A stretch of 64,000 nt of DNA. Source: Roseivirga sp. E12 (lineage in GTDB: Bacteria > Bacteroidota > Bacteroidia > Cytophagales > Cyclobacteriaceae). The stretch is from NCBI RefSeq assembly GCF_017592825.1, contig NZ_JAGFMD010000008.1, positions 1 to 64,000 of the forward strand, in the 5' to 3' direction. Positions 1-64,000 of this stretch are shown here, in pieces. Position 1 is the first letter of the stretch, and each line of letters starts with the position of its first letter. The notes under the pieces were generated by a model. It was given only the letters and a program-made list of their open reading frames with translations, ran no database searches and had not been told where the DNA came from. A program made the translations under genes and the position numbers.

Positions 1-362
1 TTGCCATGAACGTGATTTGTGCTACTCACCTCAGTGCCTTGATCATCGAATAAGGCTAGTCTATGGTATTGTCCATAACCTTCAGAACCATACGTCTTAA
101 CCTCTATCTCAACCGCTCCACTTGATGGAGCAATAAACTTAAACCATACGTTAGCATTGGGATCAGTAGACCAATTCGAGGGTCGAACACCATCTCCAGT
201 GGCATCGATTGTGGTAAACTCAGCATTTACAGAGCGATATTCTCCATTGGAATCAAAAGTGATCAGATGAGCATTTACTTTATTGTCATTCGAAGGGGCC
301 TGAAATGCTTTCAAACTAAAGGTGGTAAAAAGAATACAGGCGATGAATAAGCAACCTTTCAT
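1..362 (-). CDS. Secreted protein of unknown function, N-terminal part (cut by window edge)
   Basis: The frame opens with ATG at 362 and runs off the left edge, so only about 120 N-terminal residues are visible. It begins with a typical Sec signal peptide (MKGCLFIACILFTTFSL, then an Ala-Phe junction). The following segment alternates polar and hydrophobic residues and includes NVWFKFIAPSSG, as in the beta-sandwich (pre-peptidase-like) domains of secreted Bacteroidota proteins. Function is not recognised; it may be a larger exported or type IX-secreted protein whose C-terminus lies outside the window. The 200 bases before it (363-563) are AT-rich and hold no gene. Confidence 0.7.
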   Translation of the reverse strand, partial: MKGCLFIACILFTTFSLKAFQAPSNDNKVNAHLITFDSNGEYRSVNAEFTTIDATGDGVRPSNWSTDPNANVWFKFIAPSSGAVEIEVKTYGSEGYGQYHRLALFDDQGTEVSSTNHVHG

Positions 363-501
363 TTGTATGATTATTTAATGATATTATATATATAAATATA
401 CTCTTCATTTATTAAATCAGCAATGATTTAACACTAATCTACTCTAATTAAGTAATCACAGAGTCTGTATATCTATTTCACCTGATTTATAAAAGAATAT
501 T

Positions 502-551
502 GATTACAACGACTCTCTTTCGATGACTAGAGTCTAAAGTAATTCGTAATC
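502..551. repeat. Nested inverted repeats after the LysM gene
   Basis: GATTAC at 502-507 pairs with GTAATC at 546-551, and inside it GACTCT at 511-516 pairs with AGAGTC at 529-534. The structure lies just after the stop of the leftward LysM gene and could act as its 3' end hairpin, but no clear U-tract follows. The rest of 363-563 shows nothing else that I can support. Confidence 0.4.
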
Positions 552-563
552 AAAATGAGTCAT

Positions 564-1433
564 TTACTGAAAGTAGCTCAGCTCAACTCTGAAGCGTTTA
601 TCAATGGCCTTTAGATGATCATATGCCTTTTGATTGAGCTTGATGATCACCTTCTCATCAGTTACACTAGGCATGGCCCCAACAACCCTCACATAGACCG
701 TGAGGTCATTCATTAAGTTTTTGACTTTGATCACAGTGCCCACTTTTGCCGTTCTATGTAGCGCGAAAAATTTGGTAGTAGGCTCTTCTTCATCAATCAC
801 TTCTGCTAAACCCTCCACCTTAAAAGGCTGCAACTTGGTGCCTCCATAGTCCTCAGGCTCTGGAGTTGCAACTGTTTCGGTTTTTGTAGTATCTACCACA
901 ACCACGGGTATCGGCTCAGTATCAGATGCTGTATTCACCGTAACAGGCACTACTACTTTTGCTGTCTCATTATCAGGTGTTGCGTCAACTTCACTTTGAA
1001 CTTTCACCAATAACTCCTGCCCTAGAGAAAGCGAATTGGAGGAGAGGTTGTTCCAAGTTTTCAAATCCGTGATACTGACGTTATACTGTTTGGCTATCGC
1101 AAAGAGTGTTTCACCCGGAGCAACTTGGTGTGTCGCAGTGTTAGTGACAGTCAGTTTTAGTTCCTTCTTTTCAGTAGGTAGAGTACCCCCGAAAGGTATT
1201 TTTAGCGTTTGCCCTACTTGAAGACCATTAGATAATTCTGGATTGGCCTGATTGATTTCTGTGACTGTCGTTTGATACCTTTTGGCCAATGAAAAGAGTG
1301 TCTGCTTGGTCAATACTTTGTGTACCACAAACACTTGGTCACCTTTTTTCTCAATACCCAAAGAGTCGGTTTGGGCGAAACCCGTGGATGTTATCAAGAG
1401 AAAAATTACAAATACTCCGAAATACTTCTTCAT
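564..1433 (-). CDS. LysM-repeat envelope protein with degenerate RlpA-like domain
   Basis: A signal peptide (MKKYFGVFVIFLLITSTGFAQ) is followed by two LysM peptidoglycan-binding repeats, at about residues 37-81 and 102-145, then a Thr/Val/Pro-rich linker. The C-terminal region (about 200-285) reads like an RlpA double-psi beta-barrel (FFALHRTAKVGTVIKVKNL, then VYVRVVG). The RlpA catalytic DRGP stretch is replaced by VGAMPS, so lytic transglycosylase activity is unlikely; binding of cell wall is the safer inference. An ATG 15 nt upstream (1448) is possible, but it would overlap the preceding gene by 11 nt and put extra residues before the signal peptide, so 1433 is preferred. Probably co-transcribed with the gene at 1438-2217. 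Confidence 0.75.
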   Translation of the reverse strand: MKKYFGVFVIFLLITSTGFAQTDSLGIEKKGDQVFVVHKVLTKQTLFSLAKRYQTTVTEINQANPELSNGLQVGQTLKIPFGGTLPTEKKELKLTVTNTATHQVAPGETLFAIAKQYNVSITDLKTWNNLSSNSLSLGQELLVKVQSEVDATPDNETAKVVVPVTVNTASDTEPIPVVVVDTTKTETVATPEPEDYGGTKLQPFKVEGLAEVIDEEEPTTKFFALHRTAKVGTVIKVKNLMNDLTVYVRVVGAMPSVTDEKVIIKLNQKAYDHLKAIDKRFRVELSYFQ

Positions 1434-1437
1434 ATGC

Positions 1438-2217
1438 TTAAAAGCCATAGATCATTAAATTTCGCTTACCCCCAACAAATATAAGGTCTTGCTTAACTAT
1501 AAAAAACGTGCCAGTTGCCAAGCCCTTCAATCCTCGATCTAAGGATTGATTCAACAGCAAGTCACCTTCCAAACTAAATACGAACAAATCAAGGTTATAG
1601 CCTCCGTCCTCCTTACTATTTACGGTAACTGCAAAATGATCCTTCCATTCGAGGTAGTCGCAACTCCCCTCTAATGTGAGGTTTTGCCTTTCTTTCAAAA
1701 ATCTAGAGATAGTGGCGAAGTGAGGACTCTCACTATCATACTGGATCGGATAAGATGCTTCCGAAAGCGTAGGACTTTCTGAAACCTTATTAGATTCATT
1801 TGTCTCTTGGCCAGTCCGAATATCGATACTAAGCTGTGATTCTGGAGCTTCCATTGATGCTAATGTCAACACATCCGACCTCACATTAAACAACTTCACA
1901 CCATCAACTGACCAGATGGCCTCCAGGCTTTCTGTATCAAAACCAAATACCGATCTGGCTTCAATATTCTGTGTATCATCATAGGTCTGGAAGACTACTA
2001 TGCCATTAGTAAAATGATAAACACTAATCCACCAAGACTCTTCAAAACTGATCTCCTTCCAAAGAAATTTTTTAGTGACCAGATTAAATAGGGAAAAGCT
2101 AACAGTCAATTTTTCACTGTCGCGAGTGGTTATCAAGAGCTGATCGCCATGAGAAAGCACTTCCCATATATCAGCATCGAAGCCATGTGAAAAATCGTGT
2201 TGCAACTGTTTTGACAA
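1438..2217 (-). CDS. Beta-propeller-like protein of unknown function (DUF4905-like)
   Basis: A 259-residue soluble protein without signal peptide or membrane segment. It shows repeated hydrophobic strand patterns with Trp/Phe and Asp turns (WEVLSHGDQLLITT, FLFVGGKRNLMIYGF-type ends) as in quinoprotein/WD-like propellers. It resembles the Bacteroidota family I know as DUF4905; that assignment is from memory and tentative. The start is TTG at 2217; no ATG lies nearby. It is divergent from the NfeD gene with only 40 bp between, so both promoters must share that interval. Confidence 0.6.
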   Translation of the reverse strand: MSKQLQHDFSHGFDADIWEVLSHGDQLLITTRDSEKLTVSFSLFNLVTKKFLWKEISFEESWWISVYHFTNGIVVFQTYDDTQNIEARSVFGFDTESLEAIWSVDGVKLFNVRSDVLTLASMEAPESQLSIDIRTGQETNESNKVSESPTLSEASYPIQYDSESPHFATISRFLKERQNLTLEGSCDYLEWKDHFAVTVNSKEDGGYNLDLFVFSLEGDLLLNQSLDRGLKGLATGTFFIVKQDLIFVGGKRNLMIYGF

Positions 2218-2257
2218 GTCCTTTATTCGTAATTTGAAGCAAAAATAAGCTATTCAA

Positions 2258-3637
2258 GTGAGGATCAAAGGAATTAGAAACGTAGTCAGAGGAATTGTCT
2301 TAAGCAGTATTTTATTACTGGCCGTGGTCGCATTGGCCTCAGAGCAATCCAAATACCAAGAGGGCACCCTGAAAGTTTTCTTGATGGAAATACGCGATGA
2401 CATTGACCCTAGGATGAACCGCTATGTAGACTTGGCGCTAGACCAAGCTACGGATGTCGGTGCCGACATTGTGCTTATTGACATGGACACCTATGGTGGC
2501 GCTGTCAATGATGCCAACGATATCCGGACGAGAATACTTGAATATGAGAAACCCGTGTGGGTCTATATTAATAACGATGCTGCCTCTGCAGGGGCATTAA
2601 TCTCTATTGCCTGTGACAGCATTTATATGGTGCCTGGTGCTAACATTGGTGCTGCCACAGTAGTCAATGGTGCAGATGGCACGCAGGCTCCTGACAAGTA
2701 CCAATCATATATGCGGTCCATTATGCGATCAACGGCAGAAGAGAATAATAGAGATCCACTGATTGCCGAAGGTATGGTCGATGACCGAGTGGAGATTGAA
2801 GGTGTAACAGAATCGGGTAAAATCATCACTTTCACTACTTCTGAGGCGATTGCTAATGGCTATTGTGAAAGAGAAGTGGCCAGTATTCAAGACATTCTGG
2901 AGAAGAATAATATTGTCGATTACGAATTGATCCGATATGAACTATCTGGTACGGAAAAGGTCATCTCCTTTTTCCTGAATCCTTTTGTCAGTGGTCTGTT
3001 GATTCTTGTAATCACCGCTGGAATCTTTTTTGAATTACAGACACCTGGAGTTGGCTTTCCCCTTGCGGCAGCTGGGATTGCACTGGTACTTTATCTGGTA
3101 CCTTATTACCTCAATGGCTTAGCAGCCAACTGGGAGATTGCCGTTTTCTTTATTGGTTTTGCATTAATCGCGCTCGAGGTCTTTGTAATTCCTGGCTTTG
3201 GGGTGGCAGGCGTTGCGGGCATCATCTGTACCGTTGGCGCACTGATATTCATTATGCTCGGCAATGATAACTTCAACTTTGACAACGTACCTGTCGGTGA
3301 GATATCAACCGCGGCAGGAGTGGTCGGGGCGGGTGTAGTCGGCTCTATTGTCGTACTCTTTGTGTTTGGCTATCGGTTTACAAAATCAAAAATGTTCGAT
3401 CGGGTTGCGCTTACTTCTAGCCAAGAAAAGGCGGATGGTTATGTCGCCACTTTCCATACTCAGGACCTTGTGGGTAGGCAAGGAACCGCAAATACTATTC
3501 TCCGACCCAGTGGTAGAATAGACATAGATGGAGAAATCTATGATGCCTATACTCGTGGAGAATATGTAGAAGCAGGCGAAAAAGTTGTTGTGATTAGTCA
3601 GGAAGGCAGCTCGCTGAAAGTCAGAGCCATCAAATAA
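2258..3637 (+). CDS. NfeD-family membrane-bound serine protease (ClpP-like + NfeD domain)
   Basis: A long-form NfeD protein of 459 residues. An N-terminal signal/anchor (about 10-27) is followed by a ClpP-like protease domain whose NDAASAGALIS stretch carries the candidate nucleophile Ser110, with Lys147 as candidate dyad partner. About four to five membrane segments lie within 233-373, and a C-terminal NfeD OB-fold spans about 385-459. Known relatives (PH1510) cleave stomatin-like partners and act in membrane quality control; no SPFH/stomatin gene is adjacent here. Start is GTG at 2258. The stop overlaps the next start (TAATG), indicating translational coupling with the PLP enzyme downstream. 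Confidence 0.85.
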   Translation: MRIKGIRNVVRGIVLSSILLLAVVALASEQSKYQEGTLKVFLMEIRDDIDPRMNRYVDLALDQATDVGADIVLIDMDTYGGAVNDANDIRTRILEYEKPVWVYINNDAASAGALISIACDSIYMVPGANIGAATVVNGADGTQAPDKYQSYMRSIMRSTAEENNRDPLIAEGMVDDRVEIEGVTESGKIITFTTSEAIANGYCEREVASIQDILEKNNIVDYELIRYELSGTEKVISFFLNPFVSGLLILVITAGIFFELQTPGVGFPLAAAGIALVLYLVPYYLNGLAANWEIAVFFIGFALIALEVFVIPGFGVAGVAGIICTVGALIFIMLGNDNFNFDNVPVGEISTAAGVVGAGVVGSIVVLFVFGYRFTKSKMFDRVALTSSQEKADGYVATFHTQDLVGRQGTANTILRPSGRIDIDGEIYDAYTRGEYVEAGEKVVVISQEGSSLKVRAIK

Positions 3638-4893
3638 TGGATAAAAAAAATAGAGCAAAGTTTAGTGCCGAAAGCCTCGTAGTAGCTGACGGACACGATC
3701 CTATGGGGGTTTTAAACTCGTTGAAAAATCCGATTTTTCAGACCTCCACCTTTATGTTCAATACTGCCGAGGAGGGCAAAGCCTTTTTCGATCAATACAA
3801 AGGAGCGGATACGCTGGAAGAAAGAAACAGTAGCCTGATCTATACTCGGCTAAACCACCCCAACCTCACGGCTGCGGAATTTCGCTTGGCACAGCTCGAT
3901 GGTGCTGAAGATGCAGCCTTCTTTGAAAGCGGCATGGCAGCCATCTCTACCACCATCATGACCTTCTGCAAGGCGGGTGACTTGATCCTGATGTCATCGC
4001 CACTTTATGGTGGTACCGATACCTTTATCAAGCGTACGCTCAATCACTATGATGTGGAGTGGATCGAGTTCGACTCGGAAAGTACGCAAGAAGACATCGA
4101 ACAAAAGGTACTCAAGCACCCTAGAGCTGAGCAGCTCAAAATGATCTATGTGGAAACCCCAGCCAATCCAACATTATCGCTTACTGACATTGGGATGATC
4201 GCTAATCTCCGTGAAGATTTACGAACTAATGGAATAGAAGCTGTTATTGCGATTGACAATACTTATTTAGGACCCATCTTTCAGAAGCCGATCTCTCAAG
4301 GTGCAGACCTAAACCTCTACTCTGCTACCAAATATATTGGTGGCCATAGTGATGTGATTGCAGGTGCTTGCTCGGGCAGAGAAGACCTGATTCAGGCTAT
4401 CAAAGGCCTAAGGACTACGCTTGGCTGTATGGCTTCTCCTTTTACTTCCTGGTTAGTAACCAGAAGCCTTGAGACAGTAGCGCTCCGCATGGAAAAGCAG
4501 GCTTCGAATGCCGAAAAACTTGCCGACTTTTTGAAAGGCCATTCCAAAGTGGAAAAAGTCTACTTCTTAGGACATTTAGAAGAAGGTACTGCACAACATG
4601 CCATCTACCAGAAGCAGCAGAACTCTGCCGGTGCCATGATGGCTTTTGAAGTGACGGGACTAGAAACGGAGGCTTTTAAGTTTTTGAACAGCTTGGAGCT
4701 CGCTAAGCTAGCCGTCTCCCTAGGAAGCACTGAAACTCTGGCTTCTCATCCTTATACCATGAGCAGTTCCAATATGAATGAGGAAGATCGGATTAAGAAC
4801 AACATTACCGAAAGCCTGATTAGAATCTCTGTAGGTATTGAAAATCCTGATGACCTTATTTCGGACTTCGACCAGGCCCTGAATCAAATCTGA
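3637..4893 (+). CDS. Cys/Met metabolism PLP-dependent enzyme (cystathionine gamma-synthase / methionine gamma-lyase family)
   Basis: A 418-residue fold-type I PLP enzyme. SATKYIGGHSDVIAG contains the Schiff-base lysine (Lys232); FESGMAAIS and SSPLYGGTD are the usual phosphate/ring-binding segments, and the C-terminal VSLGSTETLASHP is the family signature loop. Family members carry out beta/gamma elimination or replacement on cysteine, cystathionine, homocysteine or O-acylhomoserine; the substrate cannot be told from sequence alone. Its start overlaps the NfeD stop by one base, and its own stop overlaps the haemoglobin gene start (TGATG), so the three genes form a coupled operon. Confidence 0.88.
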   Translation: MDKKNRAKFSAESLVVADGHDPMGVLNSLKNPIFQTSTFMFNTAEEGKAFFDQYKGADTLEERNSSLIYTRLNHPNLTAAEFRLAQLDGAEDAAFFESGMAAISTTIMTFCKAGDLILMSSPLYGGTDTFIKRTLNHYDVEWIEFDSESTQEDIEQKVLKHPRAEQLKMIYVETPANPTLSLTDIGMIANLREDLRTNGIEAVIAIDNTYLGPIFQKPISQGADLNLYSATKYIGGHSDVIAGACSGREDLIQAIKGLRTTLGCMASPFTSWLVTRSLETVALRMEKQASNAEKLADFLKGHSKVEKVYFLGHLEEGTAQHAIYQKQQNSAGAMMAFEVTGLETEAFKFLNSLELAKLAVSLGSTETLASHPYTMSSSNMNEEDRIKNNITESLIRISVGIENPDDLISDFDQALNQI

Positions 4894-5264
4894 TGGCTGA
4901 AACTCCCACCCTTTATGAGCGAATCGGTGAAGACAACATTCTTCAATTGGTAGATGATTTTTACGAAGGTGTTGAAGGTGATGAATTGATTCGAAAAATG
5001 TACCCCGAAGATCTTCTACCGGCTAAGAACAGGCTGAAGCTCTTTTTTATTCAGGCATTGGGAGGTCATCAGACCTATACTGATGAACGTGGGCACCCTA
5101 TGCTTAGACGCAGACACTTTCAATGGAAGATTGGCCAAGATGAAGCTACGCACTGGCTACAGCATATGCACAATGCACTAGAGAAAGCCACTTTTGCTGA
5201 AAAAGAGAAAGATGAGTTTTGGGATTATGTGTACAAGGCTGCACTGCATATGATTAATAAATAG
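4893..5264 (+). CDS. Truncated haemoglobin, group II
   Basis: A 123-residue 2-over-2 globin. Visible heme-pocket residues are Tyr24 (B10), the proximal His75 in RRRHFQWK, and Trp88 (G8) in THWLQHM; the G8 Trp points to group II (trHbO). Such proteins bind O2, NO or peroxide and are linked to oxidative or nitrosative stress. The gene is translationally coupled to the upstream PLP enzyme, an association suggesting it protects, or works alongside, sulfur amino-acid metabolism; that is inference. Confidence 0.9.
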   Translation: MAETPTLYERIGEDNILQLVDDFYEGVEGDELIRKMYPEDLLPAKNRLKLFFIQALGGHQTYTDERGHPMLRRRHFQWKIGQDEATHWLQHMHNALEKATFAEKEKDEFWDYVYKAALHMINK

Positions 5265-5287
5265 ACTTGCTATATTCGCTGCCGTAA

Positions 5288-6031
5288 ATGAAAAGGAGAC
5301 TACTACTAATTTATTCTGTCTACGGGCTCATAGTTTTCGCCTTAGTATTCATTATTCTCCTTCCGTTTTTCTTACTAGCGATCTTCATTAAGCCTCTAGA
5401 AAAAATGGCTGCTACGCTCAACTACATTTGGGCCAGGGTCTTCTTTTTCTTCCTATTCTTAAACCGCACCAAAATTACTTTTGACCAAAAGCTTGATAGA
5501 AAACAACGCTATATTTTCTGCGCAAACCATACCTCATACTTAGACATTCCAACCATCGGTTTGATCGGTCATAACTTTAAATTTATCGGCAAAGCCTCGC
5601 TCAAAAAAGTACCCCTCTGGGGCTACATGTATAACAAGCTTCACATCTTAGTAGATCGTAAAAGCATGCGGAGCAAACACAATACATGGTTGAATGCTAA
5701 GGAAGCCATTGCTAGAGGGTTTGGTATCGTATTCTTCCCCGAGGGTGGAATTCTTTCAAAAGAGCCACCAAAAATGGTAGCTTTTAAAGAGGGCAGTTTC
5801 CGCATAGCGGTAGAAGAACAAATCCCAATCGTCCCCATCACAATTCCGTACAATCACATACTTTTGCCTGACGTCATGCCATTGACCATGCATCCAGGCA
5901 AGGTGCGAGTACATGTTCATGCACCCATTTGGCCGGAAGGTCAAAGTGACGAGGCAGTAAAAGCGCTTAAGCAAAAGGTGCGTAGCACAATGGAAGCTCA
6001 GATGGATAAATTCTATAACGATGAAGGTTGA
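5288..6031 (+). CDS. plsC: 1-acyl-sn-glycerol-3-phosphate acyltransferase (PlsC family)
   Basis: A 247-residue membrane-associated acyltransferase that makes phosphatidic acid from lysophosphatidic acid. An N-terminal hydrophobic region (about 5-60) precedes the catalytic NHTSYLD box (HX4D, His81 and Asp86); the substrate-binding FPEGG motif near residue 150 replaces the more common FPEGTRS; PIVPITI follows. It begins 24 bp after the globin and its 3' end overlaps gatC by 11 bp, so it probably belongs to the same transcript. Confidence 0.87.
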   Translation: MKRRLLLIYSVYGLIVFALVFIILLPFFLLAIFIKPLEKMAATLNYIWARVFFFFLFLNRTKITFDQKLDRKQRYIFCANHTSYLDIPTIGLIGHNFKFIGKASLKKVPLWGYMYNKLHILVDRKSMRSKHNTWLNAKEAIARGFGIVFFPEGGILSKEPPKMVAFKEGSFRIAVEEQIPIVPITIPYNHILLPDVMPLTMHPGKVRVHVHAPIWPEGQSDEAVKALKQKVRSTMEAQMDKFYNDEG

Positions 6032-6317
6032 TAAGGAAAGCTTAGCCAAGGTGGCACATCTCGCCAGATTGAACATCAAACCTGAGCAGGAAGAGAAACT
6101 TCAAAAAGACATGACAGAGATTTTGGCTTGGGTTGACAAGCTAAAGGAACTAGATACGGACGGAGTAGAACCATTGACGCACATGACAAATGAAGTGAAT
6201 GCATTACGTTCCGATATAGCCGAAAAGACCATCAGTACAGCTTCTGGATTAAAAAATGCTCCAGAGCATAACGATCAGTTCTTCAAAGTACCGAATGTAA
6301 TGAAACGTAATTCATAG
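6021..6317 (+). CDS. gatC: Aspartyl/glutamyl-tRNA amidotransferase subunit C
   Basis: A 98-residue protein with the GatC pattern: an N-terminal helix containing VAHLARL, a central LDTDGVEPLTH stretch, and an LR-D motif before a C-terminal extension ending with FFKVP. GatC stabilises the GatAB amidotransferase that converts Glu-tRNA(Gln) or Asp-tRNA(Asn) to the correct amide. gatA and gatB are not in this window, as is common in Bacteroidota. It overlaps plsC by 11 bp. Confidence 0.9.
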   Translation: MKVDKESLAKVAHLARLNIKPEQEEKLQKDMTEILAWVDKLKELDTDGVEPLTHMTNEVNALRSDIAEKTISTASGLKNAPEHNDQFFKVPNVMKRNS

Positions 6318-6348
6318 CTTTACATTAGTCTTACAACAATTCAACTCA

Positions 6349-8907
6349 TTGAACAAACAAGTAATCAGTTCCTTTAAAATCCTCGGTTATACTTTAACTG
6401 CTGCTTGTTTTGTACTCTTTATCTACGCCTTGGTTGTTGGAGACAATCTGGCACTACCCTGGGAAATAGAAACCACCTTCAAGACGAGGCCTTTACTTCT
6501 TGAGTATTTTCAACTCAATGGTCAAGCCGCAGGCCTTTACATCGATCAGATCATCAGTTGGCAGAAATACGCCACTGGTGACATCGCCTATCTAGAGTGG
6601 CCGGAGACTGCCCTATTCATCGTTTTCTACTTGTCTCTGATCACTATTACGACCCTGGTCAGCTACTTTGACCGATTCTCCTATTTCATGGTATCAGGTG
6701 TGGTTGTCTTTAGTTTGATTCAATTGAGGCTAGAAGAACTCGGTATATCAGATCCCTACCTCACCTATGGTGCTATTGGAGGCTACTTTGTGCTCACCTA
6801 TCTTTTTCAAAGCTTCTATCCACAAACCAAGCTTTGGGTGCGTCTAACGGCCAGTCTAGTACTCTATGGTAGCCTGATCGCCATTATTATGTTGCTCACA
6901 AATGCAGCCGACCCTCAGTTACTTAATATTTCTTATGGTGTTTTGAGTCCCATTATCTTTAGTACCATCTTTATCGTTTTCGTTGCTGGAGATAATATTT
7001 TCAGCCTTTTTAAACTTACCACACAAGGATCTTCCAATGGTAAAAATAGCCTGAAGCACTTCGCGATTATCGGAAGTATCTATGTACTCCTTGCGATTCT
7101 TCTTTTTCTACAAAGAACGGGTTATACCGAAATCGACATTTACTTTCTAAACCCGTATGTGTTGCTGGTCTTCTCAGTCATCTCCGGTTTCTTCAGCCTT
7201 GAAAAAAAATTGGAGGGTATGGAAAGCAATGTTGATCTCAAACTCATTCGATACTGGCTCTACCCGGTTGGTGCGAGTCTTTTATTTTGCTTGATAGCCT
7301 GGGCTCATTTAACGGTCAATGACTCCATTGTCAATGCTATTGAATGGGTAATCATCATCAGTCACATGACCTTTGGTCTGGCCTTTTTTGCTTATGCCCT
7401 GATTAACTTCATTCCTCCATTGCTATCAAACCTCGAGGTCTGGCCAGTATTCTTTAAGGGACTGCTCGCCCCCATTTTAATGGTTCGGCTATTCGCTTTT
7501 GTGCTCTTTTTGGGTGGTATCTTTTACTTAGAAAATAGACCATACTATCAAGTCAAAGCAGGTCAGTATTCCATGTTGGCCTCTCTAGCGAAGAAAATAG
7601 ATAACGAACTATTAACCGACCAGTACTATAAGCAGAGCGTATACTTCGACTTCTATAACTTCAAGGCAAACTATTCTCTCACTAGAATTGCCGAAGGTCA
7701 ACGTGAGCTTAATGAGGTACCAAGTCAGTTAAACAGCATACTGGAGGCTTCGACAAACCCGAAAGCCAGAATTGCTTATGCAAATTACTATGCCGATCGT
7801 GACCTCCTTTACCGCGAGTTAACTTCTCTAATGAATACGCCTGAGACACTGTCCAGTGGTCAGGTTAAAAACAACTTAGGTCTATCCCATTATCGATATA
7901 GTAATTACGATTCTGCCTACAGATATTTTGCCGGAAACAACGGTAAGTCTTCTTTGGTAAGCGAGGCCAATCTGGCGGCATTGAACTATGACCTTGCGGC
8001 CGATGTGAATTTTGACACTACCGTAACATACAATCACACGGACAATATCCATGTGATGATCAATCGTCAGGCACTTGCCAATGCCCAGGAAACTGACATA
8101 CCGTTTGACTTAGTGCTTAACAAGGACACTTTGTTACTGAGAGAAGACTTATTCTATCTCTACAATGCTGCCCTGAATCAGTCTACTCAACAGGGATCAG
8201 AAATTCTGAATACCATCGACTACTACCTAAGTAGCGATAAAAATGGCATCTATTCTAGCTTTCTCTTAATTGCCAAGGCAATGGCTTTGTATAATAGTGG
8301 AGCGATCAATCATGCCTTTAAGACGATAGAGACTACTATATCTTCAAATCAAGGATCAGCAGGTTTCCCTTATTTTGTCAAAGCCATTTGGGCTTTTCAC
8401 CAGGGGCAGGTCGAACTCACCATTGAAAGCCTTGACAGAGCACAAAAGAACGGCTACAGTGAACCACAGGTGAAGGAATTTATCGATGCCATAAAAAGTC
8501 TAACCAACTACACTGAGAAAGCTGACATTAGCGGATTACTAACAGCATTAGAGAATGAAAAGGCGGATTTAAACAACATCGAATATATCGAACGCCTGAA
8601 ATCCATTGCACTGACTAACGCTTTCGATGAAGAAACCACATTAAAATCAATAGACCTTCTTGGCAACAGTGAAGTAGCAGAGAGCGAGATTTATGATTTG
8701 CTACTTGAGACTGTGACTGTGAATGCCAACTCCTCTAAGCTTTTGGAGGAGTATATCTACCAATGCGCCAAAACAGGCCTCAGCAACTTCGGAAGAACAG
8801 CTTTGTCAAGAATTAAGGGCATGGTAGACGCCACCGTTCATAATGAGGTCTCACTTAAGTTTAATAAACTAATGGATGCCAGAAGACAAGAGTTGCTCAA
8901 TCGTTAG
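6349..8907 (+). CDS. Large polytopic membrane protein with repeat-type C-terminal domain, unknown function
   Basis: An 852-residue protein starting at TTG (6349). The first about 425 residues contain roughly eleven hydrophobic segments. The remaining half is soluble and helical with TPR-like features (KNNLGLSHYRYSNYDSAYRYF; later ALYNSGAINHAFKTIETTI and FHQGQVELTIESLDRAQ), presumably exposed on one side of the membrane. It resembles no family I can name with confidence. It follows gatC by 31 bp and may be read from the same transcript. Membrane plus TPR architecture suggests an assembly or scaffolding role, which is inference only. Confidence 0.7.
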   Translation: MNKQVISSFKILGYTLTAACFVLFIYALVVGDNLALPWEIETTFKTRPLLLEYFQLNGQAAGLYIDQIISWQKYATGDIAYLEWPETALFIVFYLSLITITTLVSYFDRFSYFMVSGVVVFSLIQLRLEELGISDPYLTYGAIGGYFVLTYLFQSFYPQTKLWVRLTASLVLYGSLIAIIMLLTNAADPQLLNISYGVLSPIIFSTIFIVFVAGDNIFSLFKLTTQGSSNGKNSLKHFAIIGSIYVLLAILLFLQRTGYTEIDIYFLNPYVLLVFSVISGFFSLEKKLEGMESNVDLKLIRYWLYPVGASLLFCLIAWAHLTVNDSIVNAIEWVIIISHMTFGLAFFAYALINFIPPLLSNLEVWPVFFKGLLAPILMVRLFAFVLFLGGIFYLENRPYYQVKAGQYSMLASLAKKIDNELLTDQYYKQSVYFDFYNFKANYSLTRIAEGQRELNEVPSQLNSILEASTNPKARIAYANYYADRDLLYRELTSLMNTPETLSSGQVKNNLGLSHYRYSNYDSAYRYFAGNNGKSSLVSEANLAALNYDLAADVNFDTTVTYNHTDNIHVMINRQALANAQETDIPFDLVLNKDTLLLREDLFYLYNAALNQSTQQGSEILNTIDYYLSSDKNGIYSSFLLIAKAMALYNSGAINHAFKTIETTISSNQGSAGFPYFVKAIWAFHQGQVELTIESLDRAQKNGYSEPQVKEFIDAIKSLTNYTEKADISGLLTALENEKADLNNIEYIERLKSIALTNAFDEETTLKSIDLLGNSEVAESEIYDLLLETVTVNANSSKLLEEYIYQCAKTGLSNFGRTALSRIKGMVDATVHNEVSLKFNKLMDARRQELLNR

Positions 8908-9071
8908 TCATGGTTTAATGGCTCAATGCGCCTATAATCCGTTAGGTTACCCGTTTACGTAAAGAGGTTTTAAACACTGTCTTCTTTTTGATTCTTTTGA
9001 AGTATTAAACCTTTTGCATAATTATTTAGTAGTGTATTAAACTTTTAGTCAATTACTGACGTCAAACGAGT

Positions 9072-9806
9072 ATGAGCAAAACTGTAATTCAAACATCAGA
9101 TATCTCAAAGATCTATCAAATGGGTAGTGAAACCATTAGAGCTTTGAAATCCGTGAGCATTAATATCAATCAAGGGGAGTACGTTTCTTTCATGGGACCT
9201 TCAGGTTCTGGTAAGTCTACACTCATGAACATGATTGGATGTTTAGATACGCCTTCTGGTGGACAATATATCCTGAACGGAAATGATGTGAGTGACATGA
9301 CTGAAAATGAACTCGCTGAAATCAGAAATAAAGAAATTGGCTTCGTTTTCCAGACATTTAACCTACTACCAAGAGCCTCTTCTTTAGAGAATGTGGCGCT
9401 CCCTCTGATTTATGCAGGCTATAGCAAGTCAGAACGCGAAGAGAAAGCATTAGCAGCACTTACAGGTGTGGGGCTAGGCGATAGAGCTCACCACAAACCT
9501 AATGAGCTTTCAGGGGGACAGAGACAAAGAGTTGCTATTGCAAGAGCACTTGTGAACGATCCGTCCATTATTCTCGCGGATGAGCCAACAGGAAACCTAG
9601 ATTCTAAGACTTCATATGACATCATGGAGCTATTTGCGGAACTTCATGACAAAGGGAATACCATTATTATGGTAACGCACGAAGATGATATTGCTCAATA
9701 TTCTCACAGAATTGTAAGGTTAAGAGATGGTCTTGTCGAGAAGGACGATATCAATGAAAACCCTACCAAGGTGAACCCTATGAGATTACAAAGCGAAGAA
9801 GTTTAA
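9072..9806 (+). CDS. ABC transporter ATP-binding protein (LolD/MacB type)
   Basis: A 244-residue nucleotide-binding subunit with Walker [10 protein letters not shown] (42-50), Q-loop in [10 protein letters not shown], signature [14 protein letters not shown], Walker [13 protein letters not shown] and the switch histidine in MVTHE. The sequence around the signature is that of the LolD/MacB/FtsE group, which energise FtsX/MacB-type permeases for lipoprotein release or efflux. No permease gene is adjacent; the FtsX/MacB permease at 19194-21575 is the only candidate partner in the window. The 164 bp upstream hold no gene. Confidence 0.9.
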
Positions 9807-9808
9807 GT

Positions 9809-10366
9809 TTGAAGATATATACAAAAACAGGAGATTCAGGCACCACCTCATTATTGGGTGGTGCTCGTGTTTCTAAGGCACACATCAGAATTGAAGCCTA
9901 TGGAACCGTTGATGAGCTAAACAGCTACATAGGTCTGCTCCGTGATCAAGAGGTAAACGCCAGTCGAAAAGACTTGCTCAAAAATATTCAGGATCGACTA
10001 TTTACGCTTGGAGCTGAACTGGCTACTGAACCTGGCAAAGACAAGGTAGTAAAACCCGATCTTTTCGAAGAAGATGTTGTCCAGCTTGAAGAAGCAATGG
10101 ATCAGATGGACAGTGAACTTCCTGCCCTGACCAATTTCATTTTACCCGGAGGCCACCAGTCAGTTTCCTTTGCTCATATAGCAAGATGTGTTTGTAGAAG
10201 AACAGAAAGGCTCGTCATTAGTCTAAATGAACTTGAACCCATTGACGGGCTAGTCGTTAGATACCTTAATAGACTTTCTGACTACTTATTCGTGTTAGGC
10301 CGCAAAATGGCCCAAGACTTAAAGGCAGAAGAAGTACTTTGGGAACCAAGAAAGTCGAAAAAGTGA
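9809..10366 (+). CDS. Cob(I)yrinic acid a,c-diamide adenosyltransferase (PduO type)
   Basis: A 185-residue PduO/MMAB-type ATP:cob(I)alamin adenosyltransferase. The N-terminal ATP-binding motif YTKTGDSGTT, the YGTVDELNS helix and the CVCRRTERL motif with its conserved Arg and Glu are all present. It makes adenosylcobalamin, the cofactor of methylmalonyl-CoA mutase, which fits with propionyl-CoA carboxylase elsewhere in the window. Start is TTG at 9809, two bases after the ABC ATPase stop, implying co-transcription. Confidence 0.9.
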   Translation: MKIYTKTGDSGTTSLLGGARVSKAHIRIEAYGTVDELNSYIGLLRDQEVNASRKDLLKNIQDRLFTLGAELATEPGKDKVVKPDLFEEDVVQLEEAMDQMDSELPALTNFILPGGHQSVSFAHIARCVCRRTERLVISLNELEPIDGLVVRYLNRLSDYLFVLGRKMAQDLKAEEVLWEPRKSKK

Positions 10367-10499
10367 ATTCCATAAATAATTGGGTTCGATAATTTTCTGA
10401 CGAAACATTCCATTCCTAAAAAGCACATTCTCCTTAATATTATTTGGTCCTTAAGGATCATAAGTAGTTGAATACTAATATTTTACATTCTTGACAACG

Positions 10500-10531
10500 T
10501 TTGCAATTTGAGCGTTTTCGGTGTACCTTTG
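10500..10531 (+). promoter_or_regulatory. Bacteroidota-type promoter for ilvE
   Basis: TTTG at 10500-10503, a 20-nt spacer and TACCTTTG at 10524-10531 match the Bacteroidota sigma consensus (TTTG at -33, TAnnTTTG at -7) exactly. The predicted transcript would begin some 20 bases before the ilvE ATG. Confidence 0.75.
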
Positions 10532-10558
10532 CATTCCAAAATTTAATAAACTGAATAC

Positions 10559-11623
10559 ATGATAGATACTCAGACCATTCGCATTCAACAGACTAATGAA
10601 TCACGTGTAGACGAATTAGATGAAAGCAATATTCCATTCGGTCAACTTTACTCTGACCATATGTTTATTGCCGACTATAAAGATGGCGAGTGGCATGATC
10701 TCAGAATTGAGCCCTATCAAAACATTTCTGTAAGCCCAGCCAATAGTGCTTTACATTACGGTATTACAATTTTCGAAGGGCTGAAAGCCTACAGAAACCC
10801 TCAAGGTGAAGTGATGATTTTCAGGCCTGAGGCCAATGCAAAACGATTGAATGTTTCTGCTGAAAGAATGTGTATTCCTGAGGTACCGGAAGCACTCTTT
10901 ATGGAAGCACTCACAGAGCTGATAAAGTTAGACAGTAGTTGGGTGCCTTCATCTCCAGATACGTCTCTTTACATTAGGCCATTTGTCTTTGGAACAGATG
11001 AATACATCGGAATTAGACCTTCCCAAAACTTCCGTTTTATGATCATTACCTGTCCTGTTGGTGCTTATTACTCACAGCCGGTCAATGTGAAAATCGAAAC
11101 TAAATTCTCAAGAGCATTTGAAGGTGGAACTGGCTTTGCTAAGGCTGGCGGTAATTACGCGGCAAGCTTATACCCTGCAAAACTAGCACAAGAAAAAGGC
11201 TTTCATCAGTTGATCTGGACTGACGGAAAAACACACGAGTATATAGAAGAGTCAGGTACTATGAATGTCATGTTCGTGGTAGATGGTACCCTAATCACTG
11301 CTCCTACCTCAGGCACCATATTGAATGGAATCACACGAAATAGTGTACTGACCATTGCTAATGACTGGGGCATGACTGTCGAAGAAAGACCAATTGCGGT
11401 TAAAGAGATTATTTCAGCTGCCAGAGAAGGAAGAATTCAAGAAGCATTTGGTGTTGGAACTGCCGCCACCATTGCACCGATCGCTAAAATTGGTTTTGAA
11501 GACGAAGTATTCGAAATCAATCACCCAGCACAAGGAGAGTTTTCAGGGAAAATCCTGAAAGAACTTAATGATATCCGAACTGGAGTTATTGAGGATAGAT
11601 ATGGTTGGACTTACAAAGTTTAA
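10559..11623 (+). CDS. ilvE: Branched-chain amino acid aminotransferase
   Basis: A 354-residue fold-type IV PLP transaminase. The PLP lysine is Lys195 in FAKAGGNYAAS; the ESGTMNVMFV motif and the C-terminal GVGTAATIAPI loop bind the cofactor phosphate. It interconverts Leu, Ile and Val with their 2-oxo acids using glutamate/2-oxoglutarate. Length and the FVFGTDEYIGI segment match the longer eukaryote-like BCAT subgroup rather than E. coli IlvE. It has its own well-formed promoter. Confidence 0.92.
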   Translation: MIDTQTIRIQQTNESRVDELDESNIPFGQLYSDHMFIADYKDGEWHDLRIEPYQNISVSPANSALHYGITIFEGLKAYRNPQGEVMIFRPEANAKRLNVSAERMCIPEVPEALFMEALTELIKLDSSWVPSSPDTSLYIRPFVFGTDEYIGIRPSQNFRFMIITCPVGAYYSQPVNVKIETKFSRAFEGGTGFAKAGGNYAASLYPAKLAQEKGFHQLIWTDGKTHEYIEESGTMNVMFVVDGTLITAPTSGTILNGITRNSVLTIANDWGMTVEERPIAVKEIISAAREGRIQEAFGVGTAATIAPIAKIGFEDEVFEINHPAQGEFSGKILKELNDIRTGVIEDRYGWTYKV

Positions 11624-11662
11624 CATTACTTAACGAAGATTTTAATTTACTTAGCGGCTCAT

Positions 11663-12169
11663 ATGAATTTGAAAAAACTGTTTTTCGTTCTGGGGCTGCT
11701 TTTTTGTTTTCAAACAGTATCGGCTCAAGCTTACATGGTACTTCGGAAGAAGGGAACTACCCGTAGATATGAGTATCGTGTCGGCAACTATCTGATTTAT
11801 AAGCAAAAAGGAGAGCTAGATTTTTTCACAGATCGTATTACCCAGTTTGCCGATAGTACAATAGTCTTGGAGAACAACATCATCACACTTGATCAGATAG
11901 AAGTGGTGAATGTTTCTAATGCCTTTTCTAACCGATCTCCCCTGCTCAGAAGTGCTGAAGACGTATTACCAGTGGCTGGTTATGGCCTATTAGCCATTGA
12001 CTTATTTAACAATAGCGTTATTGAAGGAAATCCTTTCACATTCGATACAGGTACCACAGCCACAAGTGCGGCATTGGTGTTAACAGGTTATAGCCTAAGG
12101 TGGATGAGGCGTAAAAAGGTAGACCTTACCAACCCAAAATTCGAGGCATTCATTATAGGATCCTTTTAG
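11663..12169 (+). CDS. Small exported protein of unknown function
   Basis: A 168-residue protein with a clear signal peptide (MNLKKLFFVLGLLFCFQTVSAQ). The mature part contains TTRRYEYRVGNYLIYKQKG and a mid-protein hydrophobic stretch (about 107-145), then a basic RWMRRKK segment. Similar short exported proteins are common in Bacteroidota, but I cannot assign a function. It lies 39 bp after ilvE and may share its transcript. Confidence 0.7.
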   Translation: MNLKKLFFVLGLLFCFQTVSAQAYMVLRKKGTTRRYEYRVGNYLIYKQKGELDFFTDRITQFADSTIVLENNIITLDQIEVVNVSNAFSNRSPLLRSAEDVLPVAGYGLLAIDLFNNSVIEGNPFTFDTGTTATSAALVLTGYSLRWMRRKKVDLTNPKFEAFIIGSF

Positions 12170-12213
12170 TCTATTAGGCCCCAATTTCTTTCAAACATAG
12201 GTTCTCTCAGACC

Positions 12214-12244
12214 TTGAAATATCCGGCCCATTTCGCCACCTTTG
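12214..12244 (+). promoter_or_regulatory. Candidate promoter for prfB
   Basis: TTG at 12214-12216, a 20-nt gap and CACCTTTG at 12237-12244 match the Bacteroidota -33/-7 pattern with one substitution (CA for TA). The position is 22 bases before the prfB ATG. Confidence 0.5.
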
Positions 12245-12265
12245 CATCTTCAAAATTTCAACATC

Positions 12266-13343
12266 ATGACAGCAGATCAGCTGAAGGATTTAAAGGCTCG
12301 TGTTTCAGCCTTGAGGGGGTATCTTTGACTACGATGTCAAGAAACGGGAAGTAGAAGAGGAAGAGCTTGTTACTGCTCAACCAGATTTCTGGAATGACCC
12401 TAAAGAAGCCGAAAAAGTACTAAAGGCCATTCGGACAAAGAAGGTATGGACCACCGGTTTTGAGAAAGCCAACGATGCAATTGAAGACCTAGAGACCCTC
12501 AATGAGTTCTTGGAAATGGGTGAAGGTGACACTGAAGAGGTAGAGAAGGAATTCCAAAATGCTACTACAATTGTTGAAGAACTGGAGTTCAAGAAAATGC
12601 TTAGTGGCGAAGAGGACCAACTCAACGCCATGATTGAGATCAACCCTGGAGCTGGAGGCACCGAAAGCAATGACTGGGCCGAAATGCTGATGCGCATGTA
12701 TATCATGTGGGGCGAAAAGCAGGGCATGAAGGTCAAACAAGTCAACTACCAACCTGGCGATGTCGCTGGAATAAAGTCTGCCACGTTAGAGTTTGAAGGT
12801 GACTTTGCCTACGGGCAATTAAAATCAGAGTCTGGAGTCCATCGTCTGGTACGAATCTCGCCTTTTGATTCGGGAGGTAGACGACATACTTCATTTTCAT
12901 CTGTTTTTGCCTACCCCATCATAGATGACACCATAGAGATTCATGTAAACCCATCGGATATTTCTTGGGATACCTTCCGTTCTGGCGGGGCTGGTGGTCA
13001 AAATGTGAACAAGGTAGAAACTGGTGTAAGAATTAAGCACGCCCCTACTGGTATAAGCATTGAAAACACTGAGACCAGGTCGCAGCTAGAGAATAGGGAA
13101 CGCGCCATGTCAATGCTAAAATCAAGACTCTATCAATTAGAGATGGATAAACGCATGGAAGAACGCGACAAAGTAGAGAGCGAAAAGATGCGTGTAGACT
13201 TCGGATCTCAAATTAGAAACTACGTACTCCACCCTTACAAGCTCATAAAAGACAATAGGACTTCAGTAGAAAGAACTGATGTTCAGAATGTTTTGGATGG
13301 GGATTTAGATGACTTTATAAAAGCATTCTTGATGCAACAATAA
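12266..13343 (+). CDS. prfB: Peptide chain release factor 2 (programmed +1 frameshift)
   Basis: The gene begins at ATG 12266. Codons 1-20 are read in frame; codon 21 is an in-frame TGA at 12326-12328 within AGGGGGTATCTTTGAC, the classical RF2 shift site (internal Shine-Dalgarno-like AGGGGG, slippery CTT, poor-context TGA-C). A +1 shift skips T12326 and continues from 12327 to TAA at 13341-13343, giving 358 residues. SPF (198-200) reads the stop codon and GGQ (243-245) triggers peptide release. RF2 thus controls its own synthesis: scarce RF2 allows the shift. The next gene starts within four bases. Confidence 0.96.
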
Positions 13344-13346
13344 TTG

Positions 13347-14552
13347 ATGACAGAGCAAAAGAATATTTTCTCACTTCAATTTTTCTTGCTCTGCCTCAGT
13401 TCGTTCCTCTTCTTCGCGAGCTTTAATATGATCGTGCCTGATCTCTATGACTACCTAACTTCAATGGGTGGCGGAGAAATGAAAGGTTACGTAATCTCGC
13501 TTTTTACCATAACGGCAGGCCTATCTCGACCCTTTAGTGGAAAACTAGCTGATACAATAGGTAGGATTCCGGTGATGATTCTTGGAGCAGTCGTTTGCTT
13601 TATAATGGGCTTCATGTATCCATTGGTTGGAAGCATTTGGGCATTCCTATTGCTTCGTTTTCTGCATGGATTTTCCACGGGATTCAAGCCAACGGGTACT
13701 TCTGCCTATATAGCCGATATTGTCCCAGCACACAGAAGAGGTGAGGCAATGGGTTATTCTGGTCTCTTTGGAAGTATAGGTATGGCGGCAGGACCTAGTT
13801 TTGGTCCTAAGATCACCGAGGCCTTCGGCTTAGATACCATGTTCCATACGTCATCAGCACTGGCTTTGCTTTCGGTACTCATTCTTATCGGTATGAAAGA
13901 GACCTTAACGAACAAGCAGCGCTTTCACCCACGTTTGCTAAAAGTCAAAAAGAATGAAATCTTCGAACCAAGAGTTTTCAATCCATCCTTATTTTTCCTG
14001 CTAACGTCATTCTCATTTGGCGCAGCGCTTACTTTAATGCCGGACTTGGCAATAGATGTCGGGTTCAGTCAGTCTAACAAAGGCATTTTCTTTGGGGTAT
14101 TCGTACTCTCATCATTGATAATAAGAGTATTGGCAGGCAAAGCCTCTGACAAATTTGGGCGGGTGATTGTATTAAAATATGCCGCCATTGCTATTGTCAT
14201 TGCAGATCTGATGGTAGCATTCACCACAACTCAGACAATGCTAATTGCTAGTTCTGTGGCCTTCGGTGTGGCGGTGGGCATGAACACCCCTACCATCTAT
14301 GCATGGACGATTGATCTTAGCTTGGACAAAGCCCGCGGAAAGGGACTGGCCACCATGTACATTGCTCTGGAAATTGGAATTGGCCTGGGAGCCTTCATCG
14401 CAGGTTATATCTATAGTAATCAAATTGAGAACCTTAGAACTGCTTTCATAGTATGTGCAGGCGCTTCGCTCATTGGTTTTCTTTTCCTAACTTTTGGTTT
14501 AGATTGGTCCCAGAGGGTCTTTAAAAGATATCTGATCGATGAAACTTCATAA
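13347..14552 (+). CDS. Major facilitator superfamily transporter
   Basis: About 401 residues with a 12-helix hydrophobicity pattern. The MFS loop 2-3 motif appears as SGKLADTIGRIPVMILG and its repeat in the second half as AGKASDKFGRVIVL. The substrate is unknown; the layout resembles drug or metabolite exporters. ATG at 13347 is preferred over the TTG directly before it. It follows prfB without a gap and its 3' end overlaps the next gene by 14 bp, so the three are probably one transcript. Confidence 0.88.
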   Translation: MTEQKNIFSLQFFLLCLSSFLFFASFNMIVPDLYDYLTSMGGGEMKGYVISLFTITAGLSRPFSGKLADTIGRIPVMILGAVVCFIMGFMYPLVGSIWAFLLLRFLHGFSTGFKPTGTSAYIADIVPAHRRGEAMGYSGLFGSIGMAAGPSFGPKITEAFGLDTMFHTSSALALLSVLILIGMKETLTNKQRFHPRLLKVKKNEIFEPRVFNPSLFFLLTSFSFGAALTLMPDLAIDVGFSQSNKGIFFGVFVLSSLIIRVLAGKASDKFGRVIVLKYAAIAIVIADLMVAFTTTQTMLIASSVAFGVAVGMNTPTIYAWTIDLSLDKARGKGLATMYIALEIGIGLGAFIAGYIYSNQIENLRTAFIVCAGASLIGFLFLTFGLDWSQRVFKRYLIDETS

Positions 14553-15225
14553 GTCCATTTTTCCCTTCATCGTTATCACCATTTTGGATTTAGCGGCTCG
14601 CTTGAATCACATGGATGAGTTGGTTGGTATTACGAAACCTCTACTTATGCCTGCGCTGATCTTCTACTTTTTCAAAAGCGCACCAACCACGCCCTTAAAC
14701 AAGTTTGTATTTGCTGCGCTCTTCTTTTCATTCCTTGGAGATGTTCTCTTAATGCTAGTCCCTAGGTCGGAAACGTTCTTTTTGGCTGGGTTGATTAGCT
14801 TTTTGATAGCTCACCTCCTCTACATCATCATTAATATGAACGCAGTGACCACTGAAGACAGAAGTATTAAGCCTCAATGGTCGGACTTGATTTTCGTGGT
14901 TTATGGCTTTGCAATATTCTCAGTAATCAATGAGACGCTTGGCGACATGTACATCCCAGCACTGATTTACACTGTTGTAGTTTGTATGATGGCTGTCACA
15001 GCCAGAAAGCGTTGGACGAAAACTGACAAACAAAGCTTTTGGCTGGTAATGACTGGGGCCGCATTCTTCCTTATCAGTGACTCGATATTGGCATATAGTA
15101 AGTTCAACGAGAATTTCGCATCGGCCGACTTCTTCATTATGACCACTTATGTTCTTGCTCAATTCTTAATCGTTCAAGGGTTAATTGTCTTTATACAAAA
15201 AATCCGGCCTGGAGCCGGATCTTAG
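14539..15225 (+). CDS. Lysoplasmalogenase (YhhN/TMEM86 family)
   Basis: A 228-residue membrane protein with seven to eight hydrophobic helices. KPLLMPALI, FSFLGDVLLM with its conserved Asp, and the AHLLYI segment are the hallmarks of the YhhN/TMEM86 family, whose characterised members hydrolyse the vinyl-ether bond of lysoplasmalogens. The actual bacterial substrate is uncertain. The last nine codons also encode a terminator hairpin for the opposing gene. Confidence 0.8.
   Translation: MKLHKSIFPFIVITILDLAARLNHMDELVGITKPLLMPALIFYFFKSAPTTPLNKFVFAALFFSFLGDVLLMLVPRSETFFLAGLISFLIAHLLYIIINMNAVTTEDRSIKPQWSDLIFVVYGFAIFSVINETLGDMYIPALIYTVVVCMMAVTARKRWTKTDKQSFWLVMTGAAFFLISDSILAYSKFNENFASADFFIMTTYVLAQFLIVQGLIVFIQKIRPGAGS
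15196..15220 (-). terminator. Rho-independent terminator of head-GIN gene, inside the lysoplasmalogenase coding end
   Basis: On the minus strand a perfect 7-bp stem (ATCCGGC with GCCGGAT, 15202-15208 and 15214-15220, 5-nt loop) is followed by a run of six T. It sits 23 bp past the stop of the leftward gene and within the last codons of the rightward gene. No U-tract follows in the plus direction. Confidence 0.75.
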
Positions 15226-15242
15226 ATTCTAGTGATATTCTC

Positions 15243-15932
15243 TTAATTGATCCTTCTCACTTTACCACTCCCAGCAACGCTAGAATTGACTGAAGGTCTT
15301 CCGCGGTAATATACGCTTCCACTACCTGAAATTCTTACATCTAGCTTCTCCTGAGCATTAATTGAACCCCTTCCGGAACCAGAGATAGAAATCTCGTAAT
15401 CGTCAACCTTCATCTCTTCTGCTAGATACTTTCCTGAACCACTGATATTCAGTTTTGCGTATTGCGCGGAGCCCGATAATTCGATGTTTCCTGAACCTGA
15501 AATTCTTGAGTCTACGTCTTTGGCATCAAGCTCTAATTCAATATCACCCGAACCTGAAACCGAAACCCGAAAGTCATCTGATTTAAATGCGGTCTGACCG
15601 ATAATATCCCCGGAACCACTTATAAAGGCTCCGTTTAATTCTTTAACCGTTATGTATACATTGAGTTTTGTTCTTGACCTTCTCCAGCTCCACCTGCTTC
15701 TTCCTTCTTCTCCGATAGACAACCTTCCTCCTCGTACGTCAGTTTCTACTCTCTCCAGAACATCCTCATCTCCCTCAAGAATAACCTCGTTCTTATCGCC
15801 TATCTTGATGTAGACCTTCCCTGATAGTCTCATTACGACCTCATCAAAGTCCGCAACGTCTCGCGTTTCTCTGTTTTGCGAGAAGGCTGACAATGTAACC
15901 AGCATTAAGAATGTAGCGAATAGTGTTTTCAT
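15243..15932 (-). CDS. Head-GIN domain (putative auto-transporter adhesin) exported protein
   Basis: A 229-residue exported protein: signal peptide (MKTLFATFLMLVTLSAFSQ) followed by a DUF2807/head-GIN right-handed beta structure with many ISGSGS-type repeats (ISGSGDI, VSGSGDIEL, ISGSGNIEL, ISGSGK, ISGSGRGS and others). The family is very common in Bacteroidota and is annotated as adhesin-like, though no activity is established. Monocistronic by layout: a terminator follows and the MATE gene precedes with a 23-bp gap. Confidence 0.85.
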   Translation of the reverse strand: MKTLFATFLMLVTLSAFSQNRETRDVADFDEVVMRLSGKVYIKIGDKNEVILEGDEDVLERVETDVRGGRLSIGEEGRSRWSWRRSRTKLNVYITVKELNGAFISGSGDIIGQTAFKSDDFRVSVSGSGDIELELDAKDVDSRISGSGNIELSGSAQYAKLNISGSGKYLAEEMKVDDYEISISGSGRGSINAQEKLDVRISGSGSVYYRGRPSVNSSVAGSGKVRRIN

Positions 15933-15955
15933 TATCGTAGTATTTTTATTTCATG

Positions 15956-17350
15956 TTAAAGACTAACTGAAAGGTCAAGGGTTGCATTCTCTTCACCCTT
16001 TTTGACAAAACTGGCTGCCTTTTTCTTTGCCAACCTTTTAAATCTAATAAACAAGGCGATGGCCGCCACGGTAAGGCCAATTAACAGACCATACCAGATA
16101 CCTTCAGGACCAAGATCAAACGTAAAACCAAGTACATAGCTCATAGGTATGGCAAGGCCCCAATAAGCTATTAATGTAATGATGGTTGGTACTTTCACAT
16201 CAGACATCCCCCGCAAGGTTCCTAGCCCAACAACTTGAATACCATCTGACAACTGGAAAAACCCAGCCACAATAATCAATGTTGTGGCAATTGAGATTAC
16301 TTCAGGCTCATCAACGTACAATGTTGGGAAAAAGCTACTCAAACTTACAAATACTAAGGCACAACAAGCCATGAAGATGAGTGACATTAAGAAGCTCGTA
16401 TTGCCCACTCTTTGAAGGTTAGAGCCATCCCTAGCACCCATTTGATTTCCAATACGGACAGTAGAAGCAGCAGAAATCCCAGAAGCCATCATATAACTTA
16501 AAGATACCAGGCTTATCGCAATTTGGTGGGCAGCCAATGGCCCTGTACCTAACCAACCCATCATAATAGCTGCCATAGTGAAAGCACCTACTTCAAAAAC
16601 AAATTGAATCCCACTAGGTACTCCAATCTTAAGCATGGGTTTAAAAAAGTCTGCCTTTATTTTAGAAAATTGGAATGCTGACCTGTATGCCTTGAACTTC
16701 TCATATTTTATCACAAAGACATAAAGTCCAATAGCCATTAAGACTCTAGAAATAAATGTAGCCCAACCCGCTCCATTCAAGCCAAGTTCTGGTAAACCCA
16801 GCTTACCATATATTAGAAGGTAGTTCAACAAAACATTCAGCAGGTTGGCCGCAATAGTGATATACATCGTGGGCTTAGTCACGGAGAGTCCCTCAGCAAA
16901 CTGTCTGAAGTTCTGAAAGACCATTAGAGGGATTAGGGAAGCAGCAATGATCAGCAAATACGGAGTGCCAAGCCTGATCACTTCTTCTGGCTGCTGCAGG
17001 TAAGGGAACAGGTATGTGGATCCGAATAAGATAAAGAACAATAAAACTCCTACTATACCACATAGGATCATCCCATGTCTTAGCAGTCTCGTAATCTTAC
17101 TATCATCGTGTTGGCCATCTGCTTGTGCAACTAGTGGGGTAATTCCATAAGAAATTCCAATCCCAAACATTAGAAATACAGCAAGAAAGCCATTGGCAAA
17201 GGAGGCTGCCGCCAGAGGAGTCTGTCCAAGCTGGCCGACCATAATACTGTCAGCCATACCCACCATGATATGCCCCAACTGACTCAGCATTACAGGGTAT
17301 GCCAAATTGAAGGTCTTATTAAAATGTACTTTATAGGTAAGCGGCTTCAT
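15956..17350 (-). CDS. MATE family multidrug efflux transporter
   Basis: A 464-residue integral membrane protein with the 12-helix, two-lobe MATE pattern. Family segments include PVMLSQLGHIMVGMADSIM at the N-terminus and GVPSGIQFVFEVGAF at the start of the second lobe. Such proteins expel cationic drugs or metabolites in exchange for Na+ or H+. The gene follows the Nudix gene with a 3-bp gap and is probably co-transcribed with it. Confidence 0.9.
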   Translation of the reverse strand: MKPLTYKVHFNKTFNLAYPVMLSQLGHIMVGMADSIMVGQLGQTPLAAASFANGFLAVFLMFGIGISYGITPLVAQADGQHDDSKITRLLRHGMILCGIVGVLLFFILFGSTYLFPYLQQPEEVIRLGTPYLLIIAASLIPLMVFQNFRQFAEGLSVTKPTMYITIAANLLNVLLNYLLIYGKLGLPELGLNGAGWATFISRVLMAIGLYVFVIKYEKFKAYRSAFQFSKIKADFFKPMLKIGVPSGIQFVFEVGAFTMAAIMMGWLGTGPLAAHQIAISLVSLSYMMASGISAASTVRIGNQMGARDGSNLQRVGNTSFLMSLIFMACCALVFVSLSSFFPTLYVDEPEVISIATTLIIVAGFFQLSDGIQVVGLGTLRGMSDVKVPTIITLIAYWGLAIPMSYVLGFTFDLGPEGIWYGLLIGLTVAAIALFIRFKRLAKKKAASFVKKGEENATLDLSVSL

Positions 17351-17353
17351 TCT

Positions 17354-17902
17354 TTATATGCCTATTTCTCGGGCGTATCTTAGGATTCCCCCCACAGACA
17401 AGCTGTCGGTAATTCTTCCATCTAACACCCAATCAAGAGCTTCTTTAAATGGCATTTTTTTAACAACTATATCTTCAGTGTCATCAAACTCCGTTTCTCC
17501 TTGAATAAGTTCCTTGGCAAGATATACCAATCCAACTTCATCAGTAACAGAATTAGAGGTATGAATTTTACACAAAAACTCAAGCTTATTAGCCATCAAG
17601 CCTGTCTCCTCCTTCAATTCTCTTAAAGCACCAGTTTCAGTGTTTTCTCTCATTGGAACCCCTCCCATAGGGATCTCCCAGCTATACTCGTTCAGAGTGT
17701 ATCTATATTGACCCACTAACCATGTATTCCGATCCTTATCAATAGGAATGATTCCAATAGCCTTGTTCTTGAAGGATACCTTACCATAAATACCTCTACC
17801 TCCAGAAGGATTGATTACTTGGTATTCATCAAGTTTCATCCAGGGGTTTTCATAAATCTGTTTCCCGCTGAGGGTTTTCCAAGGATTATCTTCATTCGGC
17901 AT
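17354..17902 (-). CDS. Nudix hydrolase (ADP-ribose pyrophosphatase-like)
   Basis: A 182-residue protein with a complete Nudix box: G, five residues, E, seven residues, then RELKEETGL (about residues 80-102). An N-terminal strand region (KQIYENPWMKLDEYQV) is typical of ADP-sugar pyrophosphatases. The substrate is not determined. It is divergent from rnhB and precedes the MATE gene by 3 bp. Confidence 0.85.
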   Translation of the reverse strand: MPNEDNPWKTLSGKQIYENPWMKLDEYQVINPSGGRGIYGKVSFKNKAIGIIPIDKDRNTWLVGQYRYTLNEYSWEIPMGGVPMRENTETGALRELKEETGLMANKLEFLCKIHTSNSVTDEVGLVYLAKELIQGETEFDDTEDIVVKKMPFKEALDWVLDGRITDSLSVGGILRYAREIGI

Positions 17903-17962
17903 GGTCCAAAATTATAGAAAGGTTTCAAGTTCTTAAGGTTAGTGCCTAAGTTTATCATCACC

Positions 17963-18559
17963 ATGTTAAAATCAAGTTTTGGATCTGGAAAAATTGAAGC
18001 TGGCTGTGACGAAGCAGGAAGAGGACCATTGGCAGGTCCTGTTGTGGCCTCTGCAGTAGTCTTACCGGCTGACTATGTAAATCCTTTGCTAAATGACTCT
18101 AAAAAACTGACCAAAAAGATCTTGGAGCAACTTGAAATTGAGATTAAGAAGGATGCAATCGCCTGGGAGGTAATAGAAGTCAGCCACACAGAAATTGATG
18201 AAATAAATATTCTTAACGCTTCCTTCGTAGCTATGCATAGGGCAGTTGATAAACTTCAAGTGAAACCTGAGCTTCTACTGATTGATGGCAACCGATTCAA
18301 GCCTTATTCAGGGGTTCCCCATGAATGTGTGGTTAAAGGTGACGGCAAATATATGTCTATCGCTGCAGCCTCGATATTAGCCAAGACACATCGGGATAGA
18401 TTTATGACCAATGCAGCGCAGCAATACCCCGGATATGGCTGGGAAACGAATGCTGGATACCCAACCAAAAAACATCGCGATGCCATTAGAGCACTCGGTG
18501 TTACTCCTTTACATAGGAAATCTTTCAGGCTGCTACCCGAGCAATTGGATCTATTCTAA
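17963..18559 (+). CDS. rnhB: Ribonuclease HII
   Basis: A 198-residue type 2 RNase H that removes ribonucleotides and RNA primers from DNA. The catalytic DEAGRGPLAGPV motif is at the N-terminus (Asp16, Glu17); IDGN and the SILAKTHRD segment supply the remaining acidic residues and fold signature. The frame extends upstream to a GTG at 17942, but ATG 17963 gives the family's usual N-terminus. Ends at a strong bidirectional terminator. Confidence 0.93.
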   Translation: MLKSSFGSGKIEAGCDEAGRGPLAGPVVASAVVLPADYVNPLLNDSKKLTKKILEQLEIEIKKDAIAWEVIEVSHTEIDEINILNASFVAMHRAVDKLQVKPELLLIDGNRFKPYSGVPHECVVKGDGKYMSIAAASILAKTHRDRFMTNAAQQYPGYGWETNAGYPTKKHRDAIRALGVTPLHRKSFRLLPEQLDLF

Positions 18560-18605
18560 AAAACAAAGCCGCAGTATTGGAAATACTGCGGCTTTGTTTT
18601 TAGTT
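18560..18605. terminator. Bidirectional rho-independent terminator between rnhB and the NTF2-like gene
   Basis: A perfect 19-bp inverted repeat (18560-18578 and 18582-18600) with a GGA loop, GC-rich in the middle (AGCCGCAGTATT) and flanked by A and T runs, serves the converging transcripts. Confidence 0.92.
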
Positions 18606-18614
18606 CTATAAATT

Positions 18615-19082
18615 CTATTTGTGCTCGTGATAGACCTTAGCAACAATTCTCCATCCACTATCAAATTTCAACAAACTGAGATAATCAGTATAAACATGTT
18701 TGCCTTGGTTGTGTAATTCAATCTTGACCTGAGCAGCATTTCCTGTTACATCAACTGATGCAAAATTGTGATCCCATTTATTCTTTTCTGCACTTGCATC
18801 ATAGCCATTGGCTTTTCTTTTGGCCGTTCCATTAACCCAAGCCTTAATTGGGTACTTACCAATGGCCTCACCCTTTGGTGAGTATATAGCAAAATCCTCA
18901 TGAAAGCCCTTACGCATAGCATCAACATCTAATTCGTTAAATGCTCCATTAACGTAAGCTTTAAGGACCAATTCTTTTACTTCTTCTTTTGCAGCTTCGT
19001 CTTCATAAGGTTTAAAAGTGAAGGCAAGACTTGCAGAAACAAGTACGATTGCTGCGATTAGGGTGATTTGAGTTTTCTTCAT
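18615..19082 (-). CDS. Exported NTF2-like protein (lumazine-binding-like family)
   Basis: A 155-residue exported protein: signal peptide (MKKTQITLIAAIVLVSASLAF) followed by a SnoaL/NTF2-like cone fold of the Lumazine_bd_2 type (VKELVLKAYVNGAFNELD, MRKGFHEDFAIYSP and a C-terminal YLSLLKFDSGWRIVAKVYHEH). The fold can bind small ligands or be catalytic; no residues allow a specific claim. Confidence 0.75.
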   Translation of the reverse strand: MKKTQITLIAAIVLVSASLAFTFKPYEDEAAKEEVKELVLKAYVNGAFNELDVDAMRKGFHEDFAIYSPKGEAIGKYPIKAWVNGTAKRKANGYDASAEKNKWDHNFASVDVTGNAAQVKIELHNQGKHVYTDYLSLLKFDSGWRIVAKVYHEHK

Positions 19083-19141
19083 AATTCTAGTTTTTGTAAG
19101 CGGTTACATATTAGAGACTTGAATATACAGCTATAGGTTAC

Positions 19142-19173
19142 AAAAAAAGGAGTCAACCTAAGGCCGACTCCTT
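19142..19173 (-). terminator. Rho-independent terminator of the FtsX/MacB permease gene
   Basis: On the minus strand an AAGGAGTC/GACTCCTT stem (19166-19173 with 19147-19154) is followed by a run of seven T, 20 bp past the permease stop. Confidence 0.85.
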
Positions 19174-19193
19174 GTAAATACCTTCAGATCAAT

Positions 19194-21575
19194 CTACTCG
19201 TATCTTAATGACTCCACAGGATTTCTTCTTGCCGCCTTCACTACTTTCCCTGAAATTGAAAACAATGATATTAGCAACATTCCAATAATTGGAAGTAAGA
19301 AACTGAATAGGTTTAGATCCATATGATACTTCCATATCATATCCATTAGCATACCGGTTAATAAATATGCTGCGACTGCACCCAAGACAGCCGCGATTGC
19401 CACGATTATTAGAAATGGTCTGTTTATTATGGCGCCTATTCTGGATACCGAAGCACCAAGCACTTTTCGAATCCCAATCTCTTTCGTTCTGCTCTGAATA
19501 TTAATTGATACTAGTGTAAAGAGGCCGATAGCCGAAAGGACCACTGCAATTATTGCAAGGAACAAGAATATGGCAACAATATTATCATTTACTGTTCTGG
19601 CCTCACCCAACACATCCTGTTCATGGATCATTATCTCCGCTGGACGATCAGTGATTAACTCACCCCACTTGCCTTCCATATAAGACTTAACTTCTTGTAT
19701 CTCATCTGGCGAAACTCTCACAACTAATCTAGAAAGTTCACTATCATCTCTTAACCTAATCATCATCGGATCAAGCTCTTCCCAAAGTCCGAAGATGAAG
19801 AAGTCTTTCACCACGCCCACCACATTGTAGCGGATGGTATCATATAGTGTCACTTGCTGACCAATGGCATTATCCCAACCATATTGAGCAGCCATTTTCT
19901 CATTAACTAGGATGCTATTACTTCTATCCGTTTGACGATTTTGCTCATTAAAGCCTCGACCGTCAATAACTTGGAACCCGGCTACCTCGCTATAATTAAG
20001 GCCAATATCCATAATGGATACCTCATACTCTTGGCCTCCACTTTTAATAGCTGCGCCATTAGCACCCCATCCAACGTGATGACGAGTCAATGATATCTCT
20101 TCAATAGCTGGGTTCTCCATAATGGCTGCTTTGAAGCGCTCCGCTTCAAGTGGAGAACTCAAAAAGGCAAGCACCATGCTCTCCTTATCATAACCCTGAT
20201 CGATGGCTTTCTGGTAGGCTGAGTTTTGTAGGAAAGCGAAACCAGAGATCAAAGCCAATACAGAAATCATAAACTGAAAGCCGAGAAGGACTTTGGAAAG
20301 TATACTTGAGCTTCCAACCTTTAAAGTTCCTCTTAGTATTGCCACAGGCTTAAACCTGCTCACAAAGAGTGCTGGATACCCTCCAGCTAGGAGTGCGGTT
20401 GCTAAAAGTACGCCCGTCAAGAATATTACAAGCTTTGGATTCTCCTTTAGACTCAAAAGTATGTCCATATTAGGCCACATATCACTGTACTTAGGCACTA
20501 ACCACATAGCACAAACAAGACCCACACCTAGTGCCAATAAGCAAAGCAAAAGATTCTCTCCTAAGAATTGAAATACCAACTGCCCTCTGGTTCCTCCTAC
20601 AGTTTTTCGAATACCAATTTCTTTGAGGCGCTTGTTTGACATGGCAATTGCCGTGTTAGTAAAGTTAAAACAGGCAAGCAAGAGTATTAAAATCGCCATA
20701 ATACCCGGTGCCATCATGTGTGCAGCATTCAGGGCTTCAGCCCCCATGCTTCTACCATTCATATCTCTTTGATTGAAGGGTAGGTCCTTCATGTCTTGTA
20801 GCCAGAAGCTACTTACCTGAAAATCTTTGCGCGCCTCATTCTGGATTGCTGCATACTTCTCAATCAAAGCAGGAGCGGTATTAATGACATTTGAATCTTC
20901 TGTTTGAATAAATAGTCCATCTAAGAAATGGCCCCAATCACCTTTTTCAACTCCAAAGAATCGATGATAATTCTCAAAATCAGCAATCAGCTGAAATTGC
21001 ATTGTACTCTTTCGAGTAACATCTTCAAAAACACCTCCAACAGTAAGAAATAGGTTAGCACCTTCGCCTTGCACTACTTCCAATGTTTCACCCACGGCAT
21101 CTTCCTTTCCAAAAAGAGATATAGCTGTTCGAGCAGAAATAAGCACACTAGAAAGTTCTTTGTAGGAATCTTTATCACCATGAATCAACGGGAAAGTGAA
21201 CATGTCCAGAAAGTCATCATCCACAAAGGCGACTCTTCGATCGAAGACGTTCTGATCCTTTTTAATTGTTATACCCGCTCTATGAAAGCGTGAAACTCCT
21301 TTTAAGCCTGGAATATCAGACTTCAAGTTAGCCCCAAGAGGCATAGGCACCATGGTGAATGGAATATTGGCCCCTGCCTGATCGCGGTAAATTGAGATGG
21401 CGTAGAGTTCATCATAATTCTCGTGTTGCTCATCAAATGAAGTTGCGAAATCGTAGTTCAAAAAAGCAACTATACAGCATGCTAATGCTAAGCCTAAACC
21501 TACGATATTGATGAATACAAAAAGCTTGCTCTTCAGCAAACTTCTTACAGTTACTTTGAAAAAGTTCTTAAACAT
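19194..21575 (-). CDS. ABC transporter permease, FtsX/MacB type (duplicated domain)
   Basis: A 793-residue permease with two copies of the MacB periplasmic core plus FtsX transmembrane unit. The first membrane helix is at about 18-40, then a periplasmic domain, a helix cluster around 285-445, a second periplasmic domain and a final cluster at about 670-785. Both units carry the conserved cytoplasmic EIGIRK motif (EIGIRKTVGGTRGQLV and EIGIRKVLGAS). This is the large Bacteroidota FtsX-like family, usually driven by a LolD/MacB-type ATPase; none is adjacent, but one lies at 9072-9806. Roles range from peptide export to lipoprotein trafficking. Confidence 0.88.
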   Translation of the reverse strand: MFKNFFKVTVRSLLKSKLFVFINIVGLGLALACCIVAFLNYDFATSFDEQHENYDELYAISIYRDQAGANIPFTMVPMPLGANLKSDIPGLKGVSRFHRAGITIKKDQNVFDRRVAFVDDDFLDMFTFPLIHGDKDSYKELSSVLISARTAISLFGKEDAVGETLEVVQGEGANLFLTVGGVFEDVTRKSTMQFQLIADFENYHRFFGVEKGDWGHFLDGLFIQTEDSNVINTAPALIEKYAAIQNEARKDFQVSSFWLQDMKDLPFNQRDMNGRSMGAEALNAAHMMAPGIMAILILLLACFNFTNTAIAMSNKRLKEIGIRKTVGGTRGQLVFQFLGENLLLCLLALGVGLVCAMWLVPKYSDMWPNMDILLSLKENPKLVIFLTGVLLATALLAGGYPALFVSRFKPVAILRGTLKVGSSSILSKVLLGFQFMISVLALISGFAFLQNSAYQKAIDQGYDKESMVLAFLSSPLEAERFKAAIMENPAIEEISLTRHHVGWGANGAAIKSGGQEYEVSIMDIGLNYSEVAGFQVIDGRGFNEQNRQTDRSNSILVNEKMAAQYGWDNAIGQQVTLYDTIRYNVVGVVKDFFIFGLWEELDPMMIRLRDDSELSRLVVRVSPDEIQEVKSYMEGKWGELITDRPAEIMIHEQDVLGEARTVNDNIVAIFLFLAIIAVVLSAIGLFTLVSINIQSRTKEIGIRKVLGASVSRIGAIINRPFLIIVAIAAVLGAVAAYLLTGMLMDMIWKYHMDLNLFSFLLPIIGMLLISLFSISGKVVKAARRNPVESLRYE

Positions 21576-21728
21576 GATATGACCTTTTGGTTTGAGTTGT
21601 TAAAGAGTAGATACCAATTTGGCCCTAAAGGTTGCTTAAATTCAAACATTAAACAACTAGTTATTTAGTTCAAATAATAGGGACTCAAGTTTTTTATTGG
21701 AAGACCCCTAATTATTAACGGCTATGGT

Positions 21729-21736
21729 TACTTTTG
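21729..21736 (+). promoter_or_regulatory. -7 element before gcvT
   Basis: TACTTTTG fits the Bacteroidota -7 consensus TAnnTTTG; a -33 TTTG at the expected spacing is not clear. Its overlap with the upstream TTG codon argues that translation starts at ATG 21758. Confidence 0.4.
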
Positions 21737-21757
21737 TCAGCAGAAACTTATGGAAAG

Positions 21758-22843
21758 ATGGAATTAAAAAAAGTAGCATTAAACGATCTTCATGAAACAC
21801 TTGGAGGCAAAATGGTCCCTTTTGCTGGATACAATATGCCAGTGCGTTACTCTTCTGATATTGAAGAACATAACACTGTAAGAAATGGTGTTGGTGTGTT
21901 CGATGTATCCCATATGGGAGAGTTCGTTTTACATGGTCCTGATGCACTTGATTTAATTCAACGAGTTACTAGTAATGATGCTTCTAAACTTGTCGATGGG
22001 CAAGCGCAGTACTCTTACTTTCCAAATGAGAACGGTGGCGTAGTAGACGATCTACTTGTCTACAGATTCAATGAGGAGAAGTATATGTTGGTTGTCAATG
22101 CCTCCAACATTGAGAAGGACTGGAATTGGGTGTCAAAGTTCAACACTAAAGGTGTTGACATGAAAAATGTATCCGATTCTTATTCTCTGTTTGCCGTTCA
22201 AGGGCCGAAAGCCTCAGAAGCACTACAAAAACTAACGTCTGTAAACCTTTCTGAAATTAAGTATTACAACTTCGTTGTTGGTCCTTTCGCAGGTGTTGAG
22301 CACGTCATCATTTCTGCCACTGGTTACACAGGTGCTGGTGGTTTCGAACTCTACTTGCATAATGATCATGCAGAAGCAGTCTGGAAACAGATTTTCGAAG
22401 CTGGTGAAGAATTCGATATCAAGCCAATCGGCCTTGGTGCTAGGGATACCCTAAGAATGGAGATGGGCTACTGTCTTTATGGAAACGACATCACTGATGA
22501 GACCTCTCCTCTAGCTGCAGGCTTAGGGTGGGTAACAAAGTTCACAAAAGAATTCACTAACTCTGCCGCCCTTCAAAAACAAAAAGAAGAAGGAGTAACT
22601 ACTAAATTGGTCGCCTTCAAAATGATAGACAAAGGCATTCCTAGAAGTCATTATGAATTGTTAGATGGTGATGAAAACACTATCGGGGAAGTTACTTCGG
22701 GAACTATGTCACCATCCTTGGGCTATGGCATAGCTCTCGGCTATGTAACCAAAGAAAATAGCAAAATCGGCACCGAAATATTCGTAGCCGTTCGTAACCG
22801 AAGACTGAAGGCTGAAGTGATCAAACTTCCTTTCTATAAGTAA
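21758..22843 (+). CDS. gcvT: Glycine cleavage system aminomethyltransferase (T protein)
   Basis: A 361-residue folate-dependent aminomethyltransferase. It contains [13 protein letters not shown] near the N-terminus, [10 protein letters not shown], the folate-binding [11 protein letters not shown] region, [13 protein letters not shown] and [15 protein letters not shown] with LGWVTKF. It transfers the methylene of glycine from the H-protein lipoyl arm to tetrahydrofolate. Other gcv genes are not in the window. ATG 21758 gives the normal family length; a TTG eight codons upstream is unlikely. The stop overlaps the comB start by one base (TAATG). Confidence 0.94.
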
Positions 22844-23541
22844 TGAAGATAGACATTTGCTACACTCCCGAACTTATACATCAGTTTGATGTTTCGGATA
22901 AATGCGTGGTAGTCATTGATGTGCTAAGAGCTACCTCATGCATGGTTGCCGGGCTTGGCTCTGGTGTCAAGAGCATCAAACCTGTGGCTACAGTAGAAGA
23001 ATGTGAAGCGCTTGGAGCTCAGGGCTATGTGATGGCAGGTGAAAGAGGTGGTAAGAAACTCGATCAGTTTGACATTGGCAATTCACCTTTTGACTATATG
23101 CAGAGTCAATTCAAAGGCAAAGATATAGCCGCCACTACAACTAATGGTACCCGAGCCATTGAGCTTTCAAAAGAAGCTCCTGAAGTAATTATCGGCTCAT
23201 TTCTTAATCTATCGGCAATTGTAGACCACTTGGCATCTCAGAGCAGAGATATACTTCTATTTTGTGCTGGATGGAAAGGCCGTTACAACTTGGAAGATAG
23301 TCTCTTTGCAGGCGCCATTTGTGATGGATTGAAGAAGCATGCTGAATTCACCTCCGATGCGGTAACCGCTGCCTTCTACTTGTATGAGTCCATGCAAAAA
23401 GATCTTTTCTACTATATCAGTAGAAGCAATCATGCGGCTAGGCTCTCCAAATTCGGAATTCTGAAGGATATTGAATACTGCTCTAGAACGGATGAATTTG
23501 AGGTGGTTCCAAAGCTTAATAATGGAGCTTTGACCATTTAA
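22843..23541 (+). CDS. comB: 2-phosphosulfolactate phosphatase (ComB family)
   Basis: A 232-residue Mg-dependent acid phosphatase of the ComB family: VVVIDVLRATSCM carries conserved Asp/Arg residues, followed by VMAGERGGK, GNSPFDY, TTTNGTRAI and CAGWKGRYNLEDSLFAGA. In methanogens ComB makes sulfolactate for coenzyme M; in bacteria it is taken to act on sulfolactate or related sulfonate phosphates. It is translationally coupled to gcvT. Its TAA interlocks with the stop of the opposing gene. Confidence 0.88.
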   Translation: MKIDICYTPELIHQFDVSDKCVVVIDVLRATSCMVAGLGSGVKSIKPVATVEECEALGAQGYVMAGERGGKKLDQFDIGNSPFDYMQSQFKGKDIAATTTNGTRAIELSKEAPEVIIGSFLNLSAIVDHLASQSRDILLFCAGWKGRYNLEDSLFAGAICDGLKKHAEFTSDAVTAAFYLYESMQKDLFYYISRSNHAARLSKFGILKDIEYCSRTDEFEVVPKLNNGALTI

Positions 23542-24314
23542 CCTTGACGAGCTTCTAGGTCTACTTGAACCTCAGCATTCTTAATTACACTTTTGAGACG
23601 TTTACTCTTTTCTCTCAAGCCGTATACCCACCGATTGATTGGTTGAAAAACTTTCGGCATATCAGTTCTGAAGATATCGCAAAAGAGGACCACCCTTGTC
23701 TCCTCCGTTTTATTCCACACCGCATGCTTATATGTATCATCAAAAAGAATATCCTCTCCTTCTTTCCAATCGTAACGTTGACCGCCATTAACAATATAGC
23801 ACTCTCCCTCTTTCGGAATCACCAGACCTAGATGATATCGATAGACACCCTTATAGAATCCATTGTGCGGAGGTATATGCTTATGAGGTCCAAGAATGGA
23901 GAACATAGCTGTTGTAATACCAGGGATTTGCTTTAGCAATTCGGCAGTCTTTGGAGCCCTGGCACAATTCTCTTCCTGCCAATTGCCATAGGCCATAAAC
24001 ATGAAAACCCTCCAGGCTGATTTATCTCCATCATTGATGAACCTTTGAATCTTATCTACTTCGTGGAACTTGGGTATATCTTTTTCAACCCGCATCACCT
24101 CAGTAAGTTCATCCCTAATAAGCTCCCAGTTATCTCTTAATAATTCATGTGCTTTGAAGTGAGTATCCAAATCTACAATAGGGGGGTTCTTGTTGAACAA
24201 CCTAAGGATGAGAGAGAAACTTATCGCGATTAAGCTAGGTTCAATAAAATATAGGACAACGTTTAGGAGGAGAAAGACTACTATAATACTCCCCAATACC
24301 TGAAGAATAATCAT
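23538..24314 (-). CDS. Aspartyl/asparaginyl beta-hydroxylase family protein (LpxO-like)
   Basis: A 258-residue membrane-anchored Fe(II)/2-oxoglutarate dioxygenase. A hydrophobic N-terminus (2-36) is followed by the AspH domain with likely iron ligands His150 (HIPPHNG) and His197 (KHAVWN) and a 2-oxoglutarate-binding Arg207. The membrane anchor and size resemble LpxO, which hydroxylates the secondary acyl chain of lipid A, so a lipid substrate is plausible though unproven. The stop codon overlaps that of comB on the other strand (shared TTAA). Confidence 0.82.
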   Translation of the reverse strand: MIILQVLGSIIVVFLLLNVVLYFIEPSLIAISFSLILRLFNKNPPIVDLDTHFKAHELLRDNWELIRDELTEVMRVEKDIPKFHEVDKIQRFINDGDKSAWRVFMFMAYGNWQEENCARAPKTAELLKQIPGITTAMFSILGPHKHIPPHNGFYKGVYRYHLGLVIPKEGECYIVNGGQRYDWKEGEDILFDDTYKHAVWNKTEETRVVLFCDIFRTDMPKVFQPINRWVYGLREKSKRLKSVIKNAEVQVDLEARQG

Positions 24315-24366
24315 TTTGGTCTGCTAAGTTTAGTTTGTGTTTAATGTGTAACTCAACAGCAAAACG

Positions 24367-24405
24367 AAAGAAAGCCCATCACAGTTCATGCGATGGGCTT
24401 TCTTT
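24367..24405. terminator. Terminator hairpin after the first of the tandem exported paralogues
   Basis: A perfect 14-bp stem (24367-24380 with 24392-24405, containing AAAGCCCATC) with an 11-nt loop and T-rich flank lies 19 bp past the leftward stop at 24425, between it and the AspH-like gene. Confidence 0.85.
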
Positions 24406-24424
24406 TAGTCAAAATTTTACGCGT

Positions 24425-25285
24425 CTATTGCTTTACAATTGTCGTAGTCGTTTCTGATACAATGGTCATCGGTATTGTCAATCCCTGCGCCTCAATATTC
24501 CCTTTAACAGTTTGTACAGCCTGAACTTTTGTCGGCATACCTGTGGCAACATCCAAATCAATTATGGTTTGTTGGTCGCCAGCCATTGCTGACTTAACCT
24601 GCGTCCCCATAGTTTCCATGGTACCGTTCATATCAATCTTGGCTTCTGCCAGAATGGTCTTGTCGTCATCCCATCTGAAGTTGTTGACCAACTCAACTGG
24701 AATATTATTCACAACTGAAGCAGTTGCTACGGTCCAATTATCGCCCTTAACTTCATCATAAATGCCCATTTGTGATGTCATTGAGTTCATCAACAGATCG
24801 TCAGTGAGACTAGCCAGCATCTGATCAGCTATTGCCCCCATACCTGCATTTGAAAACTCACTTTTCATAGCCTCTCTCATCTCTGAGCCACCAGCAACAT
24901 TAAGAACTTTACCAAGTCTATTCATTTCAACTGTATAAGACTTTCCGTTCATAATTCTCAGAGGCATATTAGCAGCGTCATCCTTGTCCGAATCCATATC
25001 AGTTGACCCCATTGGCGACCGTAAATTTACAGCCCTCCTGATACCAGTAATCTTAATGGTATACACATCTCCATTCACCGCTAGTACTTCTAGTCTATCA
25101 GAATTAATCAACGTCTGATCGGTTGATAGCGATTGGCCTTGAACCTCCTGCTCAATATCCTGTTTTATATTCGCTGTCATAATAAAGACATCACCCTTCT
25201 TCAGGTTATATCCCGTTGGCTTTTGAGCATATGCCCCAATGGTACTTATCATCAAGGCTACTAAAACTATTCTTAATCTTTTCAT
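24425..25285 (-). CDS. Exported protein, tandem paralogue A (DUF6263-like)
   Basis: A 286-residue exported protein with signal peptide (MKRLRIVLVALMISTIGAYAQ). The mature part opens with KPTGYNLKKGDVFIMTANIKQ and ends with a beta-rich ETTTTIVKQ. It shares architecture and motifs with the next gene (KPT-Y-L-KGD near the N-terminus, DIEQ, MDSD, a GKSY-(T/I) motif and a final strand), so the two are tandem duplicates. I relate them tentatively to DUF6263, a Bacteroidota family without known function. Confidence 0.72.
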   Translation of the reverse strand: MKRLRIVLVALMISTIGAYAQKPTGYNLKKGDVFIMTANIKQDIEQEVQGQSLSTDQTLINSDRLEVLAVNGDVYTIKITGIRRAVNLRSPMGSTDMDSDKDDAANMPLRIMNGKSYTVEMNRLGKVLNVAGGSEMREAMKSEFSNAGMGAIADQMLASLTDDLLMNSMTSQMGIYDEVKGDNWTVATASVVNNIPVELVNNFRWDDDKTILAEAKIDMNGTMETMGTQVKSAMAGDQQTIIDLDVATGMPTKVQAVQTVKGNIEAQGLTIPMTIVSETTTTIVKQ

Positions 25286-25302
25286 CTGTTCAATTATGTT
25301 GA

Positions 25303-26160
25303 CTATCTAATAATTCTTACCGTCACTTCAGTAGTAAAGGACATTGGTATCGATGTATCCTGAATACTTAAGGAACCTTCCATTTTTTGAACAGTCGAAA
25401 TATCTGTACTTAATCCAGTCTGACTGTCTAGAGAAAAGACACTTTTTTGGTTACCAGCCATTTCAGCACTCATCTGCTGTCCCATAGTTTCAAAATCACC
25501 GCTTAACGTCATATCTCCTTCAGCTGTGATTTCCGAATCTCCAGAGTAAGAAAAATCGTATGTGATATTAATTGGCAGGTTGTTAACGACCATATTGGTC
25601 TCCCGATTCCAACGTTTGCGAGGTTCTTTATAGATATAAAACTGACCGTCAAAAGCACTTGTGAGTGTCTTTACATCATATGCGGTCAATAATTGATCGG
25701 CAGATCCTTCTAACACAGTACCTTCAAGGTCATTTTTAACAGCCGTGCTTAATTCATCTAGCCCCTCAATTGACATCACTTTCCCATATTTATTCATTCG
25801 GATGTAATAACTCTTTCCACTAAGTGCTCTAAAGGCCAAATGTTCATCTCCCTCTAAATCAGAATCCATACTCATTGATCCTTGAGGTGACTCTGTCAGT
25901 AATGTCCTTGATAAACCTGTAGTTTTCAATAGGTATTCATCGGAATTAGCCTCGACCACCTCATACAAATCTGTAGAAGTGATTTCTTGCGTAGTGGTTA
26001 CGGTCTGACCAAACATATTCTGCTCAATATCTTGCTTCACAACCACTGAAACCTTGAATTGATCACCTTTCTGTAGCTTATATTCTGTCGGTTTTTGGGC
26101 TGAGATATTCAGCGTTATTAAAAGGCCTACCAAGGCCAAAAATTCTCTTTTTAATCTCAT
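25303..26160 (-). CDS. Exported protein, tandem paralogue B (DUF6263-like)
   Basis: A 285-residue relative of the gene at 24425-25285: signal peptide MRLKREFLALVGLLITLNISAQ, then KPTEYKLQKGDQFKVSVVVKQ, DIEQNMFGQ and GKSYYIRMNKYGKVMSIEG. ATG 26160 is preferred over a TTG three codons upstream because it gives the standard signal peptide. The 17-bp gap to paralogue A and 9-bp gap from mazG indicate one leftward operon dtd-mazG-B-A. Confidence 0.72.
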   Translation of the reverse strand: MRLKREFLALVGLLITLNISAQKPTEYKLQKGDQFKVSVVVKQDIEQNMFGQTVTTTQEITSTDLYEVVEANSDEYLLKTTGLSRTLLTESPQGSMSMDSDLEGDEHLAFRALSGKSYYIRMNKYGKVMSIEGLDELSTAVKNDLEGTVLEGSADQLLTAYDVKTLTSAFDGQFYIYKEPRKRWNRETNMVVNNLPINITYDFSYSGDSEITAEGDMTLSGDFETMGQQMSAEMAGNQKSVFSLDSQTGLSTDISTVQKMEGSLSIQDTSIPMSFTTEVTVRIIR

Positions 26161-26169
26161 ATCACTCAA

Positions 26170-26511
26170 TTATTGGAGTTTTTCATTGTTCTTATGTCTG
26201 TCCTTATCCCTTGAGGTTTTGCTCATCATTCGGTTCTCCCAAGCTGTTTGAAGGTCTACTCCCGTTTGATTAGCCAAGCAAACCACTACAAACAAAACAT
26301 CAGCCAATTCTTGACCAAGGTCCTTCGACTTGTCAGATTCTTTCTCCGACTGCTCACCGTATCTTCTGGCAATAATTCGTGCTACTTCACCAACCTCTTC
26401 GGTCAACTGTGCCATATTGGTCAACTCATTGAAGTAACGCACTCCAAATTCTTTAATCCAAGCATCTACTTCGGCTTGAACAGATTCCAAGGGTTTGCTT
26501 TCTATCGTCAT
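26170..26511 (-). CDS. MazG-type nucleotide pyrophosphohydrolase
   Basis: A 113-residue single-domain MazG-like all-alpha NTP pyrophosphohydrolase. The metal-binding motif EEVGE followed by ELADVLFVVVC (ExxE...ExxD) is intact. Such enzymes remove non-canonical or excess dNTPs. Its start overlaps the dtd stop by one base, so the two housekeeping genes are coupled. Confidence 0.85.
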   Translation of the reverse strand: MTIESKPLESVQAEVDAWIKEFGVRYFNELTNMAQLTEEVGEVARIIARRYGEQSEKESDKSKDLGQELADVLFVVVCLANQTGVDLQTAWENRMMSKTSRDKDRHKNNEKLQ

Positions 26512-26963
26512 TATTTCTTGTCTTTAGAGTCAATAATTATGGTCACTGGACCATCATTGACTGATGAAACTTGCATATCGGCCCCAAATTCTCCCGAGCC
26601 TATATCCTTACCTAAATCTGATACCAATTGTTTTTTAAAAGCCTCATAAAGCGGAATTGATATCTCAGGTTTTGCCGCTTTTATATAAGAAGGACGATTG
26701 CCTTTTTTCGTACTTGCGTGAAGGGTAAACTGGCTAATAACCAGGGCCTCTCCATCGATGTCCAAGAGGCTTTTGTTCATCACACCCTGATCATCCGGAA
26801 ATATGCGCATGTTGACGATTTTTCTAGCCAACCACTCGATATCCGAATGATCATCTGAATCCTCAATACCTAAAAGTATCATTACGCCCACACCAATACT
26901 GGCCTTAACTTGCTGATCAATGCTTACCGAAGACTCTTTAACACGCTGAACTACTGCGATCAT
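26511..26963 (-). CDS. dtd: D-aminoacyl-tRNA deacylase
   Basis: A 150-residue DTD. VVQRVKESSVSI at the N-terminus, the catalytic SQFTLHAST motif and a C-terminal NDGPVTI motif carry the residues that recycle D-aminoacyl-tRNA by rejecting L-aminoacyl substrates. First gene of the leftward operon; about 185 bp separate it from the divergent membrane-protein gene. Confidence 0.93.
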   Translation of the reverse strand: MIAVVQRVKESSVSIDQQVKASIGVGVMILLGIEDSDDHSDIEWLARKIVNMRIFPDDQGVMNKSLLDIDGEALVISQFTLHASTKKGNRPSYIKAAKPEISIPLYEAFKKQLVSDLGKDIGSGEFGADMQVSSVNDGPVTIIIDSKDKK

Positions 26964-27076
26964 GGGGATGCAAAAAACCCGATAAATAATTTAGGATTCA
27001 AGTTATACCCTATTGAATATAGTATGGCGTTAATATTCCGTTTGCAATTTCTTTTTTGAAAAAGGCGAGAAACGCA

Positions 27077-27095
27077 GTTATAGCATCGCTATAAC
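27077..27095. repeat. Perfect inverted repeat upstream of membrane-protein gene
   Basis: GTTATAGC (27077-27084) and GCTATAAC (27088-27095) are separated by three bases, in the intergenic region about 50 bp before the start at 27149. The dimension suits a dimeric regulator's operator; no T-run follows, so a terminator is unlikely. Confidence 0.45.
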
Positions 27096-27148
27096 GAGTA
27101 TCATCAACACCTTTCAAGGAGAAATTGGTAGAAAGAGAGCGTCATAGT

Positions 27149-28363
27149 ATGTTCGATATGGTATTAATTGCATATTTTCACTTCATGCGAATTCGGCTTT
27201 ATTGGCTGTTTATTTTTTTAGGTATAACCGCTGTTGCTTTCTTTGGCTACCAGCATTTTCAGGAACCCATTAGCTATGATTTTGCTTCTGAGTTCGATGG
27301 CAACGATTACAGGAATATCTATGAATATTTCACCGGCATGCAAAGTGAATTTGAAGTGGCATTTCCATTCCACCAGCGTATTCTAGTTCCAGTGCTAGCT
27401 TCGTTGATCAACTCAGGGGATGTTCTTTTCGATTTTCAGGTAGTGAATTTAATATTTACGCTACTCTCTGTATGGATCACATTTCTTCTTTGGAGACAAT
27501 TGGGTTTCGAGTTAAAATGGTTCATTGCTGGCTTTATCTGGCTGTTATTTCACTGGACTGGTCTTATTAGGCTAAATGCCTTTGACCCCATTACGGTAGA
27601 CGTCCCTCTATACTTCTTTCAAGCCCTTTTTATATGGCTTCTATTGAAAAGAAAATTTATCCACTTGTTGTGGCTAGCTCCGATTGCTGCGGTCCAAAAA
27701 GAATCATTTATCGCTCTATTGATTGTATTAATGGTCTATGCCTGGTGGCATAATCTAAAGACCCAGGAGGGTTTTTATGACCTGCCATTAATTGCTGCCT
27801 CCTTGGTTTTATCGGTAGTCGCCAACTCATTGGTTAATGGAAACCTACCTCCCACTGAAGCGGGAAAGGGTGCTCTAATTACACTAGGCTATCATGCGAA
27901 AGAGGCCATTCTCAACCCTTTTGAACTTGTTCGATGGCTAGCTGCAATGGCCATGGCTTTTGGACCTGCATTATTCATTGCCTTTGGACGTTATACGCGA
28001 AGTTTTAGGTATGACAATACCAGAAACTTGCTAATACTTTTCAGTTTGGTTTACCTCGCCTTTGGTATTCTGGCTGGTGGTGACATGACTCGAATCATCT
28101 ATTTAGGTTTCCCATTTATCGCTACTTGGATCATTTATGAGCTTCGGGAAGTTCGGACCAAGCAATTGCTGATCATCGGTCTTTTCTCACTGCCACTAAT
28201 GATGCTCTTTAGCAATATTCCCAACCCTGCATTTGAATGGGATGCCTGGCAAAGCTGGTATCCGGAGTTTACTGAGTCGGGTATTGTGTTAGTAGTTCTA
28301 AGTTATGTATTAGTCATGGCCTTTATCTTAAACAGGATGATGAGATCAAGTGTAAGCAAGTGA
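27149..28363 (+). CDS. Polytopic membrane protein, possible GT-C-type glycosyltransferase-like
   Basis: About 404 residues with around ten hydrophobic helices. After the first helix a loop reads FDGNDYRNIYEYF and then FPFHQRILVPVLASL; acidic-residue loops and an R-I-L-P pattern here recall GT-C-fold polyprenyl-linked glycosyltransferase relatives, but I cannot confirm the fold. ATG 27149 is chosen over TTG 27125 because it begins right before the first helix. No polysaccharide genes lie next to it. Confidence 0.6.
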   Translation: MFDMVLIAYFHFMRIRLYWLFIFLGITAVAFFGYQHFQEPISYDFASEFDGNDYRNIYEYFTGMQSEFEVAFPFHQRILVPVLASLINSGDVLFDFQVVNLIFTLLSVWITFLLWRQLGFELKWFIAGFIWLLFHWTGLIRLNAFDPITVDVPLYFFQALFIWLLLKRKFIHLLWLAPIAAVQKESFIALLIVLMVYAWWHNLKTQEGFYDLPLIAASLVLSVVANSLVNGNLPPTEAGKGALITLGYHAKEAILNPFELVRWLAAMAMAFGPALFIAFGRYTRSFRYDNTRNLLILFSLVYLAFGILAGGDMTRIIYLGFPFIATWIIYELREVRTKQLLIIGLFSLPLMMLFSNIPNPAFEWDAWQSWYPEFTESGIVLVVLSYVLVMAFILNRMMRSSVSK

Positions 28364-28420
28364 TATGAGAGTCTTTTCTTTCTTATCTTAGTCATTAAAT
28401 ATCAACCGTAAATAATCCAT

Positions 28421-30250
28421 ATGAGGCGTTCTGCTCTTCTTTCCGCAATTGTTATTATCTCTTTCGCACTAACTCCCGCATTTGCTCAGTCAGGGGCAGT
28501 TCCCGTCTTCAAAGATGGGGAGGCTCAGATTGTTGAAGCTTTCAGCAAATCGGAAGATTGGATACGTCATGATCTTTGGGTAGAAACAGAATTTGACACA
28601 GATGGAGATGGTAAAATGGATCGTGTGCATGTGGCGGTTACAAGGCCCAAACAAACCGAAACTGAAGGGCTAAAACTGCCTGTGGTCTACGAATCAAGTC
28701 CCTACTATGCAGGCACAGCCGGCTCCGCACCTGGGCTATTCTGGAATGTGAAACATGAGCTTGGAGCCACACCTCCTCCTAGAAGTCATGTAGAGGTTCA
28801 AAGAAGAGGAGTAAGACCCATCATATCAAATTCACAGATAAGCATCTGGGTACCTAGAGGGTACATTGTTGTCCACTCTTCATCTCCTGGCACCGGCCTT
28901 TCACAAGGAGCACCTACCGTTGGAGGCGACAACGAATCATTAGCGCCAAAAGCGGTGATCGAATGGTTATCTGGTAAGGACAACGGTTATGTCACACCTG
29001 ACGGAGATGAGAAAATACAGGCCTATTGGTCTACTGGAAATGTTGGTATGACAGGCACTTCTTATAACGGAACACTACCACTCGCAGCAGCTACTACTGG
29101 TGTAGATGCCCTTAAGGCCATCATCCCCATAGCACCAAATACTTCGTACTATCACTATTACAGATCAAATGGCTTAGTTCGTAGTCCAGGAGGATACCTA
29201 GGAGAAGATATTGACGTACTATATGACTTTATCCACTCTGGTGCGGAAGACAAGAGACCTTATAACAACAAGACGGTCAGAGACACTGAAATGGCCAATA
29301 ATATGGATCGTATTACTGGTGATTATAATGACTTTTGGGCTGGCCGAGATTATATCAATGACATGAAACCCATGAAGGCTGCTCTTCTTATGTCTCATGG
29401 ATTCAATGATTGGAATGTAATGCCAGAACATAGCAACCGTATTGCTCAGGCTGCTAAGAAAAAAGGAATTCCTACACAGATTTACTACCATCAAAATGGA
29501 CATGGTGGACCTCCACCAATGAAAATGATGAACCGTTGGTTTACACGCTACCTGCATGGTGTACAGAATGGTGTTGAGAATGACCCGAAAGCTTGGGTCG
29601 TTAGAGAGTCAGATTCAAGAACCAAGCCAACCCCTTATGCCGATTACCCGAATCCTGCCGCTAAATCTGTAAAGCTATATTTAGGTGGAAACGCACCTAA
29701 TATTGGAAGCTTGACAACGTCAAAACCAAAAGCTAAGAAGACAGAAACTCTGGTTGACGACTATAACAAGTCGGGTACAGAGTTGGCAAAAGCCAAGACT
29801 TCTGAAAATCGCTTACTATTTGTGACTCCTACTCTGAAGGAAGATCTACATCTTTCAGGCCTTTCAACCTTAACTATCAAAGTGGCCAGTGACAAAGCTG
29901 CTGCTAACCTTTCGGTGTGGATGGTTTCCTTACCATGGAATGAGGGAGACGGCACAAAAATCACTGATAACATTATCACTCGCGGTTGGGCCGACCCTCA
30001 AAACAGCAAATCGCTACGCAAGAGCACTCCACTTACTCCAAGCAAGTTTGTTCAACTCAAGTTCGATCTACAGCCAGATGATCAAATCATTCCTGCAGGT
30101 CAACAAATTGGCTTGATGATTTTCTCCAGTGACAGTGAATTTACCCTACATCCTGAACCGGGCACAAAGTTGATGATTGATCTAAATGGCACATCGATTT
30201 CCATTCCAGTCGTTGGAGGAAAGGCTGCACTAGAAAAGGCGATTAAGTGA
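28421..30250 (+). CDS. Exported X-Pro dipeptidyl-peptidase, S15 family
   Basis: A 609-residue exported serine peptidase with signal peptide (to about residue 23, ending AFAQ). The alpha/beta-hydrolase triad is visible: Ser214 in GTSYNG, Asp330 in FNDWNV and His361 in NGHGG. The C-terminal third (about 400-609) is the beta-sandwich PepX-C domain. S15 enzymes release N-terminal X-Pro dipeptides or act as related acylases; export suggests use in peptide scavenging. It ends at a strong terminator. Confidence 0.88.
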   Translation: MRRSALLSAIVIISFALTPAFAQSGAVPVFKDGEAQIVEAFSKSEDWIRHDLWVETEFDTDGDGKMDRVHVAVTRPKQTETEGLKLPVVYESSPYYAGTAGSAPGLFWNVKHELGATPPPRSHVEVQRRGVRPIISNSQISIWVPRGYIVVHSSSPGTGLSQGAPTVGGDNESLAPKAVIEWLSGKDNGYVTPDGDEKIQAYWSTGNVGMTGTSYNGTLPLAAATTGVDALKAIIPIAPNTSYYHYYRSNGLVRSPGGYLGEDIDVLYDFIHSGAEDKRPYNNKTVRDTEMANNMDRITGDYNDFWAGRDYINDMKPMKAALLMSHGFNDWNVMPEHSNRIAQAAKKKGIPTQIYYHQNGHGGPPPMKMMNRWFTRYLHGVQNGVENDPKAWVVRESDSRTKPTPYADYPNPAAKSVKLYLGGNAPNIGSLTTSKPKAKKTETLVDDYNKSGTELAKAKTSENRLLFVTPTLKEDLHLSGLSTLTIKVASDKAAANLSVWMVSLPWNEGDGTKITDNIITRGWADPQNSKSLRKSTPLTPSKFVQLKFDLQPDDQIIPAGQQIGLMIFSSDSEFTLHPEPGTKLMIDLNGTSISIPVVGGKAALEKAIK

Positions 30251-30273
30251 TATAGAACGATTCCTGAAAAGTG

Positions 30274-30310
30274 AAAAACGCCATCTGAATTAACTTCAGA
30301 TGGCGTTTTT
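30274..30310. terminator. Bidirectional terminator after the S15 peptidase
   Basis: A perfect 16-bp stem (30274-30289 with 30295-30310, containing ACGCCATCTGAA) with a 5-nt TTAAC loop, flanked by A5 and T5, lies between converging genes. Confidence 0.92.
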
Positions 30311-30348
30311 CTAGAGTTCCCTCGACAAGCTCGGGATAGAAAATGGGA

Positions 30349-30999
30349 TTACATTTTCTGCATGATTTCTGACTGATAGAAGTAACAGCCTTTGTCTTCC
30401 TGTTGGGCTACCTTCATCATAGCGTCAGCTACCTTATCGGCATGAATAGGCCTGTACTTTTTCCAAGGGCCAATAAAGGGAACAATCCGTGTAATCGCTT
30501 GAGCAAACTTTTCCCCAGGACGATTTTCCTTCCTATCACCCCTTAAAAGGGAGGGTTTAAAAATGTAAATAGTCCTGTAATTAAGGAACGAGATTTTATC
30601 TTCCAGCTCACCTTTCACCCTGCTATAGAAATTACGAGAGTTGAGCTTAGCCCCCATAGCAGAAACGAGGAAAAACCGACTTGCTCCTGACCTCAAGGCT
30701 CGTTTGGCCAGTTCCATTGGATAGGTAAAGTCTACCTTATAGAATGCATCTTGAGAACCGGCATTTTTGATGGTAGTCCCAAGTGTGCAGAAAATATCAT
30801 CGGCCTGAGGAAATTCTTCCATCTCAGCCAAATGATCAAAGTTTACAGTTAATTCTTTCAGCTTATCGTGCTGGATTCCGAGTGGTTTTCTCACTAGCGC
30901 AATGACTTGACCGTAGTCTTTGCTATTAAGTAACAATTGAGTTAGTGACTTACCAATCAGCCCGCTTGCACCGGCAATGATTGCAGTTTTTGATTCCAT
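30349..30999 (-). CDS. NAD(P)-binding Rossmann-fold protein (HTATIP2-like atypical SDR)
   Basis: A 216-residue protein with the nucleotide-binding AGASGLIGKSL at the N-terminus, CTLGTTIKNAGS after strand four and FFLVSAMGA. It matches the HTATIP2/TIP30-like atypical short-chain dehydrogenase family, whose members bind NADPH; the substrate is unknown. Its start lies inside the end of the thioredoxin-like gene (43-bp overlap), so the two are surely co-expressed. Confidence 0.8.
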   Translation of the reverse strand: MESKTAIIAGASGLIGKSLTQLLLNSKDYGQVIALVRKPLGIQHDKLKELTVNFDHLAEMEEFPQADDIFCTLGTTIKNAGSQDAFYKVDFTYPMELAKRALRSGASRFFLVSAMGAKLNSRNFYSRVKGELEDKISFLNYRTIYIFKPSLLRGDRKENRPGEKFAQAITRIVPFIGPWKKYRPIHADKVADAMMKVAQQEDKGCYFYQSEIMQKM

Positions 31000-31592
31000 A
31001 CATCTAAAATAGCCAAAAATTCATTTTGGAGTGTAAGTCCTTTGTCTTTGGCATACCAGAGATGCAAGTATTCAGTAAATTCTTTGCCTGTTCTTTCCTG
31101 ACTAACCTTATTAGCCAAAAAAGCTTTTTGCACTGGCTCAGGTCTAGGCCCCCAAGTTCCGAGTACATCGAGAGAGTCATCCAAGGCAATTAATTTGGGG
31201 ATCGACCTACCTCCATTAGTAAGGAAGGCGTCTATCAATGGCAAGTTCTCATCACGCAGAACAAACCTCAAATCAATATTGGAGTTCAGTTCCGCCATTT
31301 TATTTAAGAACGGAAGGTTCTGTGCAGCATCGCCACACCATCCTTCTGTAATTACCAACCAGGTCATTTTTTGATCAATAGACCTCATCTTTTTCATGAG
31401 TTCGGGAGTGATTTTTCCAATCTTCTCCCACTTTTTCATACGCCTCTGGTTAAGTGTGGCGTAGTTAATCATACTCTCTGATTGGTTTGCTCCGGTAGTC
31501 TTCCCCTCTTCAAGAAGATTATCTAAAAACTCTCGATATGAAGCATAATCATATGCTTCGTTGATAAGTGAATGATTGATCAAAAGTGACAT
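30957..31592 (-). CDS. Thioredoxin-fold protein with WCGDA motif
   Basis: A 211-residue cytoplasmic protein. TEGWCGDAAQNLPFL (Cys86) occupies the place of the thioredoxin WCGPC, but the second cysteine is replaced by Ala, so classical dithiol oxidoreductase chemistry is not possible. Related proteins occur widely in Bacteroidota with unknown function. It overlaps the downstream Rossmann protein gene by 43 bp, suggesting they work together. Confidence 0.72.
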   Translation of the reverse strand: MSLLINHSLINEAYDYASYREFLDNLLEEGKTTGANQSESMINYATLNQRRMKKWEKIGKITPELMKKMRSIDQKMTWLVITEGWCGDAAQNLPFLNKMAELNSNIDLRFVLRDENLPLIDAFLTNGGRSIPKLIALDDSLDVLGTWGPRPEPVQKAFLANKVSQERTGKEFTEYLHLWYAKDKGLTLQNEFLAILDVWNQKLQSLPVQAG

Positions 31593-31633
31593 ATTGCTTT
31601 ATTCAATGTTGTAACACTGAGTAAACACAATTG

Positions 31634-32050
31634 TTATTCAGAAAAGTTCGCTTGTTCCCAAGTTTTATAATTTTCGAGATCTTCGCGGAAGCATTTTCCT
31701 AGCCAGACCAGAATTGTAGCATCATCTAATAGGCCTGCAATAGGGATAAAATCTGGAAGGGCATCTAGAGGAGCAATGAAATAAAGGAGTCCTGCTATAA
31801 TCATCACAAAAGTCTGCCAAGGCATATCTTTGTAAGAACCACTCACTGTGTTTGTTACCATTCTGGAAACAAGCTTTAGGTATTCTATTAGTTTTTCACG
31901 CAGAGAATCGTCCTTTTCTGAGTCGTCCAATTTAGCCTTTAGCTTGGTCAAAAGGTTTTTCAAAGACTCACTGTCATTGACAATATCGGTTGCCTTCGTC
32001 TTGAAACGATTGAAATATTTCTTTTCTCTAGCAGATGGTTCTTTGGCCAT
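31634..32050 (-). CDS. YkvA-family membrane protein (DUF1232)
   Basis: About 138 residues. The C-terminal half holds the DUF1232 signature FIAPLDALPDFIPIAGLLDD, forming a short membrane-associated hairpin; the N-terminal half is charged and helical. Function of the family is unknown. ATG 32050 is preferred over TTG 32092, which would overlap the upstream gene by 32 bp. Confidence 0.78.
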   Translation of the reverse strand: MAKEPSAREKKYFNRFKTKATDIVNDSESLKNLLTKLKAKLDDSEKDDSLREKLIEYLKLVSRMVTNTVSGSYKDMPWQTFVMIIAGLLYFIAPLDALPDFIPIAGLLDDATILVWLGKCFREDLENYKTWEQANFSE

Positions 32051-32060
32051 GTATACAGTA

Positions 32061-32582
32061 TTAGAATAGTTGTCTTGTTTCCTCTTTGACAAGCTTTAGT
32101 GCCTCGCCCACCGGATCTCTGTCCAATTTAATCATATAATCAAAAATGGCCTCAGCTAAATCTATAGCATTTTTCTTTTCATCCATCTTTTGAGCAGACT
32201 CTTGCACCGCTGTTACAATATCGTTCACTGTTGCCCTCACCTTGGTCCAAGCCAAGTCCGACATGTAAACTTGCTGTGACAGGTTATGATTGAATTCTTC
32301 TCTAATTTCTTTGAGCAATAATTGTTGAAAGTCATAAGCACTTATAGACGGGTCGCTCAATCTAAGCAGCATGTTATTAGGAGATATTCTCTCTAACAAT
32401 AAAGCAATGCGCTCATAGGCCTGAAGACGAATCGGCAGAACAGTTTCGTTGTTTTTAACCTTTAGATCTAGTAATCTGTGATCAAACTGCTTTTGCAAGA
32501 AGTTTCGGGTTACCAAATACATGGCATACATCACCAAGGCAGCAGGAACTAATAGTTTTAAAAATTCGGTTACATAATCCAT
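32061..32582 (-). CDS. Single-pass membrane protein of unknown function (DUF7935-like)
   Basis: A 173-residue protein with one N-terminal membrane helix (about 7-26) followed by a long soluble helical region (RLQAYERIALLLERISP, then IREEFNHNLSQQVYMS). I associate this tentatively with a Bacteroidota family named DUF7935; no function is known. It lies directly upstream of the DUF1232 gene, the two probably forming a small membrane operon. Confidence 0.65.
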   Translation of the reverse strand: MDYVTEFLKLLVPAALVMYAMYLVTRNFLQKQFDHRLLDLKVKNNETVLPIRLQAYERIALLLERISPNNMLLRLSDPSISAYDFQQLLLKEIREEFNHNLSQQVYMSDLAWTKVRATVNDIVTAVQESAQKMDEKKNAIDLAEAIFDYMIKLDRDPVGEALKLVKEETRQLF

Positions 32583-32689
32583 AAATTGACTTTACAGCTT
32601 CGCGTTTTTCATTTAAAAACTGAAATTAGTGAGAATCTCGAATAGGTATTTAAGTTTACATCTGAAAACGTGAAATAATTCTCATTCTT

Positions 32690-33004
32690 ATGACCATTGA
32701 ACCGGTAAGCCTTTCTGAAAAGGCTATTGAGGAAGTAAAAAACATCATGAATAACAAGGGCATACCTGAGGGCTATGGCCTACGCATTGGTGTTAAAGGT
32801 GGTGGAGGCTGTGGTGGGCATGGTTTTATGCTTGGTTTCGATAAACCAAAAGATGGGGACATTACATATCAGATAGAAGGCATCACTGTCCACGTTGAAA
32901 AACGCCAGACCATGTACCTTGTTGGGCTCCAAGTAGACTTTTATGAAGGTAGCGATGCTCGAGGGTTCACTTTTGTAAACCCTAATAGCGTACCGTCAGA
33001 ATGA
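32690..33004 (+). CDS. HesB/IscA-like protein lacking C-terminal cysteines
   Basis: A 104-residue A-type carrier fold: ISEKAIEEVKNIM-like N-terminus, GLRIGVKGGGGCGGHGF with one cysteine (Cys41), and GFTFVNPNS near the end. In typical IscA/ErpA a CGCG motif follows this point; here the protein stops at VPSE, so two of the three cluster-ligating cysteines are absent. The reading frame is intact and the stop overlaps the next start (ATGA), so this is not simple truncation. Cluster binding, if any, must differ from the classical carriers. Confidence 0.82.
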   Translation: MTIEPVSLSEKAIEEVKNIMNNKGIPEGYGLRIGVKGGGGCGGHGFMLGFDKPKDGDITYQIEGITVHVEKRQTMYLVGLQVDFYEGSDARGFTFVNPNSVPSE

Positions 33005-33891
33005 GTCATTATACCTATGACGTAGTGGTGCTCACAGATGATCGCTATGTTAACCCTCTCCCGACCACCACTAATGTCAAAAACATTTTGACTGAGGACG
33101 GCCTAGTAGTAGATGCCTTAGCAGCCAATGGCTATAGGGTTACTCGAAAAAGTTGGTCCGATCCAGAATTTGATTGGTCAAGCACAAAAGCAGTGCTCTT
33201 CAGAACTACATGGGATTACTTTGACCGTTTCGAAGAATGGAAAAACTGGCTAAATACGACAAGTAAGCTTACGAAAATGATCAATCCATATGAGTTGATC
33301 AACTGGAACATGGATAAGCACTATTTGGGTGATCTTGAAAGAAAGGGCGTGAATATTCCTGCTACCAGATACATTGAAATCGGAGAGCGCACGAGTCTAA
33401 AAGGGCTCATTGACGAAACAGGCTGGACCAACTGCATTCTAAAACCCTGTATTTCAGGAGCTTCAAGACACACCTACAAACTCAACTTAGGTAACATTGA
33501 GGATCACGAGTCAATCTTTCAGGAATTGATTGCCGTGGAAGCTATGATGCTTCAGCCCTTTCAAAAGAATATTGTTGAGAAAGGTGAAGTCTCCCTGATG
33601 GTAATGGGTGGAGAGTTTACTCACGGAGTTCTAAAAGTTGCCAAACCTGGGGACTTCAGAGTTCAGGATGACTTTGGCGGAACAGTTGAAGTTTATCACC
33701 CTTCTCCAGAGGAAATCTCTTTTGCCGAAAAAGCTGTAGTAGCCTGTGACCCACATCCTGATTATGCTCGAGTAGACATTATCCGAGATAATGACAACAA
33801 ACTTGCCTTAATAGAATTAGAGCTAATTGAACCAGAACTTTGGTTTAGGTTAAACCCAAAGGCGGCTACGGTTTTGGCAAAATCGCTTTAG
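33001..33891 (+). CDS. ATP-grasp family ligase (DcsG/RimK-like)
   Basis: A 296-residue ATP-grasp protein. The N-terminal RTTWDYFDRFEEW stretch resembles the RSTWDYWD segment of DcsG-like ligases; CILKPCISGASRHT is the glycine-rich ATP-grasp loop, and the C-terminal ARVDIIRD and IELELIEPELWFR carry the metal-binding acidic residues. The family joins a carboxylate to an amine or thiol through acyl phosphate; the substrate is unknown. Four-base overlap with the IscA-like gene implies coupling. Confidence 0.8.
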   Translation: MSHYTYDVVVLTDDRYVNPLPTTTNVKNILTEDGLVVDALAANGYRVTRKSWSDPEFDWSSTKAVLFRTTWDYFDRFEEWKNWLNTTSKLTKMINPYELINWNMDKHYLGDLERKGVNIPATRYIEIGERTSLKGLIDETGWTNCILKPCISGASRHTYKLNLGNIEDHESIFQELIAVEAMMLQPFQKNIVEKGEVSLMVMGGEFTHGVLKVAKPGDFRVQDDFGGTVEVYHPSPEEISFAEKAVVACDPHPDYARVDIIRDNDNKLALIELELIEPELWFRLNPKAATVLAKSL

Positions 33892-33927
33892 GTATCTAAT
33901 TTCAATTCAAGCCCGCTGAAGAACTCC

Positions 33928-34425
33928 ATGAGGTATAGAGACATAATTATCTTGACCATTAAGCTAAGTGCCACTTACGCTATGTTTCAATACCTAGTCT
34001 ATGCCATACCTCAACAAGTAATGTTTAATCATACAATAAACATTGACTCAACTGGGTACGGTCATCTAGTTTTAGGCGCATTATCCGTCCTGTTAGTTTT
34101 TTGGTTAATCATCTATTTCACACCATGGTTTGTGGACAATTTAAGACTTGCGAAAGGGTTCAAGGAAGAGAAAATTGACCTTGCAGGGATGAAAGAGTCA
34201 AGCATTTACAGAGCTGCACTCATCATTATTTGTCTTTTCATTCTTATGACAAACTCACCTGAACTCATAACTCAAGTCTATTTTAGATTTAAAGCCGATG
34301 TCAGCGTAGATAATATCACCTACAACAATGACGAGAATCTCTTCTACTATGTGGTCCAAGTGCTAATGAGTATCATAGTTCTAGGCAATGCGGGTAGGAT
34401 TGCTCGTTGGTTTGCTAAAGTCTAG
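33928..34425 (+). CDS. Membrane protein of unknown function
   Basis: A 165-residue protein with four predicted helices (about 8-25, 45-65, 90-108 and 140-157) and no recognised motif. It follows the ATP-grasp gene by 36 bp and may share its transcript. Its TAG interlocks with the stop codon of the opposing helicase gene in a shared CTAG. Confidence 0.6.
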   Translation: MRYRDIIILTIKLSATYAMFQYLVYAIPQQVMFNHTINIDSTGYGHLVLGALSVLLVFWLIIYFTPWFVDNLRLAKGFKEEKIDLAGMKESSIYRAALIIICLFILMTNSPELITQVYFRFKADVSVDNITYNNDENLFYYVVQVLMSIIVLGNAGRIARWFAKV

Positions 34426-36305
34426 TAATCCAAAAACTCAAAAGCACTCCTATAACCGCCTACTTCATTCGCGTAATCGATGACTGAATTGTAAAAGGCA
34501 TCTCGACCTAGGGTTGCCGAGTCTCCTATAATTACCAACTGTGTCTTAGCGCGAGTCATCGCTACATTCATTCTGCGATACTCTTTTAGAAACCCAATCT
34601 CATTCTGCTCATTACTCCTCGTTAGGCCGATATAAATGACGTCTCGCTCTTGTCCTTGAAAGGCATCAACTGTATTAATTGAGATCTGATCACGGACAGC
34701 ATCAAAAGAAGGGTTCTTCATCACCAAGTCCTTCAATAATTCAATTTGTGCTTTGTAAGGCGCTATGATGCCCACAGACTTCTCTGGGGTAAGATTGTTG
34801 ACTACATGCTTAATTAATAAGTCTGCTTCCTCTTCGTTGTAGGTACTCAAGGTTTCCTTGTTCACTTTTTCGTGAAACCCACAACCTGCAGTATCGATAA
34901 ACAAGAAATGATCAATCTCATTAACTTCCTCTCGTAACAAAACCTCCTCGGCTGTTTTCAACTTCCCATCGTAGAAGTAATCGCCTGAGAACTTCATGAT
35001 ATCTGGGTGCATGCGATACTGGGTTTCGAGCATGACAGATTCTTCAATGTTACCAATGGCTTTTTCGAACAATGTATTGGCAAGCCCATCTTTTGCAGCT
35101 TCACGAGACTTGATGGTTGGTGGCAATTGCAAATGATCGCCAGCCATAATCACACGATAAGCCTTCTGAATGGCAATCCAGCAAGCTGGTTCCAACGCCT
35201 GAGATGCCTCATCAATAAATACAGATTTAAAAGTTCGGCCTTGAAGCAGTCTGTGTGTAGATCCGATCAAAGTACATGCGACTACCTGTGTCTGATCGAT
35301 CAAATCTTCGGTAATCTGAGACTCTATGCGATTGGCATCGTTTTTCAGCATTCGGGCTTCTTGCATCACCAACTTCCGCTGCATGCGTTCTTCATACCCG
35401 AAGTTCCGTTTATACTTCTGCCCCATTTTTCGATACTCATCGGCACGCTTTCGAATGTCTTTGAGCTCTTTGAAAAATGGATGTTTCGAAATCTTAACAT
35501 CAAGGCTATTCTCAATTACCTCCGGAGTCAGTCTTGCCGGGTGACCGATTCTCAATACCTCAATACCCAAACTATCCAGCTTTTCAACCAAGAGATCAAC
35601 TGCGGCATTGCTCTGCGCACAAACCAGCACTTGCTTTTCCGTTTTTACCACCTCTTTGATGGCATTAACTAGCGTAGTGGTTTTTCCTGTACCCGGAGGT
35701 CCATGAATAATCGCAACATCCTTAGCATTGAAGATCTGTGTTAGTGCATTATTCTGGCCTTCGTTAAGATTAATCGATTGAAAGTCGAAGCCCTTTTTAA
35801 ATGATGCTTGCTTAGCCCCATAGAGTATCTCTCTTAAGTCAGCAAGTCGTCCTGTTTCCGCACCATGCACTTCTTTGAGAGCCTTTTGCATTTCGCGATA
35901 GCCACCTTCATCAAATAGAAGGTTAACTCCCAGCTTACCATCTTTAAGCCAGTCAGGCACCTCAGAATTCAGAACCACGCGAATTTTATCTTTGCGCACG
36001 TAGCTGATTACTCCTGAAACGGCATCAGCATCCTCTCCATGCCCTGAGAATACACTTGCAATGGCGCCTACCTGAAAGGCATGATTCTGCTCTAAATGAG
36101 ATGTTCTGTCAAGCTCTAGTGTGTAACGGTCTCCAGTGCTAATGTATCTGTTGATCAGCTGAACCGGATACCAGGTGACACCCTTCTGCCTCCGTTCATC
36201 AATAGATGAATGAAGCATCTTTCGTTGGTATTGAGCATAATCTTCGTCTTTTTCAATTCGAAGTAACTCTTTAAGACGATGAATGGTGGCCTGCGCTTCG
36301 GTCAT
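34422..36305 (-). CDS. SF1 helicase of the IGHMBP2/Upf1-like group
   Basis: A 627-residue superfamily 1B helicase. Walker A GPPGTGKTTT is near residue 203, followed by AQSNAAVDLL (motif Ia), VFIDEASQALEP (motif II), AGDHLQLPPTI (motif III), ETQYRMHPDIM (motif IV), NTVDAFQGQERDVI (motif V) and RRMNVAMTRAK (motif VI). An N-terminal beta-barrel domain (about 1-150) matches the SMUBP2 type. It likely unwinds DNA or RNA duplexes; the cellular role in Bacteroidota is unknown. Downstream of it the gene shares CTAG stops with the opposing gene. Confidence 0.9.
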   Translation of the reverse strand: MTEAQATIHRLKELLRIEKDEDYAQYQRKMLHSSIDERRQKGVTWYPVQLINRYISTGDRYTLELDRTSHLEQNHAFQVGAIASVFSGHGEDADAVSGVISYVRKDKIRVVLNSEVPDWLKDGKLGVNLLFDEGGYREMQKALKEVHGAETGRLADLREILYGAKQASFKKGFDFQSINLNEGQNNALTQIFNAKDVAIIHGPPGTGKTTTLVNAIKEVVKTEKQVLVCAQSNAAVDLLVEKLDSLGIEVLRIGHPARLTPEVIENSLDVKISKHPFFKELKDIRKRADEYRKMGQKYKRNFGYEERMQRKLVMQEARMLKNDANRIESQITEDLIDQTQVVACTLIGSTHRLLQGRTFKSVFIDEASQALEPACWIAIQKAYRVIMAGDHLQLPPTIKSREAAKDGLANTLFEKAIGNIEESVMLETQYRMHPDIMKFSGDYFYDGKLKTAEEVLLREEVNEIDHFLFIDTAGCGFHEKVNKETLSTYNEEEADLLIKHVVNNLTPEKSVGIIAPYKAQIELLKDLVMKNPSFDAVRDQISINTVDAFQGQERDVIYIGLTRSNEQNEIGFLKEYRRMNVAMTRAKTQLVIIGDSATLGRDAFYNSVIDYANEVGGYRSAFEFLDY

Positions 36306-36327
36306 TAGAAAGTAGGTGGATGCAGTA

Positions 36328-36690
36328 CTATTTGTGACGGATCATGGTTATTCGAGATTGCTTCACCTGCCCGCCTACAGGAGGATTCTTCTTAGCAACA
36401 GAAATCTCAATGGAAGAGATGTCATGGAAAGCTTCAAAAAGCCTATCCAGAATTCTTTGTGCCACACGTTCCAGAAGTTTCGTGGGGACGGCCATCTCCT
36501 CTTTGGTGATGGCATAGATGGTTTCATAATTGACTGTACCGTCAAGGTCATCATGTTCTGAAGCTATCGTGAAGTTGGTGGTGACATGAACATCAACCAC
36601 AAATTCATTTCCTTTCTCCCTTTCCTCCTCATAAAAACCATGAAAGGCATAGAATTCCATGCCTTCCAGTGAAACAATATCTTTGTTCAT
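36328..36690 (-). CDS. folB: Dihydroneopterin aldolase
   Basis: A 120-residue FolB. YAFHGFYEEEREKG contains the pterin-contacting Glu22, VDVHV and NYETIY follow, and the catalytic lysine is in SVAKKNPPVGG. It cleaves dihydroneopterin to 6-hydroxymethyl-dihydropterin in folate synthesis. The open frame extends upstream into the DivIVA gene with a meaningless basic stretch; the true start is ATG 36690, one base after the DivIVA stop. Confidence 0.9.
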   Translation of the reverse strand: MNKDIVSLEGMEFYAFHGFYEEEREKGNEFVVDVHVTTNFTIASEHDDLDGTVNYETIYAITKEEMAVPTKLLERVAQRILDRLFEAFHDISSIEISVAKKNPPVGGQVKQSRITMIRHK

Positions 36691-36691
36691 T

Positions 36692-37576
36692 TTACTCGAA
36701 CTTATCGAAGAAGGAACTCTTCTCTTTATCTTCTTCTGTGGTCGCCTCAGCTTGTGGCTCTTCTTCAGGGGTTTCAGTCTTCGGCTCTTCTTCGGCTTGC
36801 GGTGCTTCCTCAACTACTTCGGAAACAGGTTCCTCAACAGGCTCTTCAGAAATCACCTCTTCTACTTCGGGTGATGCTTCAGCAATTGGCTCAGTTTGAA
36901 CTTCATTAGCCGTAGCATCGACCATTTCGTCAATACTCTCTTCGGCAGCTTTCTGCTCGTTTTCAACTAGAATACTTTCAACATCAACAGGTTTAGAGGT
37001 ATTGTCATTTACTTCTCGGCCTAAGTCCCGTGCTTTCTTTAAATGAGGTTTAATGTCGCTGGGGAAATCTTGGTGCCTTTCAATTTTACCCAAAATGTCC
37101 TCTGCAAGAAGTTTAAGATCAGACATGAGAGATGATTTACTCGCATCCATGCTTCTAAAGACCTGCTCTAGTTGACGAATTTCGTCTTCCATATCGTCAA
37201 TGATAATCCTAGACTTATTTTCAGCTTCTTCAATAATAGACTTAGCCCTGGACTTAGCTTCACTCATTAAAGCATCCGCTCTCATCTCGGTCTCTTTCAT
37301 ATGAAGTTCGGCTGTTTTAGTTGCCTGCTCCACCATGTTGGCACCCGTATCTTCGGCTGTCTTGAGTGTTTTGAACAGGGAGTTCTCCACCTCACGTAAT
37401 TTCTTCACTTCATTTTCTGAAGCTTCGAGTTTATACTTTAGCTCTTTGTTTTGGTCATAGAGTCTTTCCCATTCAATGGAAAGTGAGTTCAAAAATGCGC
37501 TGACCTCATCTTTGTCATAACCACGAAAGGCTTTTTCGAATTCTTTTTGCCTTATCTCAAGCGGTGTAATGTTCAT
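36692..37576 (-). CDS. DivIVA-domain coiled-coil protein with acidic tail
   Basis: A 294-residue protein. Residues 1-30 (ITPLEIRQKEF, FRGYDKDEVSAFL) are the DivIVA N-terminal domain; a long coiled coil follows to about 190, and the C-terminal 90 residues are rich in Glu, Pro and Ala (EEPVEEPVSEVVEE) and likely disordered. DivIVA proteins sense membrane curvature in Gram-positives and organise poles or septa; in Bacteroidota the role is not established. It is followed by folB with a 1-bp gap and preceded by the WD40 gene. Confidence 0.85.
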   Translation of the reverse strand: MNITPLEIRQKEFEKAFRGYDKDEVSAFLNSLSIEWERLYDQNKELKYKLEASENEVKKLREVENSLFKTLKTAEDTGANMVEQATKTAELHMKETEMRADALMSEAKSRAKSIIEEAENKSRIIIDDMEDEIRQLEQVFRSMDASKSSLMSDLKLLAEDILGKIERHQDFPSDIKPHLKKARDLGREVNDNTSKPVDVESILVENEQKAAEESIDEMVDATANEVQTEPIAEASPEVEEVISEEPVEEPVSEVVEEAPQAEEEPKTETPEEEPQAEATTEEDKEKSSFFDKFE

Positions 37577-37588
37577 ACTTACCGAAAA

Positions 37589-38500
37589 TTAAAATTTGAT
37601 ATCCCAGATTGATATACTCCGGTCGTCACTGGCCGACAATAACAGGTTGTTGAAGTTTGTCCAAAGCACCTTATTGATTGAGGTACCATGGCCTGCGTGT
37701 CTTGCCTTATCTATGACTTTCAGGAGTTGGAAAGTCTCGGCATCCCAGACCTTTATGGACTTGTCCATGCTACAAGTTACAAAATGTTTGCCATCAGGGC
37801 TAAAAACCAAATGGTTAATTGCAAACATATGGGCCACTATGGACTCATGTAATTCATAACCTTTTTGAGTATCCCAGATTTTTAAGTGAGCGTCACGGCT
37901 TCCACTGATTAAGTAACGCTGATCGGGTGAATATTGTACAGTGAAAACCGATATTTTATGTGCCTCGAATTCCTTGACCAAACTGAAGTCAATTAGGCTA
38001 TAGATACGGATATAATTATCGCTAAAGCCCACCGTCAGGTGTCCTAAATCTTCTGAAATGGCAATGGTTCTGGCACTTTTCTCTGATGCCTGAATGACAT
38101 GAATGGTTTCTAGCGTGGTGATATCAAGTATATGCACTTCACCATTTGCTAAGGCAGCAAATATTCGATCCTTGATTACTTTGACGTCAAAAATGGCGCT
38201 GGTGCCTAAACTGATCGACCCTACCTCTTCTTTTTTAGCAAGGTCGACCAGATGGATACCATCAAAATTTTGACCTATCACAAGCACATTTCTTTCTGCA
38301 TAATAAAAGAGGGCATAAACCGAACTCGGTACCTTCACTATCATGCGACCATTATCCATTTCATTGAGATCCCAAAGTGCCACAACACCATCGCCTCCTG
38401 ACGAGAAAAACTGGTTGGTTTCGGGGCCTTTTTCAAGTGTATAAACACAGTCAGAGTGCCCTCCTACGGTATTTACTTTATTGACTTCGATTTTAGGCAT
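37589..38500 (-). CDS. WD40-repeat beta-propeller protein
   Basis: A 303-residue cytoplasmic protein made of about seven WD40 repeats (GHSDCVYTL, VALWDLNEMD, LISGSRDAHLKIWDT, FVTCSMDKSIKVWDA, LLSASDDRSISIWDI). These act as protein-binding platforms. No signal peptide. ATG 38500 is preferred over the TTG just before it. The 12-bp gap to the DivIVA gene suggests a leftward transcript WD40-DivIVA-folB. Confidence 0.88.
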   Translation of the reverse strand: MPKIEVNKVNTVGGHSDCVYTLEKGPETNQFFSSGGDGVVALWDLNEMDNGRMIVKVPSSVYALFYYAERNVLVIGQNFDGIHLVDLAKKEEVGSISLGTSAIFDVKVIKDRIFAALANGEVHILDITTLETIHVIQASEKSARTIAISEDLGHLTVGFSDNYIRIYSLIDFSLVKEFEAHKISVFTVQYSPDQRYLISGSRDAHLKIWDTQKGYELHESIVAHMFAINHLVFSPDGKHFVTCSMDKSIKVWDAETFQLLKVIDKARHAGHGTSINKVLWTNFNNLLLSASDDRSISIWDIKF

Positions 38501-38571
38501 CAATGAAAAAGCTAGTATCTTCGATTTGAGGTAAAATTAGTCAATCAATAACCAGCATTCATTAATTATTC

Positions 38572-39195
38572 ATGCCAATTGCTCACAAATCTTCGATCAC
38601 TCCTGAAGTCGCATACATTGTGTGGAGCATCACTGAAACAGAAGATGAATTACTTCAACATTTGAACCTGAATGATGAAGAATTTGATGATTTGAATACT
38701 GTCAAGGCTCCTTCAAAACGACTAGAGTGGCTGGGCGCCAGAACGGCACTAAAACACTTGGTGAATGAACATGGTCAATTTTACATCTATAAGGACGAGT
38801 TTGGAAAACCTCATCTAAAGGAAACAAGCATTGGTATTTCGATGTCACATGCGCGGGGCTTTGGTGCAGCGGCAATCAATTTAAAAGGAGAAGTAGGGAT
38901 AGATATAGAAACTGAAAGAGCACAAATCCACCGGATTGCACATAAGTTCTTACATCCTTCTGAAGAGGCCTGGGCCAAAGGACATGGAGAAAAGCTCACT
39001 AAAATCTGGTCTGCAAAAGAGGCCCTCTATAAACTTCATGGTAGAACTCAACTCACCTTTGCCGAACAACTCATCGTTTCAGATTTTTCGAATGACAATC
39101 AGGTGATTGGTCAAATTCTAGAAAATGGTATTACTGAAGATTACAAGCTGATCTATGATCACTTAAGTCCTATACATCTCTGCTGCGCCTATTAA
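38572..39195 (+). CDS. 4'-phosphopantetheinyl transferase (Sfp type)
   Basis: A 207-residue transferase that activates carrier proteins by attaching the phosphopantetheine arm of CoA. The Mg-binding GIDIETE motif and WSAKEALYKLHG motif of the Sfp/AcpT superfamily are both present, as is SMSHARGFGAA. No polyketide or non-ribosomal peptide genes are near, so fatty-acid ACP is the likely target. Divergent from the WD40 gene. Confidence 0.88.
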   Translation: MPIAHKSSITPEVAYIVWSITETEDELLQHLNLNDEEFDDLNTVKAPSKRLEWLGARTALKHLVNEHGQFYIYKDEFGKPHLKETSIGISMSHARGFGAAAINLKGEVGIDIETERAQIHRIAHKFLHPSEEAWAKGHGEKLTKIWSAKEALYKLHGRTQLTFAEQLIVSDFSNDNQVIGQILENGITEDYKLIYDHLSPIHLCCAY

Positions 39196-39197
39196 AT

Positions 39198-40058
39198 CTA
39201 TTCGACTCCTTTTTCAACAATGTTTAGTAACAACCTGATCTCTTCTACCCTTTCAGTATGCCCCAGCTTTTCATGAGAATTGATTAGGTTTCTTAGCATA
39301 CGCGCCACAATATCTACATGTGAACAAGGTTCATAAAACCGATCGTTGGGTGAGAGTTTAAGATTGGCAATGTATTCGTCAACTTCTTTCTTAGAAAATA
39401 CTAGTCCCCGATTGAATGCATTGATGTAAAACTGGACTTCGTCCTGCTTGTACGTCATCACAAAGAGATTGGGCAAGTTGACCCCAAACACTGGCATCTT
39501 TAGCTTCTGGGCCACCAGCATATAGACAATGCAAAGCGATATAGGGTTACCTTTCTTCGTCTGCAGCACCACGCTCAGCATAGAATTTCCAGGGGAATGG
39601 AAGTTTTTCGTGTTAGCACCAAAGTGGAGCTTTCCAAAGAGCACCGAATTAAGAATCTTGATTTGATCTACAGGATGAATATCGGCCTTGAACTCAAGCC
39701 AAGCTTCGTAGTATAGCTGCTCAAGTTCTTTACTCAGTTGTTCGTATTCAAGGTCTGGGTACTGGTAAGTATTCACAAGCCATACCCCTTCCAAAAGATC
39801 CTTGCCGCCATTAATTCTCCAGGCATAAAGCTTCTCTTTAAGCAACTCAAACTGAAGATTGTGTACTAAGTCTTCTATCCGTTTCTGCACCACTGGGTTG
39901 AAGCTGTTCTCCCATTCAAATTCTAAATAGGGAATGATATAGGTACCCATCTCTTTGATCTTGTCTTCGATGTGTTGAACGATTTCGAAATCGTCATCAT
40001 CGAGCAACGAAACCATTGCCTTGAGTTCTTTATTATTCAGGTGTTCTTTCTCTGACAT
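39198..40058 (-). CDS. Transglutaminase-like SirB1-type protein
   Basis: A 286-residue protein with the Transglut_core2 (SirB1-like) region at about 135-230: FHSPGNSMLSVVLQTKKGN, PISLCIVYM (candidate Cys nucleophile) and LPNLFVMTY where family members have PGHF. The expected histidine is replaced by Asn-Leu-Phe, so activity is uncertain. The N-terminal 120 residues are helical. Two bases separate it from the carboxylase gene upstream. Confidence 0.75.
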   Translation of the reverse strand: MSEKEHLNNKELKAMVSLLDDDDFEIVQHIEDKIKEMGTYIIPYLEFEWENSFNPVVQKRIEDLVHNLQFELLKEKLYAWRINGGKDLLEGVWLVNTYQYPDLEYEQLSKELEQLYYEAWLEFKADIHPVDQIKILNSVLFGKLHFGANTKNFHSPGNSMLSVVLQTKKGNPISLCIVYMLVAQKLKMPVFGVNLPNLFVMTYKQDEVQFYINAFNRGLVFSKKEVDEYIANLKLSPNDRFYEPCSHVDIVARMLRNLINSHEKLGHTERVEEIRLLLNIVEKGVE

Positions 40059-40060
40059 AC

Positions 40061-41689
40061 TTAGGTCTGGATCACGCCAACATTGAACTTCTCAGTTATT
40101 GGGGCCTGATTGGCCACTTCAATACCTTTTGAAATTACTGTTCTCGTCTCCAGAGGGTTTATAATCCCGTCCACCCACAACCTGGATGCAGCATAGTACG
40201 GGCTCATTTGTTCATTATAGCTGGCAGTGATATCGTCCAGCAGCTTTTTCTCATCTTCTGCAGAAATCTCCTTGCCTTGGGCTTTTAGAGTGGATACTTT
40301 AATTTGGAGCAATGTCTTAGCTGCAGATGCTCCACTCATTACTGCAATTTGCGCGGTAGGCCATGCATAGATAAGTCTCGGGTCATAGGCCTTACCACAC
40401 ATGGCGTAATTGCCTGCCCCGAAGGAGTTACCTGTAATGATCGTAAACTTCGGCACAACTGAATTGGCCATGGCGTTCACCATTTTTGCACCATCCTTAA
40501 TGATACCGCCATGCTCGGCACGACTACCCACCATAAAACCACTTACATCTTGCAAGAAAACCAATGGTATTTTTCGCTGGTTACAGTTCATAATGAAACG
40601 AGCTGATTTGTCAGCCGAATCCGAATAGATGACTCCGCCCATTTGCATTTCACCTTTCTTGGACTTGACAACTATGCGTTGGTTAGCAACAATGCCTACA
40701 GCCCAACCATCTACCCGGGCATAACCACAAACAATCGTCTGACCGTATTTCTCTTTATACTCATCGAATTCAGAGTCATCTACAAAGCGCGTAATGATGT
40801 CTCGCACATCATAAGGCTTTGTCCTATCCAGTGGCATCAGGCCAAGAATATCCTTCGGATCAAGTTTCGGGACTTTAGACTCCACCCTGTCGAAACCAGC
40901 CTTTTCGAAAGCTCCTATTTTATCAAAAATGCTCTTGATATAGTCAAGGCAAGCTTGATCATTAGGAAACTTATTATCGGTGACTCCAGAGATTTCACAG
41001 TGTGTGGTAGCACCTCCCAGAGTTTCATTATCTATATCCTCCCCAATGGCAGCCTTCACAAGATAAGAGCCAGCTAAAAAGATAGAACCCGTCTTATCTA
41101 CAATGGCAGCCTCATCACTCATGATAGGCAAGTAGGCACCTCCGGCAACGCAACTTCCCATGATCGCGGCTACTTGTATAATGCCCATAGAAGTCATCTT
41201 AGCATTGTTGCGAAATTGTCTTCCAAAGTGCTCTTTGTCAGGGAAAATTTCGTCTTGCATTGGCAGGAAAACTCCAGCACTATCAACAAGATAGATGATA
41301 GGCAACCGATTCTCCATAGCCACCTCTTGGGCACGCATATTCTTTTTGGCCGTGATTGGAAACCATGCACCTGCTTTAACAGTGGCATCATTGGCCACAA
41401 TGACGCATGACCTTCCTTTCACTTTACCGATCCCGGTAACAACTCCGCCTGAAGGACAACCGCCATATTCTTTGTACATGCCGTCTCCGACAAAAGCGCC
41501 TATTTCCAGAAAGTCTTCAGGATTATCTATTAGATAGTCAATACGTTCGCGGGCAGTGAGCTTCCCTTTTTCATGTTGCTTAGCAATTTTCTTCTCACCT
41601 CCACCCAGTTCGACTTTTTTGAGCTTTGTATCTAACTGAAAAATCAGTTGTTGTAATTCGTCTTGATTCTTATTGAATTCAATATCCAT
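40061..41689 (-). CDS. Acyl-CoA carboxylase, carboxyltransferase (beta) subunit, methylcrotonyl-CoA-like
   Basis: A 542-residue biotin-dependent carboxyltransferase with both crotonase-like lobes. LTARERIDYLID, VDSAGVFLPMQDEIFP, SCVAGGAYLPIM, GGATTHCEISGVTDN and the acyl-binding GNSFGAGNYAMCG are visible. The LPMQDE and NNAKMTSMG segments are those of 3-methylcrotonyl-CoA/geranyl-CoA carboxylases rather than PccB. The partner biotin carboxylase subunit is not in the window. It would serve leucine breakdown. Confidence 0.86.
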   Translation of the reverse strand: MDIEFNKNQDELQQLIFQLDTKLKKVELGGGEKKIAKQHEKGKLTARERIDYLIDNPEDFLEIGAFVGDGMYKEYGGCPSGGVVTGIGKVKGRSCVIVANDATVKAGAWFPITAKKNMRAQEVAMENRLPIIYLVDSAGVFLPMQDEIFPDKEHFGRQFRNNAKMTSMGIIQVAAIMGSCVAGGAYLPIMSDEAAIVDKTGSIFLAGSYLVKAAIGEDIDNETLGGATTHCEISGVTDNKFPNDQACLDYIKSIFDKIGAFEKAGFDRVESKVPKLDPKDILGLMPLDRTKPYDVRDIITRFVDDSEFDEYKEKYGQTIVCGYARVDGWAVGIVANQRIVVKSKKGEMQMGGVIYSDSADKSARFIMNCNQRKIPLVFLQDVSGFMVGSRAEHGGIIKDGAKMVNAMANSVVPKFTIITGNSFGAGNYAMCGKAYDPRLIYAWPTAQIAVMSGASAAKTLLQIKVSTLKAQGKEISAEDEKKLLDDITASYNEQMSPYYAASRLWVDGIINPLETRTVISKGIEVANQAPITEKFNVGVIQT

Positions 41690-41765
41690 TAAGTCTTATT
41701 TATGCCAATTGAACTGGCAATTCCTCATAGTTTACTTGTGACTAAAATTAGACCCTAGAAGCGGA

Positions 41766-41783
41766 CTTTTCAAGCTTGAAAAG
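41766..41783. repeat. Perfect 18-bp palindrome after the mlaD-like stop
   Basis: CTTTTCAAGCTTGAAAAG lies directly after the stop of the leftward MCE gene. It could fold into a weak hairpin at the transcript 3' end, but no U-tract follows. Confidence 0.4.
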
Positions 41784-41784
41784 C

Positions 41785-42759
41785 CTATCGGTTCTTTTTC
41801 TTTTTGTCAGCAGTGCTTCTTCCATCTGCAGGTGGGCGATTCTTTCTGCCGAATACAGAGAAGTGCATATAGCGCTTAGGATTGTATCTCAAATCGATAA
41901 ACAGACTGTCTAAATCGGCCATACTTTGGGTCAGGGTATTATAGAGTGAATCGTCAGACATCAACTTACCAAATGTGCCTTCATTAGAATTCAATTTCTC
42001 TAAGAAAGAACGTGTGCCCAGTAACAATGAATCCATACTTACCAACCGTGATTCTATATCAACAGCATTTAACTTTTCTCCCAACTTAGTATACTCATCT
42101 GTCAATGGTTTTAAACCGCTCATTGCGTAAGTAATGGAGTCGGTTAACCAAGTGATACGATTTTCCACAAGGTCCAGGGAGCCCTCAAGCCTTCCAGTTA
42201 AGTTCTTTACATTCTCGGAAGCAGCAGTAAAGTTGTCTATCGCTTTTCCAATGCTATCTGATTTTTCAACGAATGGTTCAAGCACATCATTAATTTTATT
42301 GACAAGTGCTGAAAGTGAATTTGCTGCTGAAAGGCCTTCCTCGGTCAGTAGTTCTGTAATTCCACCATCTATATCACTAATCAATGTCTCGAATGGTTCG
42401 AGTACACGTGTGCCTGGGTTCATTACAAGTTTAATCTCTATTCCTCCTAGAAAATCCGGTTTTGTCAATCTTGCGATGGTACTATCTGTCAGATTGATTG
42501 TATTGTCAATCGCTAGGGTAACAAGAATTTTGTTATAACTCTCATCGCTGAAACCTCTGTCGATCACGCTCCCCACATCAAGTCCATTGAGAATGACTCT
42601 ATCTCCTTTTTTTAGTCCACTTACATTTTCATACTCAACATAGTAAGTAGTCAATGGAGAAAATACATCGAGCCCTCTCAAATAATTAAAGCCAATATAT
42701 AGCGCACAAGCTGTTAGCACTACAAATAACCCCACCTTGAATTCTTTACCTCTTGCCAC
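41785..42759 (-). CDS. MCE/MlaD-family lipid transport protein
   Basis: A 324-residue protein with an N-terminal membrane helix (about 8-26) and one MCE domain (about 35-115: YYVEYENVSGLKKGDRVILNG, GGIEIKL). The rest is helical with coiled-coil tendency and ends in a basic KKKKNR tail. MlaD-like proteins form hexameric lipid channels in the envelope, powered by MlaFE, which are not encoded here. Start is GTG 42759, four bases after the amidase stop, so the two are co-transcribed. Confidence 0.85.
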   Translation of the reverse strand: MARGKEFKVGLFVVLTACALYIGFNYLRGLDVFSPLTTYYVEYENVSGLKKGDRVILNGLDVGSVIDRGFSDESYNKILVTLAIDNTINLTDSTIARLTKPDFLGGIEIKLVMNPGTRVLEPFETLISDIDGGITELLTEEGLSAANSLSALVNKINDVLEPFVEKSDSIGKAIDNFTAASENVKNLTGRLEGSLDLVENRITWLTDSITYAMSGLKPLTDEYTKLGEKLNAVDIESRLVSMDSLLLGTRSFLEKLNSNEGTFGKLMSDDSLYNTLTQSMADLDSLFIDLRYNPKRYMHFSVFGRKNRPPADGRSTADKKKKNR

Positions 42760-42763
42760 TTGC

Positions 42764-43561
42764 TTAGTTTCCTGTTGACTCTAAATATTCAAAATAATCT
42801 CTAATTGCCCTAAAAACAGCAGATGCTAAATAGTCCTGTACCTCAGGGTTTCCCAAGTCTTTTTCTTCTTTAGGGTTCGTAAGATAGCCTAATTCCACCA
42901 AAACACTAGGCATATAGGTACTCCAGAGCACCCAAAGACTAGATTGCTTTACGCCTCGGCTTTTCCTTCCTGCCCTTTTTTTAAACTGTTCATCAATATT
43001 TGAGGCCAGTATAATACTGTTCTCTTGATAGGCCTCTTGCTGAATTGAAAACATGATATCTACTTCAGGGGCATTTGGATCAAACCCTTGATAAATCTCT
43101 TCGTAGTTGTCCTCAAGCAAGATTACAGAGTTTTCACGCTTAGCTACTTCGAAATTCCGCCCTTCATTTTTAGTACCCATTACAAAGACTTCCGTTCCCG
43201 AAACAGACTCATAACCTGGGTTCATTGCATTGGCATGAATAGAAACGAACAAATCAGCCTCTGCATCATTGGCCATGATGGCACGAACTTTGGGGTGACT
43301 GTACTCATCATTTTTACGTGTATAAATAACCTCAATGTTATCTGTAAGTGTTTCTAGGTATTTACCAACCAGTAAGGTTACAGGCAGCACAACGTCCTTT
43401 TCTTTAAGGTTCTTTCCACGAGTACCTGGGTCTTTACCACCATGCCCTGCATCAAGTACAACCTTATATTTTTTCTTACTTCCGCCATTTGGATTCTGCA
43501 TGGCATTGACTTGCAAGCAAGAAATAATCAGAAAGATGACCAGAAGGCTATAATTTTTCAC
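42764..43561 (-). CDS. N-acetylmuramoyl-L-alanine amidase (Amidase_3)
   Basis: An exported zinc amidase of about 265 residues. After a signal peptide (GTG start 43561; KNYSLLVIFLIISCLQVNA) the catalytic domain shows VVLDAGHGGKDPG (zinc His), IHANA and VLVELGYLTNPKEE (catalytic Glu). It cleaves the stem peptide from glycan strands in cell division or recycling. The frame runs further upstream to 43693, but that would overlap the lptD coding region antisense and bury the signal peptide. It leads into mlaD-like with a 4-bp gap. Confidence 0.86.
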   Translation of the reverse strand: MKNYSLLVIFLIISCLQVNAMQNPNGGSKKKYKVVLDAGHGGKDPGTRGKNLKEKDVVLPVTLLVGKYLETLTDNIEVIYTRKNDEYSHPKVRAIMANDAEADLFVSIHANAMNPGYESVSGTEVFVMGTKNEGRNFEVAKRENSVILLEDNYEEIYQGFDPNAPEVDIMFSIQQEAYQENSIILASNIDEQFKKRAGRKSRGVKQSSLWVLWSTYMPSVLVELGYLTNPKEEKDLGNPEVQDYLASAVFRAIRDYFEYLESTGN

Positions 43562-43637
43562 TTTGATGCGAATGAACCGATCGATTAAAATAACTTTACG
43601 CAAAAATCTTAAAATTTCCGAAAAACCGAAAAATAGC

Positions 43638-46388
43638 GTGTTTTCAAAACGGATTATATTTTTTTCGTTCTGTTTCTTCATTTTAGTTTTCAATGTGAAG
43701 GCACAAGTGAATGCCGTAAAACTAGATTCGCTTAATACCCTTCAAAATCGTACCAATTCTTTAAATACTGAATTGGCCCTAGAGAATGATACCCTTCCGG
43801 GCATCCAAGATTCAGCGAAGGTAGTCGTCAATGGCATTGAAACAACAATTAAATATTTCGCCAAAGACTCAATCATCACCAAGACTCAATCTAACATCAC
43901 CTATCTCTATGGTGATGCTAAAATTGAATATGGAGCGATTAACCTAAGAGCTGAACAAATCATTATCGATCGAAATACTAACGAATTGACTGCCCGTGGA
44001 GTTCAAGATTCTACAGGTTTATGGAAAGGAAGGCCGATTTTTAAAGATCCGGGAGGTGTTTACGAAACTGAAGAGATTCGCTACAATTTCGAAACACAGC
44101 GCGCCAGGATCAAGGGCGTGGCTACAGAACAGCCTGATGGGCAGCTCACTGGAGATATTATCAAAAGAAATGCCGATCAGTCCGCCTATATATCCGAGGG
44201 TAAATATATTCCCTGTCTGGATGATCCAAATGCAACAACTTATATCAAAGCAAAGAAGATAAAGGTGATTCCTGGAAAGAGTGTTATCACAGGACCATTC
44301 CTGCTCTATGTAGGAGATATCCCCACACCATTGGGTTTACCCTTTGGCTTTTTCCCAGACACGAATGAGTCTAACCTCTCTGGTATTTTATTTCCAAAAT
44401 ATGGTGATGAGCAGCGAAGGGGTCTTTTTCTAAGAGAAGGCGGCTGGTATCAAGCTTGGAACGAGAAGATTCATACCGCCATTACCGGAGATATCTACTC
44501 AAAAGGTAGTTGGGGTCTCAAACTAAGAACAGCTTACAACAATAGATATAAGTACAGTGGATCGTTGGACATCACATATAATCGGAACAGAACACCCGAG
44601 ACAGACGAAGTGCCACTTGATTCGAGAGATTTTTGGATATCATGGTCGCACAGACCGGATTCTAAAGGTCGGAATTCAAACTTCTCTGCCAGTGTAACAG
44701 CTGGAACTAGTACGTTCAACCAAAACAACCTTTCGACTGTCAACTTTCAAAACAACGTTCGTTCAGAGTTTAGGTCGAATGTGAATTTTAGTGGTGTCAT
44801 TCCTCGTTCTCCTTTTAGTTATGCCATTAGTGGTAGGCACAATCAAAATGTGCAAACTGGGGTCGTAGATATTTCTTTGCCAGAATTCTCGCTGACCATG
44901 AATCGGGTAACTCCATTTAAAAGAGCAAAAGGTGAAATACTTAAAAGGTTGAATTTGGGTTGGCGTTTTAATGCTTCCAACCGTGTTACCAACGTTGTTC
45001 AACCTGGAACAGCCGGCTTCAACATTGCCAATAAAGCCGTTACCACGGATACAATAGCCGTTACTTTCGGCAGTCTTTCTGAGCTGCTTGACAATGCGAA
45101 AAATGGAGCACGTCATAATTTCGACTTATCTACTTCTTTCTCCTTCTTGGACAACTTGACTTTCACCCCATCTTTCAATGTGGAAGAACTCTGGTACCTA
45201 GAAGAACTTAACTATGAATTTCTACCGGATGAAAATGCGGTAAGGATCGATACGCTCAATGGATTTAGCCGCGCTATGACATATAGCACTAGCATGGGTT
45301 TATCTACTCAGATCTATGGAATGTTTCCTTTCAAAGAAGGAAAAAAGATAGAGGCCATCCGGCACATAATGACTCCGACCATTTCATTTACTTATAGACC
45401 AGACTTTAGCGATCCTAAGTTTGGCTACTACCAGACAGTTCAGACTGATACTACCGGAGCTGGTACTTTTAGACAGTTATCCATCTACGATGGCTTCCGC
45501 TTTGGGTCGCCCTCGCTTGGTGAGTCTGCGGCACTAAGTTTTGCAGTAAGCAACAAGCTTGAAATGAAAGTCAGGAGCGATACAGCTAAGTCGAGAAAAG
45601 TGACCATTCTTGACAACCTTTCTTTCACGGGTGGTTACAATTTTTTGGCTGACTCTTTTCAACTTTCCAATATCAATATCGCTGCACGAACGTCTCTTTT
45701 CGACAGAAAACTGAATATTATCATGAATGCCTCGCTCGACCCATACACCTATATAACAACTACCACTGAAGGTGTGAGTACAACAGAGAGGAGAGCGACT
45801 CTTGCGATTAAATCAGGACAGGGTCTAGGTCGATTGACGAGCGCCAGGTTTTCATTAAGTACCAACCTGAATTCAAGAGCAAACTCTTCAGGTAACCAGA
45901 GAAGCAATACGGCCATTGGAGGTGAGGGCTTGAACGCCTTGGGAGATTTTCCCGGAGAAGACCCCAATCAATTCGGAGCTCTGAACAACGGAGGTAATAG
46001 CATTTTGCCAGAATACTATTATGACCCTAACTCCTATGTTGACATCAATATCCCGTGGAACATCCGACTAAGCTATGACTATAGTTATCGTTGGTCAACC
46101 ACAGGCACAACAACGAGACAATCCGTGCGGGCCAATGGGCAATTGCAACTGACGCCTAAGTGGCAGGTAACCTATAACACGGGTTATGACTTTGATGCCA
46201 AAGACTTCGTGCAGACTTCGATAGGCCTTTATAGAGATTTGGGATGTTGGGAAATGAGGGCCAACTGGATTCCTTTTGGCACTTTCACCTCTTACACGAT
46301 AGATATTCAAATAAAAGCTTCTGCGCTTAAAGACCTTAAGATCAGTAGACGCAGAAGCCAGTTTGATACAAATATCTCAGCTAACTAG
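43638..46388 (+). CDS. lptD: Outer-membrane LPS-assembly protein LptD (Bacteroidota type)
   Basis: About 916 residues from the GTG at 43638, which gives a standard signal peptide ([22 protein letters not shown]); starts at 43563-43572 would add 22-25 basic residues in front. An N-terminal OstA/LptA-like beta-jellyroll (about 75-250: [21 protein letters not shown]) is followed by a large beta-barrel rich in aromatic-ended strands and a C-terminal Trp/Tyr-rich region. LptD inserts lipopolysaccharide into the outer leaflet. Its TAG interlocks with the lysS stop (shared CTAG). Confidence 0.88.
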
Positions 46389-48094
46389 ATAGCTTCAATA
46401 AATAAGCCTTCTTCAGTTTTTTCGACTTTTGCCAGTCCATTTTGAGTCAGCTCCTTTACGGACTTATCCCACTTTTTATTAGACAGACCAGCATTCTCTT
46501 TAAGAGCTGGTAATTCGGCCCTTCCAGACTTGGTTAACATTTCCAGAATTCCTTTTGCCTCATCACTCAATTCAACAGTAACAGCCTTCTTCTCTGGTTT
46601 CATTTGAGGAAAGAACAGGACATCCTGAATGGAGTTAGAGTTTGTCATGATCATCGACAATCGGTCAATCCCAACACCCAAACCAGCCGTTGGAGGCATA
46701 CCGTATTCTAGGGCTCTTAGGAAGTCTTCGTCCAACACCATGGCCTCATCATCACCACGCTTACCTAGTTCCAGTTGTTCTTCGAATCGTTGTCTTTGGT
46801 CAATCGGATCATTGAGCTCAGAGAATGCATTGCATATTTCTTTACCATTACAAATGGCTTCGAATCTTTCAACAAGGCCTTCCTTATCTCTGTGCTTTTT
46901 AGCCAAAGGAGACATCTCAACTGGATAATCAGTAATGAAAGTCGGCTGGATGAGCTTCGCTTCACAATGCTCTCCGAAAATCTCATCGATCAACTTGCCT
47001 TTGCCCATGGTCTCGTCAATCTCCACTTTTAGGTCCTTGGCAGTCGCTCTCAATTGATCTTCATCCATTTCTGAAATGTCCACTCCAGTGAAGTGCTCAA
47101 TTGCCTCAAACATAGTGAAACGCTTCCAAGGTCTTTGGAAGTTAATCTTATGCTCTCCTACTTGTACTTCAGTGGTACCATGTAGATCCATAGCTACTTT
47201 TTCAACCATGGCTTCTACTAAGTTCATCATCCAATCATAGTCCTTGTAAGCAACATAGAGTTCAACCTGAGTAAATTCAGGGTTGTGGAACCTAGACATT
47301 CCTTCATTTCTGAAGTCCTTAGAAAACTCGAAAACACCATCAAAACCACCAACGATTAAACGCTTTAGATAGAGCTCATTTGCGATTCGCAAATACAAAG
47401 TCATATCTAAGGTGTTGTGATGCGTTTTGAATGGACGAGCTGCTGCCCCACCATACAGTGGTTGCAAAATTGGTGTCTCTACCTCTAAATAGCCTTTATC
47501 GGCCAAGAAGTTTCTCATTGAATTCACCAATTGAGTTCTTTTTACAAAAGCGTCTCGAACATGTGGATTCACCACCAAGTCGACATAACGCTGCCTATAC
47601 CTTTGCTCAGGATCAGTAAATGCATCGTGTACATTACCATCTGCATCCGTTTTTGGAAGTGGTAATGGCTTAAGTGATTTTGATAGAACTTTCAGTTCAG
47701 TAACATGTACAGATATTTCTCCTACCTGGGTTTTGAAGGCATAGCCTTTGATTCCGATAAAATCGCCAATGCCTAAAATCTTTTTGAAGACAGTATTATA
47801 AAGCGTCTTGTCTTCCTCAGGACATAGGTCATCTCTTCTGAGGTAGATCTGAATTCGTCCTTCAGCATCTTGCAGTTCAGCAAAAGAAGCAGAACCCATG
47901 ATTCTTCTGCTCATGAGTCTTCCGGCTAAAGTCACTTCCTTGTAGCGCTCAGGTTGTGCATCAAATTGATCTTTTATCTCCTTTGAGAACGCAGAAACCT
48001 CAAAAGTTTCTGATGGATATGGGTTTATCCCTAGCTTTTCAAGTTCAGCCTTTTCTTGCCTTCTTAGTAATTCCTGTTCGCTTAAAACCTGCAT
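46385..48094 (-). CDS. lysS: Lysyl-tRNA synthetase, class II
   Basis: A 569-residue class IIb synthetase. An OB-fold anticodon-binding domain (about 55-150) is followed by the catalytic core: motif 1 ([17 protein letters not shown]), motif 2 ([18 protein letters not shown]) and motif 3 ([13 protein letters not shown]). The core ends near 500; about 65 more residues ([31 protein letters not shown]) form a likely winged-helix tail seen in Bacteroidota LysRS. A good -7/-33 pair precedes it. Confidence 0.95.
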
Positions 48095-48116
48095 TTAACG
48101 ATTTTTTTGAAGTGCG

Positions 48117-48147
48117 CAAAGATAGTGATTAGAAGAGATTAATTAAA
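48117..48147 (-). promoter_or_regulatory. Promoter of lysS
   Basis: On the minus strand TATCTTTG (48124-48117) fits the Bacteroidota -7 element and GTTTA 20 bases upstream (around 48147) fits a weak -33. The ATG is about 22 bases downstream of the -7 box. Confidence 0.6.
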
Positions 48148-48186
48148 CATTTCTACCCTCACATCTACATACTCTAAAATATTTTC

Positions 48187-48242
48187 TCCTAAACTTTTAG
48201 GATTAGTCCGAAATCTTTAGGACATTTCCGAAAATATTAGGA
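48187..48242 (+). promoter_or_regulatory. Three phased 16-bp dyads, candidate BlaI-type operators
   Basis: Three related dyads start at 48187, 48207 and 48227, exactly 20 bp apart. The first is perfect (TCCTAAA-N2-TTTAGGA); the second is TCCGAAA-N2-TTTAGGA and the third TCCGAAA-N2-ATTAGGA. The last ends two bases before the ATG (48244) and includes the AGGAG ribosome-binding sequence. The array is the likely target of the BlaI-like repressor encoded just downstream. Confidence 0.75.
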
Positions 48243-48243
48243 G

Positions 48244-48603
48244 ATGAAAGAATTAACCAAGGCAGAAGAACAAATAATGCAAGTAGTCTGGGAGCATGAT
48301 CAGCTCTTCATAAAAGACATTGTCGATCACATGCCCGACCCCAAGCCTGCTTATAATACTGTTGGTACATTTTTAAAGATTCTAGAAGCCAAAGGATTTG
48401 TCACCCGTGTTAAGATTGGCAACACCTATGCCTATTCGGCTTCGGTAAAAAAGAAGGCTTATACACAAAGCTTTATGAATGGCTTTTTGAGTAATTATTT
48501 CGAAGGTTCAGCTGAAAAACTCTTCTCATTTATGGTAGAAGAGAAGAAGCTAAACCTGAAACAGGTAGAAGACTTAATGAAAAAACTGAAAGACAATGAT
48601 TAA
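48244..48603 (+). CDS. BlaI/MecI/CopY family transcriptional repressor
   Basis: A 119-residue winged-helix protein: ELTKAEEQIMQVVWEHDQ at the N-terminus, a recognition region near PKPAYNTVGTFLKILEAKGFV (with NTV as in BlaI) and a C-terminal dimerisation helix pair. Members repress their own operon until cleaved by a BlaR1/MecR1-type sensor protease, which is the next gene (8-bp overlap). The dyad array in front of it is the expected operator, so autoregulation is inferred. Confidence 0.9.
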   Translation: MKELTKAEEQIMQVVWEHDQLFIKDIVDHMPDPKPAYNTVGTFLKILEAKGFVTRVKIGNTYAYSASVKKKAYTQSFMNGFLSNYFEGSAEKLFSFMVEEKKLNLKQVEDLMKKLKDND

Positions 48604-49885
48604 TTACATAGTAGAAGCATCGGTTTGCCTAGCATGCTTTTATAGCATCTATTGGCTTTTTCTCCGCAGGGAGAAACTCCTGTCACTCAACAGGTTTTAT
48701 CTCTTGTCAACGGCAATTATTTCCCTGATCATTCCATTGCTGAGCTTTGATATTGGCTTGAACTTGTTTTCGCCAGCTTCAACGACTGGTCAGCCTGCCT
48801 TGATACAGGGTGGACTGAATAGTGCCGAAGTCACAGGTCAATCTCCCATAGTATCCATTGGTTTGATCTATACGATCGGCTTAGGCATAGCCATGGTACT
48901 ATTGGTAGTAAAGTTTGTATATGCCAAAAGGCGAATAGGTAAAAAGATATCGCTTAAAGCCAAGCCCATTGAGATTACAGAAACGGAGGGCTTGGGAGCA
49001 TACAGTTTCTTAAACACCATATTCATCGGCAAAGAACTGAGCAAAAACTCAGAACTCAAGGAGCATATCATAGCGCATGAGTCAGCTCATATAGAAGGGA
49101 TGCACTCTTTAGACTTGTTCTTCTTTGAAGTACTCAAATGTGTCTTTTGGTTTAACCCTTTCAGCTATCTCTATGCCAGGTCTATCAAGCTGCAGCATGA
49201 ATATATAGCAGATCAACATGCCTTGGAAATGACTACTCCTGCTAGTTATCAAAGATCATTGCTCGAATTGACGCTATCACAAGTTAATAGCAGCCTGATC
49301 TCCAATTTTAATGAACACCCTATAGAAACAAGATTAAAAATGATTCAAAAATTAAACTCAAATGTTATGAAAAAATTCAAAACACTATTTGCCCTACCCG
49401 TACTCGCCTTGTTGGTTATTGGCTTTGCTTGTACTGAAACTGCAGAACCTGAAGCGGAACTATTGGATATTATCGAAGAAGTACCTGCCGGTTCTGGTAT
49501 TGTCAGTCCTTTGACTGATAGGATGCTAACCATCATTGACTCAATGAGAGTTATTAAAGGCAATGCTTCAGGTATATCAAGGTATGAAGTAAAGTCACAC
49601 TTTGATGGAGCAATTGTGGAATATGAAGAGCGTGAGATTGAGCTTACTGAAATCGATAAGGCGAGGTTTATACTTAAAAGTCTAGAGGAGGCCAAAGGAA
49701 ATAAAGCCAATGTTTTTGCAGAATATATTGATGAAAGCGCTCCAAACTTAAAAAGAGACCTACACGAATCTTATAAGAGAAGTTACAACACATTTGTTGA
49801 AAGGCTCCCAGAGGATGAATCTTCTAAGAAAGCCAAAGAAGCTTTAGAAGTTATTGTCGAGAGGAAAGACGGTCGCAAAAACTAA
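48596..49885 (+). CDS. M56 (BlaR1-type) membrane metallopeptidase
   Basis: A 429-residue integral membrane peptidase: helices at about 4-22, 33-55, 84-108 and 262-280. The zinc site HESAH (161-165) with a downstream EYIADQHALE segment lies in the cytoplasmic loop between the third and fourth helices, as in BlaR1/MecR1. The region after the last helix (AEPEAEL onward, about 150 residues) is charged and unlike a penicillin-binding sensor domain, so the signal is not evidently a beta-lactam. It would cleave the co-encoded BlaI-like repressor. Confidence 0.85.
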   Translation: MINYIVEASVCLACFYSIYWLFLRREKLLSLNRFYLLSTAIISLIIPLLSFDIGLNLFSPASTTGQPALIQGGLNSAEVTGQSPIVSIGLIYTIGLGIAMVLLVVKFVYAKRRIGKKISLKAKPIEITETEGLGAYSFLNTIFIGKELSKNSELKEHIIAHESAHIEGMHSLDLFFFEVLKCVFWFNPFSYLYARSIKLQHEYIADQHALEMTTPASYQRSLLELTLSQVNSSLISNFNEHPIETRLKMIQKLNSNVMKKFKTLFALPVLALLVIGFACTETAEPEAELLDIIEEVPAGSGIVSPLTDRMLTIIDSMRVIKGNASGISRYEVKSHFDGAIVEYEEREIELTEIDKARFILKSLEEAKGNKANVFAEYIDESAPNLKRDLHESYKRSYNTFVERLPEDESSKKAKEALEVIVERKDGRKN

Positions 49886-49895
49886 ATCTAAGAGC

Positions 49896-49939
49896 AAACA
49901 AAAAGAGCCAAGTGAATATTCACTTGGCTCTTTTTGTTT
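49896..49939. terminator. Bidirectional terminator (44-bp perfect palindrome)
   Basis: A gapless perfect palindrome centred between 49917 and 49918, containing AGAGCCAAGTGAATA and its complement, flanked by A and T runs, separates the M56 gene from the converging proline dehydrogenase gene. Confidence 0.92.
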
Positions 49940-49952
49940 ATAGTAAATCACC

Positions 49953-51131
49953 TTATGCCCTTCGTCTTTTCAACTCATTAGTCACTAAAGTTAGTTCACG
50001 CCCGCTCTGGCCTTTTACTGAAGTGTTCTCAGCCGCCCTTCTGATCAGGTAAGGAATTGTAGCCTTAATGGGTCCGTAAGGAACGTATTTGATCACATTG
50101 TAGTCACCATGCGCAAGATTGAAAGAGATATGGTCACTCATTCCATATAGCTGACCAAAATAAACTTTATCATCATTTGGCTTCAAGCCATATTCGTCCA
50201 TCAATAAGGTTAGCCTATAGTTTGACTCTTCATTGTGCGATCCAGCGAATAAACCGATCTCTCCAATATGTTCTATGCAATAACTGCAAGCGGTATTGAA
50301 GTCACGATCTGTTGAAGGCTTATCGGGTTGAATAGGATTAGAATAATTCATTTCCGCTGCTCTTGCACTCTCTTTCTCCATGTATGCACCTCTCACTAAT
50401 TTAGCCCCGAGTATATAGCCCTCGCTTTTTGCCTTAGCATGGAGTCTCTTTAAGTTCTCTAACATCGCGTGGCAATACATCTGGAAAGTATAGTAAACCA
50501 CCGCTGTTTCCTTATTGTGTTTCTCCATCATTGCGATGGTCAGGTCATCGATTGGCTTCTGAATCCAGGTCTCTTCGGCATCAATCAATACTGTAACACC
50601 CAGTTCCGCTGCTAGGTCACAAATTCTGGCAACTCTATTCTCGACACGCTGATAGGCCTCTGCCTCTTCAGGACTTAGGGTCTCATCTTTATGAATTTTC
50701 GCTAGCAAGTCAAAGGAACCAATCCCAGTGATCTTAAAAGCAGCAAACTTCATTACATCCGACTTAGCGGCTGCCTTAATCGTTTCAATCACTTCACTCG
50801 TTGTAGCATCGAAACCCGTTTCGGTCTTTTCTCCCTCTACTGAGTAGTCAAAAATAGCCCCAATTCCATAAGCTTCCAGCTCATCGCAAGTCTCAGAGCA
50901 GGTCTCCAATGTTTCTCCACCGCAGAATATGTCAAATATTGTAGATTTGACTATGCCTTTGACTGGCAAACCTATTCCCAAGCTGAATTTGGTAAGAGAA
51001 GTGCCTGCTGAAACCATCCAGGGCCACTTCATGGTAGAAAAGATAAAATGTCTTTTCTTTAATGCTTTGTCCGACTTAGCCTTGAAAGCGATTTCTATCT
51101 GATCGAAATCAACAAACTTTTTTAGATCCAT
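49953..51131 (-). CDS. Proline dehydrogenase family protein
   Basis: A 392-residue FAD-dependent monofunctional PRODH. The TIM-barrel shows DAEETWIQKPID, TFQMYCHAM, the FAD-binding KLVRGAYMEKE signature, FAGSHNEES and the C-terminal YVPYG with LIRRAAEN, whose arginines bind proline. It oxidises proline to pyrroline-5-carboxylate. ATG 51131 is preferred over TTG 51164. A -7 element (TATATTTG) precedes it. Confidence 0.9.
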   Translation of the reverse strand: MDLKKFVDFDQIEIAFKAKSDKALKKRHFIFSTMKWPWMVSAGTSLTKFSLGIGLPVKGIVKSTIFDIFCGGETLETCSETCDELEAYGIGAIFDYSVEGEKTETGFDATTSEVIETIKAAAKSDVMKFAAFKITGIGSFDLLAKIHKDETLSPEEAEAYQRVENRVARICDLAAELGVTVLIDAEETWIQKPIDDLTIAMMEKHNKETAVVYYTFQMYCHAMLENLKRLHAKAKSEGYILGAKLVRGAYMEKESARAAEMNYSNPIQPDKPSTDRDFNTACSYCIEHIGEIGLFAGSHNEESNYRLTLLMDEYGLKPNDDKVYFGQLYGMSDHISFNLAHGDYNVIKYVPYGPIKATIPYLIRRAAENTSVKGQSGRELTLVTNELKRRRA

Positions 51132-51148
51132 AGGATGAATTAGAGGGG

Positions 51149-51185
51149 CAAATATAATTAACAAACCGTAAGTGGTTTACATTTG
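51149..51185. promoter_or_regulatory. Divergent -7 elements for proline dehydrogenase and DAHP synthase 1
   Basis: TATATTTG on the minus strand (51156-51149) and TACATTTG on the plus strand (51178-51185) both match TAnnTTTG. They lie 22 bp apart; -33 boxes are weak on both sides. The plus-strand box covers the TTG at 51183, which supports ATG 51213 as the DAHP synthase start. Confidence 0.5.
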
Positions 51186-51212
51186 TTACACCAAAGATTA
51201 AGCAAAGAGGAG

Positions 51213-52313
51213 ATGCAAATAACAGCACCAAAGGATTGGATAGAAGAGTATAAGAAACCATTGGTTTTGGCTGGCCCCTGTAGTGTTGAAAGCGAAAAGC
51301 AATTTCGCGCTTCGGTACTCCCGATTGTCGATAATGTAGACATTATCCGTGGTGGCATTTGGAAGCCAAGAACGCGACCTGGCTCTTTTGAAGGTGTTGG
51401 GGAAAAAGGACTTCAATGGGTAAAATCATTGAAGGAAGAAGTCTCCTTTAAGTTCGCTACTGAAGTTGCCACTCCAGAGCACGTAGAGTTAGCCCTTAAG
51501 TATCATGTAGATGTGCTATGGATTGGTGCACGAACTACCGTGAACCCTTTTAATGTAAGCGAACTCGCTTCTTCCCTGAAAGGTGTAGATATTCCCGTCT
51601 TTGTTAAAAATCCGATCCACCCAGAACTTTCCTTATGGAAAGGTGCTTTAGAGCGTTTTTCAAAAGCCGGCATCACTAAGCTGGGTGCTATTCATCGTGG
51701 CTTTCATACTTATGAGAAAAAGAAATACAGAAACGCTCCATTCTGGCAGATACCTCTGGAATTGAAAAGCGAATTCCCTACCCTTCCGCTTATCTGTGAC
51801 CCTAGCCATATTGGAGGTTCTAGCGATTCAGTTGAGCCTTTGGCACAAAGAGCACTTGATCTAGACTATGATGGTGTAATGATTGAGGCACATTGCGACC
51901 CATCAGCAGCACTCAGCGATGCAAAGCAGCAAGTGAGTACGGCTTCATTATTAGAGATTATCAGTAGGCTCAGTCCTAGAGATGCCAGCTTTACAAAAAA
52001 GAGTTATCTCGATCAATTGGAAATTATCCGAGAGCAAATCGATCAAGCAGACAGAGAGCTACTAGAGGCGATCGCTGTCAGAATGAGTCTGGTAGAAAAG
52101 ATTGGTGAATTTAAAAAGGAAAACAACGTTGCTATTTTTCAGATCAGCAGGTGGAAAGAAATATTCAAATCCAGACCTGATTGGGGAAAACAATTGAATC
52201 TTGATGACGATTTTATCGTTGACCTATTAAGATTATTGCATCAGCAGTCAGTGAAAAAGCAAACTGAGGTGTTTAATACGATAGAAGAAGAACAAAACTA
52301 CTCCAATGACTAA
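51213..52313 (+). CDS. Bifunctional DAHP synthase / chorismate mutase, copy 1
   Basis: A 366-residue fusion: a type I-beta DAHP synthase (VLAGPCSVES, WKPRTRPGSF, WIGARTTVNPF, VKNPIHP, ICDPSHIGG) followed from about residue 270 by an AroQ chorismate mutase domain (LEIIREQIDQADRELLEAIAVRM, LVEKIGEFKKE). It feeds erythrose-4-P and phosphoenolpyruvate into the shikimate path and turns chorismate into prephenate; in relatives the mutase domain also lends feedback control. A strong AGGAG lies directly before ATG 51213. Overlaps the next gene by 8 bp. Confidence 0.93.
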   Translation: MQITAPKDWIEEYKKPLVLAGPCSVESEKQFRASVLPIVDNVDIIRGGIWKPRTRPGSFEGVGEKGLQWVKSLKEEVSFKFATEVATPEHVELALKYHVDVLWIGARTTVNPFNVSELASSLKGVDIPVFVKNPIHPELSLWKGALERFSKAGITKLGAIHRGFHTYEKKKYRNAPFWQIPLELKSEFPTLPLICDPSHIGGSSDSVEPLAQRALDLDYDGVMIEAHCDPSAALSDAKQQVSTASLLEIISRLSPRDASFTKKSYLDQLEIIREQIDQADRELLEAIAVRMSLVEKIGEFKKENNVAIFQISRWKEIFKSRPDWGKQLNLDDDFIVDLLRLLHQQSVKKQTEVFNTIEEEQNYSND

Positions 52314-52845
52314 TCTAGGATTACTGGGACCAGAAGACACCTATCATGATATTGCCAGAAAGCGGTATTTACCGAATGTAAACCCCACTTTTTACAAAAA
52401 CTTTGATGAAGTATTTTCAGCCTTAAAGGAAGGCAAGATCAATAAGGCGCTCGTGGCTATTAAGAACAGCACCTCAGGTTTTGTGAGCAACAACTTGGAG
52501 AAAATCAAGAAAGGTGGTTTTAAGATTGTAGAAGAGTTTGACCTACCAATTCACCTTTGTCTTGGTAGTATACATCCCAACTCTCTAAACTCTATAAAGA
52601 AAATCTATTCTCATCCGATGGCGATAAAGGAGACACAGCGTTTCTTTAGAAAGTATAGCCATATCACTTTTATATCAAGTACCAGTACAGCTGGGGCTAT
52701 TGATGAATTGAAGAACAATAGAGACCCGCATGGCGCAGTAATCTCGAGTTTGGAGGCTATTGAGAACAATGCATTACATGTTATTTCTCAGAACATCGAG
52801 GATGAGCCAAACAATTCAACAACTTTCAGTCTGATCGAGAAGTAA
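52306..52845 (+). CDS. Prephenate-dehydratase-like protein without ACT domain
   Basis: A 179-residue protein covering the two PDT lobes (GLLGPEDTYHDIA, VAIKNSTSGFV, FDLPIHLCLGS, IYSHPMAIKETQRFF, STSTAGAIDEL, ISSLEAIENNALHVI). The C-terminal ACT regulatory domain is missing. The signature PIEN is AIKN (Lys53 for Glu) and the active-site TRF is TTF (172-174, Arg replaced by Thr), so activity may be altered. Expected role: prephenate to phenylpyruvate. It overlaps the upstream DAHP synthase gene by 8 bp. Confidence 0.75.
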   Translation: MTNLGLLGPEDTYHDIARKRYLPNVNPTFYKNFDEVFSALKEGKINKALVAIKNSTSGFVSNNLEKIKKGGFKIVEEFDLPIHLCLGSIHPNSLNSIKKIYSHPMAIKETQRFFRKYSHITFISSTSTAGAIDELKNNRDPHGAVISSLEAIENNALHVISQNIEDEPNNSTTFSLIEK

Positions 52846-52880
52846 TTCAATCGATTTACTAAATTTTTCAGTAGAAAATT

Positions 52881-52910
52881 TTTGACTGCTGAATAAGATA
52901 CATATGTTTA
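52881..52910 (+). promoter_or_regulatory. Weak promoter candidate before the aromatic leader
   Basis: TTTG at 52881-52884 and TATGTTTA at 52903-52910 (18-nt gap) resemble the -33/-7 pair. A start here would leave almost no untranslated leader before the GTG at 52915, so transcription entering from the upstream genes may matter more. Confidence 0.3.
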
Positions 52911-52914
52911 ACAC

Positions 52915-52989
52915 GTGAAAAGAACATCAGCAGCTTACTATTACTTTTTTTACTTTTTCAACTGGAACAAAGTGAGCCGCTGCTTGTAA
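52915..52989 (+). CDS. Aromatic leader peptide (attenuation control)
   Basis: A 24-codon frame, GTG to TAA, preceded by an in-frame stop at 52909. It encodes MKRTSAA, then the run YYYFFYFFNW, then NKVSRCL: four Tyr, four Phe and one Trp codons within ten positions (52936-52965). Such a run is typical of leader peptides whose ribosome stalls when the matching charged tRNAs are scarce. It sits 65 bp before the second DAHP synthase/chorismate mutase gene and overlaps RNA segments 1 and 2 of an attenuator. No strong ribosome-binding site is visible, which is usual in this phylum. Confidence 0.88.
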   Translation: MKRTSAAYYYFFYFFNWNKVSRCL

Positions 52990-53025
52990 AGAAATTTAAC
53001 TATCTAAAACATAAGCCCGGTTCAC
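52929..53025 (+). promoter_or_regulatory. Attenuator pause hairpin and antiterminator
   Basis: Segment 1 (52929-52939) pairs with segment 2 (52971-52975 and 52979-52984) through 11 bp with a 3-nt bulge. Segment 2 (52972-52985) can instead pair with segment 3 (53013-53025): GTGAGCCG/GCTT with AAGC/CGGTTCAC, 12 bp including one G-U pair. Segment 3 is also the left arm of the terminator. Stalling in the aromatic codons would cover segment 1, free segment 2 and favour readthrough. Confidence 0.82.
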
Positions 53026-53042
53026 AAGAATCGGGCTTTTTT
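53013..53042 (+). terminator. Attenuator terminator before DAHP synthase 2
   Basis: An 11-bp stem (53013-53023 with 53028-53038: AAGCCCGGTTC / GAATCGGGCTT, one G-U pair) with an ACAA loop leads into six T (53037-53042). It lies 12 bases before the next ATG, so it must be conditional for that gene to be expressed from upstream. Confidence 0.92.
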
Positions 53043-53053
53043 ATTGCAAAAGA

Positions 53054-54133
53054 ATGGAAATTGTAGACATCAAAGACTGGGGACTTGGCTTATCGGAACA
53101 TGTTCTGATTGCCGGACCATGTAGTGCGGAAAGCCCGCAACAGATCGAAAGCATCGCAAAAGGACTTAGGGGCAGTAACATTGAAATATTCAGGGCCGGT
53201 GTATGGAAACCCAGAACAAGACCCGGTTCTTTTGAAGGAGTCGGCTCTGAAGCACTTGGTTGGTTAGACAAAGCCAGAGAAATATTGAATGTCCCTGTGA
53301 CGGTCGAAGTGGCGAACACGGCTCATGTAGAAGCTGCTTTGAAAGCAGGGGTTGATGTACTTTGGATAGGTGCCAGAACTACGGTCAATCCATTCTCGGT
53401 TCAAGAGATTTGCGATGCTCTAAAAGGGACGGATATTCCAGTGATGGTCAAGAACCCGATCAATCCTGATCTGCAATTATGGCTTGGAGCTATTGAGAGA
53501 TTGAACAAGGTTGGAATCAATAAGATCGCAGGCATCCACCGTGGATTCTCGGACCCATACGAAAAACGCTACAGAAACAAGCCTGAATGGAGTATGCCAA
53601 TTCACTTGAAAAGGATGCTCCCCGGGATCTCTGTTATTTGTGATCCTAGTCACATTGCCGGAACAAGAGAAATCATCGCATCCGTAAGCCAAAGAGCTAT
53701 CAACTTCGGTTTGGATGGATTGATGATAGAAACTCATCATGATCCAGATAATGCCTGGAGTGATGCTAAACAGCAAGTCACACCCGATACCTTAAAGATC
53801 ATCTATGAAAACCTCAACTTCAGAGAAACGCTGGACAAGCACCCTGAGGCCATAAGTGAGCTAGATGAATTCAGACAGAAGATTGATCTGGTAGATACCC
53901 AAATCATAGAACTGCTATCCGATCGTTTCCAAATGATCAAGCAGATTGGTGAATATAAACGAGAGCATAATTTGGCCGTTTACCAACCCAATAGATGGCA
54001 TGACGTTATGGAGTCAAGAATCAATTCTGGTGTTAAGAAAAACATGACTGAAAAGTTCATGAAAAGCTTTTTATTTGCCGTACATGAGGAATCTGTTAAA
54101 ATGCAGGAAGCCCAGCTGAAAGAAAAGGTATAA
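53054..54133 (+). CDS. Bifunctional DAHP synthase / chorismate mutase, copy 2
   Basis: A 359-residue paralogue of the gene at 51213 with the same plan: DAHP synthase (LIAGPCSAES, WKPRTRPGSF, WIGARTTVNPF, VKNPINP, ICDPSHIAG) and an AroQ chorismate mutase domain from about 270 (LDEFRQKIDLVDTQIIELL, MIKQIGEYKRE). Expression is controlled by the aromatic attenuator directly upstream. It is followed by aroB (6-bp gap) and aroA, forming the regulated transcript. Confidence 0.93.
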   Translation: MEIVDIKDWGLGLSEHVLIAGPCSAESPQQIESIAKGLRGSNIEIFRAGVWKPRTRPGSFEGVGSEALGWLDKAREILNVPVTVEVANTAHVEAALKAGVDVLWIGARTTVNPFSVQEICDALKGTDIPVMVKNPINPDLQLWLGAIERLNKVGINKIAGIHRGFSDPYEKRYRNKPEWSMPIHLKRMLPGISVICDPSHIAGTREIIASVSQRAINFGLDGLMIETHHDPDNAWSDAKQQVTPDTLKIIYENLNFRETLDKHPEAISELDEFRQKIDLVDTQIIELLSDRFQMIKQIGEYKREHNLAVYQPNRWHDVMESRINSGVKKNMTEKFMKSFLFAVHEESVKMQEAQLKEKV

Positions 54134-54139
54134 GCCAAG

Positions 54140-55174
54140 ATGAGTCAAATCACTATCGATGATATACAAGTAAGCCTCAAGCAATTCTTTGATACGAGCA
54201 GTCACAGCAAAGTGGCCGTATTGGTTGATGAAAAAACGCGCGAGTTCTGTTACCCAGTTATTCAGGGTTTGCTCCCTGAGCACTTGGTGATAGAAATTAC
54301 TTCTGGTGAAATCAATAAGACGCTTGATACTTGTCAGATCATATGGCAAGCTCTTACAAATGCCAGTTTCGATAGAAAATCTCTTTTAGTCAACTTGGGA
54401 GGCGGTGTTATTGGCGACATGGGAGGCTTTTGTGCGGTTACCTACAAACGTGGCATTGACTTTATCAATATACCAACCACCCTATTGGCAGCTGTAGATG
54501 CTAATGTAGGAGGCAAACTTGGGATTGACTTTCAGGGTTTTAAAAACCATATCGGATTCTTTAAAGATCCCAATGCCGTATTGATAGACCCTATTTTTCT
54601 CGAAACACTCCCAGATAAGGAGTTAAGATCAGGCTTTGCTGAAGTCATTAAGCATGGCTTGATAACCGATAAGGATTATTACGAAAAAGTGGCGAAAGTG
54701 GGTCTCGATCAAGACAATTGGCACGCTGTCATCGCCCATTCGGTGGAGATCAAAAACCAAGTGGTAAAGCAAGACCCAAGAGAAGCTGGCTTGCGAAAGA
54801 TTTTGAACTTTGGACATACCATTGGCCACGCTATTGAAAGCCATTATCTCGATACTGATAATCACCTATTGCATGGTGAAGCTATAGCCATTGGGATGAT
54901 TTGCGAAGCCTATGTGTCCAAAAAGTTATTAAGCCTTCAAGAAATCGACCTCAAAGAAATTTGTGAGACGATTCTAAACATTTACCCTGATATTAACATT
55001 CACAAGAAAGACTTTACGGCCATTATCAAATTGATGTATCAGGACAAAAAGAATGTCAATAATTTTCTTAATCACTCGCTAATCTATGAAATAGGGAGAG
55101 CAGGATACGATGTGGCTGTAGATGAAAAAGATGTGATGGATGCCTTGTTCTTTTATCTAACCCTAAAGCAATAA
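54140..55174 (+). CDS. aroB: 3-dehydroquinate synthase
   Basis: A 344-residue AroB. NAD-binding LGGGVIGDMGGF, PTTLLAAVDANVGGKLGID, GFAEVIKHGLI and the zinc-ligand region NFGHTIGHAIE plus HGEAIAIGM are present. It converts DAHP into 3-dehydroquinate, the step right after the upstream DAHP synthase. Expected to respond to the same attenuator. Confidence 0.95.
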   Translation: MSQITIDDIQVSLKQFFDTSSHSKVAVLVDEKTREFCYPVIQGLLPEHLVIEITSGEINKTLDTCQIIWQALTNASFDRKSLLVNLGGGVIGDMGGFCAVTYKRGIDFINIPTTLLAAVDANVGGKLGIDFQGFKNHIGFFKDPNAVLIDPIFLETLPDKELRSGFAEVIKHGLITDKDYYEKVAKVGLDQDNWHAVIAHSVEIKNQVVKQDPREAGLRKILNFGHTIGHAIESHYLDTDNHLLHGEAIAIGMICEAYVSKKLLSLQEIDLKEICETILNIYPDINIHKKDFTAIIKLMYQDKKNVNNFLNHSLIYEIGRAGYDVAVDEKDVMDALFFYLTLKQ

Positions 55175-55175
55175 A

Positions 55176-56390
55176 TTGGAAAGTATAACGCTGAAATACA
55201 GTCCGGTTATTCAAAGCTCACAGGTTCAACTCGAAGCTTCTAAAAGTGAGAGCAATCGAGCGCTGATCATCAATGCGCTTTCTGGAAATCTGTCAACCCT
55301 CAAAAACCTCTCTAATGCTCGAGATACTCAGACTATGCTCCGCCTTTTGGCGAGTGAAGAAAGTACACTTGACGTTCTAGATGCGGGTACTACTATGCGT
55401 TTTCTAACCGCATATTCCATTCTAGGTGATGAACCTAGAACTTTGACTGGTACAGAGCGGATGCAACAGCGACCAATTAAGATTTTAGCCAAGGCTTTAA
55501 AACAAATTGGTGCTAAAATTAAATTCTTAAAGAAAGATGGGTACCCTCCACTAAAGGTCCATCCCCTATCTTCTCAAAAGAAGGACCTTATCAGTATAAA
55601 AGGTGATGTAAGCAGCCAGTTTATTTCCGCTCTTTTGATGATTGCCCCACGTCTTCCCGATGGATTGACACTGAATCTTCTTGGAAAAATTGGGAGCCGC
55701 CCTTACATCCAAATGACACTTGACATGATGCGTTTATTTGGAATTAGTGCCTCATGGACGAACAATACCATCGAGATTAAACCGCAGGCATATAGCACCT
55801 ATGATTATGTGGTTGAATCAGATTGGTCGGGCGCTAGCTATTGGTACAGCTTTGTGGCTTTGGCTGACCAAGCCAGAATCAAACTTCTTGGTCTAAGACA
55901 AAAATCACTTCAAGGTGACATTGCCATTGTGAGGATAATGAATCAGCTCGGAGTTATGAGCACTTTCGAAGAAGATGGCGTCATTTTGGAGAAGATTCCA
56001 GAGCAAAAATCTGTCGAGATAGATTTCTCCGACTGCCCTGATCTCGCTCAGACGGTAGCCGTTGTTTGTGGTGTCAAAAAGATTGAAAGCCGCTTTACAG
56101 GACTGGAGAGTCTCCGCATCAAAGAAACTGATCGGATCAAAGCCCTAAAAAAGGAGTTAAAGAAGTTTTCCATCAAGCTAAAAGAAGGCGAAGAAGGGGT
56201 TTGGGAAGTGAAGTCCAAGTTCGAACCAGGTCAGGAAGCAGTGAGCATTCATACCTATGAAGATCATCGTATGGCCATGGCTTTTGCTCCACTTTGCACG
56301 CAGCAAGAAATCATTATTGAAGACCCTAGTGTGGTCAATAAGTCATATCCTAGTTTCTGGGATCATGTTTCCGATGCCATAGGGGGCTAA
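55176..56390 (+). CDS. aroA: 3-phosphoshikimate 1-carboxyvinyltransferase (EPSP synthase)
   Basis: A 404-residue EPSP synthase with a TTG start one base after the aroB stop. EASKSESNRALIINAL, DAGTTMRFLTA, GTERMQQRPI, SSQFISALLM, IKETDRIKAL and EDHRMAMAFAPL are the family motifs for shikimate-3-P and phosphoenolpyruvate binding. Last gene of the attenuated shikimate transcript; 94 bp with no gene separate it from the ABC exporter. Confidence 0.94.
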   Translation: MESITLKYSPVIQSSQVQLEASKSESNRALIINALSGNLSTLKNLSNARDTQTMLRLLASEESTLDVLDAGTTMRFLTAYSILGDEPRTLTGTERMQQRPIKILAKALKQIGAKIKFLKKDGYPPLKVHPLSSQKKDLISIKGDVSSQFISALLMIAPRLPDGLTLNLLGKIGSRPYIQMTLDMMRLFGISASWTNNTIEIKPQAYSTYDYVVESDWSGASYWYSFVALADQARIKLLGLRQKSLQGDIAIVRIMNQLGVMSTFEEDGVILEKIPEQKSVEIDFSDCPDLAQTVAVVCGVKKIESRFTGLESLRIKETDRIKALKKELKKFSIKLKEGEEGVWEVKSKFEPGQEAVSIHTYEDHRMAMAFAPLCTQQEIIIEDPSVVNKSYPSFWDHVSDAIGG

Positions 56391-56484
56391 ATTGACTCAA
56401 ATCAAATGTCGGCTAAATTACTTTCCATATCTTGGAATCAATTCAGTGTGCTCATCGTTTAGCCTTCATTGATCTTACTCTAAC

Positions 56485-58236
56485 ATGTCGAAAAAGAAAA
56501 AGCTTAATAATATTACTGTTGGTCAGGTATTTAAAACTATCATTTGGCCAAAGCGGGGATTGCTCCTAATCGGATTAGTTCTGATCCTACTCAGAAGTGC
56601 AGCCAGCCTGGTCTTACCTGGAGCTACTCGTTATTTGATAGATGATGTAGTCGTCAATAAAGACATGCAGAAGCTATGGCTGGTAATCATCGTCACCATT
56701 GCCGCCATCATTACTCAAGCAGGTACCTCGTTTGCTCTTACTCGATTACTCAGTGTACAGGCTCAAAAGCTTATTGCCCAACTTCGAGTGAAAGTTCAGA
56801 AACATATTCTTTCCTTACCTATCAATTACTTCGACAGCACAAAGTCCGGGGCACTTGTATCAAGAATCATGACTGATGTGGAGGGCGTAAGGAACCTGGT
56901 GGGTACAGGACTAGTCCAATTATTAGGTGGACTTCTGACATCAATAGGTGTATTGTATATACTTATCGACATGAACGCTAAGTTGACTGCATTCGTGATC
57001 GCTCCTGTGGTAATCTTCGGTTTGGTTGCCATGAAGGCTTTTGCTTATCTGCGCCCAATCTTTAGAAAAAGAGGTCAACTGAATGCAGAAGTAACTGGGC
57101 GTTTGACAGAAACGCTTAATGGAGTGCGTGTTATCAAGGGTTTTGGTGCTGAAACTCAAGAGATCGAAACATTCGAAAATGGTGTTGATGAACTCTACCA
57201 GAATGTAAAAAAGACACTGACCGCTACTGCCATTGTCACCAGCTCAGCAACCTTCTTGTTGGCAGGCGTTGCCAGTACAGGTATTCTCGGTATTGGAGGC
57301 TATTATATAATTCAGGGCAACATGACCGCTGGAGAATTAGTCGCCTTCATAGCCTACTTAGCAGTAATGATTGCACCGATTGTTCAGATGTCAAATATTG
57401 GTAGCCAAATCACAGAAGCCTTTGCTGGCTTAGACCGAACGGAAGAGATCATGATGACGCCTACCGAGGATGAGGACCCCAAGAGAACAGTTGAGCTACA
57501 AGGAATCAAAGGAGATATTATATTCGATGATGTGAGTTTCGCGTACGAAGAGGACAAGGAGGTATTAAAGAATATTAGTTTTGAAGCACCTTCGGGTAGT
57601 GTAACTGCCCTCGTTGGAACTTCCGGTTCTGGCAAGTCTACTATTGCCGGACTATCAGCAACCTTCTTGAATCCACGAGAAGGTAAGATTACACTCGATG
57701 GTATAGATCTTTCTACCGTCAATCTGAAGAGCTATCGCCAAAACCTGGGTGTCGTGCTTCAAGATGATTTCCTTTTTGAAGGCACAATTAGAGCCAACAT
57801 TCTATTCCCAAGACCTAATGCTACTGAGGAAGAACTCAAAACTGCCGTGGAGAGCGCTTATGTACACGAGTTTACGGACAGATTTGAAGATGGCCTTGAC
57901 ACTTTAATAGGAGAGCGAGGCGTGAAACTTTCTGGAGGACAAAGGCAAAGGATTGCTATTGCCAGAGCTGTACTTGCCAACCCTAAAATCTTAATATTGG
58001 ATGAAGCTACTTCTAACCTCGATACAGAGAGTGAGACATTCATACAGAGAAGTTTGTCCACACTAATGGAGGGTAGAACTACATTCGTAATTGCCCACAG
58101 GCTAAGTACCATTCGCCAAGCGGACCAGATATTAGTAATCGAAGAAGGACGTATCGCTGAAAGAGGAACGCATGACGAACTTATTGCCAAAGAAGGACGA
58201 TACTATCAATTGTACACCTACCAAGCCCGCATTTAA
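56485..58236 (+). CDS. ABC exporter, fused permease/ATPase (MsbA-like)
   Basis: A 583-residue half-transporter with six membrane helices in residues about 20-310 and a nucleotide-binding domain after 340: LVGTSGSGKST (Walker A), [37 protein letters not shown] and IAHRLSTI (switch His). The layout is that of MsbA/LmrA-type lipid or drug exporters; lipid A export is plausible but unproven. A Nudix gene follows with a 3-bp gap. Confidence 0.9.
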   Translation: MSKKKKLNNITVGQVFKTIIWPKRGLLLIGLVLILLRSAASLVLPGATRYLIDDVVVNKDMQKLWLVIIVTIAAIITQAGTSFALTRLLSVQAQKLIAQLRVKVQKHILSLPINYFDSTKSGALVSRIMTDVEGVRNLVGTGLVQLLGGLLTSIGVLYILIDMNAKLTAFVIAPVVIFGLVAMKAFAYLRPIFRKRGQLNAEVTGRLTETLNGVRVIKGFGAETQEIETFENGVDELYQNVKKTLTATAIVTSSATFLLAGVASTGILGIGGYYIIQGNMTAGELVAFIAYLAVMIAPIVQMSNIGSQITEAFAGLDRTEEIMMTPTEDEDPKRTVELQGIKGDIIFDDVSFAYEEDKEVLKNISFEAPSGSVTALVGTSGSGKSTIAGLSATFLNPREGKITLDGIDLSTVNLKSYRQNLGVVLQDDFLFEGTIRANILFPRPNATEEELKTAVESAYVHEFTDRFEDGLDTLIGERGVKLSGGQRQRIAIARAVLANPKILILDEATSNLDTESETFIQRSLSTLMEGRTTFVIAHRLSTIRQADQILVIEEGRIAERGTHDELIAKEGRYYQLYTYQARI

Positions 58237-58239
58237 TCG

Positions 58240-58815
58240 ATGAGTAAGCGAATTAATATTATTGACAAACAGGTTTTATCAGATAATTGGTACACCCTTC
58301 GAAAAATCACCTTCGACTATACGAAAAAGGATGGTTCTGTTCAGAGACAAGAACGAGAAGCCTATGACCGTGGTAATGGTTCAACCATTCTTCTATATAA
58401 TAAGGACAAGGGCACCATCGTATTAACAAGGCAATTCAGAATGCCTACTTATCTAAACGGTAATGAAGATGGCTTTTTAATCGAAGCCTGTGCCGGACTT
58501 CTGGAAGAAGACAATGCCGAAGATTGTATTCGCAAGGAAACTGAAGAGGAGACCGGTTATAGAATCGCTAATGTGAGAAAGGTTTTCGAAAGCTATATGT
58601 CACCAGGCTCTGTTACAGAAATCCTATACTTTTTTGTAGCCGAATATGAGGACAATATGAAAGTCAATGAAGGCGGTGGTTCGGATGAAGAAGAAGACCT
58701 CGAAGTTTTGGAATTAGAATTTGAAAGGGCCATTCAAATGGTAAGTTCAGGCGAAATTAAAGATGCCAAAACCATAATGCTCATCCAATACGCTCAGCTT
58801 AATAAGCTCCTATAA
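58240..58815 (+). CDS. nudK: Nudix hydrolase, NudK (GDP-mannose pyrophosphatase)-like
   Basis: A 191-residue protein. The Nudix-box region reads GLLEEDNAED then CIRKETEEETGY, as in NudK; VLTRQFRMPTYLNG and YMSPGSVTEILYFFVAEY are other NudK-like segments. It hydrolyses nucleotide sugars such as GDP-mannose to the sugar phosphate and nucleotide. It sits 3 bp after the ABC exporter and is probably on the same transcript. Confidence 0.83.
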   Translation: MSKRINIIDKQVLSDNWYTLRKITFDYTKKDGSVQRQEREAYDRGNGSTILLYNKDKGTIVLTRQFRMPTYLNGNEDGFLIEACAGLLEEDNAEDCIRKETEEETGYRIANVRKVFESYMSPGSVTEILYFFVAEYEDNMKVNEGGGSDEEEDLEVLELEFERAIQMVSSGEIKDAKTIMLIQYAQLNKLL

Positions 58816-58858
58816 CAACAGTACCAAACTTTTTGCCCGAAAGCCTTATTTTAGAATT

Positions 58859-59090
58859 ATGTCAAAATTCGGGCTTGCTTCCCTCCTAGTATTATTATCA
58901 CTTGCATGCTTTGCTCAAGACCCAAGTAGGTTTGCTGATAAAATCGAAATTTGTAGATGTACAGTTAACTATGTTCAATGAAGATTGACTACTAAAAAAG
59001 GGTCAGCTTATTGAAGGTAGACTGCACGTGAATAGTGATGGTTACGACATCTGGATTGAGCAAATTCGACCATTTCTTATTAAACCTTAA
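58859..59090 (+). pseudogene. Decayed exported SGNH/GDSL hydrolase
   Basis: The first part is a 40-codon frame starting with a signal peptide (SKFGLASLLVLLSLACFAQ), then DPSRFADKIE, then a TGA at 58979. About 25 bases later another frame reads LLKKGQLIEG, LHVNSDGYDIW and IEQIRPFL before TAA 59088, matching the C-terminal block V (LH-N--GY--W---I-P-L) of GDSL hydrolases. The middle 120 or so residues and the catalytic block I are missing. This looks like a gene shrunk by an internal deletion. The remainder of the 58816-59257 interval holds only a small hairpin. Confidence 0.6.
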
Positions 59091-59130
59091 TTTTTTTCAA
59101 AACTTTATTCAATCATAAAATACACTTCTG

Positions 59131-59151
59131 AATGCCCTAAGAGGCATTTTT
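59131..59151 (+). terminator. Small terminator after the decayed SGNH gene
   Basis: AATGCC (59131-59136) pairs with GGCATT (59143-59148) across a 6-nt loop, followed by T residues to 59151. It probably ended the original hydrolase transcript. Confidence 0.55.
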
Positions 59152-59257
59152 AGCACCATTCTTGTATTCAATTGTTGAGAGGTAGATAATTTTTTATGAA
59201 TATATGTTGAATATTTCATATATGTTTTTCATCTTTAGGTACATTTAACCTAAACAG

Positions 59258-59764
59258 ATGAAACCGATAGCAGTATACGTACTGTTCTTGGGCGGCATGA
59301 TGGCTACTTATTTCTCTCAAAAAGAGGAAAAAAGGCCATCGTACTTTGCCCAGCTGGAATCGATAGAACTCGAATCTCCAGTTCAGCTCACCGGCTACTA
59401 CTCATTGCCTGGTGAGCGCACCGGTTTCAATTCAGAAGCACCTAAAAAAGCATACCATATATATTTTGAAAACAAGTCTTCAGCGCCACTAAAGGTAGCC
59501 ATCCGTTATAAGGCATTCGATGGAGACTGGTCTGTAGATGGTCTAGTTAAACTGGCCCCTGGTGAAAGAAAACTCATGGGGAAATCAGACGAAAAAACAT
59601 ATTTCTATCACGTTGCCAAGAAGGACAAATCAAGAAAAGTGCCTTCGGACTCCTTCAAATTTCCACTCAAGTCTAAATCAGGCAAAAAATATCCTTTTAA
59701 GAAAAAAGAGATTTGGGAGTGTTACGACATGCAAGTGTGCAACGCATTTGCCGTGTTTAGGTAA
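59258..59764 (+). CDS. Exported or anchored protein of unknown function
   Basis: A 168-residue protein with a short N-terminal hydrophobic segment (PIAVYVLFLGGMMATYF). The body alternates strands and Lys-rich loops (KVAIRYKAFDGDW, LAPGERKLMGKS) and ends with a possible disulfide pair (WECYDMQVCNAF). No family is recognised. AT-rich DNA (about 165 bp) lies between it and the decayed hydrolase. Confidence 0.6.
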   Translation: MKPIAVYVLFLGGMMATYFSQKEEKRPSYFAQLESIELESPVQLTGYYSLPGERTGFNSEAPKKAYHIYFENKSSAPLKVAIRYKAFDGDWSVDGLVKLAPGERKLMGKSDEKTYFYHVAKKDKSRKVPSDSFKFPLKSKSGKKYPFKKKEIWECYDMQVCNAFAVFR

Positions 59765-59769
59765 CGTAA

Positions 59770-59803
59770 GGACGGGGAGGCTGCTGGAGCCTCCCCTATG
59801 TCC
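59770..59803 (+). terminator. GC-rich terminator-like hairpin
   Basis: GGGGAGGCT (59774-59782) pairs with AGCCTCCCC (59788-59796), with an outer GGAC/GTCC extension. The following sequence is T-rich but broken by C. It separates the rightward gene from the converging gene at 59812. Confidence 0.6.
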
Positions 59804-59811
59804 GTTTCTCT

Positions 59812-60600
59812 CTATTCAACAATAACTTCCGACAACAACTTTTCAAAGTAGAGCGGTGATTGTAATAGGCGACTACCATACCAGCTAAAAAGCTCTCCAT
59901 CTGCTAAAAGCACTCTAGTATCAGGCAAATTTTCTTTCAATTCCATTACATGTTTCTCCTTAAATGGGTAAGGTTCTGAAGACAAGAGCAGCACTTCAGG
60001 TCTTAGTTCAGCGATTTCTTCAATACTCAAGATTGGATAACGCGATTGGCTTAGGCAGTTTTCAAATCCAACCAAGGTCATCATATGATCAATAAATGTG
60101 CTGCTACCCGCAGCCATAAATGGATCTTTCCAAATTAAGTATAATGCTGAAATTGATTTTGACGAGAGCCTAAGGTTGGAAAACCTCTCTTCGATGTCAT
60201 GAACCATTTGGATCGCAGGTTCTGAACGACCTACTAGGAGTCCCACTTTTTGGATCATATCAAGTGCTTCGCTCAAATCACTGATATCACTCATCCATAC
60301 AGGGTATTCAGCCGCTAAGGCTTTGATCCCCTCCTGCTCATTCTCCTCTTTGTTACCAATGATTAAATCTGGTGCTAAGCCTCTAATTCTATCGAAATGA
60401 TACTGCTTAGTGCCACCGACAATCGTCTTTTCCGAACGCCACTGTTTGGGATGAATACAAAACTTAGTGATACCCACTACACGATCGGCCAAACCAAGAT
60501 CATATAGCAGTTCAGTCTGTGAGGGAACTAGTGAAACGATGCGTTGAGGCAATTTCGGGACGTTTACATGCCGCCCCATTTGATCAATCACCTCTACCAT
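59812..60600 (-). CDS. BtuF-like helical-backbone metal-receptor protein without signal peptide
   Basis: A 262-residue class III substrate-binding-protein fold: QRIVSLVPSQTELLYDLGL, RVVGITKFCIHP, IVGGTKQYHFDRIRGLAPDLII and the long backbone helix region ALDMIQKVGLLVG. This is the BtuF/cobalamin-binding family, but the protein begins directly with the mature fold and has no signal peptide or lipobox. It may be cytoplasmic, or a different ligand carrier. It follows the M42 peptidase gene by 1 bp in the pccB operon. Confidence 0.78.
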   Translation of the reverse strand: MVEVIDQMGRHVNVPKLPQRIVSLVPSQTELLYDLGLADRVVGITKFCIHPKQWRSEKTIVGGTKQYHFDRIRGLAPDLIIGNKEENEQEGIKALAAEYPVWMSDISDLSEALDMIQKVGLLVGRSEPAIQMVHDIEERFSNLRLSSKSISALYLIWKDPFMAAGSSTFIDHMMTLVGFENCLSQSRYPILSIEEIAELRPEVLLLSSEPYPFKEKHVMELKENLPDTRVLLADGELFSWYGSRLLQSPLYFEKLLSEVIVE

Positions 60601-60601
60601 A

Positions 60602-61672
60602 CTACTTCAAATAACTGAAATCATGATCATTCGGTAGTTGTACAAGAAACTCGTACATCAAATCGATCACTTTTTCAATGTCCTTTTCATGAGCCGTTTC
60701 AACAGTAGTGTGCATGTACTTCAGCGGAAGCGATATCAATGCTGATGGTACTCCTTCGTTCGAGTAAGCAAAAGCATCAGTATCAGTACCCGTAGACCTT
60801 GAAGAAGCAGACCGCTGAAAATCGATCTTCTTATCATCAGCCACTTCCATAAGCATCTTGAGCAAATTGTTATGCACAGCTGGCCCAACGGTTAGCACCG
60901 GCCCTAGGCCAGCTTTCTGATCGCCATCAAACTTCTTGTCGTACATCGGGGAATGAGTGTCATGGCAGACATCGGTGACAATCGCCACATCAGGCTTGAT
61001 TCGAGCAGCGATCATTTCAGCGCCTCGAAGTCCAATTTCCTCCTGCACCGCATTTACTACATAAAGCGAGAAAGGCAATTGCACATTATTCTCTTTAAGT
61101 CTCCTGGCAACTTCGGCAATCATAAAACCACCAATACGGTTGTCAAGTGCCCTTCCACACCAGTACTTGTTATTCAGCTTGAATAACTCGTCCTCGAAAG
61201 TGATGACTGTGCCCACGTGAATACCCATATCTAAAACCTCCTCTTTGGAAGAAGCTCCCACATCTATAAAGATGTTTTTCAGAGTAGGTGCTTTCTCACG
61301 CGCTTTATCTCTTACATGAATTGCTGGCCAGCCAAAAACTCCTTTGACCATACCTTTTTCTGTATGAAGATTCACTCGTTTCGAGGGAGCAATTTGGTGG
61401 TCAGAACCACCGTTCCGAACGACATAGATATAGCCGTCATCCCCTATATAATTAACGAACCAGCTGATCTCATCGGCATGGGCTTCGATAACCACTTTAT
61501 AGGGTGCATCAGGATTGATAACTCCTACGGCTGTACCATACTTATCAGTAAAATATGAATCGGTAAAAGGTTTGATATAGTCTAGCCAAATCTGCTGTCC
61601 TGAACTTTCAAATCCAGTAGGAGAGGCATTATTTAAATATTTTACAAGGAAGTCTTCGCTCGTCTTATTCAT
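60602..61672 (-). CDS. M42 family metallo-aminopeptidase
   Basis: A 356-residue cytoplasmic metallopeptidase/glutamyl-aminopeptidase-like protein. Di-metal ligands are apparent in IEAHADEISWFV, RALDNRIGG, NAVQEEIGLRGA (catalytic Glu pair), VTDVCHDTHSP and YMHTTVETAHEKD. M42 enzymes form dodecameric tetrahedra that trim peptides. It lies between pccB and the BtuF-like gene with 1-bp gaps on each side. Confidence 0.9.
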   Translation of the reverse strand: MNKTSEDFLVKYLNNASPTGFESSGQQIWLDYIKPFTDSYFTDKYGTAVGVINPDAPYKVVIEAHADEISWFVNYIGDDGYIYVVRNGGSDHQIAPSKRVNLHTEKGMVKGVFGWPAIHVRDKAREKAPTLKNIFIDVGASSKEEVLDMGIHVGTVITFEDELFKLNNKYWCGRALDNRIGGFMIAEVARRLKENNVQLPFSLYVVNAVQEEIGLRGAEMIAARIKPDVAIVTDVCHDTHSPMYDKKFDGDQKAGLGPVLTVGPAVHNNLLKMLMEVADDKKIDFQRSASSRSTGTDTDAFAYSNEGVPSALISLPLKYMHTTVETAHEKDIEKVIDLMYEFLVQLPNDHDFSYLK

Positions 61673-61673
61673 C

Positions 61674-63260
61674 TTATAATGGTATGTTACCGTGTTTCTT
61701 TTTAGGTAAAGTATCTACCTTGTTTTCCAGCATACTGAAAGCTCTTATTAGCTTTAAGCGGGTAGTCTCTGGTGTGATCACTTCGTCAACATATCCCCTT
61801 CTCGCTGCTCTATAAGGATTGGCAAACTTAGCCGTATATTCATCTACTTTCTCTTGAAGTTTTGCTTCAGGATCGTCTGCCGCAGCAATTTCTCTTTTAA
61901 AGATGATTTCTGCAGCTCCCTTTGCTCCCATCACCGCAATCTCTGCCATTGGCCATGCATAGTTCATATCAGCACCAATATGCTTTGAGTTCATTACGTC
62001 ATAAGCACCTCCATATGCCTTTCTGGTGATTACCGTAATTCTCGGTACAGTGGCTTCAGCAAACGCGTACAACAACTTGGCTCCATTAGTAATAATCCCT
62101 CTCCACTCTTGGTCAGTTCCTGGCAAGAACCCAGGAACATCTTCGAGCACTAATAGTGGGATGTTAAAGCTATCGCAAAAACGAACAAATCTTGCACCCT
62201 TCACACTGGCATCAATATCCAATACACCTGCTAAGGATGCGGGTTGATTACCAACAATACCTATCGATCTTCCACCAATTTTAGCGAAGCCAACAATAAT
62301 ATTTTCTGCATAGTTCTTATGCACCTCAAAGAACGTATCCTCATCAATCAAGTGCTCAATGACCTCATGCATATCATAAGGTTGATTCGGATTGTCAGGA
62401 ATAATGTCATTGAGTTTTGTACGAATCTCATTATCTGCACTATAGCTATAAACTGGCGCATCTTCCTCGCAATTCTGAGGAATATAGGAGATCAGCTTCT
62501 TAATATCGTTCAAACATTGTACCTCGTTGGCAGAGGAGAAGTGCGTAACTCCACTTTTAGTACTATGGGTACTGGCACCACCTAGTTCTTCAGCAGTCAC
62601 ATCTTCTTGCGTAACGGTCTTCACTACGTTAGGACCAGTTACGAACATATAGGATGTGTTCTCTACCATAAAGATAAAATCCGTAATGGCTGGGGAATAA
62701 ACAGCGCCACCAGCGCATGGCCCCATAATAGCAGATATTTGAGGAATCACTCCTGAAGCTCTTGTGTTCCGATAGAATATATCGGCATAGCCACCTAGCG
62801 AAACAACTCCTTCTTGGATACGAGCACCACCCGAATCGTTCAAACCAATTATTGGGGCGCCATTTTTCATGGCCAAATCCATCAGCTTGCAAATCTTTTC
62901 AGCATGCGTCTCAGACAGGGAACCACCAAATACAGTAAAGTCCTGAGAATAGACGTAAACCAAACGGCCATTGACAGTACCATAGCCAGTGACGACACCA
63001 TCTCCCAAGTAAATTTCTTTGTCGAGCCCGAAATCAGTCGCACGGTGCTCTACAAACTTTCCAATCTCTTCAAAAGTGCCCTCATCTATTAACAGCGTAA
63101 TACGCTCTCTCGCGGTAAGTTTACCTCTCTTATGCTGTGCCTCTATTCGCTTTTCTCCACCACCGAGCATCGCTTGGTCGTTCTTTGATTGAAGCAAAGC
63201 ATATTTCTCTTCTTTGCTTAAAATCCGTGCTTCAGATGGCCCGTTTTGCTGATCTCCCAT
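61674..63260 (-). CDS. pccB: Propionyl-CoA carboxylase beta subunit
   Basis: A 528-residue carboxyltransferase: [71 protein letters not shown] and the second-lobe [13 protein letters not shown]. The pattern is that of PccB, which carboxylates propionyl-CoA to methylmalonyl-CoA. ATG 63260 is chosen because a -7 element (TATCTTTG, minus strand 63287-63280) lies just upstream; the longer frame to 63356 would cross it. The alpha subunit is not in the window. Confidence 0.92.
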
Positions 63261-63279
63261 AGGTACTTTGTTAAGTAGC

Positions 63280-63287
63280 CAAAGATA
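63280..63287 (-). promoter_or_regulatory. -7 element of pccB
   Basis: TATCTTTG on the minus strand matches TAnnTTTG, with transcription expected to begin about 15 bases before ATG 63260. A -33 at proper spacing is not clear. Confidence 0.45.
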
Positions 63288-63398
63288 TATAGATAGACTC
63301 AAAAAAGAATTTTCAGCACTAGTAATTCCACAATCGGAAGATTCATTATTTATCAATATGCCTTATATTCGGCCATCCTTATAAAAGGCCTACTGAGT

Positions 63399-64000
63399 AT
63401 GCGTAAAGCAGTTATTGATCTTGGAACAAACACCTTTCATCTCTTTATCGTGGAAATCGATCAAGGGACGATCAACACGCTTTATAAAGAAAAAATCGCA
63501 GTTAAAATTGGGCAGAATGGTATTAGTAAGGGCAAAATCGCCAATGATGCCATCAAACGAGCCATACATACACTGAAAATCTTTAAAACCGTCATCGATC
63601 AGTTCGAAGTAACCGATGTGAAAGGTGTCGCCACAAGCGCAATTCGCAGCGCAAGGAATGGCCAATCGGTGATTGACGAGATTGAGCAAGAAACAGGTAT
63701 TCGTATCAACGTTATTTCAGGAGACTTAGAGGCCGAACTGATTTTTGGAGGTGTGAAGGCCGCTCTGAATCTGACCAATCAAAACCAGCTGGTGATGGAT
63801 ATTGGTGGGGGCAGTGTCGAATTCATTATCGGTAACAATCAGCAAATATCTTGGAAAAGAAGCTTTGAAATAGGAGCTCAACGTCTACTGGACAAGTTTC
63901 ACAAAAGTGATCCTATGCCAGCTGAGAATGTCGATCAAATGTTTGACTGGCTTTCCGAAGAGCTTCTAGAACTTAAAGAAGCACTAGAAACCCATAAACC
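63399..64000 (+). CDS. ppx: Exopolyphosphatase / GppA-family phosphatase, N-terminal part (cut by window edge)
   Basis: The frame starts at ATG 63399 and is open to the window end (about 200 residues). AVIDLGTNTFHLFIVEI is the phosphate-1 loop of the actin-like ATPase fold; GVATSAIRSARNG, ISGDLEAELIFGGV and LVMDIGGGSVEF (phosphate-2) follow. The family degrades polyphosphate or guanosine pentaphosphate. It is divergent from pccB with about 140 bp between. Confidence 0.92.
   Translation, partial: MRKAVIDLGTNTFHLFIVEIDQGTINTLYKEKIAVKIGQNGISKGKIANDAIKRAIHTLKIFKTVIDQFEVTDVKGVATSAIRSARNGQSVIDEIEQETGIRINVISGDLEAELIFGGVKAALNLTNQNQLVMDIGGGSVEFIIGNNQQISWKRSFEIGAQRLLDKFHKSDPMPAENVDQMFDWLSEELLELKEALETHK

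Follow-up and report, generated by a model that had tools for sequence, protein, structure and literature searches.

Putative Phe/Tyr leader-peptide attenuator before a DAHP synthase/chorismate mutase-aroB-aroA operon, and related candidate leaders in Bacteroidota

Results

Aromatic genes and leader region of the window

The window, by which we mean the whole 64,000-nt stretch of DNA that was analyzed (G000:C34:1-64000), belongs to a 4.70-Mb genome in 35 contigs and contains two DAHP synthase/chorismate mutase genes, one at 51183-52313 and the other at 53054-54133, which flank a gene for a 179-aa prephenate dehydratase and the leader region described here. Among named records, the closest relatives of the window's DAHP synthase are found in Algoriphagus, Belliella, Marivirga and Cyclobacteriaceae of no named genus. 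The prephenate dehydratase (52306-52845) is the sole PF00800 match in the genome and has no detected ACT domain; this short form also occurs in Marivirga arenosa (L098:3550-4089). The features of the leader and of the genes that follow it are listed below.

52882..52910, + strand: predicted promoter, with TTG at 52882-52884, an 18-nt spacer and -7 box TATGTTTA at 52903-52910 (from spacing conservation)
52915..52989, + strand: leader peptide ORF VKRTSAAYYYFFYFFNWNKVSRCL, 24 codons, GTG start, predicted leaderless
52928..52939, + strand: segment 1, pairing with 52971-52982 (from folding)
52936..52959, + strand: putative regulatory codons 8-15, Tyr Tyr Tyr Phe Phe Tyr Phe Phe (from translation of the ORF)
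52971..52987, + strand: segment 2, partner of segment 1 or segment 3
53011..53025, + strand: segment 3, partner of segment 2 (antiterminator) or segment 4 (terminator)
53028..53042, + strand: segment 4 (53028-53038) and U tract (from folding)
53054..54133, + strand: DAHP synthase/chorismate mutase fusion, the gene predicted to be under control (profile match)
54140..55174, + strand: aroB, 3-dehydroquinate synthase (TIGR01357, above cut-off)
55176..56390, + strand: aroA, EPSP synthase (TIGR01356, above cut-off)

An earlier note on this DNA had described a 24-codon GTG frame with a Tyr/Phe run, and the ORF is present as described, with Trp as codon 17 and a stop codon that begins at nt 73, the 3' edge of segment 2. 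The same note had segment 1 ending where the aromatic codons begin; it instead overlaps the first of these codons by 4 nt. Six-codon F/Y runs are not rare genome-wide (23 matches, versus 34 for the reversed control pattern), and the weight of the case rests on the leader, the helices and their conservation combined, not on the F/Y run alone.

Alternative helices

Folding of the window leader bore out two of the proposed helices. Segment 1 (52928-52939) pairs with 52971-52982, extended by three outer pairs, and segments 3 and 4 form an 11-bp stem (53013-53023/53028-53038) followed by TTTT; the full fold has a z-score of -3.4, and none of 200 shuffles was equally good. When segments 1 and 4 were omitted, the alternative 2:3 pairing formed as claimed, albeit with 14 bp (52972-52979/53018-53025 and 52982-52987/53011-53016) instead of the 12 bp given earlier (z -3.3, 0/200 shuffles equally good).

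The helices were then compared among related leaders, which for that reason are not independent of one another. Shuffle and swap tests of 2:3 and 1:2 used all 50 leaders, including L097 and L099, while alignment A2 comprised 48 sequences, with these two omitted as near-copies of L040 and L031, respectively. The 2:3 duplex ranked among the best 10 of 200 shuffles in 50/50 leaders and among the best 2 in 34/50; 1:2 did so (best 10 of 200) in 17/50 when leaders were taken singly. Swapping partners among 15 diverged leaders weakened both 2:3 (p 5e-5) and 1:2 (0/20000 permutations). On alignment A2, 3:4 was paired in 95.7% of cells with six pairs altered on both sides, a result that no shuffle matched, and 2:3 was paired in 92.3% of cells with four pairs altered on both sides, its covariation score being modestly above control (equalled by 23/500 shuffles). 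Covariation of 1:2 was unsupported on the fixed columns of this alignment, probably because the position of segment 1 shifts between leaders. In 32/48 leaders, translation would run well beyond segment 2, with a stop codon that begins no earlier than nt 90.

Conservation among orthologs

The DAHP synthase protein was searched in 118 genomes of the host family, 104 of them matching at E 1e-60. We take this family to be Cyclobacteriaceae because the closest named relatives belong there, for example Algoriphagus kandeliae (Cyclobacteriaceae, Cytophagales). The ortholog group was defined by a score of at least 489 bits and has 42 members including the window; the 49 controls were L002 and 48 regions (L046-L093) hand-picked from 95 lower-scoring matches. 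An aromatic short ORF with a terminator was found upstream of 42/42 orthologs and in 0/49 regions of lower-scoring copies. Under a stricter criterion of six aromatic residues in nine, 41/42 orthologs remained. The one that misses, L042 (G038), has the run YFFYFLLLL in a frame that passes through the terminator, as would be seen with a frameshift or a draft-genome error. A typical ortholog leader peptide is MLIAALAYFTFFYFYFRPKGRIGAAYCMVKN, and eight named loci (L094-L101) likewise have an aromatic leader.

Codons, start codons and promoters were compared in 48 leaders, again leaving out L097 and L099. All begin with ATG except that of the window, which alone begins with GTG. Joint sensing of Tyr, Phe and perhaps Trp had been proposed for the window leader; the first two fit, as Phe and Tyr both occur in 48/48 leaders, and Trp sensing was rejected since Trp is unconserved (2/48, the window's leader and L101). 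The earlier note had also made its reading depend on whether the aromatic codon run and the alternative pairing are conserved in relatives. This comparison was carried out, both are conserved, and an attenuator before DAHP synthase-aroB-aroA is thereby strongly supported.

A different account of the same anatomy is that the hairpin at 53013-53038 merely terminates the upstream DAHP synthase-dehydratase operon, the aromatic ORF being a product of chance in T-rich DNA. That operon does end at 52845, and, as noted above, the genome has many F/Y runs. This account is nevertheless most improbable in view of the presence of leader and terminator in all orthologs and their absence from all controls, the matching of segments 2 and 3 in the swap test, and the leader's own promoter box in a fixed register (below).

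Predicted promoter and leaderless start

The -7 box of the window agrees with TAnnTTTG at 5/6 positions and lies 4 nt upstream of the leader ORF. In 41/48 leaders, a TAnnTTTG box with at least 5/6 matches is separated from the start codon by exactly 4 nt, compared with 1.3% in shuffled upstream sequence, and the match is a full 6/6 in 34 of the 48 leaders. TTG occurs at a spacer of 18-21 in 45/48 leaders versus 6.9% in shuffles. The promoter box of F. psychrophilum is placed at -12 to -5 (PMC9723704), so that, with the 4-nt spacing, the predicted +1 falls on the leader start codon and the leader mRNA is predicted to be leaderless.

Leaderless mRNAs are rare in this phylum, at 5.5% in F. psychrophilum (PMC9723704), and 5' UTRs shorter than 10 nt make up ~3.7% in B. 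thetaiotaomicron (PMC7366714). Their rarity, along with the lack of an upstream TTG in L005, a leader of the same genus, favors an attenuator with an ordinary 5' untranslated region, for which the TAnnTTTG box would not be the promoter used. The fixed distance of the box from the start codon and the recurrence of TTG at a spacer of 18-21, both far above shuffled levels, make this arrangement unlikely.

Leaders elsewhere in Bacteroidota

A wider set of 72 other loci (L102-L173), nearly all from Bacteroidota according to their record titles and eight of them with no more than 2.5 kb of upstream sequence, was searched for an upstream aromatic leader with a terminator. Such leaders were found on the sense strand at 46/72 loci and on the antisense strand at 6/72; a Planctomycetaceae record and a Halobacteriovorax record are among the loci with no leader match. 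The gene next to the leader encodes prephenate dehydratase at 43/46 loci, an aminotransferase at two and DAHP synthase at one (L107), and the distance from the leader to the DAHP synthase gene downstream is 2.0-3.4 kb in 41/46 loci. The 2:3 duplex was among the best 10 of 200 shuffles in 44/54 leader ORFs of these 46 loci, the 54 including overlapping ORFs of one element (L122, L167).

L107, from a Cytophagales draft outside the ortholog group, is excluded from the ortholog counts and included in the 46 wider-phylum loci. Its leader, MNLSFNAYFSFYYFWYGNRMSRKLIL (4787-4867), stands directly before DAHP synthase, with the aromatic ORF at -214 of that gene, and no promoter was found at leaderless spacing.

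Six loci (L118, L121, L145, L148, L149 and L171) carry two aromatic leaders in series, each with a terminator, ~2.2-3.4 kb upstream of DAHP synthase and before prephenate dehydratase. These double leaders are possible tandem attenuators; in L121, L148 and L149, only one of the pair passes the 2:3 test.

A Tyr/His sister element before phenylalanine hydroxylase

A covariance model built from the leaders (R1) matched a second site of the window's genome, G000:C1:113824-113961 (42 bits, E 2e-4); of R1 matches below ~44 bits, many are confined to the model's second half, which is mostly terminator, and several others are weak but full-length. This sister element directly precedes phenylalanine hydroxylase (PF00351), which is followed by hisH, hisA, hisF and hisIE (NCBIfam, tblastn).

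G000:C1:106500-114400, outside the window: hydroxylase-hisH-hisA-hisF-hisIE behind the Tyr/His leader (L259/L262), with promoter box and terminator

The sister leader, MLKNKAYHYHYYHNKTLRIGRYM, has five Tyr, three His and no Phe, with the run AYHYHYYH, and its -7 box ends 5 nt before the ATG. Its 2:3 duplex is weak, with 34/200 shuffles equally good. Of 12 leaders that precede hydroxylase or TyrA-hydroxylase genes, 8 had a 2:3 duplex ranking among the best 10 of 200 shuffles, and L215, L216, L222 (from the window's own genome) and L232 did not.

His codons occur within the run of the hydroxylase leader in 9/9 his-linked cases (G000, G057, G048, G112, G111, G047, G082, G070 and G078) versus 0/7 unlinked ones (G075, G055, G116, G107, G076, G054 and G115), an association with p 9e-5 by genome and 0.002 by genus, the cases being related. 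Three of the nine his-linked cases are affected by a difference in filter: L233, L241 and L282 were found solely with a Tyr + His filter, and the other hydroxylase leaders with a Phe/Tyr/Trp filter. G054 and G115 were classed as unlinked because no his gene appears before the contig end (~0.4 and 1 kb downstream), and G107 has a hisIE-like match ~5 kb off on the opposite strand. The unlinked leader of G076 mixes Phe and Tyr. No such leader was seen before eight further his-linked hydroxylases (G018, G020, G026, G034, G053, G064, G001 and G102) in scans that did not each cover every region; one scanned stretch of G018 was only 4 nt long, its upstream being covered in two other scans. No terminator was present in the scanned stretch of G020, G026, G034, G064, G001 or G102, and G053 has a hairpin of doubtful origin.

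These codon patterns bear on whether translation matters at all. Segments 2-4 show strong RNA conservation, which would also suit a metabolite- or protein-binding switch that works through the alternative helices with no role for translation, and an Rfam scan is blind to aptamers that have not been described. Such a switch is very improbable, however, as variation falls on the letters in between, sparing the reading frame, the start codon and the Phe/Tyr codons, and the leader codons of sister elements shift with operon content.

Metabolic setting

TyrA was found above the PF02153 cut-off in 40/42 ortholog-bearing genomes and is absent at that cut-off from G000 and G057, both genomes of the window's genus. 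Phenylalanine hydroxylase is present in 39/42, including G000 and G057. With no TyrA and a hydroxylase, the window's genus therefore probably makes Tyr from Phe, a route well matched by two attenuators, one for Phe + Tyr where the pathway begins and one for Tyr(+His) before the hydroxylase. The sole PF02153 match in the window's genome lies below cut-off and was rejected as TyrA; as read from its translation, it is a putative hydroxyisobutyrate-dehydrogenase-like protein.

Discussion

We conclude from sequence comparison that the leader is very probably a ribosome-mediated transcription attenuator sensing Tyr and Phe charging before DAHP synthase/chorismate mutase-aroB-aroA. This reading is preferred because of the difference between orthologs and controls, the alternative pairing, the -7 box in fixed register, and sister elements whose codons track operon products. 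To the observed anatomy, conservation and pairing, the following model adds a start site, stalling, termination and a direction of response that we infer. The transcript is predicted to begin at the leader start codon or in its immediate vicinity and would be translated from its 5' end. A shortage of charged tRNA-Tyr or tRNA-Phe would make the ribosome stall at codons 8-15 over segment 1, allowing 2:3 to form and block the terminator, and DAHP synthase/chorismate mutase, aroB and aroA would be transcribed. When both tRNAs are well charged, the ribosome would reach the stop codon, where in the window it would cover segment 2; in the 32 leaders whose stop lies at nt 90 or later, 1:2 could re-form behind it. 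The differing stop positions thus suggest that, after full translation, either ribosome cover or a re-formed 1:2 may underlie termination, and by either route 3:4 would end transcription, in the window near 53042.

We also consider it reasonably likely that these elements form a Bacteroidota attenuator family with codons tuned to operon products, with leaderless starts in Cyclobacteriaceae and with two attenuators in the window's genus. Leaders would carry Phe and Tyr codons at DAHP synthase and pheA operons, in most cases Tyr by itself before hydroxylase or TyrA, and Tyr with His where the hydroxylase gene has joined hisHAF-hisIE. With leaderless starts, the ribosome would occupy segment 1 as soon as it initiates. 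The two attenuators in the window's genus, where TyrA is lacking, would set the supply of Phe and Tyr and the Phe-to-Tyr step, respectively.

Amino-acid control in Bacteroidota is little described. Judging from the sequence, the speed of leader translation most likely sets whether transcription into the aromatic genes goes on. The leader family offers a testable rule, namely that leader codons predict operon products, and may be a case in which attenuation is driven by leaderless translation. The his-joined operon with His codons in its leader amounts to a natural experiment.

Leader-peptide attenuation itself is a textbook mechanism. The pheA, trp and his leaders of enterobacteria have a short ORF of regulatory codons, helices 1:2, 2:3 and 3:4, and a U-tract terminator before biosynthetic genes. 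The window shares with them the codon-rich ORF, the three helices as predicted by folding and the U-tract terminator, but differs in having Phe and Tyr in one run, a DAHP synthase/chorismate mutase-aroB-aroA target, a predicted leaderless start and another phylum as host. It also has no Rfam match at gathering score, the scan of the locus giving only sub-threshold hits such as Thr_leader (RF00506, 23 bits versus a gathering score of 55) and Trp_leader (RF00513, 18.1 bits versus 41). The ilv and thr leaders carry, in one leader, codons for several amino acids of the controlled pathway. Multi-amino-acid codons are thus shared with the present family, whereas the amino acids differ and the Tyr/His mix spans two separate pathways. 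In the open-access literature, searched by title and start of abstract and with most subscription papers outside it, we found no Phe/Tyr leader in Bacteroidota, no Tyr/His leader, and neither the leaderless start of this leader family nor its operon-matched codon mixes.

Bacteroid-trp RNA (RF01692) occurs in the context of aromatic synthesis. It was described as a Bacteroidetes cis-regulatory RNA candidate (PMC2864571) and in these respects resembles the window element, but at E 0.001 the window's genome yielded no hit to it, and the window locus gave none either. In Sinorhizobium meliloti, the 5' end of the trpL attenuator RNA (rnTrpL) coincides with the ATG of its leader ORF (PMC7298713). 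An RNA start of this kind is predicted for the window leader; rnTrpL differs as a Trp leader of Alphaproteobacteria whose start has been mapped. Small ORFs reminiscent of attenuator leaders are mentioned for B. thetaiotaomicron (PMC7366714). For Flavobacteriaceae, clues to leader-peptide attenuation of amino-acid operons have been presented together with a conserved structured 5' element before pheA, for which the relevant section gives no codons and names no Phe/Tyr mix (PMC9723704). The leaders that we found before pheA in the wider phylum may include this element, whereas that of the window precedes a second DAHP synthase gene and belongs to Cyclobacteriaceae.
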